Assembly: GCF_000565215.1 (NCBI RefSeq)
Contig: NZ_CP006934.1
Location: 310,001 to 374,000 of the forward strand
Source: Spiroplasma sabaudiense Ar-1343
GTDB lineage: Bacteria; Bacillota_I; Bacilli_A; Mycoplasmatales; Mycoplasmataceae
DNA: 64,000 nucleotides
Direction: 5' to 3'
Of this stretch, positions 1-64,000 are shown in pieces. The stretch's first letter is position 1. Each line of letters begins with the position of its first letter. The notes under the pieces were generated by a model, which was not told where the DNA came from, did not search any database, and saw only the letters and a list, made by a program, of their open reading frames with translations. The position numbers and the translations under genes were made by a program.

Positions 1-746
1 CCGAAGTTGCAGATTACCCTTTTACAACATTAAATCCCCAACTTGGAGTAAGTCGCGATAATCAAGGACGTAGTTTTACAGTTGCTGATTTACCTGGTTT
101 AATTGAGGGTGCCAGCCTAGGTAAGGGTCTGGGACATGAATTTTTGCGTCATATTGAGAGATGTAAAATAATTTGCCATGTCATTGATATGTCAGGAAAT
201 TATGGAACCGAAGACGTTATTAAAAACTACGAATTAATTCGTAATGAATTAAAAACTTATAACCTTAATTTAGAAAAACGTCCAGAAATTATTGTCGCAA
301 ACAAAATCGATTTAGAGGAAGCTCAAATTAATATTATTGATTTTAAGGAAAAGTACAAAGATTCCCAAATTATTGAAATTTCAGGATCTAAGAAAATTAA
401 TATTGGAAGCTTGTTGACTGCTATTGCAGATATTTTAGAATCAGCACCCGACATTCCTTTGTGAGAAATTACCGGTAATGAAATAACTGAAGGGGTAAAG
501 GTATACACTTACGAAGCACCAGTTAACGATATTCAAGTGATCAATTTAGGAAATGGTCGTTGAGATGTTAAGGGTGAATCTGTTTTCAAAATTTATCAAA
601 AAACCCCAATTGCAACTCATGATAACTTGCTGCTTTTTAATGAAAAGATGAAAAAACTGGGGGTCTATGATATTTTGAGAGAAAAGGGAGCTGCCAAAGG
701 TGACCTTGTTAAAATATTTGAAATTGAATTAGAATGAATGGATTAG
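1..746 (+). CDS. obgE: GTPase Obg (3' part)
   Basis: This is the C-terminal part of the ribosome-associated Obg/CgtA GTPase; the 5' end lies before the window. Visible in order are the switch I region (DYPFTTLNPQLG), the G3 motif (DLPGLIEGAS), the G4 motif NKID near base 300 and a G5-like ISGSKK. After the G domain comes a C-terminal OCT-type extension that contains two UGA-Trp codons. Obg acts in late 50S subunit assembly and stress signalling. The gene ends 4 bases before nadE, so the two are probably co-transcribed. The identification is secure from the G motifs. Confidence 0.95.
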
Positions 747-750
747 AACA

Positions 751-1485
751 ATGAAGATAAAAGAATATGTTAATTTATTAGTTGATTTTATAAAGACAGA
801 AACTCTTAAAGCAAAGGCTGATGGAGTAATTGTTGGTATTAGTGGGGGGATAGACTCCGCTGTTGTTAGTTTACTGGCAAAAAAGGCTTTTCCAGATAAT
901 TATTTAACAGTTTGAATGCCAATTAATTCCTCAGCAGAAGACTTAAAATGTGTAAATGAATTAATTTCTGATTTTAAATTAAATCACGTTGAAGTAAACT
1001 TAAAGCCAACATTTGAAAGTTTGAGCAATGCAATTCAAGACACAAATATTAATTGCACCGATTTATCGCTTGCCAACACTAAAGCTCGTTTAAGAATGAC
1101 CACACTTTATAATTTAGCGCAAACTAAAAACTATTTAGTTTTAGGAACTGACAATGCAGTTGAGTGACATATTGGTTATTTTACTAAGTTTGGTGATGGG
1201 GGATGTGATTTATTACCATTAGTACACTTATTAAAAGGTGAAGTTAAAGAAATGGCTAAGGAACTTGGAGTACCAAAATCAATAATCGATCGTGACCCAA
1301 CCGCATCACTTTGAGAAGGCCAAACGGATGAAAAAGAAATTGGTTTTAGTTATTCTGAAATTGATGACTATCTAAGAGGTAATAATTCCAATCAAGCCGT
1401 TAAAGATCGTATTGATTACTTGCACCAAATTAGTGAACATAAAAGACGCGGAGCAAACCAACCCTTAAAATTTAAAGGAGAATAA
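751..1485 (+). CDS. nadE: NAD(+) synthetase, ammonia-dependent type
   Basis: NadE makes NAD from nicotinic acid adenine dinucleotide, ATP and ammonia. The 244-residue protein has the N-type ATP pyrophosphatase P-loop SGGIDSA near residue 33 and the downstream GTDNAVEW and KFGDGG segments typical of NadE. It has no N-terminal glutaminase domain, so it should use free ammonia. The size matches the short bacterial NadE class. It follows obg by 4 bases, and an unknown gene starts 4 bases later, so the three look like one transcript. UGA encodes several tryptophans. Confidence 0.95.
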
Positions 1486-1489
1486 AGCC

Positions 1490-1981
1490 GTGCTAGATGC
1501 TAACAAAACTAACTTATTAAATAATTTTTTAAATGCAATATCTGACACTCAAATGGATTTAATTTTTGAAGAAATTGGGGAAGGTATTAATTTAGTTTTT
1601 TCGCACATAGTTTATTTTGATAAGGTTAGAAAAACGCTAAGTCTCCAAAGTGAAATTCAAAGTCAAGAAGAAATTTTAGAACAGTTATTAAGTCAAAAAT
1701 ATAGCGACATGAAAGTCTATAAAAAACTTTTTAATTATTTTGAATCCACAGAAGGAATAGTTGATTTCGCTTGCCAATGCCTAAAATCAGAATGATTTAA
1801 TCCAAATTTACCATTTTTTTTAATTTCTTTTTTAGAAAAAAATGGCATTTCTGAGTCAGAATTTTGTTTCTTAATGATTATAAGTATCAAGGATGATTTT
1901 ATTGATTACTTTATAAATGATATAAATTTGGAAATGTGAACCTTGGATATGTTAAAAATTTTGATTGAAAATAATGATTAA
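1490..1981 (+). CDS. hypothetical protein following nadE
   Basis: A 163-residue acidic, apparently soluble protein rich in Leu, Ile, Phe and Glu, with no motif I recognise. It starts at a GTG preceded by the purine-rich nadE tail (AAAGGAG), 4 bases after the nadE stop, which supports translation in the same operon. Two UGA codons read as Trp lie near the C-terminus; under the standard code the frame would stop at residue 101. Predicted content looks largely helical. No function is assigned. Confidence 0.7.
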
Positions 1982-2012
1982 ATTAAAATCAAATAATTTT
2001 TTAATAAAAAAG

Positions 2013-2021
2013 TGGTATAAT
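2013..2021 (+). promoter_or_regulatory. promoter, extended -10
   Basis: TGG followed by TATAAT forms an extended -10 element, placed about 50 bases before the small membrane-protein gene. No good -35 hexamer lies 16-18 bases upstream, as is common when the TGN extension is present. A 12-base dyad (GATAG-GG-CTATC) sits just downstream at 2035-2046. Confidence 0.55.
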
Positions 2022-2071
2022 GAGATAAATTGACGATAGGGCTATCTGAAATTTATTAAATTGGAGTTTTT

Positions 2072-2341
2072 ATGAATATTTTAAATTTATTAGCAAGTTT
2101 AAAGATTTTAGATTTTGTTATTCCGGTTTGAGTTATTTTATTAATTTTTGTTATTTTTGGTGCGATTATTTTTGGACTATATATTTACTTATTGGTTTAT
2201 TCAAAAAATAAAACCGCTAAAGAAAATGGCTTAAACACTTCTTTAAAGGAAAAGCAATTATACAAGTTTGAAGAATTGCAATCAGACTTTGAAAAAGAGC
2301 TGGCAAAAGTAAAAAAAATACATAAAAAGAATAAAAGTTAG
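2072..2341 (+). CDS. small single-pass membrane protein
   Basis: An 89-residue protein. An N-terminal amphipathic stretch is followed by one strongly hydrophobic segment (about residues 15-40), then a Lys/Glu-rich cytoplasmic tail ending in a run of lysines. An in-frame UGA-Trp inside the hydrophobic segment splits it under the standard code. It follows an extended -10 promoter and lies 24 bases before the Asn/Gln-rich membrane protein, so the two may be co-expressed. The family is not recognised. Confidence 0.65.
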
Positions 2342-2365
2342 AACTTTTAGAAATGGGGCGGCATT

Positions 2366-3973
2366 ATGGAATTTTACGATAATTTTGAATTAAATGATTT
2401 TGAAAACCAAAATGAAAATGGCGGTTTCAGCAATCCAATTGATAATTTTAATAATATAAATAATGGATCTAGCCAAGGAAACAATTTAATTCAGCCAAGA
2501 CGATTCGAACAAGTTCGAATTAATAATCCTAATAATTACCAAGTTCAAAATAATTTTCAAAGAACTAATGGCGGTTTTAACCCAAACTATAACTTAAATC
2601 AAAACTCCTTATTGTATCCAGGATTTGAACAAGAAGCAATCAACCCTTATTCTAGACAGGTATCCTCTTATATTGATGAAACTTCAGAATATCAAAAGTC
2701 AGTAATTCAGGAAAACAATTCTTCAGCAAAAAAAGAATACTTTAGGAAATTGCAAAAAGATGGTTTTTTAGCAGGACAACCCTCACCCCGCAGAATTCCA
2801 AGACAACCTTACAACTATTACAATGGCCAAGAGTATTATCAAGAGATAATTGATTTTGACAGACCAATCAGTTATGGGAATTATGACTATAACCCTTATC
2901 AAAATGACTATTTCTATGGCAACCCAAATCCTCAAAGATTTTATCAACCAATCCCGCAGCACTATATAAATAATAATCATCAAGTGCGTGATTTTTGTAA
3001 TGTTCCAGGATGTGAAATGTCTATTAACTCGCAAAATCATTCAAACCCAGGACAAAATCAAGGAGCTTCAAGTAATGAAAGCCAAAATTATTTTATAAAT
3101 GATAGCCAACAAGGAAATCAAGGAAAAGTCAGTCAAGAAGTAGATTACTCAAAAGAGTATTCTAGATCAAAGATAATTCCAAAGCAAATTCTGAAAGAAA
3201 TTTTTTCAGAAAAAATGAGAGTTTCGACTCTATTGATAATTGGGTTAATTGGCTTCGCAGTTACAGCATTCTTCACAGCAGCTTACTTCACAGCATCTAA
3301 ACTTGGTATTAGTTTTACAGATAGCGAAGCAACAATATGAGGGGTAAGCACTTCAAAAATTCCTCACCCATTTTGAATGATAAGTTTAATGATAATATCG
3401 ATTTCGTTTTTCTTAGTTGGATTAACCGATTTAATATTGTTGAGATCTAACATAAAAAAATACGAAAAAGATTTAAGAATGGGTTATGAACAGGTTCCAT
3501 ATTTTATAACTAAAAACTACCGTTCAATTGTTGCGCGATCTGTTTATATTAATTGAATCTCTTTCACAAGTTATGTATTGCTATCAATTACACTGGGAAT
3601 TTTATATGGATTACAATCAGCCTATGATTCAGGTCAAGAAAATATCTATTTATTTTTCTGAAAAATTGGTATTCTTAAGAGCTTTACTTCTGAAATTACA
3701 GTAACAATTGTTTGTTTGCTATCTGTTTTAGGGATTCATATTTCAAATATTGTTTTAAGTAAAATCCGAAAAAATAATATTATTTCTTATTATGGCTATG
3801 AAATTCTTCCAAGAGAAGAAATAAGAGCAATTAGAAAACACGCTAATAAAATATGTATGATTATTTTCTTTGTAACCTTATTTATAGTTTTATTTTTAAT
3901 TGTAATTCCAATAATATTGCTTAAAAAGAAAAAAGGAGTTCCATTCCGTTGACCTTGACAGATGATAAATTAA
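2366..3973 (+). CDS. Asn/Gln-rich membrane protein
   Basis: A 535-residue protein in two parts. The first ~270 residues are low-complexity, rich in Asn, Gln, Tyr and Pro, and look disordered. The rest holds about four hydrophobic segments joined by basic loops and ends in a Lys-rich tail. The frame stays open through several UGA-Trp codons and stops at TAA, 25 bases inside hemW. The C-terminal membrane part resembles a mollicute-specific family that I recall as MSC_0882, but I could not verify this. The function is unknown; a scaffold or surface-organising role is only a guess. Confidence 0.75.
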
Positions 3974-5064
3974 TAGAATTAGACATTGAAAGCTTGTACG
4001 TTCACATTCCGTTTTGTGATAGTATTTGCTTTTTTTGTGATTTTGTTAAAGTTAAAAAGACATCAGATAGTGAAGTCGAAGATTATCTAAAAAAATTAGA
4101 AAATGAAATCTCGCTAAATGAAAATTATTTATCCAAAATTAAAACAATTTATATTGGTGGGGGAACCCCCAGTTGTTTAAATATTGAGTGCACAATTAAA
4201 ATGTTAGAAATTTTAAAACCTTTTACCACAAAGGTCGAGGAATACACAATTGAAATTAATCCAGAAAAAGTTAACGAGGAAAAATTAAAAATATACTTAA
4301 AATACGGCATAAATAGATTAAGTATTGGTATTCAAACATTTAACAATTCATTGCTGAAAAAAATTGGAAGAATTCACGACAATACTCAAGCAATTAAAGT
4401 TATCAAAATGGCGCGAGTTTTGGGCTTTAAAAACATTTCTATAGACTTAATTTACAATCTCTACGATCAAACTCATGAAGATATTTTGACAGATATTTCC
4501 TTTATTAAAGATTTGCAACCAGATCATATATCGTGGTACTCGCTAATATTAAAAGAAAACTCAATTTGAGGAAAACTTAAAAATAATTTACCAGAAAATG
4601 ATGAATACTTTGATGAGGTAATTAATAGGGAATTAGCCCATCTTAGGTATCAAAGATATGAAGTTTCCAATTACGGGCTAAATAAATCAGTATCAAAACA
4701 TAATTTATCTTATTGAACCAATAAGCAATTTATTGGTGTTGGCGTTGGTGCGGCTGGCTTTTTAAAAACCAATAAGGGACCGATATTAACAAAAAACAGC
4801 GGAAACGTATTGTCTTGGAATCAAAGCACTGAAATTTTGAGTCAAGAAGATTACTATTTACAAATAATAATGATGGGTTTGAGACTTGTTGACGGGATAA
4901 ATTTTGAAAATGTAGCTGATGGAAAAGCGGCATTTGAGTTTTTTAAAACAGATTTAGAAAAACATTTGGATAACGGTTTGCTTGAATTAACAAAAACTGG
5001 TTTAAAATGCACAAAAAGAGGCTATGAAATAATGGATGCAATTCTGGTTGATTTAATTAAATAA
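3949..5064 (+). CDS. hemW: HemW-like radical SAM protein
   Basis: The protein (371 residues) carries the radical SAM cluster motif CDSICFFC near residue 23, followed by the GGGTPS motif that binds SAM. It matches the HemW (formerly HemN-like) subfamily, associated with heme trafficking, not coproporphyrinogen oxidation. That is puzzling in a mollicute, where heme synthesis is not expected. The best start is TTG, 10 bases after an AAGGAG ribosome site; no in-frame ATG exists nearby. The start overlaps the preceding gene by 25 bases. A UGA-Trp occurs mid-protein. Confidence 0.85.
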
Positions 5065-5071
5065 AAAAATT

Positions 5072-5098
5072 TTAGCACTCTGGTATTGACATTGCTAA
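5072..5098 (+). promoter_or_regulatory. CIRCE operator 1 of clpB
   Basis: TTAGCACTC, a 9-base spacer, then CATTGCTAA. Against the CIRCE consensus (TTAGCACTC-N9-GAGTGCTAA) the left arm is perfect and the right arm has two changes. It overlaps the -35 of the clpB promoter, where HrcA binding would block RNA polymerase. The flanking sequence extends the dyad and could also act as a weak hemW terminator. Confidence 0.88.
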
Positions 5099-5114
5099 AA
5101 TTTTCTTTTATGAT
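5086..5114 (+). promoter_or_regulatory. clpB promoter
   Basis: TTGACA, 17 bases, TATGAT: a near-consensus sigma-A type promoter. Its -35 lies inside the first CIRCE element and its predicted start site lies just before the second one. Confidence 0.82.
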
Positions 5115-5122
5115 TTCAATAG

Positions 5123-5149
5123 TTAGCAAACCAACTATCTGATTGCTAA
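5123..5149 (+). promoter_or_regulatory. CIRCE operator 2 of clpB (degenerate)
   Basis: TTAGCAAAC, a 9-base spacer, then GATTGCTAA. The 9-9-9 geometry is exactly that of CIRCE, with two changes in the left arm and one in the right. Its centre is about 51 bases from the centre of the first element, close to five helical turns. The outer arms form a 9-bp perfect dyad (AGTTAGCAA/TTGCTAACT), so it could also be a 5'UTR hairpin next to the ribosome site. Confidence 0.7.
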
Positions 5150-5168
5150 CTTTTGGGAGGTAATGAAA

Positions 5169-7316
5169 ATGGAGTTTAATCAAAAAATAGATCCAAGTAA
5201 CGATCCAGACGTTCTAGCTAAATACACTCGTGATTTAACTCAGAATGCTCGTGATGGTAAAATAGATCCAATAATTGGTCGTGACGATGAAATTATGAGA
5301 GTAATAAGAATACTTTCAAGAAAAACAAAAAATAACCCTGCATTAATTGGTGAGCCAGGAACTGGTAAAACAGCTGTGGTTGAGGGTCTTGCCCAAAGAA
5401 TTGTTAAAAATGACGTTCCAGCCACTCTGAAAAACAAACGAATTTTAGAATTAGATATGGGAAGTCTTATGGCTGGCGCGATGTACTTGGGTGATTATGA
5501 ATCCAGAGTTAAAGGGGTCATAAATGCAATTAATAAAGCAAATGGAGAAATAATTTTATTTATTGACGAAATGCATTTAATTGTAGGAGCAGGAAAAAGT
5601 AGTCAAGGTTCGGGTATGGATGTTTCAAACTTGCTAAAACCTTCTCTTGCTAGAGGTGAGTTGAAAGCAATTGGTGCAACAACCTTAAAAGAATATCGTG
5701 AATATATTGAAAAAGATCCAGCACTTGAGCGAAGATTTCAAACAGTGGTTGTAAATGAGCCAAGCATTGAAGAAACTATTTCAATTTTGCGAGGTCTAAA
5801 AGAACGTTTTGAAACATTTCATGGTGTGAGAATTCACGATAATGCCCTGGTGACAGCTGCCAATCTATCAACAAGATATATTGCAGATAGATTTTTACCA
5901 GATAAAGCAATCGATCTAATTGATGAAGCCTGTGCAACTACTAAGACAGAGCTTTCTTCGGTACCCTCGGAATTAGACATTATCAATAGAAAAGTAATGC
6001 AATTAGAAATTGAAAGAGCAGCACTTTCAAAAGAAAAAGATGAAAAGTCAAAGGAACGATTATCTGAAGCCGAAAAAGAACTTGCAAAGTTAAAAGTTAG
6101 TCAAAAAGAGCTAAATAGTCGTTGAGAGAAAGAGCGTACTGCAATAAATAAAATTACAGATATGAAAGCTAATTTGGAACAACTAAAAGCAGAATTAGAG
6201 CAAGTGCGTTCTCAAGGAAATTGAAGCAGGGCTGGTGAAATTCAGTATGCTTTAATACCGAGTCTAGAAAAACAACTAAAAAATAGTGACGGTAATTTAG
6301 ATGAACACTTAATTAACGAAGATGTGACAGAAATTGAAGTAGCAGAAATTGTTGCAAAATGAACCGGAATCCCTGTTGATAAATTAGTTGAGTCAGAGAA
6401 ATTTAAATTGCTTGGTATGGAAACACTTTTAAGAAAAAGAGTAAAAGGACAGCCAGAAGCAATAAAAAAAGTTACTGAAGCAATTTTAAGAAGCAGATCT
6501 GGAATTAAAGATCCAAACAAACCAATTGGTAGCTTTTTATTTTTGGGACCTACTGGGGTTGGAAAAACCGAGGTGGCTAGAAGCTTATCAGAAGTTTTAT
6601 TTAATTCAGATAAAAAAATGATTAGGCTTGACATGTCTGAGTTTATGGAAAAACAATCAGTTTCTAAACTGATTGGTGCCCCTCCAGGATATGTTGGATA
6701 CCAAGAAGGTGGAAGGTTAACCGAAGCCGTTCGTAGAAATCCCTATTCAATTGTATTATTCGATGAAATCGAAAAAGCTCACCCAGATATTTTTAATGTC
6801 TTACTGCAGGTTTTAGATGACGGTCATATTACAGATTCGCTAGGTAAAAAAATAAATTTTAAAAATACAATTATCATAATGACTTCAAATATTGGAGCAG
6901 AGAGAATGTTGTCAACTGAATCAGAATTTGTTGACGAAAAATTGCTTGAAAAAGAATTATTTAATTATTTCAGACCAGAATTTTTAAATAGAATTGATAA
7001 TATTGTAAGTTTTAGACCGCTTTCAAAAGCAATTGCAGGAGAAATTATTGAAAACTTACTTGAAGAACTTCGTCAAAGAGTCAGTCATGAGTTAGATATC
7101 AATATCACTTTTTCTCAAAAATGTAGAGAAAAAGTACTTGAGGAAGGCTATGATAAACAGTTTGGGGCTAGACCTCTAAAAAGGTATATTTCAAAACATA
7201 TTGAAACAGTTTTAGCCAAAGCCATTGTAAGCGGAGATTTAGAAGAAAAAAGAAATTACATTATAAATGTCAATAACGATGATTTTATTGTTGAATCTAC
7301 AAAAAAATTGAATTAG
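5169..7316 (+). CDS. clpB: ClpB disaggregase, short form without N-domain
   Basis: ClpB is a hexameric AAA+ disaggregase that works with DnaK/DnaJ/GrpE. This 715-residue protein has two ATPase modules: Walker A motifs GEPGTGKT (residue 61) and GPTGVGKT (residue 460), Walker B FIDEMH, and an arginine-finger region ALERRF. A coiled-coil middle domain lies between. The first Walker A is at residue 61 instead of about 200, so the N-terminal Clp_N domain is absent, as in other mollicutes. I chose the ATG 8 bases after GGAGG over one 6 bases earlier, which sits too close to the ribosome site. Two CIRCE elements precede it. Confidence 0.95.
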
Positions 7317-7339
7317 CACTTGAAAAGTAAGAGTGCCAG
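7313..7339 (+). promoter_or_regulatory. CIRCE operator of hrcA operon
   Basis: TTAGCACTT, 9 bases, GAGTGCCAG: one change in the left arm and two in the right compared with CIRCE. It overlaps the clpB stop codon and the hrcA promoter, implying autoregulation of hrcA-grpE-dnaK. Confidence 0.8.
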
Positions 7340-7348
7340 ATATACAAT
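7320..7348 (+). promoter_or_regulatory. hrcA operon promoter
   Basis: TTGAAA, 17 bases, TACAAT. The -35 lies within the CIRCE element. The promoter gives hrcA-grpE-dnaK its own start, separate from clpB transcription. Confidence 0.6.
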
Positions 7349-7381
7349 CAAATAGTAGGTTTTTTAAAGGAGTAGTTATAA

Positions 7382-8404
7382 ATGTTAACAAAACGACAAG
7401 AAAAAATCTTAAAAATTATAATCGAAGAATATATACGCTCAGCTCAGCCAGTTGGTTCGAAAAAAATTCTCGAACTAATAAATATTGACGTATCTTCAGC
7501 AACAATTAGAAATGAGGGAGCAATTTTAGAGGAAAAAGGATTTTTAGAAAAAGAGCACACTTCTTCAGGAAGGGTTCCATCAACAATTGGTTATCGTTAT
7601 TTTGTTGATAATTTAATGTCAAAGGAGAACACGGATGACATTAAAATACGCTTAAGCAAAATTTTTGAACAAAGAAATGCTAACATAGTAGACGTCCTCG
7701 ATCAAAGTTGTAAAATTTTGAGTGAGATGACTAATTTGGCCTCGGTTGTGACTACCACCCCAGATAACGGGGAGGCGTTATTAAGAAAAGCCGAGTTAAT
7801 TCCGATTTCAAACGAAAGTGCAGCGGTTATCTTTGCTCTTTCAAATGGAATTGTCGAAAATAAGGTTTTTAATCTTGAAAATATTTCACTTGAAGATTTA
7901 CAGACTTGCATCAATTTGTTTAATGAAAGACTTGTGGAAACTAAAATTAAAGATTTAGATGTTAAAGTTGAAGCAATAAGACCAATCTTGCAACAACAAG
8001 TTAAAAAGTATGAGTTTGTGTTACAGACATTCTTAAATGTGATTCTGCATAACACAAGTTCAGTTACTAAAACTCAAGGAGTTCAGTATATGCTAGAAAA
8101 TCCTGAATTTTCCGACCCCAATAAAATTAAAAGTGTTTTAAAATTAATTGAGTCAATTTCTCCATTTGAATGATATAAAAGTCAAACCGAGGAAAATGAA
8201 GCACAAGTAAAAATTGGCTTTGAAATTGGCGAAGAAAATAATGATTTAGCACTTATTGGAACAAACTTTAAATCTCCTGACGGCTTTAATAATGCAATAA
8301 CTCTAATTGGCCCAAAAAGAATTCAATATGATAAAGCAAAAGAGTTATTAGATTGAATCGGTATTAAAATTAAAGAACAGTTTTTTGAAAATAAGGGGGA
8401 ATAA
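7382..8404 (+). CDS. hrcA: heat-inducible repressor HrcA
   Basis: HrcA binds CIRCE operators and represses chaperone genes. The N-terminus is a winged-helix domain with the family pattern LTKRQEKILKIIIEEYI and, further on, SATIRNEG and SSGRVPS. A GAF-like middle domain and a dimerisation insert follow. Length is 340 residues, normal for the family; a UGA-Trp at residue 265 would split it under the standard code. The ATG follows AAAGGAG. It heads an operon with grpE and dnaK, and its own operator lies directly upstream, so it is autoregulated. Confidence 0.95.
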
Positions 8405-8406
8405 AT

Positions 8407-9048
8407 GTGTCAGATAAAGATTTAAATGAAATTAAAAAACTATTAAACGATGTTAAAAAACAGCTAGAACCAAGAAAAAGTTCAAATGGTGCAGAAGATA
8501 TTAATGATAAAGCAGAAAATTATGAAAAAAATTTAAAAGAAAAAAATACTAAAAAAAGAGCTGTAAATTATTCTAATGAATCAATTGAACAACTTGAAAA
8601 TTATTTGGATGAACTAATTTTTGAAAATAGTCGTTTAAAGGAAGAAAAATTATTGGCAATTGCTGAAAACCAAAATATTGTCAGACGTTATCAACAAGAG
8701 TCGATTAATGTTAAAAAATATGGAGGTCAAAAGTTAGCCGAGGGAATTATTCCAGCAATAGACTTATTTAGGGGGGTTTTAAATCAACCAAATGATAATC
8801 CAGAAATTAAAAACTATTTGATAGGATTTGAATTTATTATTAAACAAATTGATGAGGCCCTAACTAATGCAGGAATTCAAATTATTCAAACTAAAGTTGG
8901 AGACAAGTTTGATCATAATATTCACGAAGCAAATGAGCAAGTTGAAACCGAGGCAGTGGCAAGCGGTTTAATTGCTCAAGTTATTCAAAACGGTTATAAA
9001 TTACATGATCGTGTTATCAAGTACGCCCTAGTAAAAGTGGCTAAATAA
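8407..9048 (+). CDS. grpE: nucleotide exchange factor GrpE
   Basis: GrpE releases ADP from DnaK. The 213-residue protein has a charged, coiled-coil N-terminal half and the C-terminal beta domain, with family segments such as FDHNIHEA and a C-terminal VIKYALVKVAK. The start is GTG 2 bases after the hrcA stop, with AAGGGGGA just upstream; the ATG two bases earlier is in another frame and soon stops. The N-terminal ~50 residues are low-complexity Lys/Glu/Asn. dnaK follows after 19 bases. Confidence 0.93.
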   Translation: MSDKDLNEIKKLLNDVKKQLEPRKSSNGAEDINDKAENYEKNLKEKNTKKRAVNYSNESIEQLENYLDELIFENSRLKEEKLLAIAENQNIVRRYQQESINVKKYGGQKLAEGIIPAIDLFRGVLNQPNDNPEIKNYLIGFEFIIKQIDEALTNAGIQIIQTKVGDKFDHNIHEANEQVETEAVASGLIAQVIQNGYKLHDRVIKYALVKVAK

Positions 9049-9052
9049 TTAA

Positions 9053-10861
<1,809 letters not shown>

Positions 10862-10876
10862 TCAACTTAATAATTG

Positions 10877-10903
10877 CAACTAACTTTAGTTAGTTGTTTT
10901 ATT
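10877..10903 (+). terminator. weak terminator/attenuator between dnaK and dnaJ
   Basis: CAACTAAC, TTTA loop, GTTAGTTG, then TTTTATT. The 8-bp AT-rich stem with a short U tract probably causes only partial termination, lowering dnaJ relative to dnaK. Confidence 0.55.
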
Positions 10904-10919
10904 GTAGAAAGAGGATAAA

Positions 10920-12080
10920 ATGGCTGAAAAAAACAAAAGAGATTATTATGAGGTTTTAGGGGTAAGTAAAACAGCTGATGAAAAAGAAATTAAGGCTGCC
11001 TATCGAAAATTAGCAAAAAAATACCACCCAGATGTTAACAAAGACCCAAAGGCTGTTGACAGTTTTAAAGAGGCAACAGAAGCGGCTGAAATATTATTAG
11101 ATTCAGATAAGCGTTCACGATACGACCAATTCGGTCACGCTGGTGTTGATTCATCATCTGGTGCTGGTGGCTTTGGTGGCTTTGGTGGCTTTGGCGGATT
11201 TGGTGATTTCTTCTCAAATATGGGTTCTGCTGGAAATGGTGATTTTTTTGAAGATATTTTTTCAGGAATTTTTGGCGGAGGAAAATCAAGAAGGGGAGGA
11301 TTTGGTAGACAAACTTCAGAGCGCGGTAAGGATTTAATTGCTGAAATAGAATTAAGTTTAAAAGAACTAATTTTTGGAACGACCAAAATTATTGATGCTA
11401 ATTTGCTGGTTAAATGTGAAGAATGTGACGGTGTTGGAGCAAAAGATAAAAACGACATTATTAAGTGTGAGTTTTGTTCAGGATCGGGTATTGTTAACGT
11501 TGTCCAGGATTTAGGAATTGCTAAATTTCAAACCCAACAAACCTGTCCAAAGTGTGCTGGAGCAGGGAAAACATTTAAAAATAAATGCAAAGTTTGTCGT
11601 GGTGAAGGATGTCATAATAAAGAATCAAAAATTGAAATTATAATTCCAAAGGGTATTTATCCAGGTCAACAATTAGTCATGCGAAACGTTGGTAACTATT
11701 CGAAAAATGGAGGGGAAAAAGGTCATTTATATATAAATATTCATTTAAAAAAATCAAAAGTTTTCTCAATTACTCCCGATGGTAATATTAAAATGATACT
11801 AAATGTAAGTTATCTTGACGTAATTCTTCAAAACCAAATTCAGGTTGAAACTTTTGATGGCCCAGTGCAAATAAAGATTCCTTTAAAAGCACAAAATGGA
11901 ACAACGATTAATATTGAAAACAAAGGACTTTTCAGAAGTCAAAGTTCAAACCATCGCGGAAAATTAATTTGTGAGTTAAATATTATTGTTCCAGATAAAG
12001 TTTCAGATTCTGAGAAAAAATTAATTAGTGAAATTTACTCAAAAACTGATTTTAAAGCAATAAATAAATTAGATGATTAA
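10920..12080 (+). CDS. dnaJ: co-chaperone DnaJ
   Basis: A 386-residue type I DnaJ. The J-domain with HPD lies in the first ~70 residues. A Gly/Phe-rich linker follows; it includes [12 protein letters not shown] and is encoded by a short GGTGGCTTT-type repeat. Next come four zinc-finger repeats ([32 protein letters not shown]) and a C-terminal substrate domain. It stimulates DnaK ATPase and delivers substrates. The ATG follows AAAGAGG. A large hairpin terminator closes the locus. Confidence 0.97.
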
Positions 12081-12104
12081 TTTTCAAAATCTTATTTTAA
12101 ATAA

Positions 12105-12200
12105 AAAAGAGCACTTTTTGCAACAATTCAAAAAAAGGATAATCTAGTGATAAAACCTTTTATAAAAATCTTGTTGTAATAGAAGTGCTCTTTTATTTTG
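12105..12200 (+). terminator. long structured terminator after dnaJ
   Basis: A 12-bp perfect outer stem (AAAAGAGCACTT at 12105 with AAGTGCTCTTTT at 12183) encloses about 66 bases. These hold a second possible helix (CAACAA/TTGTTG) and an AAAAGG/CCTTTT pair, and a U-rich tail follows. It is much larger than the other terminators here and could be a structured RNA in its own right. Confidence 0.6.
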
Positions 12201-12208
12201 TGATAAAT

Positions 12209-12236
12209 TTGGAATATGATTAAAATATTGTATAAT
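12209..12236 (+). promoter_or_regulatory. promoter of the Asn-rich gene upstream of mnmA
   Basis: TTGGAA, 16 bases, TATAAT, ending 21 bases before the ATG. It fits a sigma-A type promoter that starts a new transcript after the dnaJ terminator. Confidence 0.6.
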
Positions 12237-12257
12237 TATAAAAAGTGGGTGTAAAAA

Positions 12258-13607
12258 ATGAAAAAAAATATTAAGATAATTGAAATAAATCGTCAAAATG
12301 ATTCAAACTTTGATAAACATTATTTTGACCCCTTGAAATCAGTTTGATATGAAGACGAATTTACAACGGATTTAAATTCATCCACAATTAATTTAGAATT
12401 GAATCAAACCCAAGTTAATAATGAAAATGAAGTTTTTTTTAATAACAATTTAATTAATTCATCAAAAAGCAAGATTAGTGATTCGAAAGCTAATTCTGAA
12501 TATTTTGATATCGTTCATAATACAAGTTTGAACGTTTTAGAACCAGACGAAGTTTCACAATCAAATAGTCAATTACCAAAAGACATTCTAGATTTAAGAA
12601 AAGAAAGTTTTTTAGCAGAAATGAAGAGTAAGAAGAATAGTACGATTACTTCATTTCAAAAGCAAGAATTAAACTCGAGCCAACAGGAGCATACAGAGCA
12701 AAATTTTATCAGAAATGAACAATTAAAATATTCAAATTTGCAAACTCCTTTTAAAAATGTGATTGATGAAATAACTGTCCCTGATAAAAACGTCATTGAA
12801 AATAGAGAATTTTTAACTAACAATAAATTTGAAGGTCAGTTTGATAATTATAATATCGTAACAAAGGATATTAATCAAATTCAAGACTTGAATAAGAAAA
12901 GAGTTAGCTATAACAATAGTCAAAGTCAATTTGGTCAAAAAGTTAAACCAGGGAATAATGTCAGTTCTTTATTTAGTAATGAGGAGGTTGAAAGTATTTT
13001 TGTTAACCAAAAATCTATAAAACCAAATAGAACAAGTCAAGTCGTTAATCCGTTTCCGCTTCCAAGTGGAGCTTCTAAAACAAAGTATGAATACGATTTA
13101 AATGGTATTTTTATTAATCCCAAAAATAAGCCACCACTTTCAAAAGTTAAAAAACAAGTAATAATTCCAAATGAAAAAAATCATAACTCTTATCAAAATA
13201 GAATTATTTATAACTACCATGAACAAGGGTCCCATCCAGCAAAAAAAGTCTTGAGCAATGTTTTTAAAAAGCAAAATAATTTGGAACAATTAAATTTTAA
13301 TAAACCAATTATAAATGACTTGGATTTTACAACAAATTTTAATGACGATGATTTTAACGATGTTGTGCAGTCAAGACGCCACAAACTCCCATTGGATGAT
13401 TTGAATTTCTTTAATAATCACGCTAATTCAACAACAGAAATTTTAAGATCTTTAAGCCAAAACTTAGCACCGAATTCGATAAATAGCGATTACACTTCGG
13501 AAAATTTTGATGATTTTGAAAATTGATTTAAAAACAATCGTGATGCTAAAAAAATTAAAAAAATAACACAAAAAGAAAACAGGTTATTAACAAAAATTAA
13601 TAAGTAG
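12258..13607 (+). CDS. Asn/Ser-rich hypothetical protein
   Basis: A 449-residue soluble protein, rich in Asn, Ser, Lys and Gln and of low hydrophobicity, predicted largely disordered. The C-terminus is basic with a Lys-rich repeat-like tail. Two UGA-Trp codons (near residues 30 and 423) lie inside the frame. The ATG has no strong ribosome site. It sits 18 bases before mnmA and may share its transcript. The family is not recognised; the composition resembles cytoskeleton- or adhesion-linked mollicute proteins, but that is only an analogy. Confidence 0.65.
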
Positions 13608-13625
13608 ATTGGAGAGGAGCCTTAA

Positions 13626-14759
<1,134 letters not shown>

Positions 14760-14810
14760 TTTTTTAAAATTAGAAAAATAGTTTATTATATTAATAGATA
14801 GGATTTTGTT

Positions 14811-15416
14811 ATGTTTGGATTTATAGTTATAGGGTTATTAGTGGTTGTAATCATTTTCTTAATTGTCACTACAATAACTGGAAAAAAAGCAAAGAAAAAA
14901 GAGATTAATCAAAGAAAAAAAATTGTTCGTGATGAAATAAAAAATTACATCTTTCGAGAAGAAAAACGTAAAAATTTAAGAGTTAACTTTGAACAGGTGT
15001 TTGCCCGTAAAGGACCAGATTACAAGTATCGTGATGTCTTCGATGTAATAGTTGATATAATAGAACCAAAAACAAACCAAATTACTGAAGTTAAAGCTTA
15101 TGAAATTGAGGGATTTCCAGTTCGAATTGATAAGAAAAATACTAGAATTGAATGAACAGTTAATAAAGAAATTGATATCGAAGAAACTCGCCGCCGTATT
15201 GCAATTGCTGAAAAACAAGTTAAATTATCAAAAGAAGAGAAAAAAGCGATTAAAGTCGAAGAAGTATCACTTTTAAAAGAGCGCCGCGAGCAAGAGCGTT
15301 TAGAATATAAAGAGTTAAAGCAAAAACAAAAAAAAGAAAAATCAATTGTTAGTAATTCAACAGACGAAGCTTTGAAAAAAACCACAGTTAAGTTTGTTCC
15401 AAAACGTAGTAAATAG
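14811..15416 (+). CDS. membrane-anchored basic protein
   Basis: A 201-residue protein. One hydrophobic N-terminal segment (about residues 2-23) acts as a signal anchor. A charged alpha/beta-like middle section follows, then a long Lys/Glu/Arg coiled-coil tail. A UGA-Trp at residue 116 splits it under the standard code. A TATATT -10-like element lies about 20 bases upstream, and a clear terminator follows the stop. The family is not recognised. It is probably membrane-tethered with the tail in the cytoplasm. Confidence 0.65.
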
Positions 15417-15419
15417 CAA

Positions 15420-15450
15420 AAACATTTGTCTTTTGATAAATGTTTTTTTG
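15420..15450 (+). terminator. terminator
   Basis: AAACATTT, a 10-base loop, AAATGTTT, then a T-rich tail. It lies just after the stop codon of the membrane-anchored basic protein. Confidence 0.75.
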
Positions 15451-15469
15451 TCTTGATGGGGGTAAAATA

Positions 15470-17614
15470 ATGAATAGTATTTATAAGGATAAGATTTCCA
15501 AAGAAGACTTCAAGAGAGCTTTGGGAAGCTGCTTTAAAGAGTCATGAATAATGCATTCCCAGAGCAATTTTGAATTTGCCTTACAACTAAAAAGAAAGTC
15601 TCTAATGCAGTTTAATGTTTCTGCAGAAATAGAAAATGAAAGTGACTTTGAAAGCTCTTCTGCAGCGAACGATGTTATGGAGTATTACTTTAATAATTTT
15701 AAAAGTCAAAACCCAGCATCGGATGAATTAGAAGTTCAAAGAAAATGAAAAAAAGCATGAATGGATTTAGACGATTTAAGTGCTCAAAATGTTGATGGTT
15801 TTGATATTTTAAAATTTGAAGAGGAATCAATCATTGATGGTAATTTAGTTGGGGCTGCTGCACAAAATTACTTTGCAGCAGAAACTATCTTAAAAAATGA
15901 AAATCGCTCAAAGCAATTAAAAACTTTTGATTTAAGTGGTTTGCCATTCAATGTGGCAGTTGAAAAAACTCAGGAATTAATTAAAACAAATGATTACGAA
16001 TATCTCTTTGAAGCTGCTTTTGGTTATGACAATTTTAATTTAAAAACTAGATGTGATGTTCTGAAACTAAATCAAAATGATTCTTCAGTTGAAATAATTG
16101 AAATAAAAGCGACCAGTAAAGTGAAAAAGGAGCATTTTTTCGATTTAATGTATCAGTATTTCGTTTTAACACAAAATAATTTAGTAGTTTCTGACGTAAA
16201 AATTGGCCATATAAGATCCAATTATATAAGAGGACAGAAGTTTGACCTTTTTTCCAGTGATTTAAAAGATCAAAGTAGTGAAATGTGAGAAAACACTCCC
16301 AAAATAACGTTCGAGGAGTGTTTGTTAGAAATTGAATCTGAAATTGAGCCTGAAAATTATGGCGATTCAGATGACCTTGATTTTGAAGGTTTTTTTGAAA
16401 TCGATAGTTTAAGTTGAGGAACTTCAGCAAAAAGATTATCATTAATGAATTTAATTCAGATTTTTGAAAAAAATTTTAGTATTCATGAGATATTAAAGGA
16501 AATCACCAATCTATATTCTTTATCAGAAGATAAAATAGTAAGTTATTTACTTAAACCTCATTGTATTACAACTATTAATAAAAATGCTAAAAATATTTTT
16601 TTAAAGGTTGATCATAATGAAGATTTGACTTGTTATCATGCGCTTCCATATTATGATAAAACAAAAGAAAACATCTTCAATTTCACAGGCCTGAAGAAAA
16701 AAAACAAGGCTTTAATATTTCATACAACCGGAAAGGTTTATTTATCTGATTTTTCAAGTTTAGATTCTCCAGAAATTCCCAAAAATCCTAAGAATGAATC
16801 TTTGTTTTCAGAGGCGAACCACAGACACTTTGAGGTTTATAAGAAGTTTTTAGAAAGCGGTTCAAATTTTGATGAATCTCAGATAATTTACAAGGAATTC
16901 TCGTCAACTTTGGAAATAATGCTTAAAAAATATTTGGATTACCCAATATATATGTATGACTTTGAAACTGTTAAATGAGCAATTCCAAAATTTAATCAAT
17001 CAAAATCCTATCAACAAATCCCTTTTCAGTACTCAATTGACATAATTAAAAATCAAAATTATGACTACAAAAACCCAAACACTATGGATCACTATGATTT
17101 TTTGGCAAGTGATACCAGTGACCCAAGACCGGCTTTTATTAAAAATTTTTTAAAGGATATTTTTAAATCTGGTCCGGGAGTTTATGTTGCCTACAATGAT
17201 GCTTTTGAAAAAATGGTTTTAAAGCATCTTGCACTTTTATTCCCAAAATATCGCAAATCGCTACTTTATGTGGCACAAAATACGATTGATTTAATGGATT
17301 TCTTTAAGGGGAGTAAGTCGAAGGGAATTCCGTGATTTTTAATTTATCACCCACTATTTCATGGAAGTTATTCAATTAAAAAGACCCAGCCAGCCTTAGA
17401 AGGTGATTTTAGTTATCAAGACCTGATAATAAACAAGGGTGATAAAGCTAGTCAAATATTTCGACAATTTAGTGATGGAGCAATTAAACAAAAAATCTGA
17501 GAAGAAAATGTTAGAGAAGACATGATAAAATACTGTAATCGCGACACACTAGCAATGGTTGTGGTTTTACAAAGAATAACAGAAATTTTTAAAAAATATA
17601 AAGGAGAACAATAA
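15470..17614 (+). CDS. DUF2779 protein: PD-(D/E)XK plus DEDDy nuclease fusion
   Basis: A 714-residue protein read through many UGA-Trp codons. The middle of the N-terminal half has a Cas4/RecB-like PD-(D/E)XK core: D196, then E211-I-K213, then a Tyr/Gln-rich helix. The C-terminal half matches the DUF2779 family, an RNase H-like exonuclease fold, with D497-F-E499 as motif I, AYNDAFEKM as motif II and Y688...D692 as motif III (DEDDy type). Both active sites look complete. A role in DNA repair or defence is inferred. fmt starts 1 base later, so the two are co-transcribed. Confidence 0.82.
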
Positions 17615-17615
17615 G

Positions 17616-18596
17616 ATGAAAAAAAAGTTAATTTTTTTTGGAACACCAGAAATTGCCGTTAAAATACTTGGTGGAATTAATCTCAATGATTTTGAACTGA
17701 TAGCGATTGTTACTCAGCCAGACAAAAAATATGGACGCAAGCAGGAGTTAAAACCCAGCCCTGTAAAAGAGTTTGCTATAAATAACAATATCAAAGTTTT
17801 ACAACCTTTAAAGGTTATTGAAATATTTGAGGAAATTAAGGAAATGAAACCCGATCTTTTATTGACGTGTGCTTATGGTCAAATGATTCCTACTAAAATT
17901 TTAGAATTAGTCTCAGGGATGGCAATAAATGTTCACGCAAGTTTACTTCCAAAGTATAGAGGAGGTTCACCGATTCAATATGCCTTGCTTAATGGAGATA
18001 AAACAACAGGGATTAGTTTAATGCAAATGATAAAGGAAATGGATGCGGGAGATTTTTACGTTCAAGAATCAATTGACATTTTGCAAACAGATGATTGTGA
18101 AAGTCTTTTTGAGAAGTTAGGATTCCTTGGAAAAGAAATGGTTCAAAAATATTTGTTAAAAATCGTAAATAAAGAAATTTTACCAATTGCCCAGAATGAA
18201 AAATTGGTTTCCTTTGCCCCTAAAATAACAAGTGAAATGGAAAAAATCAACTTTAATTTAAGCGCAGCTGCTGTAATAAATCAAATAAGAGCATTCGCCC
18301 CAACACCTGGAGCTTTTGGAATAATAAATAATGAGCGCTATAAAATTTTAAAAGCTCGTCTATTATCAGAAAAAGAAATTTTCCCAATGACTCTTACAAT
18401 TAAAAGAAACGGAGAGGTTATTTATTTTGATAAGGAAGGCTTCATTGTTTATACCAATTTTGGGATGATAAAAGTTTTAGAAATTCAAAGACAGGGAAAA
18501 ACCAAGATCAGTGCTGGTAATTATTTTGTCAATAAATTAAAAGATATTCAAATTGGGATGATTTTTAATGAATCAGAAGCAAAAATTAATCTTTAA
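17616..18596 (+). CDS. fmt: methionyl-tRNA formyltransferase
   Basis: Fmt formylates initiator Met-tRNA using 10-formyl-THF. The 326-residue protein has the N-terminal FFGTPE motif and the catalytic-region pattern NVHASLLPKYRGGSPI. An SLLPKYRGG loop and a C-terminal tRNA-binding domain are also present. The ATG follows AAGGAG within the end of the upstream nuclease gene. No Trp is needed to keep the frame open. The last 29 bases overlap the next gene. Confidence 0.96.
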   Translation: MKKKLIFFGTPEIAVKILGGINLNDFELIAIVTQPDKKYGRKQELKPSPVKEFAINNNIKVLQPLKVIEIFEEIKEMKPDLLLTCAYGQMIPTKILELVSGMAINVHASLLPKYRGGSPIQYALLNGDKTTGISLMQMIKEMDAGDFYVQESIDILQTDDCESLFEKLGFLGKEMVQKYLLKIVNKEILPIAQNEKLVSFAPKITSEMEKINFNLSAAAVINQIRAFAPTPGAFGIINNERYKILKARLLSEKEIFPMTLTIKRNGEVIYFDKEGFIVYTNFGMIKVLEIQRQGKTKISAGNYFVNKLKDIQIGMIFNESEAKINL

Positions 18597-19884
18597 AATT
18601 TCTTTAGCTTCGGTTATTTCTGGGCTACTTTTTGTAATTGGCTTTTTAACATCATTTATTCGTTTTACAGATTATGTTGTTTTGCAATTGAGTGATGGTT
18701 TATTTTTAGCTTTTTGTGCGTTAATCCCGGGCTCGTTAATGCTGGGACCAGCGGTTGTTTACCCACTAATCATTGATTTATCAGCAGGGGTATTTGCCTA
18801 TATTCCGATTTCAATTTCAATTAGAATTTTAATGTTTCTCGTAGTTAAAATACTAAGTAAAAAAATAACTGCTTATGGGAGTTTTATAATCGCTAGTTTT
18901 TTGGTTTTACTTTACTTACCGTTTACCTATTTTATTTTTAAAGATAAAGGCTTATTAATTTTGGAGATAGTAACTGATTCAATTCAAGGAGTTATTTCAA
19001 TCTTGTTCTCATCTCTTATTTACTTTTCGATTAATAAAAGCAGTAGCTTAAAAGAATTACTAAATTTTAGAACTAAATACATTCCAAATCAAAAATGATG
19101 ATTTTCAGATTATGATGGAACGTTATCTTTTAACTCAAATTCTGATTTTGATAAAAAAAGCTATGATTTTATAAATGAGTGGACTACAAAAGAGCCGAAG
19201 CAAAACAACTTTACATTCACAACAGGAAGACTTTACAGTTTTATCTTAACAAAAACAAAGCATTTAAAATTTAAACCAAAATATACAATTTGTGCAAATG
19301 GAACATTAATATATTCTCGAACTGGCAATATCATCTATTCAAACCCAATACCCAAAAAAACCCGAATTCAGCTGATCGCATACCTTAAAACAATGACTCT
19401 TTTTCCAATTGACGTTGCAATTCAAGGTGAAAAATTACTATTTCATCACTACTACAATGATAATTTGGATGAACGTCGCAAAATAAATAAAAAGCACTTT
19501 GAAGATAACTATGAAAATGTTGAAAAACTATTTTTGCATTCCAAAAATGTAAATGTTGCTTATATTTACACAGAAAAAGACCACCAAAGTTTAATCAAGA
19601 TAATTAAACAAAAATTTCCAGATCTTGAGGCCCTGCAAACTAGTCCATTTATTGTCGAAATTTTTAGCAAAAAAGCTTCAAAGTGAAATGCAATCCATTG
19701 AATTATTACAAGAGAAAAGATTAAGCTTCAAAATACTTTTGCCACAGGAGATGGTGACAATGATTATTTGATGCTAAAAAATATTCCAAATTCTTGAAAA
19801 ATGAAAAAACACTCTAAGATGTTAACTAATCTAGAAATTCCGATTATTTCAAATGTTAACGAAATTAGCAATGAAATAACATAG
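18568..19884 (+). CDS. ECF S-component-like membrane domain fused to HAD-IIB phosphatase
   Basis: A 438-residue two-part protein. Residues 1-165 form about five or six hydrophobic segments with the feel of an ECF transporter substrate-binding (S) component, including LSDGLFLAFCALIPG. From about residue 178 a Cof-type HAD phosphatase follows: D181-Y-D183-GT (motif I), TTGR, CANGT and GDGDND (motif IV). The fusion suggests uptake of a phosphorylated vitamin or sugar phosphate coupled to dephosphorylation; the substrate is unknown. It overlaps fmt by 29 bases. Confidence 0.8.
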
Positions 19885-19959
19885 CTTAGAAAACCAAAAT
19901 TTAGTTGTAATTAATATTGCAAATTTAGCAGTAAGTGCGAAAAATCTTAGAAAATTAGA

Positions 19960-19987
19960 TATAATTAGTTTAAATGATATAAAGGAG
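19960..19987 (+). promoter_or_regulatory. efp -10 element and ribosome site
   Basis: TATAAT at 19960-19965 lies about 30 bases before the efp ATG, and a strong AAGGAG lies at 19982-19987. The -35 is not obvious. Confidence 0.5.
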
Positions 19988-19994
19988 AATAATT

Positions 19995-20552
19995 ATGCAA
20001 GTTAATGACTTAAGACCAGGAACTACCTTTTCTTATGAAAACAATATTTATGTAGTAATTGAGCAATCATTTACTAAAACAGGGCGCGCTCAAGGACACG
20101 TAAAAGTAAAAGTAAAAAATTTACGTTCAGGAGCTCGTACCGAAATTACATTTACAGGAGGAGATAAAGTTGACAAGGCTTTAATCGAAAAAAAAGACAT
20201 GCAGTATCTTTATAATGATGGCTCAAATTGTGTGTTTATGAACACAGAAACTTATGAACAAGTGGAAATTCCATCATCAAAATTGGAATGAGAACTAAAA
20301 TTTTTGAATGATGGAAGCATGATAAAATTAACAGAATATGAAGGGGAAGTACTAGGTATTTCTTTAGATGATAAAGTTGAATTAGAAATTACCGAGGCAG
20401 AACCAGCTGTTAAAGGTGACACCTCTTCGGGAGCTCAAAAAAAAGCAATTTTATCGACTGGTCATGAAATATTAGTACCACTCTTTATAAAAGAGGGCGA
20501 AAAAGTCTTGGTAAATACAAACGACGGTAAATATGCTGGTCGTTCAAATTAA
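19995..20552 (+). CDS. efp: elongation factor P
   Basis: EF-P relieves ribosome stalling at polyproline. The 185 residues cover the KOW-like N-domain and two OB folds, ending GKYAGRS. The modified-loop region reads KTGRAQ, so the usual lysine at the tip is replaced by arginine and the loop proline is missing. A different or absent modification is therefore likely. There is one UGA-Trp near residue 99. The next gene is Asp23-like, as in the Bacillus efp neighbourhood. Confidence 0.95.
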
Positions 20553-20582
20553 TTAATTTCATAGGAAATTGGGGTAGATAAA

Positions 20583-20885
20583 ATGTATATTCAAATTGAA
20601 CGTAATAATCGCGGACTGCTAATGGTTGATAAAAATGTTATAAACAAGCTAATTTTATTTGGAATTGTAACTCAAATTGATAAAGATGTTAAAGTTGAGG
20701 TTAAAACTTGAATTCATCAAGAAAACGGTTTTTTTGCCCTAGTAGAGTTTTATATTTCAAATTCTGAAGAAGTGAGTATTAACGAAAAAGAAATAACAGC
20801 AACAATCAATGAAGTAATTGATCAAACCCTAAACTTAAAACCAAAAAATATATCATATGCTTATATTCATAAAAATAAAAAGTAA
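20583..20885 (+). CDS. Asp23/Gls24-like small protein
   Basis: A 100-residue protein with alternating beta/alpha composition; the early segment GLLMVDKNVINKL resembles the Asp23/Gls24 (YqhY) family. In firmicutes yqhY lies next to efp, which supports the call. Mollicute members of this group are short. There is one UGA-Trp near residue 43. The C-terminus is Lys-rich, and the stop codon lies in the terminator stem. YqhY-type proteins are linked to envelope or lipid homeostasis. Medium-low certainty. Confidence 0.55.
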
Positions 20886-20908
20886 AAACATTGCTTTTTA
20901 TTTTTTTA
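20875..20908 (+). terminator. terminator of efp unit
   Basis: ATAAAAAG, an 11-base loop, CTTTTTAT, then a run of T. The stem starts inside the last codons of the upstream gene. Confidence 0.6.
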
Positions 20909-20926
20909 TGTAGTAATATATATGGC

Positions 20927-20955
20927 TTTCAATTTGTCTTAAATTGGTGTATAAT
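20927..20955 (+). promoter_or_regulatory. promoter of the charged-protein cluster
   Basis: TTTCAA, 17 bases, TATAAT, followed by a GGAGGT ribosome site before the next ATG. Only the -10 is close to consensus. Confidence 0.5.
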
Positions 20956-20988
20956 AATAAAGAATTTATAAAATAATGGAGGTAACCA

Positions 20989-22815
20989 ATGTCGAAGGAA
21001 CTAAAGAAAGATAAAATCAACTACAATGATAGTTTGGGTGAAGAAAGCGAGAGCAAATTAGAAAGTAGAACGTTTGATTTTAGCCAGAACTCTGTTGATT
21101 GAATTTATGAAGAAAAATTAGACTCGGATGTTAACTTCCAAAAATTGATTAAATTCTTTGATAGAATTATGCAATTAGAAGAAAGTGATCCAAGAAGAGA
21201 AAGTCTTGTTTCAATGTGAGTTGAAGAAATTAACAAACTTTATAACAAGCATGTGCAAAATTTATCAAATTTAGGTAAATCTTCAAAAGGCAATATTAAA
21301 AAATCTGAGCCAATAAATCAAAATAAGAGTAATATCGATGGCTGAAAAGAACGTTTAAATATAAAAGACCGCTCAAGTAGTACCGAAAGTATGCGTGAGC
21401 AATTAATGCGAAAACTTAACTCAAGCGAATTACTTTCTGGAAGAGATACAAAAGAAGATATTATGTACCGTGCAGGTCAAACAGGGGAAAGAAAAGAAGT
21501 TAAACTAAGTTATATTGCAAAAGGTCGCAACGCAGTTGAAGAAGGAATAAACGAAATCGATAACATACTTTATGATATTGAAAATACTGCTGAGTTTGAA
21601 GGGCCTGGAAGTATTTTGAATAATAGCATAAAAGCCGAGCGAGATTATTCTTCTGCAGTTGGCTTTACTGTTGACTTAGATGAAGTTGCTAGAGAAAAAG
21701 CTGAGGATGAGTTTAATTTTGACGGTGATTCAGCAAATCCAAGTGAAGTTGAAATAACTGGAGATGTAAAGGAATTTGAAGAAATAGATTTCTCTCAAAT
21801 TAAATCTCCAGTTTCAAAAACTATTGATGGTTTGGATTTGACAAACGCAATTGACATTAACTACGAAACAATTGAATTTAATGAAGAAGAAATTCCAGAG
21901 CCTATTTTTACTAAAACTTCTGACCCAACATTACAAGAAATTCGTTATCAAGAAAACGAATTTGACATTGAAAAACGAGAAGAAGAGTATTCAAAAATCA
22001 ATCCAGAAAAACGTAATATCTTAGATAAAAGTGATTTTGCATTTTTTGATAGGGATAAAGACGCAACTATTGACAAATCATTTAATGCCTTTCAACATGA
22101 CTTTGATCATCAAAAACCATTTCACGAAATTAAGCCAGTTGGAAGTTATGGAATGATTTATGACTCTGCAAAGCAACCATCAATGCATAATTTGATAAAT
22201 GAATACAAAAAAGATAACGAAGTTATGGATGAAATGAACGACAAAATTGAATTTTTACGAGACTTGCGTAATGAGCGCAAACATCGTGTCAATTTAATGC
22301 ACATTGAACGAAATAATAGTTATATTGTTGCAAGAGCAAACCGCCTTCGAGAAAATCGTGAAAAAAATCGCTTAAAACAACAAGAAGCGATTAATTTAAA
22401 AGCGCTTGAGCGTCAAGAACGTTTAAGAAGACTTCAAGAACGTCAAAAGTTAATTCAGTTAATGAAAGAACGTCAAATGAAACGTTCTGAAGAAAAACGA
22501 GTAGCTTCGATTTTACAGCTAGAACGTGAACGTAGACTAGCTAAGAACGCCAAATATCGAGATGAAATTGCAAGTATTGATGCTCAAATTCGTCACGAAC
22601 AAGAAATGATCAAGAATACAGAATTAAAGATGAAATCATATTTCACAAAAACTTCGGATCCAAAATTATTTGATGAATCTTTAAAAATTGCTAGAGAGTT
22701 TTCAAAATATGCTGTTAGTGATGAGAAAATCATCGCCTTACAAAAAATGGAAGAAGACAAGCGCCAAAAACGAATTGAAAGATTGAGTAAAAAATTTACA
22801 AAAAATAAAAAATAA
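20989..22815 (+). CDS. large charged hypothetical protein with C-terminal coiled coil
   Basis: A 608-residue soluble protein. The N-terminal half is acidic and the middle is low-complexity Asp/Glu. From about residue 420 a long helical stretch very rich in Arg, Glu, Gln and Lys looks like a continuous coiled coil, and the C-terminus is strongly basic. A strong GGAGGT site precedes the ATG. There are no catalytic motifs and no membrane segments. It is first of four consecutive unknown genes. Length, charge pattern and coiled coil suggest a structural or scaffold protein, which is inference only. Confidence 0.7.
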
Positions 22816-22863
22816 TTTATTTAGCGCTTAATGTTTTCATCTCAATAAAAACGAGGTGTAGTT

Positions 22864-23670
22864 GTGAAAGTAAAAAAAGTTACTTTTCTAGAAAATCAAC
22901 AAGTGAACAGTAGAACAATTGCTCGTATTGCTGGAATTAGAATTAGTTCCAATAATGATAAGCCAAAAACCATTGCAAAACCTACAGTTCATAGCGCTGT
23001 TGCAAAGAGACAAATGGTTGAGAAAAATAACGGCAAAAGTTTTACTGAACAATTTTACGATTCTAAAATTTATTCAAATATTATGAAATTGAAATATCGA
23101 GGAAAAGAATTTAAATTAGTAGTTCCAGTTTTTGATCGATCAAAAAGTTTACTTGGAATTGATATCATAAACCGATCTCCTAAAATCAAAAAATTTTCAA
23201 AAGATCAGTTGGGACCAACCAGGACAATTTTGATACCTGAAAAAGTAGTTTCTTCAGAGCAAAAAATTTTAGCCCGCCATAAAGAGCTTTATAGCAGAAA
23301 AAATAACGATTTTTTTCAAGAAAATAATTTTAAGCCTAATTTTGATCTGAATCAAGTAGCCAAACAATTAGCAGAAGACAACTTTAATTCTGTAAAAGAA
23401 CGAGCATTAAAGTTCAATAAAAAAGTAAGAGATGTTCTTGAAAGCAATTCGGATTTGGAAGTTAGTGAAAATTACTTCGAGTTATCAAACGAAGAAAATT
23501 TAAAGGCCAAAGTGCAAAAGAAACTTTTAAATATAAAAAATAAAATAAATTATCAAGATACTGGTATTGAAAATAGTGAAAAACAAAATCGTATTGGTTG
23601 AGTTGAGAAGATTTTAGCTGAAGCAGATGAATCCGATCAAGTTGATTTATCAAAAAGACCTGAACTATAG
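22864..23670 (+). CDS. basic hypothetical protein
   Basis: A 268-residue Lys/Asn/Ile-rich protein with no membrane segment and no recognised motif. The start is GTG, 5 bases after GAGGTG. One UGA-Trp near residue 247 leads into an acidic C-terminal tail. It follows the coiled-coil protein by 48 bases and precedes another Lys-rich protein by 21 bases, so the three are probably one operon. Function unknown. Confidence 0.65.
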
Positions 23671-23691
23671 TTCAAAGATATTGGAGGAAAT

Positions 23692-24882
23692 ATGGGAAAT
23701 AAGGATTTTAAAACAAATGATTTTTCATTACTAAGTACTGGTACAAAAATTAGAATAAAAAGTTTAATCGAGAAAAGACTAACAATGCAAACTATTGCCT
23801 TGTTTGCTCAAGAATATGAATCTCTTGATTTTGAAACTCGTAAACAGATAAATCATTATATAAAATTTTTAATTGAGTTAGAAGTTGAAGAATTTATTAA
23901 AGAAGTTGAAAAACTTAATAAAAACTTTAAAAGTGATGAATTAATAAGGAAACAAATTACTTTTGAGGAAAAACAAAAAAATATCAAGCAATTGCAAAGT
24001 TTATTGCAAAATAGCGAAGCCTCAATTTCTAATCGTTATATGAGAAAAACAAAAGCATTTGGAGAAATTCCAAGCAAGTATGAAATTTTAGCAAAAAGAA
24101 ACTTTTCAGAAAAAAATGATAAAAATATTTTAGAGGGAAATTTGAATGTTAAGACAGTCTTACCCCTTAAAAGTAATGAAAAATATCGCAAGGCTTTAAA
24201 GCGCGAACGACTTCAAAACCAAAAGCAAGATGAAGATCGAAAAAAATTCTTTTTTGCAGCTGACGTAAAAGATGAAAAAAAAGTAATTACAATTATTTCA
24301 TCTAGTAAGAAGAATAAAATCACACTAACAGAAGCAGAACGGGAAGCAATTTCAAAAAAACAAAAAGACAAAAAGTCTGCAAAAAAAAGTAATTTAAAAT
24401 CTGAAACTTCAAAAAAATCAAAGCAAGTTGAACCTAACGTCAAGAAGGGACTAAACGATTTTTCATCAGTGAAGTCTAGAATCATTTCAGATGAAGAATA
24501 TATTCGTGAGCAAAAAGAAAAAGAACGTTTATGAAACCAAATTTATGGTAAGTCAAAAAAAGATGTAGAGAATCACTCAAATAAAACAACTCAAGAGAGC
24601 TTGGAACATAATAAGATTCCAAATATTAGAGCTGATTTTTCAGGCAGTGAATATTTTACTGTCGGAAATAAAAAAATCAGCGTTAAGGAACTGGGCGATC
24701 CTCAAAATCCAATGTATAGTTTCTGACAAAAAGTTAAGGCGAAAAGTAAGGCTAACAGTTTAGTTTTCTACTTTGCCTCAGCTGTACCACCAAAAACTCA
24801 AATGAAAATTTTGTTACAATATGAAAAAAATTTAGCAAAATACAACAGCCGTAAATTAGCGGCATCAAAAAAGAAAAAGTAG
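23692..24882 (+). CDS. Lys/Glu-rich hypothetical protein
   Basis: A 396-residue very charged protein. The N-terminal ~110 residues look helical, the middle (about 165-260) is extremely Lys/Ser/Glu-rich, and a more ordered C-terminal section follows (about 300-370). The ATG follows TTGGAGG. UGA-Trp codons occur at residue 281 and later. No known domain was seen. It belongs to the same run of four genes. Confidence 0.65.
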
Positions 24883-24912
24883 AAGCAAAATTAATAGCGA
24901 GGTATTTTTAGA

Positions 24913-25848
24913 ATGTTAAAATCACCAAAAACTAAAAATTGATTTTTTAATGATGGCTTAATTAAACAAATTCAATTTAAGGAAGTATTTTTTAACTGGG
25001 AAAAAAACAAGCCATTTTATAAGTGAGAAATCTCTAGAAATGGTAAAATTGAGAAAACTTGAAGAAAAACGCAAAAGAAAAAATTTAAAATTAATGAGCT
25101 AAATATTGTTGAGATTTTTAATAAGAAATTTGCTAATTCTAAGTTCAAAAATTTGCAACATTTTTTAAAAGCAAACATGAATGCAAACCTGAGTGCAATT
25201 ACTTTACAAAGGGTTAAATATTTTACTTGCTGTTTGGAAAATATTTGATTTCAAAAATATTTACCAAAATTTGAGAAAATCAATATTAACCTAGAAGAAA
25301 TTTCTACTGACTCAAAACTTTTGTTTTATCCTCAGTATCTGATTTTTATTTCAAAGCTAAGAAATTCCATTATTAATAATGTGGTTGAATTAATTATTCC
25401 AAGTGTAGTTTCATTTGGGTTATTAGAATCTGAGAATAATTTTAATGTAAAAGAGGAAATGCGTCGTGCCAAAAACTTTATTAAGGTCGCTTTTTCGAAT
25501 GTTAAAATTGAAACAGCCGAGAATTTTAAAGCTGTCAATAATGAAATTATTAAATTATATAAACAGCACGGTAATGAAAATAATAATAATTTAAGCGATA
25601 ATTTTTTAACAGAAATCAACTCAAAAGAGGTTTTCAAAGCTAATTTTTTAAGATATGAATTCATCAAAGCATCTAGAACACTGAAATTAAGAACCCAGAC
25701 AAATATGAAAAAAGCTTTTCAAAAGTATCAATTAAGCCTGGCTAAGGCTGAAATTAAGGACTTAATTGAAAAAAATGATATTAACACTAAAAATTTACAT
25801 TCAGCTTGAAATATTTATTCAACATATCGCAATGAAAACACCAATTAA
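24913..25848 (+). CDS. hypothetical protein, last gene of charged cluster
   Basis: A 311-residue, Lys/Phe/Asn-rich protein. The N-terminal quarter is unusually rich in Trp, almost all encoded by UGA, so the gene is invisible under the standard code. The rest looks mostly helical, with no membrane segment and no motif I know. Its stop codon lies in the loop of a strong terminator, which ends the four-gene unit before tig. Confidence 0.65.
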
Positions 25849-25863
25849 TTGGTGTTTTTTATC
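25835..25863 (+). terminator. terminator
   Basis: AAAACACC, an 8-base AATTAATT loop, GGTGTTTT, then T-rich. It is a perfect stem and encloses the stop codon of the preceding gene. Confidence 0.85.
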
Positions 25864-25877
25864 TTTTTTGTTATAAT
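25849..25877 (+). promoter_or_regulatory. tig promoter
   Basis: TTGGTG, 17 bases, TATAAT. The -35 lies in the right arm of the preceding terminator. An AAGGAG ribosome site follows before the tig ATG. Confidence 0.5.
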
Positions 25878-25906
25878 AATTTTTAGTGATAAGAAGGAGA
25901 ATAACT

Positions 25907-27199
25907 ATGAAATTTGAAGCAAAAAAATTACCTGAAACAGGTCAAGGGAAATGAATAATTTCAATTTCTGGAGATGAATGAAAAGGTTTTTATGAAAAAG
26001 GTCGCAGAAAGGCTTTAACAGAGGTTCAAATTCCAGGTTTTAGAAAAGGAAAAGTTCCAAAGGAAATGGCTGAAAAGCATCTAAGCCCAGTTAAGGTCAT
26101 GAACGAAGCCTTTCGTTCAGCAATGCCAAAAGCGTATGACTTTGCAAAGACTCAAAAGAGTGACATTCAACCATGGGGGTCGCCAAACCCAAACCCAACT
26201 AAAATTTCAGAAACTGAATTAGAATTAGAATTTGTTTTTGATTTAAAACCTGAAATAAAAATTGAAAAATACAAGGGTATTACAGGACCAAAAAAAGTTG
26301 CTGTTAAAGCTGAAAAAGATGAAATTGCTGCTGAAATAAAAAAATATCAAGAAAGATTTGTTATGGAAAAAATCAAAGAGGGTGATAACGTTGCTGTTGA
26401 AGATGGTGACAACGTTAAATTTGACTTCGAAGGTTTTATTAATAATGAAGCATTTCAAGGTGGAAAAGGCCTAGACTATCAACTTGTTATTGGAAGCAAG
26501 AACTTCATTCCAGGTTTTGAAGAAGCAATGATTGGTTTAAAAGTTGGAATAGAGCAAGAAATCAAAGTTACCTTTCCAAAAGATTATCAAGCAGAAAATC
26601 TTGCGGGTAAGGAAGCTACTTTTAAAATTTCTATTAAAGAAATTAAGAGCAGAATCCTACCTAAAGCTGATGACGAATTAGCAAAAGACTTAAATATAAA
26701 AGATGTTAATACTTTTGCGGATTTAGAAAAACTAGTAGTTACTCAAATTGAAAAGGCTAAAAATAGCAATGAACGCAATCGCTTTGTGAATGAAATTATT
26801 GATTTAATTAGAAAAGAATCAACAATTGAGCTTCCAAAATCAGCAATTGATCGCGAAGTGCAAAATATGAGAAAAGAATTTGAACAAAAAGTCATTGCTA
26901 ATAAAATGACTTTAAAAGAATACAAAAAAATTTCAGGATTAAGTGATGAAGATATAAATAATGAAATTTTTGGAGATGCTAAAAAACGTTTAGAAAGTTA
27001 CTTAATAACTGATGAAGTTAGAAACAAAGAAAAACTGGAAGCAACTCCAGAAGAAATTGAACAAAAATATAATGATTTAGCAAGCCAATTTGGAATAAGT
27101 GCCCAAATGCTAAAAGAATCGGTTTTACAAGAATCACAAGTTGCAACAGAAATTGTCAATGAAAAAATTGTTGAATTTATTTATAAAAATAATGGATAA
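25907..27199 (+). CDS. tig: trigger factor
   Basis: Trigger factor is the ribosome-bound folding chaperone. The N-terminal ribosome-binding signature is present as IPGFRKGKVPKE around residue 44. An FKBP-type PPIase domain spans roughly residues 155-245, with the segment GKGLDYQLVIGS and FIPGFEEAMIGLKVG. The helical chaperone domain follows. Length is 430, normal. Two UGA-Trp codons near the start hide the N-terminus under the standard code. lon follows after a terminator. Confidence 0.96.
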
Positions 27200-27207
27200 T
27201 AATTAAC

Positions 27208-27242
27208 TTAAAGCCCTTTTACTTTTGGTAAAAGGGCTTTAA
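27208..27242 (+). terminator. strong hairpin between tig and lon
   Basis: A 15-bp perfect stem (TTAAAGCCCTTTTAC with GTAAAAGGGCTTTAA) and a 5-base loop. The downstream tail is AT-rich, not pure T. It separates tig from the CIRCE-controlled lon gene. Confidence 0.8.
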
Positions 27243-27253
27243 ATTTAAATTAA

Positions 27254-27280
27254 TTAGCACTTAACTATTGCAAGTGCTAA
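27254..27280 (+). promoter_or_regulatory. CIRCE operator of lon
   Basis: TTAGCACTT, 9 bases, AAGTGCTAA: one change per arm compared with consensus, keeping perfect dyad symmetry. The dyad extends to 14 bp per arm (27249-27262 and 27272-27285). It overlaps the predicted lon promoter. Confidence 0.88.
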
Positions 27281-27295
27281 TTAATATGTTATTAT
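27268..27295 (+). promoter_or_regulatory. lon promoter
   Basis: TTGCAA, 16 bases, TATTAT. The -35 overlaps the right half of the CIRCE element, so HrcA binding should repress lon. Confidence 0.5.
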
Positions 27296-27324
27296 TATCT
27301 TGTGTCAAGAAAGAAGGTCTGACT

Positions 27325-29706
27325 ATGAGTAAAATAAAAAAACTGCCACTACTTGTGACAAGGGGAAGTTACATCTTTCCGACATTTGAACAATCATTAG
27401 AGATTGGTAGAGATAAGTCTACACTTGCCGTAAAATCGGCCATTTCAGAGCAAGATAGCAAAATATTATTGGTTTCTCAAAAAAAACCATTAGATGATAA
27501 TCCTAAAATTGAAGATATTTTTAATTTCGGAGTACTTGCAGATATTTCGATTAAAAAAGAGTGAAAAGACGGAACCTCTACAGTTAACATTAAAGCACTG
27601 GAACGTGTAAATATTAAAAACATCGAGTTAAATGAATTTTATATTGCAGAATATGAAGTAATTAATTTAGAAACTTTTACCGATGATTTAATCAAAAATA
27701 AAGTTATAAAACATCTTAAAAAAATGATTGAATCTCAAGATGAGTTACCATCTGATATTAGTGATGCTGTGGTTGGTAAAAAAGATGCTAACTTAATTGT
27801 TGATACAGTTGCACATTTTTTACCCTTTATACCCGTTGAAAAAAAACAACAGCTATTAGAGGAGTTAGACCCCGTAAAGCGTCTAAATATTATTAATGAT
27901 TTTTTAGATGATAAAAAGAAATCAGCTGATATTGAAACAAATATTAGCAAAAAAATTAAGAGTCGTATTGATGAACAACAACGCGAATATTACTTAAGAG
28001 AAAAATTAAAAGCCATTAAAGAAGAACTTGGTGATATGGACGATGAAGGAGACGATATTAAAAAATATCGTAACCGTTTGGAAAATGAACCATTTCCAGA
28101 ATCTGTGAAAGAAAGAGTTTTACAAGAACTAGATCGCTATGAAAGTATGCCAGCAAGTTCAAGTGAAGCTAACATAATTCGCTCTTATATTGATTGAGTA
28201 ATGCAAATTCCTTGATGAGAAAAATCAGAAGAAAAACAAGATTTAGCATTTGCAAGAGAAATTTTGGATAAGTACCATTTTGGACTAAAAAAAGTTAAAG
28301 ATCGTATAATTGAATATTTAGCCGTAAAACAAAAAACTAATTCTGTAAAAGGTCAAATTATTACATTAGTTGGGCCTCCAGGTGTTGGTAAAACTTCACT
28401 TGCAAAATCAATTGCAGAATCAATGGGAAGAAACTTTGTTAAAGTTTCTTTAGGTGGTGTAAAAGATGAAGCAGAAATAAGAGGTCATCGTAAAACATAT
28501 ATTGGCTCAATGCCTGGAAGAATAATTCAAGCAATGAAAAAAGCTAAAACTAAGAACCCTGTATTCTTGCTAGATGAAATTGATAAAATGTCAAGCGACT
28601 ATAAAGGTGATCCATCTAGTGCAATGCTTGAAGTTCTAGACCCAGAGCAAAACGAAAACTTCTCAGATCACTATATTGAAGAAAGCTATGATTTGAGTGA
28701 TGTTGTGTTTATTGCAACAGCCAATTATCCAGAAAATATTCCTGAAGCATTATATGACAGAATGGAAATTATTGAACTATCAAGTTATACAGAAATAGAA
28801 AAACTTCAAATCGCACAAAATTATTTAATAAGCAAAGTGTTAGATAATCACGCTGTTACAAAAACAGAATTAGAATTTACTTCTGAAGCTATTAGTGAAA
28901 TTATAAAACACTACACAAGAGAAGCTGGGGTAAGACAATTAGAACGTTCAATTGCCTCAATTACAAGAAAATTTGTTGTTAAATTATTAAATAAAGAATT
29001 GAAGTCTCTCAAAGTTACTCCAAAAGTTGTTAATGAATTATTAGGAAAACGAATTTTTGATTTTACTTCAAAAGAAAAAACTTCTCAAATTGGTGTTGTA
29101 ACCGGATTGGCATACACACAATTTGGAGGAGATATTCTTCCAATTGAGGTGAACCACTTTCCAGGAAAAGGTGGATTGGTTCTAACGGGAAAACTTGGAG
29201 ATGTAATGAAAGAGTCTGCAACAATTGCCCTGGACTATGTTAAGTCAAATTATGATAGTTTTGGAATTCCAAAAGAAGTATTTGAAAATAATGATATTCA
29301 TATCCACGTTCCAGAAGGGGCCGTTCCAAAAGATGGACCAAGTGCTGGAGTTACATTAACTACTGCAATTATTAGTGCCTTGACAAATCGACCAGTTTCA
29401 AAAGAGATTGGAATGACTGGTGAAATTACTCTTCGAGGATTGGTATTTCCAATCGGGGGATTAAGAGAAAAATCAATTTCAGCACATCGTAGTGGTCTTA
29501 AAAAAATCCTAGTACCAATAAAAAATTTAAAGGATTTAGAAGATATCCCTGATGAGGTTAAAGCAGAACTTGAAATAATTGGAACTGAAAAATACGAAGA
29601 TGTTTTTGAACATGTTTTTTCAGAAAAACCAAAAAAAATAACTCATAATCTTCCGATCACCTCAAAACCAGATGATGCTAAAAAAACAAACTCAAAAGTA
29701 AATTAA
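27325..29706 (+). CDS. lon: ATP-dependent protease Lon
   Basis: A 793-residue Lon. In order: an N-terminal substrate-recognition domain, AAA+ module with GPPGVGKT near residue 354 and LLDEIDK, and the protease domain with the Ser/Lys dyad S673 (in PKDGPSAG) and K716 (in LREKS). The 43-residue spacing is the same as in E. coli Lon. I chose the ATG after AAGAAGG; an upstream in-frame TTG lies inside the CIRCE element and is unlikely. Several Trp codons are UGA. The upstream operator puts it in the HrcA regulon. Confidence 0.97.
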
Positions 29707-29730
29707 TATCCTAAATAATAAAAAAATTTA

Positions 29731-29762
29731 AAATTGGCTTCATGCCAATTTTTTATTTTTGT
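29731..29762 (+). terminator. lon terminator
   Basis: AAATTGGC, TTCAT loop, GCCAATTT, then TTTATTTTT. A typical factor-independent terminator. Confidence 0.8.
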
Positions 29763-29790
29763 GAACAACAAATATAAATTAGTTCACAAA
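29758..29790. repeat. inverted repeat upstream of rarA
   Basis: TTTGTGAAC, 15 bases, GTTCACAAA: a perfect 9-bp dyad just after the lon terminator and about 100 bases before the rarA start. Its geometry suits a regulator binding site; no regulator can be named. Confidence 0.5.
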
Positions 29791-29889
29791 TTTTTAACTA
29801 ATTTATTAAATTGAAATCAGATAGGATTACAAAAAGCGTCAAGTTTTGATAACAATATGATAAAATTAAATCAATTTAAGGGGATAACT

Positions 29890-31137
29890 ATGGAGAGACC
29901 ATTAGCGATTATTTTAAGACCGACCACTATCCGTGACATAATCGGACAATCACACGTCATAAATGATGATGGAATCATCAGCCGAATGGTGAAAAACCAA
30001 TTTTTAACAAATTTGATTTTTTTTGGAAGCCCTGGAGTTGGTAAAACCAGTCTAGCAATCGCGCTTGCAAACGACTTAAAAACTGATTTTACAATTTTTA
30101 ACGCCTCAGTTGATAAGAAAGAAAAATTGCAAAAAATCATCAATCAACAAGATTTGGATAAGAAACACATAGTTATTGTTGATGAAATTCATCGAATGAA
30201 TCGAGATAAACAAGACATTTTATTAGAATTCTTAGAGTCTGGTCAGATTATCTTATTTGCAGCCACAACAGAAAACCCTTATTTTGTTATAAACCCCGCA
30301 ATCAGAAGTCGTTGCAACTTAATTAGTTTAGAAGTAATAAATGATAAAGAAATGTATCAAGGTTTAAAAAAGATCATCAAAAACTTAGAACACAAATTAG
30401 AAATTGATGATGAGGCCATTAAGTATTTGGCAGAACTTGCTAGTGGAGATTTGCGAACCGCAATCAATTGGGTTGAAATTTTAATGAAGCTATATCGCGA
30501 GGACAAAATAACTATTAATACAATTGCCAAAATTATTCCTGATGCGAAATCTAGAGGTAGTGGCTATGGTGAGGAGTTTCATGATTTAAAATCAGCCTTG
30601 CAAAAATCAATTAGAGGAAGTGATGTGAATGCGGCTTTACATTATTGAGCGAGATTAATGGCCCTTGGCGACTATGAAACTTTGATGCGCCGGATGTTAA
30701 TAATGGCATATGAAGATATTGGTCTTGCTAACCCGACTATTCCCCCAAGAATTTTTCATGCAATTCAGAGTTTTCGTCAAGTTGGAATGCCAGAAGGGCG
30801 GATAATTTTAGGACTAGCAATTGTTGAGATGGCTTTATCAGAGAAATCAATATCAGCATATAATGCTGCTGAAATGGCTTTAAATGACGTTAAAAATGGT
30901 ATTTGCCCGCCAGTTCCAAAACTATTAAAAGATACTAGTTATAAGTCAGCAACAAAGTTAGGTTCTGGTAAGGGATATAAGTACCCTCCAAACTACGAAA
31001 ATAGTTGGGTCGAACAACAATATTTACCTAATGAATTAAAAGATCAAGTCTATTTTTTACCAAAAAATAGTTCAAAATATGAAAAAAAGATAATTGAAAT
31101 ATACAATAACTTTACGAAAAAAAATAATAAATTGTAA
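29890..31137 (+). CDS. rarA: replication-associated AAA ATPase RarA/MgsA
   Basis: RarA is a clamp-loader-like AAA+ ATPase acting at stalled replication forks. The 415-residue protein shows the N-terminal RPTTIRDIIGQ signature, Walker A GSPGVGKT, Walker B IVDEIHR, the sensor segment AATTENP and the C-terminal MgsA domain. The chosen ATG follows AAGGGG. An ATG 33 bases upstream overlaps a TATGAT -10-like element and has no ribosome site. A UGA-Trp lies at residue 253. Confidence 0.92.
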
Positions 31138-31154
31138 GTAGTAGGAGAATTAAA

Positions 31155-31904
31155 ATGAAAGATATTTTTCAAATTCGCTCTGATTTAGAAAAAAACGGTT
31201 GGCTCTGGCCACCCAACTATAAAGATATTGAGGTTAAAATTTGACCAAACATTGAAACTTATTTTGATGCCGAAGAAACAGTTTTATCAGCACTTTGAGC
31301 CAGTTTTGATCGGTTCGAGACTCCGATGGTTGGAATGGTCTTTATTACAGATAAAAGAATTTTTACGATTGAAATAAATGATGATGCAAAAAGTGATAAT
31401 GTCAGATATGTGCCAATAGATTCTTATCGCATTGATAAAATTGAGTATAAAAAGGCAAAGAGTGACGACGACTTAAACGAAATTAATCTTTTAAATGATA
31501 CTTTTGGAAGTGGTGTAAAATTTAAAACTCCAAATCGCAAAGTTGCCCAGCATTTTTTAAATACCCTAGGAGGGGTTTCTGATGTTGAAATTGTTGAGGT
31601 TGATGAAGTTAAAAAAACTGTTGAACCAAAAACGACGAGTCAAATTAAAAAACCTGAAGTAGCCAAATTAACAGAAAAAGTTATCAATTTTGAAAAACCC
31701 CAGCCAAAAATCAAGCAAAAACCGGCCCCTCGAACTAAGCCAACTATCGAAGAGACAAAACCGTTTGAAAAATCGAAGGTAAAAACCCAAAAAACCCAAA
31801 AAACCCTCAAAACCCCAACAAAAAAATTGAACGCAAAATTTTGATGATTTACAATTCCAGTGGCGGTTCTAATTTTAACTTTATTATTAATTTTTACTTT
31901 TTAA
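31155..31904 (+). CDS. PH-like protein with C-terminal membrane anchor
   Basis: A 249-residue protein in three parts. The N-terminal domain (to about residue 145) contains a FITDKRIFTIE-type strand pair reminiscent of bacterial PH-like domains. A Pro/Lys/Thr-rich linker follows (about 155-230). One hydrophobic segment lies at the extreme C-terminus, so it looks tail-anchored with the rest in the cytoplasm. It lies 11 bases before the secreted HExxH protein and is likely co-transcribed with rarA. The PH-like call is tentative. Confidence 0.6.
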
Positions 31905-31914
31905 GGAGGATGCA

Positions 31915-33390
31915 ATGAAAATATTTGGAAAATTAATGCTACCTTTTTTGGTAGTAGGTTCATTAGGAACTAGTGTTTTAAGTCAAAATAAAACAGCCAC
32001 CCCAACAACCTCAAAAGCATCAAGAGAGGATTTAAAAATAAACTTCTTGGGACTTGTCCTAAAACAATATCTTGAAAAAACCGTAATTGTAAATGAGCAA
32101 GCTACTGAAAATATTAAAGAGACTATTCTACCAAACTGCGAAAGTGAAGATTTAAAAGATAAGCTAATTGCAGAATTAAAAAGCTATCAGATGGTTATAA
32201 GCATTTATGGAATGAAAAGTGATGAAGAGTTTTTTGCTGAGGCTTTCTCGAAGTGGTCGACGACACCATATGAAATGCGCAATATTAGTTGATTAGTTTT
32301 AAACGAATTTTTTACAAAATTTTTACCAAATTTTTTGAATAAAATTGGGGGCGACTATCTCACTAATTTTGATGAAATTCAAGAAACTTTAAATGAATAT
32401 AAACCGCAATACTTTTATAATACCGATTCACAAAACGTTTCAACGCCAGAAGTTATTCTAGATTATCCAGGAGATTTTGGTTATTCCAACTATAATTATA
32501 CTTATTCGTTTTTTAAAAATTTTGCAGAAAATGAAATTAATAATTCAATTGAAAAATGCGATTTATCATTGAATTATGCAGATAAAATAGCGAACCTCAC
32601 TAATAAATGAAACAACGATTCAATAACAACCATTTCCAAAGCTCAAAAAGATGGTTTTGAAGATTTTTATCAAACCAATCCAACTTACCAAAATTTTGAA
32701 GAACTAGATCAAAAATTAAAAAAAGCATCAAAAATCAGCAATATTTATTCAGAAGTTGAAAGTGGCATCGAATTAAAAGATACAACAAATCAAGTTGCTC
32801 AAATGCTGGGTTGAAATGAAAGTGAAAAGACTAAACTTGAAAATAATTTTTTAAAACTTTTTAACATAATGGGAAAATTACTTGGAAGTGAATTAAATGC
32901 AAGTAAGTTGCTAACAAATATTATTGTTTCAAATGATTTGAGCATTGTTAAACCTGCTAACGAAAACGTTATCGCCTACACTGGGGGGACTTATTCTCCA
33001 GAATTAAAATCAATAGTTAGCACCAATCAAGTCTATAGTATGAAAACTTTTAAAATGCCAGTTGAAAGCAATGGCAATTTACAACAGTATAGCTCAATGT
33101 TTTGGTCAACGCCTGAAAAATTTGCTGTCATTTTCCATGAAACAGGCCATGCTCTAGACAATTTTGCTGGAACGACTAAACCAATTCGTCTTTGAAAAAG
33201 TACAATGCAAAAAGGTGTTAATCCCAAAGATATTTATTCAGGAAGTAATATTTTGTTTAATAGCGGGTTTAAAAACTCTCCAAATTCTATATTAATTGTA
33301 GTAATTGCCATTCCGTCAATTATATTTATAATTGGTTCGCCTTTAATTTTAATGTTTATTTTTTTAAAAAAAGGAAAGTCTAAAAAATAA
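31915..33390 (+). CDS. secreted membrane-anchored HExxH protein
   Basis: A 491-residue protein with an N-terminal signal sequence (about residues 1-25) and a C-terminal transmembrane segment (about 450-485) with a Lys-rich tail, so most of it should lie outside the cell. H408-E-T-G-H412 followed by ALD matches zincin metalloproteases of the HExGHALD type, as in the anthrax lethal factor-like and M34 groups. No glutamate follows the motif before the membrane segment, so the usual third zinc ligand is not evident. Activity is uncertain. A strong AAGGAGG site precedes the ATG. Confidence 0.7.
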
Positions 33391-33884
33391 TGAGTAACAA
33401 AATAATTCAAATCAATAAAAATCAAATTGAAAAAATTTCCTTTTTTAAAGATCCATGATATTTGTTTTCGGTTTTTTCAAAGAATGAAATTATAATAAAA
33501 TTTTTACATTGAGATTTAGAATCTGGGATCAGTCAGCTTATTGAAATGTGCAAAAAAAATTTGCAGACCCTTGAAATAATGATGAGTTTAGAATTTCAGC
33601 ATTTTATTATTAAGGAATTTAGTGTGTTGCAATTAGACCAAGCTTATCTAAAAATGAAAGAGAAAATTTTTTTTGATGAGAAAAAAAATTTTACAAAAAT
33701 TTTTACAATCGAGAGTCCTTTTTGAATCGATGCAGTAGTGAATTTACTTAAAATAAAACCAATCATATTTAAAGAAAAAAAATTTATTTTAGAAATTAAT
33801 CAAGTTGCAAACTTGGATGTCATAAATTTTTGAACCAAAATAAAAACTTCGGCGATTAAAAAAAATATTGAAAATAAAAAATAA
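33390..33884 (+). CDS. hypothetical protein
   Basis: A 164-residue Phe/Ile/Lys-rich protein, not clearly membrane-bound. Its ATG shares one base with the stop of the upstream HExxH gene, indicating translational coupling. Five UGA-Trp codons hide the frame under the standard code. The end lies in a bidirectional terminator facing the minus-strand gene. No family recognised; it may serve the secreted protein upstream. Confidence 0.55.
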
Positions 33885-33905
33885 TTTCTATCTAGAAATT
33901 ATTTT
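33878..33905. terminator. bidirectional terminator between convergent genes
   Basis: AAAATAATTTC, 6-base loop, GAAATTATTTT: an 11-bp perfect stem with A-rich left and T-rich right flanks. It contains the stop codons of both converging genes. Confidence 0.78.
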
Positions 33906-34329
33906 TATTTATTTTAAGTACATCTGAAATCTTGATATTCCAAAATTTTATTGTTCCTTTTGCTAAACAAAAAGCGGCATAACCATCTCTAAAATAACTA
34001 CTCAATTTTTGCGGCGGAAAATTAGTATAAGTAGCCAAGACTTCGCCATTCTTATTACAGATTGCAATATCAATAGGAAACCTAAATCCAAAAGTTGTAA
34101 AGCCCTTAATGTTTTTAAAAACAAAAGCCTCCTCATTATTGATTCTTTGTTGAGTGTAAAAAGAGTTAAAACGGTCTGAAAAATTATTTATGAACCTAGC
34201 TTCTAAATTCATATCAACCTCATTGCATGTTAAAAAATATGAATCCGCTTCCACTCTAGGCACTCTTTTTGATAGTGACCTGGTTTTTTTGCTAGCAAAT
34301 AGGACTTTAAGGGCATCTGTAAACTTCAC
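33892..34329 (-). CDS. DUF192-like protein
   Basis: A 145-residue minus-strand protein. The C-terminal half follows the DUF192 pattern: FPIDIAICNKNGEV, then an aromatic stretch, then CLAKGTIKFWNIKISDV. The family is of unclear function. I chose the GTG that lies 8 bases after GGAG; the GTG three codons earlier overlaps the ribosome site. It is convergent with the upstream unknown gene and divergent from the DJ-1 gene, one of only two minus-strand genes here. Confidence 0.6.
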   Translation of the reverse strand: MKFTDALKVLFASKKTRSLSKRVPRVEADSYFLTCNEVDMNLEARFINNFSDRFNSFYTQQRINNEEAFVFKNIKGFTTFGFRFPIDIAICNKNGEVLATYTNFPPQKLSSYFRDGYAAFCLAKGTIKFWNIKISDVLKINKNNF

Positions 34330-34351
34330 AATTTTCACTCCAATTTAATTT

Positions 34352-34375
34352 ATTATACAAAAAAAACGGTATAAT
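34352..34375. promoter_or_regulatory. divergent -10 elements
   Basis: TATAAT occurs on the plus strand at 34370-34375 (for the DJ-1 gene) and on the minus strand at 34352-34357 (for the DUF192 gene). The two promoters are close enough to interfere with each other or share control. Confidence 0.5.
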
Positions 34376-34401
34376 TACCATATAAGAAATGAGGATGAAA
34401 G

Positions 34402-34959
34402 ATGAAACCAAAAATTGCTGTATTTCTTGCTTCTGGTTTTGAAGAAATTGAAGCCGTAAGCACAATTGATGTTTTGAGAAGAGCTGATTTTGAAGTAAAC
34501 GCCATCGCAATTGGTGGTGATTTGATGGTCGAAGGAAGCCACAAGATAACAATTAAGGCAGATTTGTTATTTGATAAAGTTGATTTTAAAGATTATGACT
34601 GTTTAATCTTGCCCGGCGGTCAACCCGGAACTGACAATTTAATGGAGTTCAGTCCACTCAGAGAATTATTATTGAATCATGCAAAACAAAATAAAACAAT
34701 TGCGGCAATTTGTGCAGCGCCACAAATTCTTGGTATGATTGGTCTAGCGGACGGAAAGGAAATAACTCATTATCCAGGATCTGATAAATATTTAGAAAAA
34801 GCCATTCTAAAACCACACATGGCATCAATTGAAGATGGTAAAATTATTACAGGTAGTTCTGCTGGAGCCGCTTTAAAGTTTGCTCTACAAATTATTGATC
34901 ATTTTACTGACACACAAAATATGCTAAGAATACACGACTTGCTAGTTATGAATTATTAA
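34402..34959 (+). CDS. DJ-1/PfpI family protein
   Basis: A 185-residue DJ-1/PfpI superfamily member. The nucleophile elbow is AAICAAPQI with the conserved cysteine, preceded by LILPGGQPG and an N-terminal acidic FEEIEA segment that supplies the usual glutamate. The set matches DJ-1/ThiJ chaperone/deglycase-type proteins, not PfpI proteases. A GAGG site lies 7 bases before the ATG. A short terminator follows. A role in oxidative or carbonyl stress is inferred. Confidence 0.9.
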   Translation: MKPKIAVFLASGFEEIEAVSTIDVLRRADFEVNAIAIGGDLMVEGSHKITIKADLLFDKVDFKDYDCLILPGGQPGTDNLMEFSPLRELLLNHAKQNKTIAAICAAPQILGMIGLADGKEITHYPGSDKYLEKAILKPHMASIEDGKIITGSSAGAALKFALQIIDHFTDTQNMLRIHDLLVMNY

Positions 34960-34980
34960 AATCCTTTGGGATTTTTTTGC
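34958..34980 (+). terminator. terminator after DJ-1 gene
   Basis: AAATCC, TTTG loop, GGATTT, then TTTTGCTTTTTT. A short stem with a good U tract. Confidence 0.65.
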
Positions 34981-34990
34981 TTTTTTAGAT

Positions 34991-35022
34991 AAAACTTCCG
35001 AAATATAAGCGGAGGGAGTTTT
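34991..35022 (+). promoter_or_regulatory. possible ribosome-site-sequestering hairpin
   Basis: AAAACTTCCG at 34991-35000 can pair with CGGA at 35010-35013 and AGTTTT at 35017-35022, leaving GGG bulged. This places the GGAGGG ribosome site of the C39 exporter in a stem. It ends 3 bases before the TTG start, which suggests translational control. Confidence 0.4.
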
Positions 35023-35025
35023 AAT

Positions 35026-37041
35026 TTGTACCCATTTGTTCATCAGCAAACACAAACAGATTGTGGTTTTGCTGTAATTTCGATGCTTGTTGAATATTTT
35101 CAAAAGTCTAAACTATCAATTGATTATTTAAAATTTTTGTTTAATGCCGATGAAAACTACTTAAGTATTCAAAAAATCGAAGGATTTTTCAATTACTTTG
35201 AAATTGAATCAAAATCTTACCACTGCGGTATAAATGATTTAATATTATCCCTCAAAACAGGTCCAGTAGTTGCCCTAATTACAAATTCAAAAAGTGAAAA
35301 TCATTTTATTGTTATTTATAAACTATTAGGATCAAATTTAGTAATTGCCGATCCCAACGAAGGACGCTTAAGAAAAATTTCGCTAATAAATTTTGAAAAT
35401 TCATTTTTAAACGTCATTATAAAATTGAAAAAAAGAAAAACTTGAAAAAAGCCCAAAACAAATTTTGTAAATAATTTTAAAATATTAAAAGGTCATTGAT
35501 TTTTTATTCTATTTTTATCATTATTTAGTTTAGTTTTAGATTTAAGTATAATTGTGAGTAACACATTTTTAAAAAACTTTTTCGATAAAATTTCAACATA
35601 TAGTGGCAATGATATGATTTCTTTTTTTGGTGGCTATATAATAATTTTTCTAAGCTATTTATTTTTATCTTTTTGGCAAACTGTTTTGCTAAGAAATATA
35701 TTTCAAAAAATTACTATTTATGAAAATCAACGTTTTTTAAAACTTTTTTTAAGTATTGATTATGAAACTTTTACTAGTATAAATCCGACAAACTGGTATT
35801 TAAAATTTAATCAAATTAATCGACAAATAGAAATTGTTGTAATAAGATTTTTTACCTACATTAATAATTTTATTATAATGGTTATTAGTTTAATTTTGTT
35901 ATTTGGCATTTCTGATTTTTTATTTATTTTTGTTTTAATAGAAAATATTATAATTTTAATTATTTCTCGAACCTACCAGATCTTTAAACAAAGCAATAGT
36001 TATTCAATAAAAAATTCAGAGTTACTATATCAGCGCAATATCAAAGAATCAATTGAAGGTTTCTTAACAATAAAAACAAATAACGTTAAAGAAAAAATAA
36101 GCAAAAATGTATATGAAACTTTTATAGAAAACGTTAAGCAAACAAAAAAAACGACATCACTATCAATCAATTTTGAGTCATTAGAGTATTTGGTATCAAA
36201 AATTTTTTATATTGTCATTTTTTATATTGCAGCGATTAAAATTTCATCTAACGAAATTACTGTCAATAATTTAATCTATTATTCTGTATTAGCCTTTCAA
36301 ATAAACAAATTTTTTAGCTGCTTGCAGCCGGCATTTGGAGATTTGTGTGATCTAAAAATAATTCACGAGAGTTTAAGTATCTTAAAAACTAAAGAAATGG
36401 AAAAAATAAGCAATTCAAATTTTTCAAGTTGCAAAATTGAAAATATTTCAGTTAATGATGTCACAAAGTTTATTAAGGGAAATTTAAGTTTAAAAAATAA
36501 AACATTATTTTTTAATCACCATTCTTTGCTGAAGGGTGCTAATGCTTCGGGTAAGACAACACTACTATTGTTAATTTCTGGAATCTACAACAATTTTGTT
36601 GGAGATATAAAGTTAAATAATATAGATATTAAAAATTATGAATTAGCAAAAAAAATTAGATATTTAGGGACAAACTGCTATTTATTTACTGAAACTATTT
36701 TAGAACTATGAAATAATACTTGAATAAATGACAATTCACTTTCAAGTGAATTGTCTGAAATAACTGATATTATAATCGAAAGTAAAATAAATCCAAGTTT
36801 AACTATTGAAAATAATGGATCCAATTTAAGTAGTGGTCAGAAGCAAATAGTTAACTTCATCGGTATTCTAAAAACTGATTTTGATGTTTATTTATTAGAT
36901 GAATGTCTTAGTAATATTGATGAAAATATCAAAAAAAGACTACTTAAATTATTCCTAAAAATTCATAAAGACAAGGTTATTATCTATTGCGATCACGACA
37001 CTTCAATTGAGCATCTTTTTAGCAACTTGGTGGTTATTTAA
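35026..37041 (+). CDS. peptidase C39-containing ABC exporter
   Basis: A 671-residue peptidase-containing ABC transporter of the bacteriocin/ComA type, which trims a double-glycine leader and exports the peptide. Residues 1-140 form a C39 protease with Q7, C13 (in TDCG), H93 and D109 in the expected places. Membrane segments follow (about 150-410). The ATPase has Walker A GANASGKT (residue 504), signature LSSGQ, Walker B YLLDE and H-loop DHD. The start is TTG after GGAGGG. Upstream UGA-Trp codons join the pieces. No leader-peptide substrate is visible nearby. Confidence 0.88.
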
Positions 37042-37043
37042 TA

Positions 37044-37397
37044 ATGAAAAATCATCTAATTGTTATTTTCATGTGATTTTGAATTATTTTTACAATACTA
37101 ATTTTAAATTTTTTAGAAATTCCAATAATAGATAACACAATAGTAAGCGAATTTTCAAATGAAAATATTGAAGCAAATTTGTTATTTTCTGTAAAAAAAA
37201 GCAAATTTAAACCATTATTTTTTTATTTTTTCAATGAAAAAAAGCAAAAAATAGTTTTCAAAAAATTTAATCAATTTTCTGAAAATAGTTATCTAGTTGA
37301 AAACTTTGAATTTATTCAAATTCCAAAAAATTTTCAAGGGTTTGTTAATTATGGTACAGAAACAATCTTAAACTATTTTTTAAATTCAATTTTTTAA
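37044..37397 (+). CDS. membrane-anchored partner of the C39 exporter
   Basis: A 117-residue protein starting 2 bases after the exporter stop. One N-terminal hydrophobic segment (about residues 4-25, with two UGA-Trp) precedes a Phe/Lys/Asn-rich domain presumably outside the cell. It has no double-glycine leader, so it is more likely an accessory or immunity-type protein than the exported peptide. No family recognised. Codon use is very AT-rich, like the exporter gene. Confidence 0.6.
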
Positions 37398-37400
37398 ATG

Positions 37401-37416
37401 TATAATAATAGAGGTG
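37401..37416 (+). promoter_or_regulatory. ybeY -10 element and ribosome site
   Basis: TATAAT at 37401-37406, immediately followed by GAGGTGA as ribosome site. The -35 is weak. This probably starts the ybeY-dgkA-cdd-era run, possibly with a very short leader. Confidence 0.4.
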
Positions 37417-37422
37417 ATATAA

Positions 37423-37923
37423 GTGCAGAATTTAAGTTTTAGCAATTCAACATCTTTAGATTTGTTGGAATTTCAATTTTTGTATGAGGAAATTTATGCC
37501 GCGGCAATAAACACTCTATCAATAAAAAAGCCTGTTTTACTTAGTGTTAATTTTATTGATAAAGATGAGGCCTTAAATCTAAATTCATATTTTAGGAGTA
37601 AAAATTATGTTCCTGATGTTTTGTCATTTCCGGCTGAACTAAGCGATTTTAGCAGTATTTTAAGCGAAGATGAAATTTCAGAAATTGGAGATATTTTTAT
37701 TTGCTATGATGAAGCTTTGAATAAATCAAAAAGATATCAACACTCAATAAGAGAAGAAATGGCTTTTCTCTTTGTACACGGATTTTTACATCTCTTAGGC
37801 TATGACCATGAAAAATCTTCACTTGATGAAAAAGTTATGTTTGAACTACAAGATTCAATTCTTTTAAAGATCGGAATTTCATATAATATTGTTTTTGATG
37901 AATTAGATTATTTAAGAGGTTAG
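37423..37923 (+). CDS. ybeY: endoribonuclease YbeY
   Basis: YbeY acts in 16S rRNA maturation and ribosome quality control. The 166-residue protein has the metal-binding signature HGFLHLLGYDHE with all three histidines. The start is GTG after GAGGTGA. It heads the conserved ybeY-dgkA-cdd-era-recO order known from Firmicutes and mollicutes. Confidence 0.93.
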   Translation: MQNLSFSNSTSLDLLEFQFLYEEIYAAAINTLSIKKPVLLSVNFIDKDEALNLNSYFRSKNYVPDVLSFPAELSDFSSILSEDEISEIGDIFICYDEALNKSKRYQHSIREEMAFLFVHGFLHLLGYDHEKSSLDEKVMFELQDSILLKIGISYNIVFDELDYLRG

Positions 37924-37927
37924 TTAA

Positions 37928-38335
37928 ATGAAAAATAGGAAAAATAAAAAAAGAGCCAATATTGGAACTGTTGTTAGAAATAAATTTGCAAATGCAGCTA
38001 GAGGAATCAAAGTAGTATTAAAGGAAGAATCGACACTAATTTTTTACCTCATTTCAATAATTTTGGTAATCGGCTTATCTATATGATTAAAAATTGACTA
38101 TGTTAAATGATCAATTCTCTTACTCACGATCGGAGTAGTTTTGGGCTTTGAATTTGTTAACACTTCAATCGAAAATCTAGTAGATTTGCTATCATTTGAA
38201 TATAATATTAAGGCTAAAAAAATTAAGGATATTGGTGCTGCAGCTAGCATTATTAATGCAATTATTTCGTTTGTAATCGGCTTTCTAATTCTACTTCCGC
38301 CACTAATAGATCAGATAAATAAATATTTATCATAG
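37928..38335 (+). CDS. dgkA: diacylglycerol/undecaprenol kinase family protein
   Basis: A 135-residue membrane protein with about three hydrophobic segments. The DgkA signature is seen as FVNTSIENLVDL, the catalytic-helix region with conserved Glu and Asn, and the N-terminal FANAARGI pattern. The family phosphorylates diacylglycerol or undecaprenol. With no cell wall, a lipid-recycling role on diacylglycerol is more likely; this is inference. It lies between ybeY and cdd. Confidence 0.85.
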
Positions 38336-38342
38336 GAGAAAT

Positions 38343-38744
38343 ATGAAAAAAGAAATCATTTTTGAAAAATTAAAATTATTATTAAAAAACGCCTATGTAC
38401 CTTATTCAAAATTTCCGGTATCTTGTATTGTTTTTTTAAAGGATGGGACCGAAGTTAGAGGGGTCAATGTCGAAAATGCCGCATTTCCTTCAGGTATATG
38501 TGCAGAAAGGGTTGCTTTGCCTCAAGTTTTTGCAATGGGGTATAATAAAAATGACATTGAAAGTTTAGCGATAATGACATCTTCTAAAGGCTTTGGTTCT
38601 CCTTGTGGAATGTGTCGACAATTTATGTCAGAGTTATTTGACAAAAATGTAGATATTGAAATGTTTAACATCGATAAATATCTAGGAAAATTTACAATTG
38701 ATGATTTTCTACCTTATCAATTTTCTTCAAAAGAACTTAAGTAA
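38343..38744 (+). CDS. cdd: cytidine deaminase
   Basis: Cytidine deaminase for pyrimidine salvage. The 133-residue protein has the zinc motifs CAERVAL (with the catalytic Glu) and PCGMC, and the N-terminal VPYSKFPV substrate segment. The length is that of the small homotetrameric type. The ATG lies close after TAGGAG, which overlaps the dgkA stop. Two unrelated membrane proteins separate it from era. Confidence 0.95.
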   Translation: MKKEIIFEKLKLLLKNAYVPYSKFPVSCIVFLKDGTEVRGVNVENAAFPSGICAERVALPQVFAMGYNKNDIESLAIMTSSKGFGSPCGMCRQFMSELFDKNVDIEMFNIDKYLGKFTIDDFLPYQFSSKELK

Positions 38745-38762
38745 AAAATAAAGGAGATTAAA

Positions 38763-39437
38763 ATGGGATTTTCAAATCAAACAATTGTGACAGATTTACT
38801 ATCAGCCATTGGATTTATCATCCTTATTTTGGGTCCTTTTTTATATTTGATTGGTTATAATAAATTTTTTAGTAGAAATTTATTTAATTCAGAAGATGGC
38901 AAGAAAATATTTGAAAAATTAAAATATGACTTAAAAGTTGACAAAATTGAAAATATAAACAAAAATCGATTTTACAGAGATTTGGATTATGCTCTAACTA
39001 TTTTTAAGAATTCAATGGAATATAATAAAAGAGATTTAATTTTTTATTTTAATGAAAGAAAAGCTTCCAAGATGCTAAAGTCAACTTTATCAAAAATGGC
39101 CTGACTTAGTTTTCTTGTTTGGGCAATATTTTTCACCGTTTCATTTTCCAGTTCAGGTTTAGATATAATTTTTTTTATCTTCAATGGGTTAGAGCGCAAT
39201 TCGAGCGCAAACGGATATAGTTCAATAGTATTTCTTTTTATAATAATAGTAATATTTAATTCAATTATTTTTACAGCTAAATTATATTTTTTTCAGAAGA
39301 AAATTAATTTGGAGATAAAAAAAATTAATCCTAACAAGATAGAAAAGCTAAAAAGCAACTTTGTATACGTTTATGCCGGGGAAATAGGATTATATATAAT
39401 GGCACTAACATTTATTTTTATTAATTCTTTTTTTTAA
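38763..39437 (+). CDS. membrane protein inserted between cdd and era (1)
   Basis: A 224-residue protein with one hydrophobic segment at the N-terminus (about 10-30), a charged domain of ~80 residues and three more hydrophobic segments in the C-terminal half. An AAGGAG site precedes the ATG, and one UGA-Trp lies in the second membrane segment. I do not recognise the family. It sits in an operon that is contiguous (cdd-era) in related bacteria, so it was probably inserted there. Confidence 0.65.
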
Positions 39438-39459
39438 TATGAGCATTTAAGGAGAAAAT

Positions 39460-40611
39460 ATGAGCCAAGAGTTTAATAAAAAATATAAAAATTTTAGTAA
39501 TATTTTAAGTCCGGTAGGGACAATGTTCACAAAGAGGTATCTAAAAAACAGAAGTGTGAAAATAGCTTCTGAGGGAGACTTTGTAAATAGAGTTCAAATA
39601 TGTGTACCGACATTTTTCACAATAATAGTTTGCAGTCTTTTATTTATATTAGCTACTTATTATAAAATATCCCTAGCTCTTGAAATAAAAAATATTAATA
39701 TAGACCAAGATTCTAAAAGTTATATATCTTATCAGATTAAACTTTTAAATGCATTTTTAGGAGTTATTGGATTCAACTTAATGTTTAGTCTAACAATTAT
39801 GATTTTCTATTTAAATGTGTCTTTAGGTAAGAGCATAAAATACTTTACTATATTTTATAATGTAGTATTTGTTTTTCAAATATTGATAATTTCAAATATA
39901 GCTTTTGTCCTTGATTTTTTTGGATTACTTACTGACATATCCTCTATAAAATTATGAAGTGATTTTTTAGTTGAGGGTTGAATTTGGATAGTTGTCATTG
40001 GAATTGCGGTTTTTACATTCACACTTTACGGTAAAATTTTTAGTCACATTAATGGATTGAACCGAGAGTGATTAAAGATAAGCATGCTTAAAAAAACTGG
40101 CAGTAGAGAAAACGCTTTTATTTTCAAGTTTTGAATCCACCCAAATGAAAATAGAGCAAGAAAGTTAATGATTATTTCAGGAAGTATGTCTATGGTTATG
40201 GCTTCGGCACTACATTTAATTAGTGTTTTCATGAAAGTAAATATTAATGAAATGAAGTATTTCTTACTTTTTTTAGGAATTATTGTGATATTTGCCTCTT
40301 TTATAATCCCGTATAATAATTTTTCAATTTATTATTTTGGAGCAATTTTATTAGTTTTTACCGGATTGGTAATATATTCATTAGTTATAATTCAAAAAAA
40401 ATCATTCTTGAATGGAATGCAGTATTTGTATGTCTACTTTTTTAATATCATTATTTGAATAACTTGTTTGTTTTCAAATATAAATATTTGAATTGCAGTA
40501 TTGAATAAGGTCAAAATTTATGCCGTAGTAGTTAAACCTTTTGAATCAGACGAAGATTTTAAGGAAGGTGTCAAAAATTTAACCAGTCCAAAATTAGAAA
40601 ATTCAGTATAG
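39460..40611 (+). CDS. membrane protein inserted between cdd and era (2)
   Basis: A 383-residue protein with about eight hydrophobic segments, short loops and a soluble C-terminal tail of ~25 residues. Two halves each hold about four segments separated by a charged loop near residue 210. An AAGGAG site precedes the ATG. Many Trp are UGA. No transporter signature seen. With the previous gene it interrupts cdd-era, and both begin with similar ribosome sites, suggesting they act together. Confidence 0.65.
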
Positions 40612-40620
40612 GAGAATTTT

Positions 40621-41526
40621 ATGGAAAAAATTAAATCAGGTTTTGTCTCAATTGTTGGGAGACCAAATGTTGGAAAATCTACTTTTTTAAACTCAGTTTT
40701 AAAAAGAAAAATTTCAATCGTTACAAACAAAGCACAAACAACAAGAAATAATATTGTCGGAGTGTTGAATAGTAAAAATGAATACCAAATTGTTTTTGTA
40801 GACACGCCAGGAATACACGATCACAAACACGAACTAGGAAAATACATGAATAAATCTGCACTCTACGCTACCAAGGGGGCTGATGTAATATTGTTTATGG
40901 CCCCTGCAAATGAATTTATTGGTGAAAATGATAACTTTATTTTGCGGGCAATTAAAGAGCGTGAAGCTGATATATTTCTTATTATTAGCAAATCTGATAC
41001 TGTCAATAATGAAAAATTATTATCAAAAATTGATGAGTGAAAAAAAATTTATGATGGATTTAAAGAAATCATCCCAATTTCTTCTATAAATAACAATAAT
41101 TTGGACTTACTAATTTCAAAAATAGTTGACAAACTTCCAATTACAGGTATTGAATATTATCCAAATGATGTCTTTACAAATCAACCAGAGAGATTTATAG
41201 TTCGCGAAACAATTAGAGAAGAAATATTAATTCAAACGGAAGAAGAGATCCCACATAGCGTTGCTATTTTGATTGAACAGTTTCATGAAAAAAGTTCTAT
41301 TATCAAAATTATGGCATCGATAGTTGTTGAGAGAGACAGTCAAAAAGGTATTATTATTGGAAAGCAAGGTTCAAAGATAAAATCAATTGGAACAGCCGCG
41401 AGACTTAAGCTGCGTTCAATTTTTGGTAAGGATTTTCACCTTGAACTTTTCGTAAAAGTTGAAAAAAAATGGCGTAGTTCGCCTAGTTTAATTAAAAAAT
41501 TAGGATATGACAAGGATAGTTATTAA
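40621..41526 (+). CDS. era: GTPase Era
   Basis: Era binds the 3' end of 16S rRNA during 30S assembly. The 301-residue protein has G1 GRPNVGKS, G2 with TTRNNIVG, G3 DTPGIHD, an SKSD-type G4 and a C-terminal KH domain with GKQGSKIK. The ATG follows AGGAG. A UGA-Trp at residue 140 joins two parts. recO overlaps its stop codon by one base. Confidence 0.96.
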
Positions 41527-42296
41527 TGGCCACAAAAAATATTAATGGAATTGTTTTAGGTGACTATCCAATCGGTGATGATGGAAAAATTATTATAGTT
41601 TTTTCTATTGAATACGGTAAAATTGCATTAAAAGCTTTAGGAGTAAATAAAATAATTTCAAAGAATAAATTTAGTACCCAAACTTTTTCACAAAGTAATT
41701 TTGAAATTTTCAAATCAAATTTTCCAGATAGACTAAGTAAATTGAAAACAGGCGAGCTGTTAAAATCTAATATAAAAATTTCAAGAAATTATCAAAATTA
41801 TTTGTATGCAAGCTCAATTTCACAGATAATTGATAAAGCATTTGATTTTGGAATTAAAAATGTTCAGGCTTTTAAAATGATAGAACATTGCATAAATAGT
41901 CTAAGTGATGATTTGCACCCGCTGCATTATTTTTCACTTTTTATGTTTTATTCGCTGGATTGGTTTGGCGCAAGATGAAATCTGAATCAATGTGGAGTTT
42001 GCAATAAAAAGTCTGACTTTATGATGGATTTTGATTATACTAAATATTCATTAATTTGTAGAAAATGCAAATCAAATGATACATTATTTGTTAAAACCAC
42101 TTTCTTAAAATTAATATTACAACTAAATAATTCTAACTATTTTGATATAAAGAATATAGAAGATTTACAAATTAAGGATATAATTTTTTTAAGTGTAATT
42201 TTAATGGAATATATAAATTCAGAAATTGGAATATTTATTACAGGAATTGAAATAATTAAAAATCAAAATGTTTTTCAAAATCTTAATTTTTTATAA
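41526..42296 (+). CDS. recO: DNA repair protein RecO
   Basis: RecO loads RecA with RecR in recombinational repair. The 256-residue protein has an N-terminal OB fold starting with NGIVLGDYPIGDDGK, a helical middle and a zinc-binding pair (CGVC and CRKC around residues 159-185). Its ATG shares one base with the era stop, showing coupling. Length matches the family. No clear terminator follows. Confidence 0.9.
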
Positions 42297-42387
42297 TAAA
42301 CTTATATAGTGTTGACAAAACTCCTTATTAATAAGAAAATAATAATCAATGTGTATAGATGTCAATTTATAGTTAAAGGAGCAAAAA

Positions 42388-43755
42388 ATGGTTACAAGCA
42401 TGGAAAAATTAATAAATCACTTAAAAACCCAGGGTTTTATTTTCCAAGGCTCTGAGATTTATGGGGGTTTAGCAAATAGTTGGGATTACGGTCCGCTTGG
42501 GGCTGAATTAAAGCAAAAAGTTAAAGATTTATGATGAAATTATTTTATAAGAAAAAACCATTATAACTTAGGATTAGATAGCTCAATTATTATGAATACT
42601 GAGGTCTGGAAAAATTCAGGTCATTTAGGTAATTTTAATGACCCTTTAATCGACTGCAAAAAATGTAAATCTCGCTTTAGAGCAGATAAAATAATTGAAG
42701 AAAAATTCCCAGATTTTAACTCAGGAAAATTAACAAATGCTCAATTAGAAGATTTTATAAATAAAAACAAGATTATTTGCCCCAAATGTGGTTCGTTAGA
42801 TTACACCTCAATTAGAAATTTTGAATTAATGTTTAAAACCAATCAAGGAGTAATTCAAGATGATTCAAGTGCGGTTTATTTAAGACCAGAAACTGCTCAA
42901 GGAATTTTTATAAATTTTAAGAATGTACAAAGAAGTTTGCGCAAAAAATTACCTTTTGGAATAGGTCAAATTGGAAAATCATTTAGAAATGAAATTACTC
43001 CGGGAAATTTTATATTTAGGACGAGAGAATTCGAGCAAATGGAATTAGAGTTTTTCTTTGATCCTGATGATAAATTTGACTGATTTAATTATTGAATTGA
43101 AGAAGTTGAGAATTTCCTAACCAAAGTTCTGGGTTTTAAATCAGAAAGTTATTCTAAACGGGTTCACGAAAAAGAAGAATTGGCTCACTATTCAAAAGCG
43201 ACAACAGATTTTGAATATAATTTCATTTTTGGAAGAGGGGAACTTTGGGGAGTTGCCCATCGAGGGGATTTTGATTTAAAATCTCACTCAGAAGGAAGCA
43301 AACATGATTTAACTTATCTTGATCCGTTGACAAATAAGAAAATTACTCCAAATGTTATTGAACCAAGTGTTGGGCTAGAGCGACTAATTTTGGCTATTTT
43401 AACAGAAAGTTATTGTGAAGAGGATATTGAAAACGGCACTAGAACTGTTCTAAAATTACCAAAAAAAATAGCCCCTTTTCAATTATGTGTTTTGCCACTT
43501 CAAAAACAGCAAAATGATCAAGCATTTAATCTTTATACTGAATTATTAAAAGATTTTGATGTCATTTATGATGAAACTGGAAATATTGGAAAGCGCTATC
43601 GAAGACAGGATGCAATTGGAACACCACTTTGCGTAACAATTGACTTTGAAACAGAAAATGATAATTGCGTAACCATTAGAGAACGTGACTCAATGAATCA
43701 GAAAAGAGTTAATTTATCAGATTTAAAAGAAAATTTAAAAAAAGAATTTTTTTAA
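42388..43755 (+). CDS. glyQS: glycyl-tRNA synthetase (dimeric type)
   Basis: A 455-residue class II GlyRS of the alpha2 type. Motifs seen are the N-terminal [18 protein letters not shown], a zinc-like CKKC...CPKC set, motif 2 with FRNEI, and motif 3 GLERL. UGA-Trp codons are frequent. The ATG follows AAAGGAG. The 91-base leader has a TTGACA at 42312 and a 12-bp palindrome CTTATTAATAAG at 42324, but no T-box-like structure is evident. Confidence 0.95.
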
Positions 43756-43768
43756 GGAGGTTTTAAAT

Positions 43769-45580
43769 TTGGATAAAGTTTCTCAAGAAAACATTAATAA
43801 TTTAATTGAAAAAACCGATATCGTTGCTGTGATATCTGAGTATATCAAGGTTCAAAAAAAGGGTCAAAATTATCAGGCCGTTTGCCCATTCCATAAAGAC
43901 AATAATCCTTCACTTGTAATAAGTCCTGTTAAAAAATTTTATAAGTGTTTTTCATGTAATGAGTCTGGAAATGCATTAAATTTTGTTAAAAACTTTGAAA
44001 ATATAAGTTTTATTGAAGCTTTTGTGAAGTTGTCAAGAAAAGCAGGGGATAATGTTGATTTTTTGAGTAATTATAAAACCAAACCCCGATATTCGGATGA
44101 TGAGCTAAGATTATTTGAGATAAATTATCAAGCAAGTAAATTTTTTTGTGCTATCTTAAATAATGAGGTAGCAAGTGACGCAAAAAGTTATTTATTAAAA
44201 AGAGGAATTACCGAAAAGGATCAAATTGATTGAGAAATTGGCTTTTCTTATAAAGAAGCTAATCTGTTAAGTCATTTAAAACAGCTAGGATATAGCCAAC
44301 AAGATGCAATAAATGCTGGTATCGCAAAAGTTTATGGTACTTCGGTTATGGAAACGTTTGTAAACAGAATCATATTTCCTATTAAAAATGAAGATAATTT
44401 TATTATTGGCTTTTCTGGAAGATCAATTAACGAAAACTCTTCACCAAAGTATTTAAATACATCAGAAACTACTATTTTTAAAAAATCAGAATTAGCATTT
44501 AATATAAACAACTCAAAACAGGCAATTAAAAAAAATGATGAAATAATAATTTTAGAGGGCTTTATGGATTCAATCAGTCTATCAAAAATCGGAATTGAAA
44601 ACAATGTTGCAATAATGGGAACAGCCTTAAGTAAGTTTCATATTAATTTATTTTCAAAATTTACGAAAAATTTTATCTTATTTCTAGATGGAGATGATCC
44701 AGGTGTTAACGCTTCATTGAAAGCTTCACATCAATTATTAAGCCAGAATTTAAATGTTAAGTTAGTTTTAAATGATTCAAAAGCTGATCCAGATGAATTG
44801 ATTAAGAAAAATGGCGAAACTTTTGTTAAAAAAATGATAGAAAATTCCCTACATCCAATTGATTTTGCGATTGAATATTTTTTCAAAAAATTTGATGTTC
44901 AAAAACAGGACCAGTTTGAACTTTATATTGAAAATGTTAAAAAAACTTTTTCTTTTATAAAGGGCGAACTATTTCAAAATATTGCTTTGCAAAAAATAAG
45001 CAATAAAATAAATATTCCAATCGAAAATTTAAAAAACACTTTTGGAATCAAAACTGTCAATAACTATAATGTTGAACCTAAAATAATTAAATCAAATCAA
45101 AAAATAAATTACAATGACTTAATTAGGTATAAATTTGCAGAAGAATCAATAATATTTTATTTAATACATAACGGTGATAGATTAGAATATTTAGAAGAAA
45201 ATGCCGACAAGATAAATACTATTCAGCATAAAAAATTAATGATGGAGATAATTGAATTATATAAGCAAAATCTTATTTCAAAATCAAAACCAGAAGAAAT
45301 AAAAAAAATTTTGTTGGATAAAAAATCAAAATATATACCAGAATTGGATAATATAATCGCAGAAACAAATTATGTATTTTTAAAAAGCCTCTCTACTGGG
45401 GATGGTTTAGAAGACTCATTTTCAATTCTAAAATCAAGGAAATTAGAAGAAGAAAACCGGGAGTTTTTTAAACTAATGTCAGAAGCGAGCAACTTTGAGT
45501 TAAAAACAAACTTCAATGAGGTTATTGAAAAAAACTTCGCAGAAGTAATAAAATTAAGAAAGAAAAGAGAAAAAAAATAA
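43769..45580 (+). CDS. dnaG: DNA primase
   Basis: DnaG makes primers for replication. The 603-residue protein has an N-terminal CHC2 zinc finger (CPFH with CFSC), the RNA polymerase core with a TOPRIM segment (ILEGFMDSIS, then DGDDPG), and a C-terminal helicase-binding region. The start is TTG after AAGGAGG. rpoD begins at the next base, as in the classic macromolecular synthesis operon. Confidence 0.95.
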
Positions 45581-46978
45581 ATGGCATTAAATGTAAAGAC
45601 AGTTGAAACATTTGAGGATTTTAAAAATTACTTATTTAGGTATTTAGAAAAAAACGATAACGAAATTTCACAAGAAGAAATAATTGAAGTGATATCAAAA
45701 AAATTTATTGATATTGAAGAAGAAGAAATTGAATTGCTAATGAAAGATTTAGCTGATTTGAATGTTGTTTTCACCGATGAAGAAATTGATGAAGATGAGT
45801 TAGAAGAAGCATTAAATAGCGAAGATGAAAATGATGATGGAAAAGATTTAGAGTCAGAGTTTAAAGAACGTAGCAAAAAACAAAAAGAGTTGAAGAAGAC
45901 AGCGGGTTTGACAACAAGTGTTAAATATCGAGTTGGTGGAATTAGCAATGAAACAAAAATACAAGATATTATTAAGGCCTACTTTAATCAAATCGGATCA
46001 TCAAAAATTTTGACAAAAGATGAAGAAGTTTTTTATGCCAAAATGTTGGAAAGCGATGACGAAGAGGAAGTAACTGCAGGAAGAAACAAATTAATCACTT
46101 CTAATTTAAAATTAGTAATTTCTGTTGCTCGTAAACATTTAAATCGCGGACTAGACTTTGCTGATTTAATTGAAGAGGGCAACATCGGTTTAATGAAGGC
46201 TGTTGATAAATTTGATTATAAAAAAGGATTTAAATTTTCAACTTATGCAACTTGATGAATCCGTCAGGCTATTACTCGTGCAATAGCCGATCAGGCAAGA
46301 ACAATTAGAATTCCAGTCCACATGGTTGAAACAATAAACAAACTAACTAGAATCGAAAGACAACTAACCCAAGAATTTGGTAGAGAACCGACTTCTAAGG
46401 AAATAGCTGAAAAATACGGAAATGGTATTACTGCTGCTAAAGTAATTGAAATTAAAAAGCTTTCAATTGAGCCAGTTAGTTTAGAGAAACCTTTTGGAGA
46501 CGAAGATGATACACACTTTGGTGATTTTGTTGAAGATAAGGATATTGCTTCTCCAGATGAATATGCGGAAAAAGAATCTTTGAGAGAAGTTATTGATGAG
46601 GTATTTTTAGAAATTTTAGCGCCCCGAGAAGAGAAGGTCGTTCGTATGCGTTTTGGAATTTTACCAACAAAACTTAGAACATTAATTAGATTAGCAGAAG
46701 ATTGCGATGACGAAAGCGTAGAGGATTTAAAAGCGGCAGTCATTGGTTTAGACATACACTATGATACCCCGATTGAAAAAGTTCAAACCTACCGCAATGA
46801 GATGATTCAAAGTCATTTATCAAAATATGATTCTCCCAAAACCTTAGAAGAAGTTGGTAAAGAATTAAAAGTAACAAGAGAAAGAATCCGTCAAATAGAA
46901 GCCAAAACTATTCGAAAATTTAAACCAACTGCGGCAAATCCAAGATCAAAAGTACTTAGAGATTTTTTCAAGGGTTAA
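45581..46978 (+). CDS. rpoD: primary sigma factor RpoD (SigA)
   Basis: The housekeeping sigma factor, 465 residues. The N-terminal region is very acidic (region 1.1-like). Region 2 includes [14 protein letters not shown] and the -10 recognition segment [16 protein letters not shown], in which both Trp are UGA. Region 3 follows. The C-terminal region 4 helix-turn-helix reads [11 protein letters not shown]. It matches the TTGACA/TATAAT-type promoters seen in the window. The gene directly abuts dnaG. Confidence 0.97.
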
Positions 46979-46979
46979 A

Positions 46980-47672
46980 ATGAAATTTTTAACACCAAGA
47001 TTAATAACAGTTGCTAGTTTGATCAATGATGATGATGACATCATTGCGGATATAGGAACCGATCACGCCTACTTGCCAATTTATTTAGCAAAGGGACATA
47101 AAGTCGAATATGTATATGCAAGTGACATAAATAAAAAACCCTTTGAGACTGCCTTGCAAAATGTTAAAAATTTTGGGGTAAATAATATGATTGAGGTAAT
47201 TCATGGACCTGGAATTTCTTGAATAAAAGAACGCAGCAACCTGCAAATAGATTGTTGTGTAATCTCTGGAATGGGAAGTACTACAATTTTAGATATTCTA
47301 AAAGAAGACAATACAAAAATTAATTCCTATATTTTTTCTTCCAATACAAACGTTTTACCAATTCGTAGTTGAGTTAGAATGAACAAATATTTTATAGAGT
47401 CAGAAGTTCTTGTTGAAGATAATGATATTATCTATGAAATAATAAAGGTAAATAAATTTGCTGGCAAAAAAATTAGATCTTTAAGAGAGGAGTACTTCGG
47501 ACCTTTATTAATTAAAAATCGAAATAAATTGTTTATAGAAAAATGAGCAACAGAAGAAGAAAAATTAAATAAAATTTTAGTAAAGTTACCTAAAAATGAT
47601 TCAAAAATAAAAAAAATAAAAAAAGAATTAAAAATGATAAAAAAGCATACAAATAAAGAAATGAGAAAATAA
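46980..47672 (+). CDS. trmK: tRNA (adenine22-N1)-methyltransferase TrmK
   Basis: TrmK methylates A22 of tRNA. The 230-residue protein has the Rossmann SAM site IADIGTDHAYLPI, then a helical C-terminal domain ending in Lys-rich coil. It starts 1 base after rpoD and is followed directly by the NIF3 gene, the usual rpoD-trmK-NIF3 order in Firmicutes. A UGA-Trp follows residue 80. Confidence 0.88.
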
Positions 47673-48457
47673 ATGAAAACAGCTAAAATTATAAATTTTT
47701 TAAATGAAAAATTTAGCCCTAGTTTGGCAGCTGAATGAGATGCTTCTGGTTTTCAAATACAAGAAACATTTAGTACAGTTTCGAATGAAGAAATTACTAA
47801 GTTAATGATTTGCTTAGATTTGACAAAAGAAGCACTAGATTTTGCGATTGAAAATGATATCAAATTTATTATTTCTCGTCATCCCTTCATATTTAAAAGC
47901 ATTGATGAAGAAATGGAAAATCCTGAAAAAAACGAATGTACGCTAGAATTGTTGAAAATGAAATGCAAATTTATACAATTCACACAAATTATGATGCATC
48001 AAAAGAGCAATCTCTCAAGAATCTAATTGAACAACAATTTGATATTTCAGAAATAAAAAGGGTTGGGGAAACAGGCGAGGGATTTCATTTTATTTTGCAA
48101 AACCCGATTATCTTAAAAAATCTTTTAGACCAATTGAAAATAGTTTTTAATGTCAGAGATTTAAGAATAACAAAAAATAGTGACATTAATAGGAAAACAA
48201 TAGATTTTTATATTTGCACCGGGGCTGGAAGTTCTGTAATGTTTTACGAAAAAATGGAAAATAAAGTTTTCATTACTGGTGAGGGAAAGTGAAACGAAGT
48301 AATTTATGCTCAAGACAATAATAATGATTTAATATTGCTGGGTCACTATATGGAAAATTATTTTGTTAAAGATATTTTTAGCAAGCTCCAAGATGAATTT
48401 AGCAAAGAAGTTGAAATTATTGAATTTAATATTGGTAATGCTTGAAAAAAATATTAA
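47673..48457 (+). pseudogene. NIF3 family protein with a -1 frame change
   Basis: NIF3/YqfO family metal-binding protein. The first 87 codons are in one frame. The rest, including the HTNYD and LLGHYMEN motifs, is in the -1 frame and ends in Lys-Lys-Tyr. Joined, they give a 261-residue protein of normal family length. The change falls at A AAA AAC (47927-47933), in phase for -1 slippage. It could be programmed frameshifting, a true mutation or a sequencing error in the A run. The usual HH pair reads RH here, so one metal ligand seems lost. Confidence 0.8.
47927..47933 (+). promoter_or_regulatory. putative -1 slippery heptamer in NIF3 gene
   Basis: A AAA AAC positioned exactly in the zero frame, at the point where homology moves to the -1 frame. 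A possible 7-bp stem (GAATTGT at 47946 with ACAATTC at 47975) lies 12 bases downstream, a little further than the usual 5-9 bases. Confidence 0.45.
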
Positions 48458-49320
48458 AATTCTTCTAGAAACTTAATAACGCTCAATTGTAATATGCTTG
48501 GGGTGCTTGCCCCAGCTGTTACAGCAACACTTTTATATTTTTTAAGGATATCTTTATTGATATCCTCTTTACTTTGTATAAGAATTGCATCAATTCCAAT
48601 AGTTTTAGCAATTTCTACTAATTTATTACTATTGTTGCTACTTTTATCCCCAACAACAAAAAGAAGTTCAACATCATTTGGATTTAGTCTCAAAACAGCT
48701 TCTTGCCTTTCTAAGGTCGCATCGCATAAGTCATTTTTAAAAACAGCTTCTGGGAATTTAGACTTTATTTTATCATAAAGTTTTTTAGTATCAATTTTTG
48801 ATAAAGTGGTTTGGTTAGTAACCATAATTTTTAGAGAAGTTGTGGGCAAGTTATCTATATCTTCATCACAGGTAACAAGCGAAATTTTTTTGCTTAAGCT
48901 TGTTAAAGCGATTGTTTCTGGATGATTTTGTTTACCGATAAAAATTATTTTTCAATTTTTTGAAAGAAATTCGTTAATTAAATCCTCTGTTTTCAAAACT
49001 CACTCGCACTTTGTGTCTATTATAATTAGGTTTTTATTTTTCGCCTCTTCAATAACTTTTGGATCAGTGCCATGTGCTGAAAATATGACAACTTGATTTG
49101 CCTCGACTTCATTCAATAAATCCATTCTTGTTTTTTTGCTATCGTCTAGCAATATTACACCCAAATCCCTAAATTCTTGAACAATTTTATCATTGTGAAC
49201 TATTTTTCCGATCATATAAATTTTATTTTCTGGATAATCCTTTATTGCCTGCTTAGCCAACTTAATTGATTTGACTACACCCAAACAAAACCCTCTTGGA
49301 GTAACTCTTATCACCTTCAT
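48454..49320 (-). CDS. ispH: 4-hydroxy-3-methylbut-2-enyl diphosphate reductase
   Basis: IspH (LytB) is the last enzyme of the MEP isoprenoid pathway, an iron-sulfur protein making IPP and DMAPP. Its three cluster cysteines are C12 (RGFCLGV), C105 (DTKC) and C199 (LCDATLERQ), with H42 in the VHN motif. Length is 288, slightly short of E. coli. UGA-Trp codons join the halves. It is convergent with the NIF3 gene, overlapping it by 4 bases. No other MEP gene is in the window. Confidence 0.93.
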
Positions 49321-49347
49321 AAAATCACCGACAAACTATATTGAATA

Positions 49348-49391
49348 TTTTACTTTAAAATGTTTAAAAAACAATTTTTTTACTTTAAAAT
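49348..49391. repeat. direct repeat in the ispH/membrane-gene divergent region
   Basis: TTTTACTTTAAAAT occurs at 49348-49361 and again at 49378-49391, 30 bases apart, nearly three helical turns. It lies between the divergent starts of ispH and the following membrane protein and could be a pair of regulator sites. Confidence 0.45.
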
Positions 49392-49406
49392 ATTAGTGAG
49401 GTGTTT

Positions 49407-50078
49407 ATGTTTAAAAAATTTCTAATTGAATTAAGAACTAATAAAAAAATATCAAGAATTTTTTGAATTTTTTGAATTATGATATTTTTACTAGTTTTTT
49501 TGACAATCACCTGAAATGTTTCTGGAACTTTTGGAAATGGATTAAATGGATTTGCATTAGCTAGACATGGTGTTTATTTTATTTTTGTAAATAATGCCAG
49601 TCGGGCAAGTAAAGCGTATATAATAATGGGGGCAGTGGTAGCATATTTTCCATTGATTATTCTTTTTCCAATAATTTATTTTATGACTGCCAATTATCTT
49701 ATAAATTATAAAATAAAAAAACATTTCCCTCAAGTCATTAATTATTATCGTTGAAGCAAAATAGTCCACCTGTCTATCCTCTCAACTTTATTTTTTATAA
49801 TTGGTGCAATAATCACTACCGTAAATGGGGGCTCATTAAAGCCTTCAGAAAGTTACAAGGTATTATTATGAGCATTTAATCTTGAAAATTTAAATCTTCA
49901 TGTTGCTGGTATTGGAATGTGATTAGTTTATGTTGGAGGCGCCTTTTTAGGATTGGTTATTGTAACATGAATTATTTTCATAGGACTTGTCTTTGTATTT
50001 TCCAAAGCTTCAAGGCATTTTAAATTAAAAAAAGAAAATAAAAACTCAAACTCTTTGAATAAAGAAATTGAAAATTAA
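49407..50078 (+). CDS. four-segment membrane protein
   Basis: A 223-residue membrane protein with about four hydrophobic segments and a Lys/Asn-rich C-terminal tail. It contains about eight UGA-Trp codons and so has no long frame under the standard code. The ATG follows GTGAGGTG. It is divergent from ispH and ends 8 bases before the tRNA gene. No family recognised; no transporter motif seen. Confidence 0.7.
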
Positions 50079-50086
50079 CAATTATT

Positions 50087-50174
50087 GGAAAGTTGTCAGA
50101 GCGGCCGAATGAGGCGGTCTCGAAAACCGTTGTTTGTAAAAGAACCCAGGGTTCGAATCCCTGACTTTCCGCCA
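50087..50174 (+). tRNA. tRNA-Ser(CGA)
   Basis: An 88-base tRNA. Acceptor stem GGAAAGT pairs with ACTTTCC, followed by discriminator G and encoded CCA. The anticodon loop CTCGAAA gives anticodon CGA at 50121-50123 (codon UCG). A long variable arm, typical of tRNA-Ser, and the T-loop GTTCGAATC are present. Confidence 0.96.
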
Positions 50175-50198
50175 TTTTTAAAAAAAAGGAATTAAATT

Positions 50199-51143
50199 AT
50201 GAGAAAATTATTAAAAGTCTTATTGAGTTTTTGTTTTATAACTACAAGTACTTCTTCAACAATTTCTTGTTATTTTAATTCAAGAGATAAATTTTCTGAT
50301 GCTCAAAAAATTGCATCAGTTGCAAATATTACTGATAAAGATTTTCTAAATTCAAATCTAAAACTGCCAACGTACTTTTCAGCCAATTTACAGCGACAAT
50401 TAGATGATATGTTTTCAGAATTTTTTCAAGATAATAAAATAAATGTTGAAACCCAAGCGGCATTTGCAGTTAATTCTCCAGCAGGAGTTTTAGCCAATGA
50501 AGCTTTATATCAAATTTCAAAGAAGAATAGTAAATTATCTTGGGTATTTGAAAAAATCCGTCAACAAAGCTTACTGTTTGATTTTAAGAAGGCTGATGTA
50601 AATAACATTCAAGATTTGGTTGATAGCTTATTTGTGGATTTGGATAGTTGAATTATAAATGCTACTTTTCTTGATGAAAAATTACTTCCATGGGAATTGA
50701 AAGAGAAGAATCTTATATTAGAGGAAACTTATTCTAAGCCCAATAAAAATTTGAAAATTTTAGCAAATGAAGAACCAGAAGAACCCGAATTCATTTACTA
50801 TAATATTGATTTAAATCAAACCCCATTACCTAAATACGTTAGATTTAATGTGCTTGGCAAAATTCACTACAATGAAGACGGAACAGTTGATGAAAAACTT
50901 TCAAATCCAAGAGCAATCCAAAAGTCTGAAGAAGGAAATATATTAAAATTTGATGAAACCTATTTTTCAAGTGATTTTGGAGTGATCTCTCAAGGAATAA
51001 TCACAACGAGTAAACCATTTTTATTAAGTGACATCAATTTTGATATTGAAGGTGAGTACCACTTATCACCGATTACTCTTGATTATAGTGCAACTGTTTT
51101 TGATTTTTGAAATAATATTTCATTTATTGAACAAACTAGCTAA
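50199..51143 (+). CDS. lipoprotein
   Basis: A 314-residue predicted lipoprotein. The N-terminus has two basic residues, a hydrophobic core and a lipobox-like TISC with Cys 24, so it should be lipid-anchored outside the cell after signal peptidase II cleavage. The remainder is soluble, Asp/Glu/Asn-rich with predicted mixed structure. UGA-Trp codons fall near residues 151 and 304. Only the lipoprotein class is recognised. An AAAGG site precedes the ATG, and a hairpin terminator overlaps the stop. Confidence 0.8.
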
Positions 51144-51163
51144 CTCGGCGGTTTGTTTTTTTT
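51131..51163 (+). terminator. terminator after lipoprotein gene
   Basis: ACAAAC, a 14-base loop, GTTTGT, then a long T tract. The stem begins inside the last codons of the lipoprotein gene. Confidence 0.6.
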
Positions 51164-51205
51164 ATTTAACACTCCATTGAGTAATTTCTTTAAGTTCACT
51201 AAATA

Positions 51206-51214
51206 TGCTATAAT
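51206..51214 (+). promoter_or_regulatory. extended -10 promoter of helicase gene
   Basis: TGC followed by TATAAT, 25 bases before the ATG. The -35 is poor, as tolerated with an extended -10. Confidence 0.6.
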
Positions 51215-51238
51215 TTATCAAGTTGAAGAGGTGAAAAT

Positions 51239-52606
51239 ATGAGCTTTGAAAAATTTGGTTTTAAAAAATTTATAAATGATGCTTTAAAAAGCATTAATTT
51301 TTTAGAGCCAACCTCAATTCAAGATAAGGTAATTCCAAAAATTAAAAAATATAATAATATTGTTGCCCAAGCACATACAGGAACAGGAAAAACGCACGCC
51401 TTCTTATTGCCGATTTTAAATAACATAGATATTTTAGAAAAAAAAGTTCAAGCGGTAATTATTACTCCAACAAGAGAATTGGCTCGTCAAATTTATGCAA
51501 ATGTGAATGAAATATTAAATTTTAATTCTGAAATTACAAAAGCTTGTTTTATTGGTGGTCAAGATATTACAAAACAACAAGAGAGTCTCTCAAAAGTGCA
51601 GCCAATGGTTGTCGTTGGAACCCCATCAAGATTAAAAGAATTGTATGAAAATGGTTCATTGAAAATAACAACTACAAAATTTCTAGTAATTGATGAATTT
51701 GACATGATTTTTGATTTAGGATTTATCGAAGAAATTGACCTCCTTTTATCAAGAATTAATGAAAATGTTAATATTTCGCTTTTTTCAGCAACGCTGCCAA
51801 ATGAATTAAAACCATTTTTAGTTAAATATTTGAATAATGCCTTATTTATTGACGATTCTAAAAATAAACCATCAAACAAAAATATTGAGCACGCTTTGAT
51901 TTGAACTAAGAATAGAGAAAATCAAACAGTTTTTAACAATTTGATTTCTTCAATAAATCCATTTATTGTTATGATTTTTGTCAATCGAAAAGATCAGGTA
52001 AAAAATGTTGTTAGTTGACTAAAAGAATTGGATATTACAAATGTCGGGGAATTACATGCTGGACTTGATCCAAGGATGCGTTCAAGTATGCAAAAACGTA
52101 TCCAAAATAATGAGTTTAAATATATTGTTGCAACAGATATAGCGGCAAGAGGTTTGGATATTAATGGGGTTAGTCATGTTATTTCAATTGACTTGCCAAA
52201 TGATTTATCTTATTATATTCATCGTAGCGGTCGTACCGGAAGAAATAATTTTAATGGCCAAAGCTTTGTTTTGCATAACTCTGATAATCAAAATTCAATT
52301 GATGATCTAAGAAAAATTGGTGTTGAGTTTGTTAACTACAAGTTTATTGAAAACAAATTAGTTGAAACAACCATCAAAACAAAAAAACCAAAATTTTATA
52401 ACCCTAATTCCCCAGGTGAAATTGCATCTAAAAAGGTCGTAGCAAAATATAAAAAAGATAAGGTTAAACCAGGGTATAAAAAGAAACGCAAGGCCGAATT
52501 AGCTGAAATTAAACGAAAAATTCGTCGTGATCATATTAAAGAAAATATTTCAAAAATAAAGAAGGCAAAATATCAAAAACGTCGTGAAGAAATTTTTGAA
52601 GATTAA
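51239..52606 (+). CDS. DEAD-box RNA helicase
   Basis: A 455-residue DEAD-box helicase. Motifs in order: AHTGTGKT (I), PTRELA (Ia), VIDEFD (II), SAT (III), DIAARGLDI and HRSGRTGR (VI). Motif II reads DEFD instead of DEAD. The C-terminal ~90 residues are very basic and probably bind RNA. Three UGA-Trp codons join the two RecA-like halves. It likely acts in ribosome assembly or mRNA decay. It precedes the RavA-like gene by 30 bases. Confidence 0.92.
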
Positions 52607-52636
52607 TTGAACAAGAAAACAGGAGATTTTACAATT

Positions 52637-54118
52637 ATGAATATAAGCTTGAGAATTAAAAAATTAATTGAAGCAATTTCTTTTGAGGTTTTTGAAAAAG
52701 AAGAAATTTTTAAGTTATCAATGTTAGCAATGTTAGGTGGAGAATCAATCTTTCTTCTTGGAAAACCAGGGATTGCAAAATCTCTAATTTCAAGACGAGT
52801 TAAATTTGCATTAAGAGAAGGCAAAAATTTTGAATATTTAATGTCAAAATTTTCAACCCCAGAAGAAATTTATGGACCAATCAATATTAAAGAACTACAA
52901 GAGGGCCGTTATGTTAGAGTTATTGATGACTACCTACCTGCGGCTAATGTTGGATTTTTGGATGAAATTTGAAAAGCCGGACCAAGTATTCAAAACACCT
53001 TACTAACAATAATTAATGAGAAAATATTTAGAAATGGTGGACGCGACATTAAAGTGCCTCTAAACCTACTTATTTCAGCTTCAAATGAGCTTCCAACACC
53101 TGGAGAGGGTCTTGAAGCCTTGTATGATCGTTTTATTATTCGTTACATCGCTCATGGTTTAAAAAGTAAGGAAAACTTTGAAAAATTGCTAGCTGGAGAG
53201 TCTTCCCTTGATGTTGAGGTCGACCCGAATCTACAAATTGGCAATAGCGAATTGAGTAAATGACAGTCTGAAGCTCGTAAAGTTGTGTTATCACGCGAAA
53301 CTTTAGATTTTATTCATTATTTTAGAAATAAATTAACACAATCAACAGGAGGGAAAGCTTATATTTCAGACCGACGTTGAAAAAAAATCTCGGGTTTAAT
53401 CAAAACAAGTGCATACTTTAATGGTCGTAGTGAAACAGATTTACCAGATTTATTTTGTATTCCATATTGCATTTGAGATAACGAAGCTGAAGAGCAAGAA
53501 TATCGCAAAATTTTTAATACTGCTTTTTCAGAAAAATTCGGGCACGATTTTAGGGGGCAAAAGCATCAGTTGTTAAATCAAGTTGATGCATTAGCGGTGC
53601 AAATAAATCAAGTTGAAAGTCAGTTTTTAAGATTAACAATTTATGATTCACCATTTAAATCTAAAACCCAAGGAACTTATTATCGTATTTTAAACCCCTC
53701 AGGAAATGAACAATCAAAATATTTGTTTATTTCAGCTAGGGACTGAAATAAACTAGCAGCAGTTCCGGGAACCAGCTTAGAAGTTCCGGTATTCTTTGGA
53801 TCAAGCGAAACTCGTTATGAAGGAAGCAAAATTTCAGCAGTGCAATATCATAAGGCCAATCAGATTTACTTTATCGAGACTGATAAAAAGCTTTTTATTG
53901 AAAATGATAATGCTGGTGAGTATAATAAAGAAACCTTAAAATTGAACCAAAAAATGCAAGAATTAGAAAACGATGTAAAAGAAATTAGTTCAAATATGTA
54001 TAAAATTTATAAAAAATATGTAAATATGGATTGTATTTTCTTTGACCAGACTTATAATCGCGAAATAGCAATTGCCTTTGATGTGGATGTTGACCAAGTC
54101 AACGACTTACAAAGTTAA
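52637..54118 (+). CDS. RavA-like MoxR AAA+ ATPase
   Basis: A 493-residue MoxR-family AAA+ protein. Walker A is GKPGIAKS, Walker B GFLDEIW, sensor 1 SASNE and an arginine-finger candidate sits in LYDRF. A long C-terminal region of ~250 residues follows, including a coiled coil near residue 430-460. Both size and layout match E. coli RavA. The ATG chosen follows AGGAG at 12 bases; an earlier TTG lies right after the helicase stop. The vWA partner follows 19 bases later. Confidence 0.82.
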
Positions 54119-54137
54119 AAACTAAAAGGAGTTAGTG

Positions 54138-55769
54138 ATGAAGCCAAACACTATTCAAACTGAGGAATTAACACGCTTAGCAATCGAAAAATTAAAAGCT
54201 GAAGATTTGGACAACTCAATGTTTAAAGAATTTAAGGCCAAAAATAAGTCAGTTGCAAATCAATTTGATGATAAAATTAATGGTTTTTATAACGAAGCGA
54301 TGGAATCATCAGCAAAAACAATTAAACTACCTGAATTAATTAATGAAGAAATTAATTATTTTCATTATTTAACCCCGAAACTAAATTCGATGAACTTTGT
54401 TGAGAAGTTTAGTGTTATACGTAAAAAACTCGAACAATTTAATTCAACTTTCTTAAAAAAATTTGATGAAATCGTTAATAAGATTTTAAAGGATGATCTC
54501 AACCCTCAAATCGGATTAGAAGATTTTTTAAGTGCGTGAAATTTTATGCTGACAAAACGAGTTGTTGACTTTCGCTTAAAATCAATCCAGGACTTGCGCT
54601 TTAACTACCTGGTTAATGTTTATGAGTTAATTAAAAATTATACCAATTTTTCTAAGGCCCATAAATTACTAAAAGATACTTTTGAAGATGTTACAGAAAT
54701 TGAAGATCAAGATGTTATTGAAAATTTAGACACAATAAATAAATTTTCAGATTATCTCTATAAAGATAAATCAATTTTAAAGATTGCAGAAATTTTGGGA
54801 CGCTTAAATGGGGAAGATGATAAATTTGAGATTAACATTACCGAAAAATTGTCCTATTTTGAAACCGAAGTAAAATTACCGTATAATCCTGAAGAAATTG
54901 TTGGAATTACAGAGTCAAAAGATTTAGAACTTATTTTGCCAGCAGAATTGGGGTACTTATTTAATCCAGCCTTGGAAACAATTTTTTTTAAGAAATTCTC
55001 TGAAAATAAGTTACAAACATTTTTATTTCACAGTAAGGAAAAAATTACCGAAGAAGAATATATTGATGTTGAATACGAAGCTCCAATTCCATTAAAGCAA
55101 GGAAAATTTATTATTTGCGTTGATACTAGTATGTCTATGGAAGGTTCGGGAGAATTTATTGCCAAAGCCTTGGTTTTAGCAATCTGTAAGGTAGCCTTGA
55201 AGGATAAACGCGAAGTCGTTTTGATTAACTTCTCAGATGACCAAATTGCTGAAATTGAAATTAATCCCCATCAATTCCCAATTAAGAAAATTTTACAATT
55301 TTTGGCCAAGTCTTTTTATGGTGATACCAACGCTACACCAGCGTTTCAGTTGGCGATTAAAAAAATGTATAAAGAAGAGTGAAAACGTGGGGATTTATTA
55401 GTTATTTCAGATTTTATGGTTCAAGATTTATCGCCAAAATTACGTGATAATATTAAAACCCTAAAAGAGAATTATAATCGGTTCCACTCGGTTTTTATTG
55501 GTAATAGTCCAAATAAGGATTTTTTAGATATTTTTGAAAATAATATGTATTACGATCCAGATGACCCAAATGCAAGCGAACAAATAGTGAAGTCGCTCAA
55601 TTCAACACTGAGAAATTTAGATAATTTGACTCCTGAAAAACAAGAAGAATTAGCTAAAATTGATCAAGTGAATCAAGAACTTCGTTTAGCGGCCCAAGGT
55701 CGGGAAATCATTAAATCGAAGAAAAAACCAACTTCCAAATTGAAAGAGGATAATAAAAATGGAAATTAA
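54138..55769 (+). CDS. ViaA-like von Willebrand factor A protein
   Basis: A 543-residue protein with a helical N-terminal part (to about residue 310) and a C-terminal vWA domain. The MIDAS metal site is complete in outline: D329-TSMS, the Thr in GDTNATPAF, and the Asp in VISDF. Paired with the RavA-like ATPase upstream, it matches the RavA-ViaA or MoxR-vWA chaperone arrangement. The ATG 7 bases after AAAGGAG was preferred to a GTG one codon earlier. UGA-Trp codons occur at residue 134 and 415. The next gene overlaps its end by 11 bases. Confidence 0.82.
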
Positions 55770-56121
55770 AGAACGTTCAAACCGAATTCTTTTAATTATG
55801 AATTCTGGGGAAAATATAAAGGCAATTTTAAATGATGTTGTTTTTCAATACGGAATAATTGAGGCAACAATTTATGGCTTTGGTTACTGTAAAGAGATTG
55901 AATGGGGGACACTTGAAAAAGAAGATCCCATATTTTATAAAAAAAATTTTTTGAAAAAAACTGCAATTATTTCAAGTTTTAATGGTTCAATTACGGACCG
56001 AAATATTCATGTTCATATGTCAGGAATTGGAACCAATAATTTTATTTTTTCAGGTCATTTTATTTCCGCAATTTCAGGAGAAAACTTTTCAGTAACTCTG
56101 GATATTTTAAAAACAGAGTAA
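55759..56121 (+). CDS. PPC/DUF296 domain protein
   Basis: A 120-residue protein formed by one PPC (DUF296) domain: a GEN...L start, the IIEATIYGFGYC strand, the histidine motif HVHMSG, and GHFISA near the end. In archaea and bacteria such proteins are trimers, some with a metal site made of these histidines. Plant members bind AT-rich DNA, but here there is no AT-hook. It overlaps the ViaA-like gene by 11 bases, so the three are one operon. Confidence 0.75.
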   Translation: MEIKERSNRILLIMNSGENIKAILNDVVFQYGIIEATIYGFGYCKEIEWGTLEKEDPIFYKKNFLKKTAIISSFNGSITDRNIHVHMSGIGTNNFIFSGHFISAISGENFSVTLDILKTE

Positions 56122-56182
56122 AATATTTTATTTTAAAGGTAAATACTATTATAAGAGACATTTATTAGGGTGTTTATTAAAA

Positions 56183-56240
56183 AAAATGCTAATATTGTTG
56201 AATTACATTTCTAATTAAAATATAATCTAATTAGCATTTT
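56183..56240. promoter_or_regulatory. fib promoter bracketed by inverted repeat
   Basis: TTGAAT, 17 bases, TATAAT (56198-56226) lies between the arms of a perfect 11-bp inverted repeat, AAAATGCTAAT (56183) and ATTAGCATTTT (56230). The arms flank the -35 on one side and the predicted start site on the other. As RNA the repeat could also form a terminator for the upstream operon. Confidence 0.6.
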
Positions 56241-56244
56241 ATGT

Positions 56245-56387
56245 AAGACTATTAAAGTATACATAAAGAGCGATGAAGAAAAATGAGGTGCACAAAGATA
56301 ATGATAGGAATTATCTCAACAGCATACTTCACATTGAAAGACCGTCACGACATCAAGACTATTAAAAAGTACTGATGAAGAAATATG
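56245..56387 (+). repeat. imperfect direct repeat across fib 5'UTR and early codons
   Basis: AAGACTATTAAA (56245) followed by GATGAAGAAAAATG (56272) in the untranslated leader recurs in the gene as AAGACTATTAAA (56355) and GATGAAGAAATATG (56374). The gap between the parts differs by 8 bases. It looks like a decayed partial duplication of codons 19-29. Confidence 0.5.
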
Positions 56388-57845
56388 GTTATTCAAATCT
56401 TGAAGTATAGAGGAAAAAACTTTATCATAGCTACAATTGGTTATGGTAAGGCAAACGCCGCAATGGCAATAACATATTTAATGGAAGAGTACAAAAACTT
56501 AGAAACTGTTTTAAACATTGACTTAGCTCTATCAACAAATGATAAATTTGATACAACAGATACTGTTATGTCAACTAAATTCATTTACAGAGATGCAGAT
56601 TTGACTGTTTTTAAAGATATTAAATATGGACAAATTGTTCACGAACCAGAAGCATTCCAATTCGATACTGAATTAGTTCAAACAGTTAAAAACTTTAAAT
56701 TAGGAGTTTCAGATGGAATTGTTGGAACAGCTGACATGTTAATCTACAACTCAAAACAATTTAAAGAAATGGTTGACAAATACGGACAAACAATTGACGT
56801 AATTGATACTGAAGCAGGAGCATTAGCTCAAGTTGCAAAAAAATCAACAGTAAATTTCATTGCAATGAAAATTATGTACAACAATGCATTAAGTCCTTGA
56901 GACAATGATCCATTACATAAATTTAAAATTTATGAAACAACTAATACTTTAAAATTCTTACTTGTAAGATTATTAAATTTATTATCTTCAAAACTAGTTC
57001 TTGATTTCAGTAAAAACTCACTTGATGAATTAGATATCATCAATGACTTATTTGAAATCGAACATGATTCATGAGTGAAACGTTTCAGCCCAGCTGCAAC
57101 TCAATTACTTTCAGGTGCAGGACCATCTCTAATGGCTCTTGACGCTAAAGGTTTAAAACCAGAAGCAATTGACTTAGTTGAAGTTATGAAACAAAAAGTT
57201 GAAGAAGAAGGACCAAGTAAAATTATTTTAGGGGAAGATGAATGAAAACATGCTCCTAAAAAATGATTGAAAAAAGTTATGTTCTTAGAAAATGTTCATG
57301 TAAATTAAGATGAATTATTATGAAACCGTTCAGCAAAATACGATGTTAAATCAGAAAAAATCTTCACAATTGAAGAAACTGCTAAAGCAATCGCTAAAAC
57401 AATTGCTGACCGTTCACAAGACAAATCATCATATGCATACGATGGAACAACAGCTCTAAACAAACACTTAATGGTAACTTGTGATCCTTTAGTTTCTTTC
57501 TACATTACAAATAACCAAACTCACGAATTCGTTGAGGAAAGAAAATTTGGTAGTGAATTAGTCGTTAATGAATTTATTAAATTCTTAAACAACGAATTGA
57601 AAGAAGTGGAATCACCATTTACTAAAATTGCTATTTTATTAAAAATTCCAGCAATCGGAAACAGAAGAATCCCAGTATTTATTGAAACTGCTAAAAAAGC
57701 AAACCAACCAATTAAATTCTTGGGTTACTCAGAATCAAACCAACAAAAATACACAGTTGTAGATATTTCAAGAAATGACTACGACCCAATTAAAGTTGGA
57801 TCATTCAAAGTAACTGTTCGATTAAAAAACGAAGTAACTAAATAG
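56301..57845 (+). pseudogene. fib: Spiroplasma fibril cytoskeletal protein, interrupted by one TAA
   Basis: Fib builds the flat cytoskeletal ribbon that shapes and drives helical spiroplasmas. The 514-codon frame matches the known ~512-residue protein. Its first ~230 residues resemble MTA/SAH nucleosidase; the enzyme's Glu (IDTEAGALAQ) is kept, but its SDNA-type Asp is Asn (YNNA), so catalysis is doubtful. An in-frame TAA at 57306-57308, after 335 residues, cuts it. The rest is open and reads as good Fib sequence to the normal end, NEVTK. A GAGGTG site precedes the ATG. No ribosome site precedes the first later in-frame ATG (57471). Confidence 0.85.
57306..57308 (+). other. in-frame TAA within fib
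   Basis: The only stop in an otherwise open 514-codon frame, between residues HVN and DELLWN. TAA is a normal stop in this genome, so it would truncate the protein. One base change from AAA, CAA or GAA, or a base-call error, would explain it. Confidence 0.85.
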
Positions 57846-57850
57846 TTATT

Positions 57851-57889
57851 AAAGAAACACTAAAAATGTGTTTCTTTTTTTATTTTTTT
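57851..57889 (+). terminator. strong terminator after fib
   Basis: AAAGAAACAC, a 7-base loop, GTGTTTCTTT, then a long T tract. A 10-bp perfect stem. Confidence 0.88.
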
Positions 57890-57916
57890 AAGTAAAATAA
57901 TTTTAAGGAGTTTATT

Positions 57917-58294
57917 TTGAAGACACCAACACAAACCGGATACCAAAAATTTTTGGAAGAAAAGAAAAGATATCAAGATGAGCAAAAAAATAAGCTTGAG
58001 AATATTGCCAAATCACCTAAGCAGGTTAAAGCGAAGAAAAATGAGGTTCATAAATTTGACGGTAAATTTGGTGAATTTTTACAAAAAGCTAAAATAAAAA
58101 ATATAAATAATCAAGAAATTATTGAAAAAAAATTAGCTCCAGATTTTTTAAAAATTAGCATTACTGGAAAAAAACAAATTACTAAAAAAAATAAAAGGCC
58201 AAATGACGTTGAGGTTTTAAGAGACCAAATCGCCAATCGTGTCAGTAAAAATGCTAACTTTTTTAGTTTGAATAATTTAAAAAAGAAAAAGTAA
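57917..58294 (+). CDS. small Lys-rich hypothetical protein
   Basis: A 125-residue very basic protein (Lys, Asn, Ile, Gln), apparently helical in the first half, with a Lys-only tail. The start is TTG, 6 bases after AAGGAG. No UGA is required. No family recognised; the charge would suit nucleic-acid or scaffold binding. It lies between fib and the YitT-like gene. Confidence 0.6.
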   Translation: MKTPTQTGYQKFLEEKKRYQDEQKNKLENIAKSPKQVKAKKNEVHKFDGKFGEFLQKAKIKNINNQEIIEKKLAPDFLKISITGKKQITKKNKRPNDVEVLRDQIANRVSKNANFFSLNNLKKKK

Positions 58295-58364
58295 TTTATT
58301 TAAAAAATTTAAATATTTAGTTTATTATTTAAATATTGGGCAATTTTACAAAGAGGGAATAATT

Positions 58365-60152
58365 ATGTCAGAGAAGAAAGCAAATAAAGAACAAAAAAAT
58401 TTGATTAAAGATTCAGTAATTCCTGCAAATTTAAATGTTGATACAACTGAAATTATAATTACAGAAGATGGTCAAGTTATTGAAGAGCAATTTGAAGATA
58501 AAGCCACCCAATCTGCGAATTATTCAAAAATTGAAAAAAGTTTAATTTCTCGCCGAGAGCAATCAATTTTAATAGCTAACTATTTTAAAATTCGTTTTTT
58601 AAAAGATTTGGGAATGGTTGCGATGGCGGCTTTGTTTGTAACTATTGCTTTCGATTATTTTATTACTTCAACAGGACCAACAGGACTTTTTCCCGCAGGT
58701 TTAGGTTCTCTGGCGCGATTTTTTGGATTATTAACTTCACCAGAAATCTCAACTCAAGCCGCATTATACTTTGTCTATTATTTTCTTTTAAATATTCCAT
58801 TAATGATTTTTGGAATAGTTCGCTTAGGCTGAAAATTTACTTTCACTACTTTTTTATACATTGTTTTACAAATCGGGTTTGACCAAATCCTAAGAATTCT
58901 ACCATTGGTTAATCCCAATGAATTTCATATGTTAATTGATATAAATATTTTGAACTCAAATCCTAATAGTTGAAATAACTCTATTTGATTGTTTTTGTTT
59001 GCCCTAATTGGGGGTGCTATGGTTGGAGCGGCCTACTCATTAATATATCGAATTGGTTCTTCAACTGGGGGAATGGACTTTATTACTGTTTGAATTTCTA
59101 GAAAAAAATCAAAGCCTCTAGGAAGTTTAAATCGAAATATCAATTTACTTATCTTGGGAGTAATTATAATCTTAAATGCGATTGTTCTAAATCCATCGCT
59201 TTTCTCACCAGACCTGATTTTGTCTGCTTTAAAATCCCTTGACTTTGATTCGAGTTTTTCAAGTAAAAATGATGTTACTTTAAATGGCTACCATGTTAAC
59301 CTTTTTAGCTCAATGTTTAACCACAATATTTTTAATAAGTATAATGGCGATTTACTAGGAGACTTATATGATCATGATTATGATTTCGTTCGACTTTGAA
59401 CTGAGCATCCAGAAAAATTTGACCCTCAATTTTATTGAACTTTTTCACCATTGGTTAATCAAAATGCCATAGTTTTTGATCAAGATAAAGCTCTATTTAT
59501 TGTTAATAGTTCTGTTTCAATGCCATTGTTACCAAATCAAAAGGATTTAATTTGAAATTATTTAAGTATTGATTCGGTCACCTCTGGTTATAGTAAATTA
59601 CCACTCCAATTGGAGATTTTAGTAAGGGTTAAATTTATTTTTGGGCCAACTCTATTTGCCTCAATTTTATTAGTTTTTACTTCAGGAATGTTGACTAATG
59701 CTTTGTATCCAAAATACAAAATTCGCACATACCTAATCACTACCAAACTAATGCATCAAATCAGCAATGTTTTGTTAGAAAATGGTTATGAAAACGATAT
59801 TATGTCTTGAGATGCAACTAATAGAACCACAGGTAATTACTTGCACCGAAGCATTATTATGGTTTCAATGTCAGTTATGGATTGAGATGTAATTGAAAAA
59901 TTTATTTTCACAGCTGATCCCTTTGCAAAAGTCAATGTAATTAAGACCAAAGAAGTTAAAGGTTTATTCAAATTTGAAACCAAAAAAAATGAGGAACGTG
60001 AGTATGTTCACCAGTCAGTTGTTTCTGATGAAAATGAACTTGAAAAAATTCGTCAAGTAGCGTATGTTAAATCTAGCCGCCGAGATGAGCGAGAAGCCCG
60101 ACGCTTAGCTAAAAATAAAACTAAAAAAACTTCTAAAAAAATTGAAAAATAG
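58365..60152 (+). CDS. YitT family membrane protein, enlarged
   Basis: A 595-residue membrane protein. The central membrane part has the YitT hallmark GAAYSLIYRIGSSTGGMDFI, and the DUF2179-like cytoplasmic domain (KIRTYLITTK, with RTTG) lies near residue 455. It is about twice the usual YitT size. Additions are a charged N-terminal ~75 residues, a ~140-residue soluble insertion between membrane segments (about 276-412, probably outside the cell) and a basic tail. Many Trp are UGA. Substrate unknown. Confidence 0.8.
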
Positions 60153-60170
60153 CTAATTAATCAATATAAT
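60142..60170 (+). promoter_or_regulatory. promoter of comN-like/secDF unit
   Basis: TTGAAA, 17 bases, TATAAT. The -35 lies in the last codons of the YitT-like gene. Confidence 0.72.
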
Positions 60171-60199
60171 AATAGAAGTTGTTTATGGTGGTGTAAATT

Positions 60200-60487
60200 T
60201 TGCAAGATTTGAAATCAAATAACATTCTTAGTAACTATGTTTTGGCAATGTTGGAAATAAAAACAATAGAATTGCGTCATAAAATTTCCAGCATTTCAAT
60301 AGCAGATTTAGTTGATTATTTAAAAAAATTTATTTTAAATGGGAAACGTTTAAAATCAATAAGCGATGCCTCTTATTATATTTTCAATATTAAAATAAAC
60401 TATTTAATGGAATATTTAAATATTAAAGAATATACAAGAGAAGGTAACTCAATTGAAACAGATTTAAAAAGCATTTTAGAAGGATAG
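60200..60487 (+). CDS. ComN-like post-transcriptional regulator
   Basis: A 95-residue helical protein with a VDYLKKFILNGKRLKSISDA segment resembling ComN (post-transcriptional regulator family). In Bacillus, comN lies next to secDF, as this gene does, which supports the call. The start is TTG after GGTGGTG. No UGA is used. Its target here is unknown. It ends 7 bases before secDF. Confidence 0.6.
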   Translation: MQDLKSNNILSNYVLAMLEIKTIELRHKISSISIADLVDYLKKFILNGKRLKSISDASYYIFNIKINYLMEYLNIKEYTREGNSIETDLKSILEG

Positions 60488-60494
60488 TGATTTT

Positions 60495-63400
60495 ATGAAA
60501 AACAAAAGCTTCAAGTCAAAAACAAGCAAGAAAAACTTTTTTAGATTTTTTACAGTAATTTTAATCACTTTAGCTATGGTTTTTGGGGTTTTCTTATCAT
60601 CAGCATCAATAAATGAAAGCATTAAATTGGGTAAAGATTTTAGCGGAAGTTTTGTGGCAACCGTTGGAGTTTTTGATAATTCTAAAAATAATAGCGAAAG
60701 CTCAGGGAGCTTACCAAATGGGGATGCTGCTGCTGCCGCAGAAATTTTAAGTTCGAAAATTGATCCAATGGGTAACCAACAGATTAATGTTCGAGTTGCT
60801 GGAAAAAACTACTTGAGAGTTTCAGCACCAAAATCTTCTTTTGATAATAATGAAAGTCGTTTTCGCAGTGATATTCAACGCAGTGGGGGGATTTTCATTT
60901 TCAATAGTTCAGGGAAAGACCTGCTTTTTGGAGAAAATAATGAACGTACAAAAATGAGTGACGTTTTCTCAGGAGCTAGTGCAACTACAATGGGTCAAGG
61001 GACACGTAATGCACCTTTCATTCGCTTTGAATTGCCAACAGTTGGAGGAAAATTTAGCGAAATTGTTGACAGTTTAAATCCTGAAGAAGGTCAAGCTGAA
61101 GTAATGAGTATTTTAACAGATGTTGATGGACTGTTTGAAGATGTGAGAAGTTACTATTCACTATCAAGAACTAATCAAGATGAATTTTTAGAAACATGAT
61201 TTAATAAAATTTTAAAACCATTGCGTGAAACATACTTGAAATCGCAAAATCCAATTCAAAGAAAAGTTCTTTTTGACTTGTTTTTTGGGGAATATTCTTA
61301 TGTTGATATTAATGGAACAACCACACTTCGCGAAAGTTTAATCGCTCCAAACTCGCAATTCCAAACTGTTGAAGATTTTAGAAAAGTTATGGATTCATGA
61401 CATTATTTATCAGATACAACAAAATATATTTATGATCCTAACTCGGTAAAAGAGGACTTTATTGCTGGGGGAACTGGTAAATATAGTCAGCCAATCAAGG
61501 GGTATACTGAAAATTCAACAACTACTACAACTGATTTAGGAAATATTAAAGAGTTATTTGAAATGCTTTCAGATAACTTAGTATCGCTTGCAGTTTCAGT
61601 TGATGAGACTAATTTTGCAAAGTACTTTCTATACCAAGGAAATGTTTCAAAATCAGAACCATCAATAAAAACCGGTGGTTTTATTGGTGATTCGGGAAAA
61701 GCCTTCTTTGCTGAAACAAAAACCTTTACCCAAGCAAAATCTGCTGAAGCAGCTTTTGCAGCCGCTTCAAAAGGTTTCTCATTCTTCGTATTTTCAGTTA
61801 GTGAAGAATCTGGGTTAGTTAGCCCTGTCTTTCTAATTATTTCAGCAGTTGTTATGATTTTAATTGCTATCTTAATTGCTATCTTTTTACTGGTATTTTA
61901 TCGCTTGCTAGGGCTATTTACAATCATTATCATCTCAACAACAGTAGTACTAATGATGGTCTTTGCGAACCTGTTTGCATTACCATTTGGGGTCGAATCA
62001 ATTGCTGCAATTGCAATTGTTGTTGGATTAATTTTAGATATGTCAATTACCTTATTTGAGTCAATGAAACGTAGTATGTATTTGAAAAAACGTAGTTTTC
62101 GATCATCATTTATTATTTCCCATCGTGATACTCTTGGTGGAGTAATTGATGCTTCAGTTGTTCTAATCATCCCCAACATGATTCTTTTTTGAAATGCATC
62201 TAATGTTTTAAAAAGTTTTGCAACCTTGGTTACTCTTGGGGGATTTTTAACAATTTTCTTCGCAGTTGTTGTAATGAGATTAATGGTTTATTTAATTGCT
62301 AAAACTGATTTAATTGATCGTAATCCTAAATTATTTGCACTTAACACCACAGTTGGTAAAAAATCATCAATTTTAATTGAAATTAAATATAATAGTTTAA
62401 ACCATCAAATTAGGGTTTTGGAAAACCCAAATCCATTAATTACAAAAATCACAAAAATTAATGAAAAAATTGCTTTCTATAAAGAAACAAATCAAGAACT
62501 TCAAGTTACAAAATTGACAAAAATTTTAGAAAAACTTGAGGCTAAGCAAGGGCAAATAGTTGCAAAAAATCAAGAAAAATTAATTAAAGTTAAAAAGAAT
62601 CTAGAACAGTTGAAAGTTAAACGCCAAGCTGCGATAGAAAAAAATAAAATTCGTGAAGAAAATTATGAAAAAAAACTTGTTGAAAAATTAGAACTAAAAA
62701 TTAAAAAATTTGAAGCTAAAAAAGATAAATTACAAGCTCTAGAAAGCCCTAAAAAAATCTTTAAATTAGAGGCTCAAATTGAAGAAAATAAATATTTAAT
62801 TAATAACAATTTCAGTATTGAAACCGAGTTGTTAGAAAGTGACATAATTGAGGGTGAAAACAATAGTGTAGCCGCAATTAGCGAACCAGTTGAACCAAAA
62901 ACAACTGCTGAAAAAATTCGTGTAAAACGAAGAGAACGTGGAATCTTTAAATTTAGTAAAGTATTTTTAATCATAATTATGGCAATGGTTGCTTTTGCAA
63001 CAATTTTAGGACTATCTGTTGGACCAAATTATGATCGTAGTTATGGCCATGGAACTGAATTCTTCATTTGAGGGGACTATATTGAAACCAGTTATTCAAA
63101 AGTTGAAGATTTAAGTAAAAATACTTGATGAATTGAAGACGTTGAAGTTCCATCAGAATTACAAGAAAAAGCGGCTAGTTTAGTTGTGGGACCTTCAGTA
63201 CCAAAAGCTGAACGTTTAGAAAAAGAAACTAAAGCAGTTGCTGAAACACTAGAGTTTATTTTCTCAAATAATAGTTACTTCCGTTTGATGACAAATTCAT
63301 CACTGTCACTTAGTGGTGTTAGAGTTAATTATGGAACAAACTACACTCCATTTGACCAAACAGGTGCTGTAGCTGACCCAACTCCTTGAATAATGTTTGA

Positions 63401-64000
63401 ATTCAGAGAAACACGCACTAAAACTTTAAAAGCAATTAATAATGTCTTAGTTCAATTCACCGATAAACCAGCGGGTTCACAAAATGATGCTTCTCGTGGA
63501 GTAGAAAGACTAATTTTAAATCCATTTTCAAGTAGCGAGTTGATTAAACAACTTGCACTATCAACATTAATAATTATTGCAGCATTAATCATTTACATTT
63601 TGATTCGTTTTAAATGAACATACTATGTAGCGATTACCCTAGCAATGGTCTTTGGATTAGCAGCGTTTGTTTCTTCGATTATTGTTTTCCAAATTCCATT
63701 AGGATTTACTGTAATTATTTCAGGATCATTGTTGATAAGTTTTATTTTAATAAATGCCATAATGATTTTAAATCATGGAAAAATATTAATTCAAAGTAAA
63801 AATGAATATTCACTAACTTTGTATTTTAACAAAGAAATTGATATTTCAGTTAATAACCGTGAAAACAAGGCGATTTATCGAAAAGAGATTGCAGTTCTAA
63901 GAAAAGAGCTGCGTGGTAAACTAAAAAGTAAAGAAATTACTAAAGTTGACAAAAAAGAATTGAAAAAACAATTCAAAATTGCTCGCCATGATCACCTGTT
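60495..64000 (+). CDS. secDF: protein translocase SecDF fusion (5' part)
   Basis: The SecDF accessory complex uses the ion gradient to pull proteins out of the Sec channel. The frame stays open for at least 1168 residues and leaves the window. TM1 is at residues ~15-37, then a long extracytoplasmic domain, then SecD membrane segments (about 440-600). The usual VDAN-type motif reads ILDMS here. A Lys/Glu coiled coil of ~130 residues (about 636-762) separates SecD from the SecF half, whose first membrane segment starts near residue 822. Many UGA-Trp. Confidence 0.9.

Follow-up and report, generated by a model that had tools for sequence, protein, structure and literature searches.

Two species, Spiroplasma sabaudiense and S. 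helicoides, are cited in papers on spiroplasma motility as helical, swimming and free of the fibril protein Fib (PMC9582952, PMC9663586), and one of these papers rests its argument concerning MreB5 on that. The wording has become firmer with time: a review published in 2020 spoke of a probable disruption of the fibril gene of S. sabaudiense Ar-1343 by a stop codon (PMC7609405), whereas in two papers of 2022 this species appears as having no fibril (PMC9582952, PMC9663586), and one of them adds S. helicoides. The absence of fibril in S. sabaudiense was reported along with more than five mreB genes, and a convergence between MreB5 and fibril was suggested (PMC9663586). By means of reconstitution Fib was found to be dispensable for MreB-driven swimming (PMC13310574). 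The gene considered below is the very same one that the 2020 review took as disrupted, so that the disruption itself is already known and is only rediscovered here. The review, however, contained no sequence analysis; the age of the break, the selection acting on the gene, the set of tRNAs together with release factor RF1 and the comparison of mreB genes are added by the present study.

The gene belongs to the window, which is the whole analysed stretch of 64 kb from the S. sabaudiense Ar-1343 genome (1,075,953 bp in one contig, as in the published description, PMC5091035; 30 tRNAs and 7 pseudogenes are reported for CP006934, PMC6117150). In table-4 translation the plus-strand frame at 56301–57845 gives 335 residues, TAA, 178 residues and TAG, with no indel and no further stop, i.e. 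one lesion across 1.5 kb. Both pieces exceed the curated cut-off of 200 bits for the Fib profile NF033570: the N-terminal one scores 684.7 bits over model positions 1–335, and the C-terminal one 288.6 bits over positions 337–511. The break costs exactly one column (336) of the model, which is otherwise matched from end to end, and the leader and the start are shared with the two sister species (Table 1). The first-pass annotation, which had placed here a fib gene with a single TAA after residue 335 and good, undamaged Fib on both sides of it, is confirmed in all these respects, and with the uninterrupted frame of about 512 codons cut in this way the gene should be regarded as a broken member of the family. 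An additional in-frame ATG precedes the usual Fib start by six codons (56283–56300); it overlaps the Shine-Dalgarno-like sequence and is kept in both sister species.

Table 1. Features of the fib locus in coordinates of the 64 kb window.
Feature	Position	Strand	Basis or remark
Promoter-like site TTGAAT-17-TATAAT upstream of fib	56198..56226	+	stretch near-identical in both sister species
Shine-Dalgarno-like GAGGTG before the fib ATG	56285..56290	+	conserved in sister species
N-terminal 335 fib codons and TAA	56301..57308	+	residues ~28–203 belong to the phosphorylase/MTA-SAH nucleosidase superfamily
In-frame TAA in fib	57306..57308	+	translation; Fib alignment column
C-terminal 178 fib codons and TAG	57309..57845	+	earliest in-frame start 57471
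Intrinsic-terminator-like hairpin and T run 3' of fib	57851..57877	+	sequence

The window was scanned for stop codons that interrupt a frame open for at least 120 codons both before and after them. Apart from fib, four plus-strand cases were inspected, and all of them proved to be ordinary adjacent genes with a start codon close after the stop; a fifth one, at 52604, falls between DEAD-box and MoxR-like ORFs, and two more (29705 and 61900) are on the minus strand. Among the inspected plus-strand cases fib alone has a second frame that contains no in-frame ATG, GTG or TTG for 54 codons. A second intact copy, which according to the first-pass annotation would lower the importance of the break, was not found in whole-genome searches with the N and C parts of Fib: the C part matches only itself, and the N part has a single other match, to a nucleosidase. 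No homologue of the C part was found among PDB sequences. Structure prediction from four and five sequences reached pLDDT of only 32 for full Fib and 43 for its C part, respectively, too low for the models to be used.

That single other match (L002, G000:C1:630892-631386) is a canonical MTA/SAH nucleosidase, which shares 31% identity with the N part of Fib and keeps the active-site Glu and the Ser-Asp pair. The homology of Fib to the MTA/SAH nucleosidases is evident within residues ~28–203, which match Pfam PF01048 with 72.6 bits, but the N part of Fib remains below the curated nucleosidase cut-offs (69.8 versus 169 and 67.7 versus 73.8). Asp of the Ser-Asp pair is catalytic in the MTA/SAH nucleosidase family; in Fib the residue aligned with this Asp of 4qez is Asn194, and Asn is invariant in the Fib proteins aligned. 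The product of 335 residues would keep its nucleosidase-like part and is nevertheless unlikely to serve as an enzyme, since Asn replaces the catalytic Asp and the genome encodes its own canonical nucleosidase. Thus, the “nucleosidase-like half” of the first-pass annotation holds as a statement of homology and fails as a description of a working enzyme.

A gene for Fib is present in 42 of 60 genomes of the family and is broken in only two of them, S. sabaudiense and S. helicoides. Each of the 40 remaining full-length frames is stop-free and has a sense codon at the TAA column; D or E is encoded there in 38 of them, and the two that differ come from very distant homologues. In particular, fib is intact in both sister species, S. 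alleghenense (1,336,077 bp; PMC6486257) and the one represented by genome G002. Distant full-length homologues with 32–36% identity in the C part were also found in G050 and G051 (L081 and L082), small genomes of a separate genus of the family. An annotated fib is present at 46334–46858 of NZ_CP047429.1, a record of S. citri of 122,910 bp in the plasmid collection; this record is possibly a piece of chromosome classed among plasmids.

The second broken gene, that of S. helicoides TABS-2 (G039; 1,326,546 bp; PMC5073277), is known from loci L027/L069 and carries a one-base frameshift near codon 114. As read from this frame, the “stop codon” ascribed to S. helicoides fib in the review (PMC7609405) is a result of the frameshift. 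Deviations at invariant columns are absent before the break (0/63) and number one after it (1/153), so here too a single lesion is found in an otherwise clean gene. The type of lesion is different, a frameshift in place of a nonsense change, and the event is an independent one in another clade. The sequenced stock of S. helicoides was purchased freeze-dried from a collection (PMC5073277).

An old pseudogene is expected to show relaxed selection and added lesions, and neither was registered in fib of S. sabaudiense. Of the 224 Fib columns that do not vary among 36 other species, the window departs from the invariant residue at four, in each case together with both sisters, and has no change of its own. 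The codon model with nine taxa gave omega of 0.027 for the window branch versus 0.068 for the background, and on the window branch nearly the same values were obtained before (0.024) and after (0.025) the stop. An earlier value of 0.15, obtained with four taxa in the first codon model, was rejected as an artefact of a single saturated outgroup. A random point change in fib has a chance of about 37% of striking an invariant residue or creating another stop, and no such change is seen; neutral drift since the loss is thereby limited to approximately 8 substitutions in 1539 nt at most (95%), i.e. to no more than ~0.5% per site. From these sequence data the break is extremely recent and belongs to a small final part of the history of the lineage, provided that the protein is no longer produced and the base is correct. 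If the protein were still produced or the base were an error, the same signature of purifying selection would be expected, and sequence alone cannot separate these cases.

In the comparison with L004 and L005, synonymous divergence of fib (window 56301–57845) is far below that of its neighbours, ordinary genes whose synonymous sites are almost saturated when these genomes are compared. Interspecies exchange of fib was considered in this connection and rejected: by third-position identity the gene falls between ribosomal-protein genes and tuf, so that strong codon bias and high expression explain the low divergence.

Several explanations of the interrupted frame were weighed against a recent loss. 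A wrong base in the record, introduced by sequencing or assembly while fib of the organism itself is intact, is rather unlikely. It would agree with a lone difference of substitution type at a site that is acidic in all close relatives, with the clean remainder of the gene and with a signal of purifying selection, which is the expectation for an intact gene. Yet substitution errors are rare in deep Illumina consensus sequences, and this counts against such an origin of the stop. In the pipeline of the same group, as described for S. helicoides, assemblies are moreover polished with mapped Illumina reads and inspected by eye (PMC5073277), and a probable disruption by this stop was subsequently accepted in the review (PMC7609405). 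An old and settled loss of Fib in the lineage, compensated by added copies of MreB as the literature suggests, is very unlikely: the report of absent fibril and more than five mreB genes (PMC9663586) speaks in its favour, but the fib frame is undecayed and the same six MreB-family genes are present in both fib-intact sisters. Six mreB genes were counted in S. sabaudiense, in both sisters, in G006 and in S. helicoides, and from five to seven in other fib-intact relatives, the weak last match of each genome (a DnaK-like frame of ~600 aa) being left out of these counts. Of the six MreBs of S. sabaudiense five were recovered, and in a tree they group with their counterparts from the sisters. By gene content, the number of mreB genes does not track the loss of Fib, and “extra MreBs” are no marker of it, because fib-intact sisters have the same six.

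Read-through of UAA, either programmed or leaky, that yields enough full-length Fib was offered in the first-pass annotation together with a recent loss and a base error, and it is also very improbable, even if purifying selection beyond the stop is the same as before it. No UUA or CUA anticodon was found in the 30 tRNAs read, a number equal to the published one (PMC6117150), and RF1, encoded by the only release factor gene found, is complete (372 aa); with no suppressor tRNA and intact RF1 efficient read-through is unlikely. The stop is absent from the sisters, which does not conform to a conserved recoding site, and a very abundant filament protein would demand very high efficiency. To the particular case of functional Fib produced by efficient read-through of UAA without a dedicated suppressor tRNA, so that the fibre persists, we ascribe a slightly lower probability still. 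The least credible possibility is that the halves are made as separate cooperating proteins. Both of them are clean, and the nucleosidase-like domain, whose end is placed at about residue 203–228 (PMC9582952), does not include the stop, but, as was correctly stated in the first-pass annotation, the second half has no obvious ribosome site: the first in-frame start after the stop (57471) is not accompanied by a Shine-Dalgarno-like sequence, the ATGs closer to the stop belong to other frames and open no more than 49 codons, and none of the relatives examined is split at the same place.

Among the three options initially proposed a recent loss fits best, and we consider it probable that the sole fib gene of S. 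sabaudiense Ar-1343 lost its function very recently due to one nonsense change. The gene, having a conserved leader and a terminator, would still be transcribed, but its product would not exceed 335 residues and would lack the C-terminal third, and normal Fib filaments should therefore be missing or defective. The nonsense change may have affected a very abundant, costly and dispensable scaffold protein, the loss of which could be tolerated if helicity and swimming can be driven by MreB proteins on their own, since MreB isoforms taken in pairs are enough for helicity switching (PMC13310574). The first-pass annotation expected an effect on cell shape and motility, but the break does not entail it, as Fib proved dispensable for MreB-driven swimming in the reconstitution work (PMC13310574). 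The loss in S. sabaudiense may have arisen in laboratory culture, possibly over decades, and the same may be true for the frameshift of S. helicoides TABS-2. Two independent fresh lesions of fib in type strains isolated in the 1980s would fit relaxed selection in culture.

Since the break of fib appears to be very new, S. sabaudiense, a helical wall-less bacterium of mosquitoes, provides weak evidence for life and swimming without the fibre. Its Fib-free swimming rests on morphology of 1987 and a sequence of 2014 and needs retesting; for S. sabaudiense and S. helicoides the morphologies were described in 1987 and 1997 and the genomes published in 2014 and 2016, respectively. As the lesions are single and fresh, the morphology predates the genomes and fib-intact sisters have the same mreB set, the two strains are not yet a proof of evolved Fib-free swimming. 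Examination of the sequenced stocks would directly reveal if helicity and motility are possible in a natural spiroplasma that lacks Fib.
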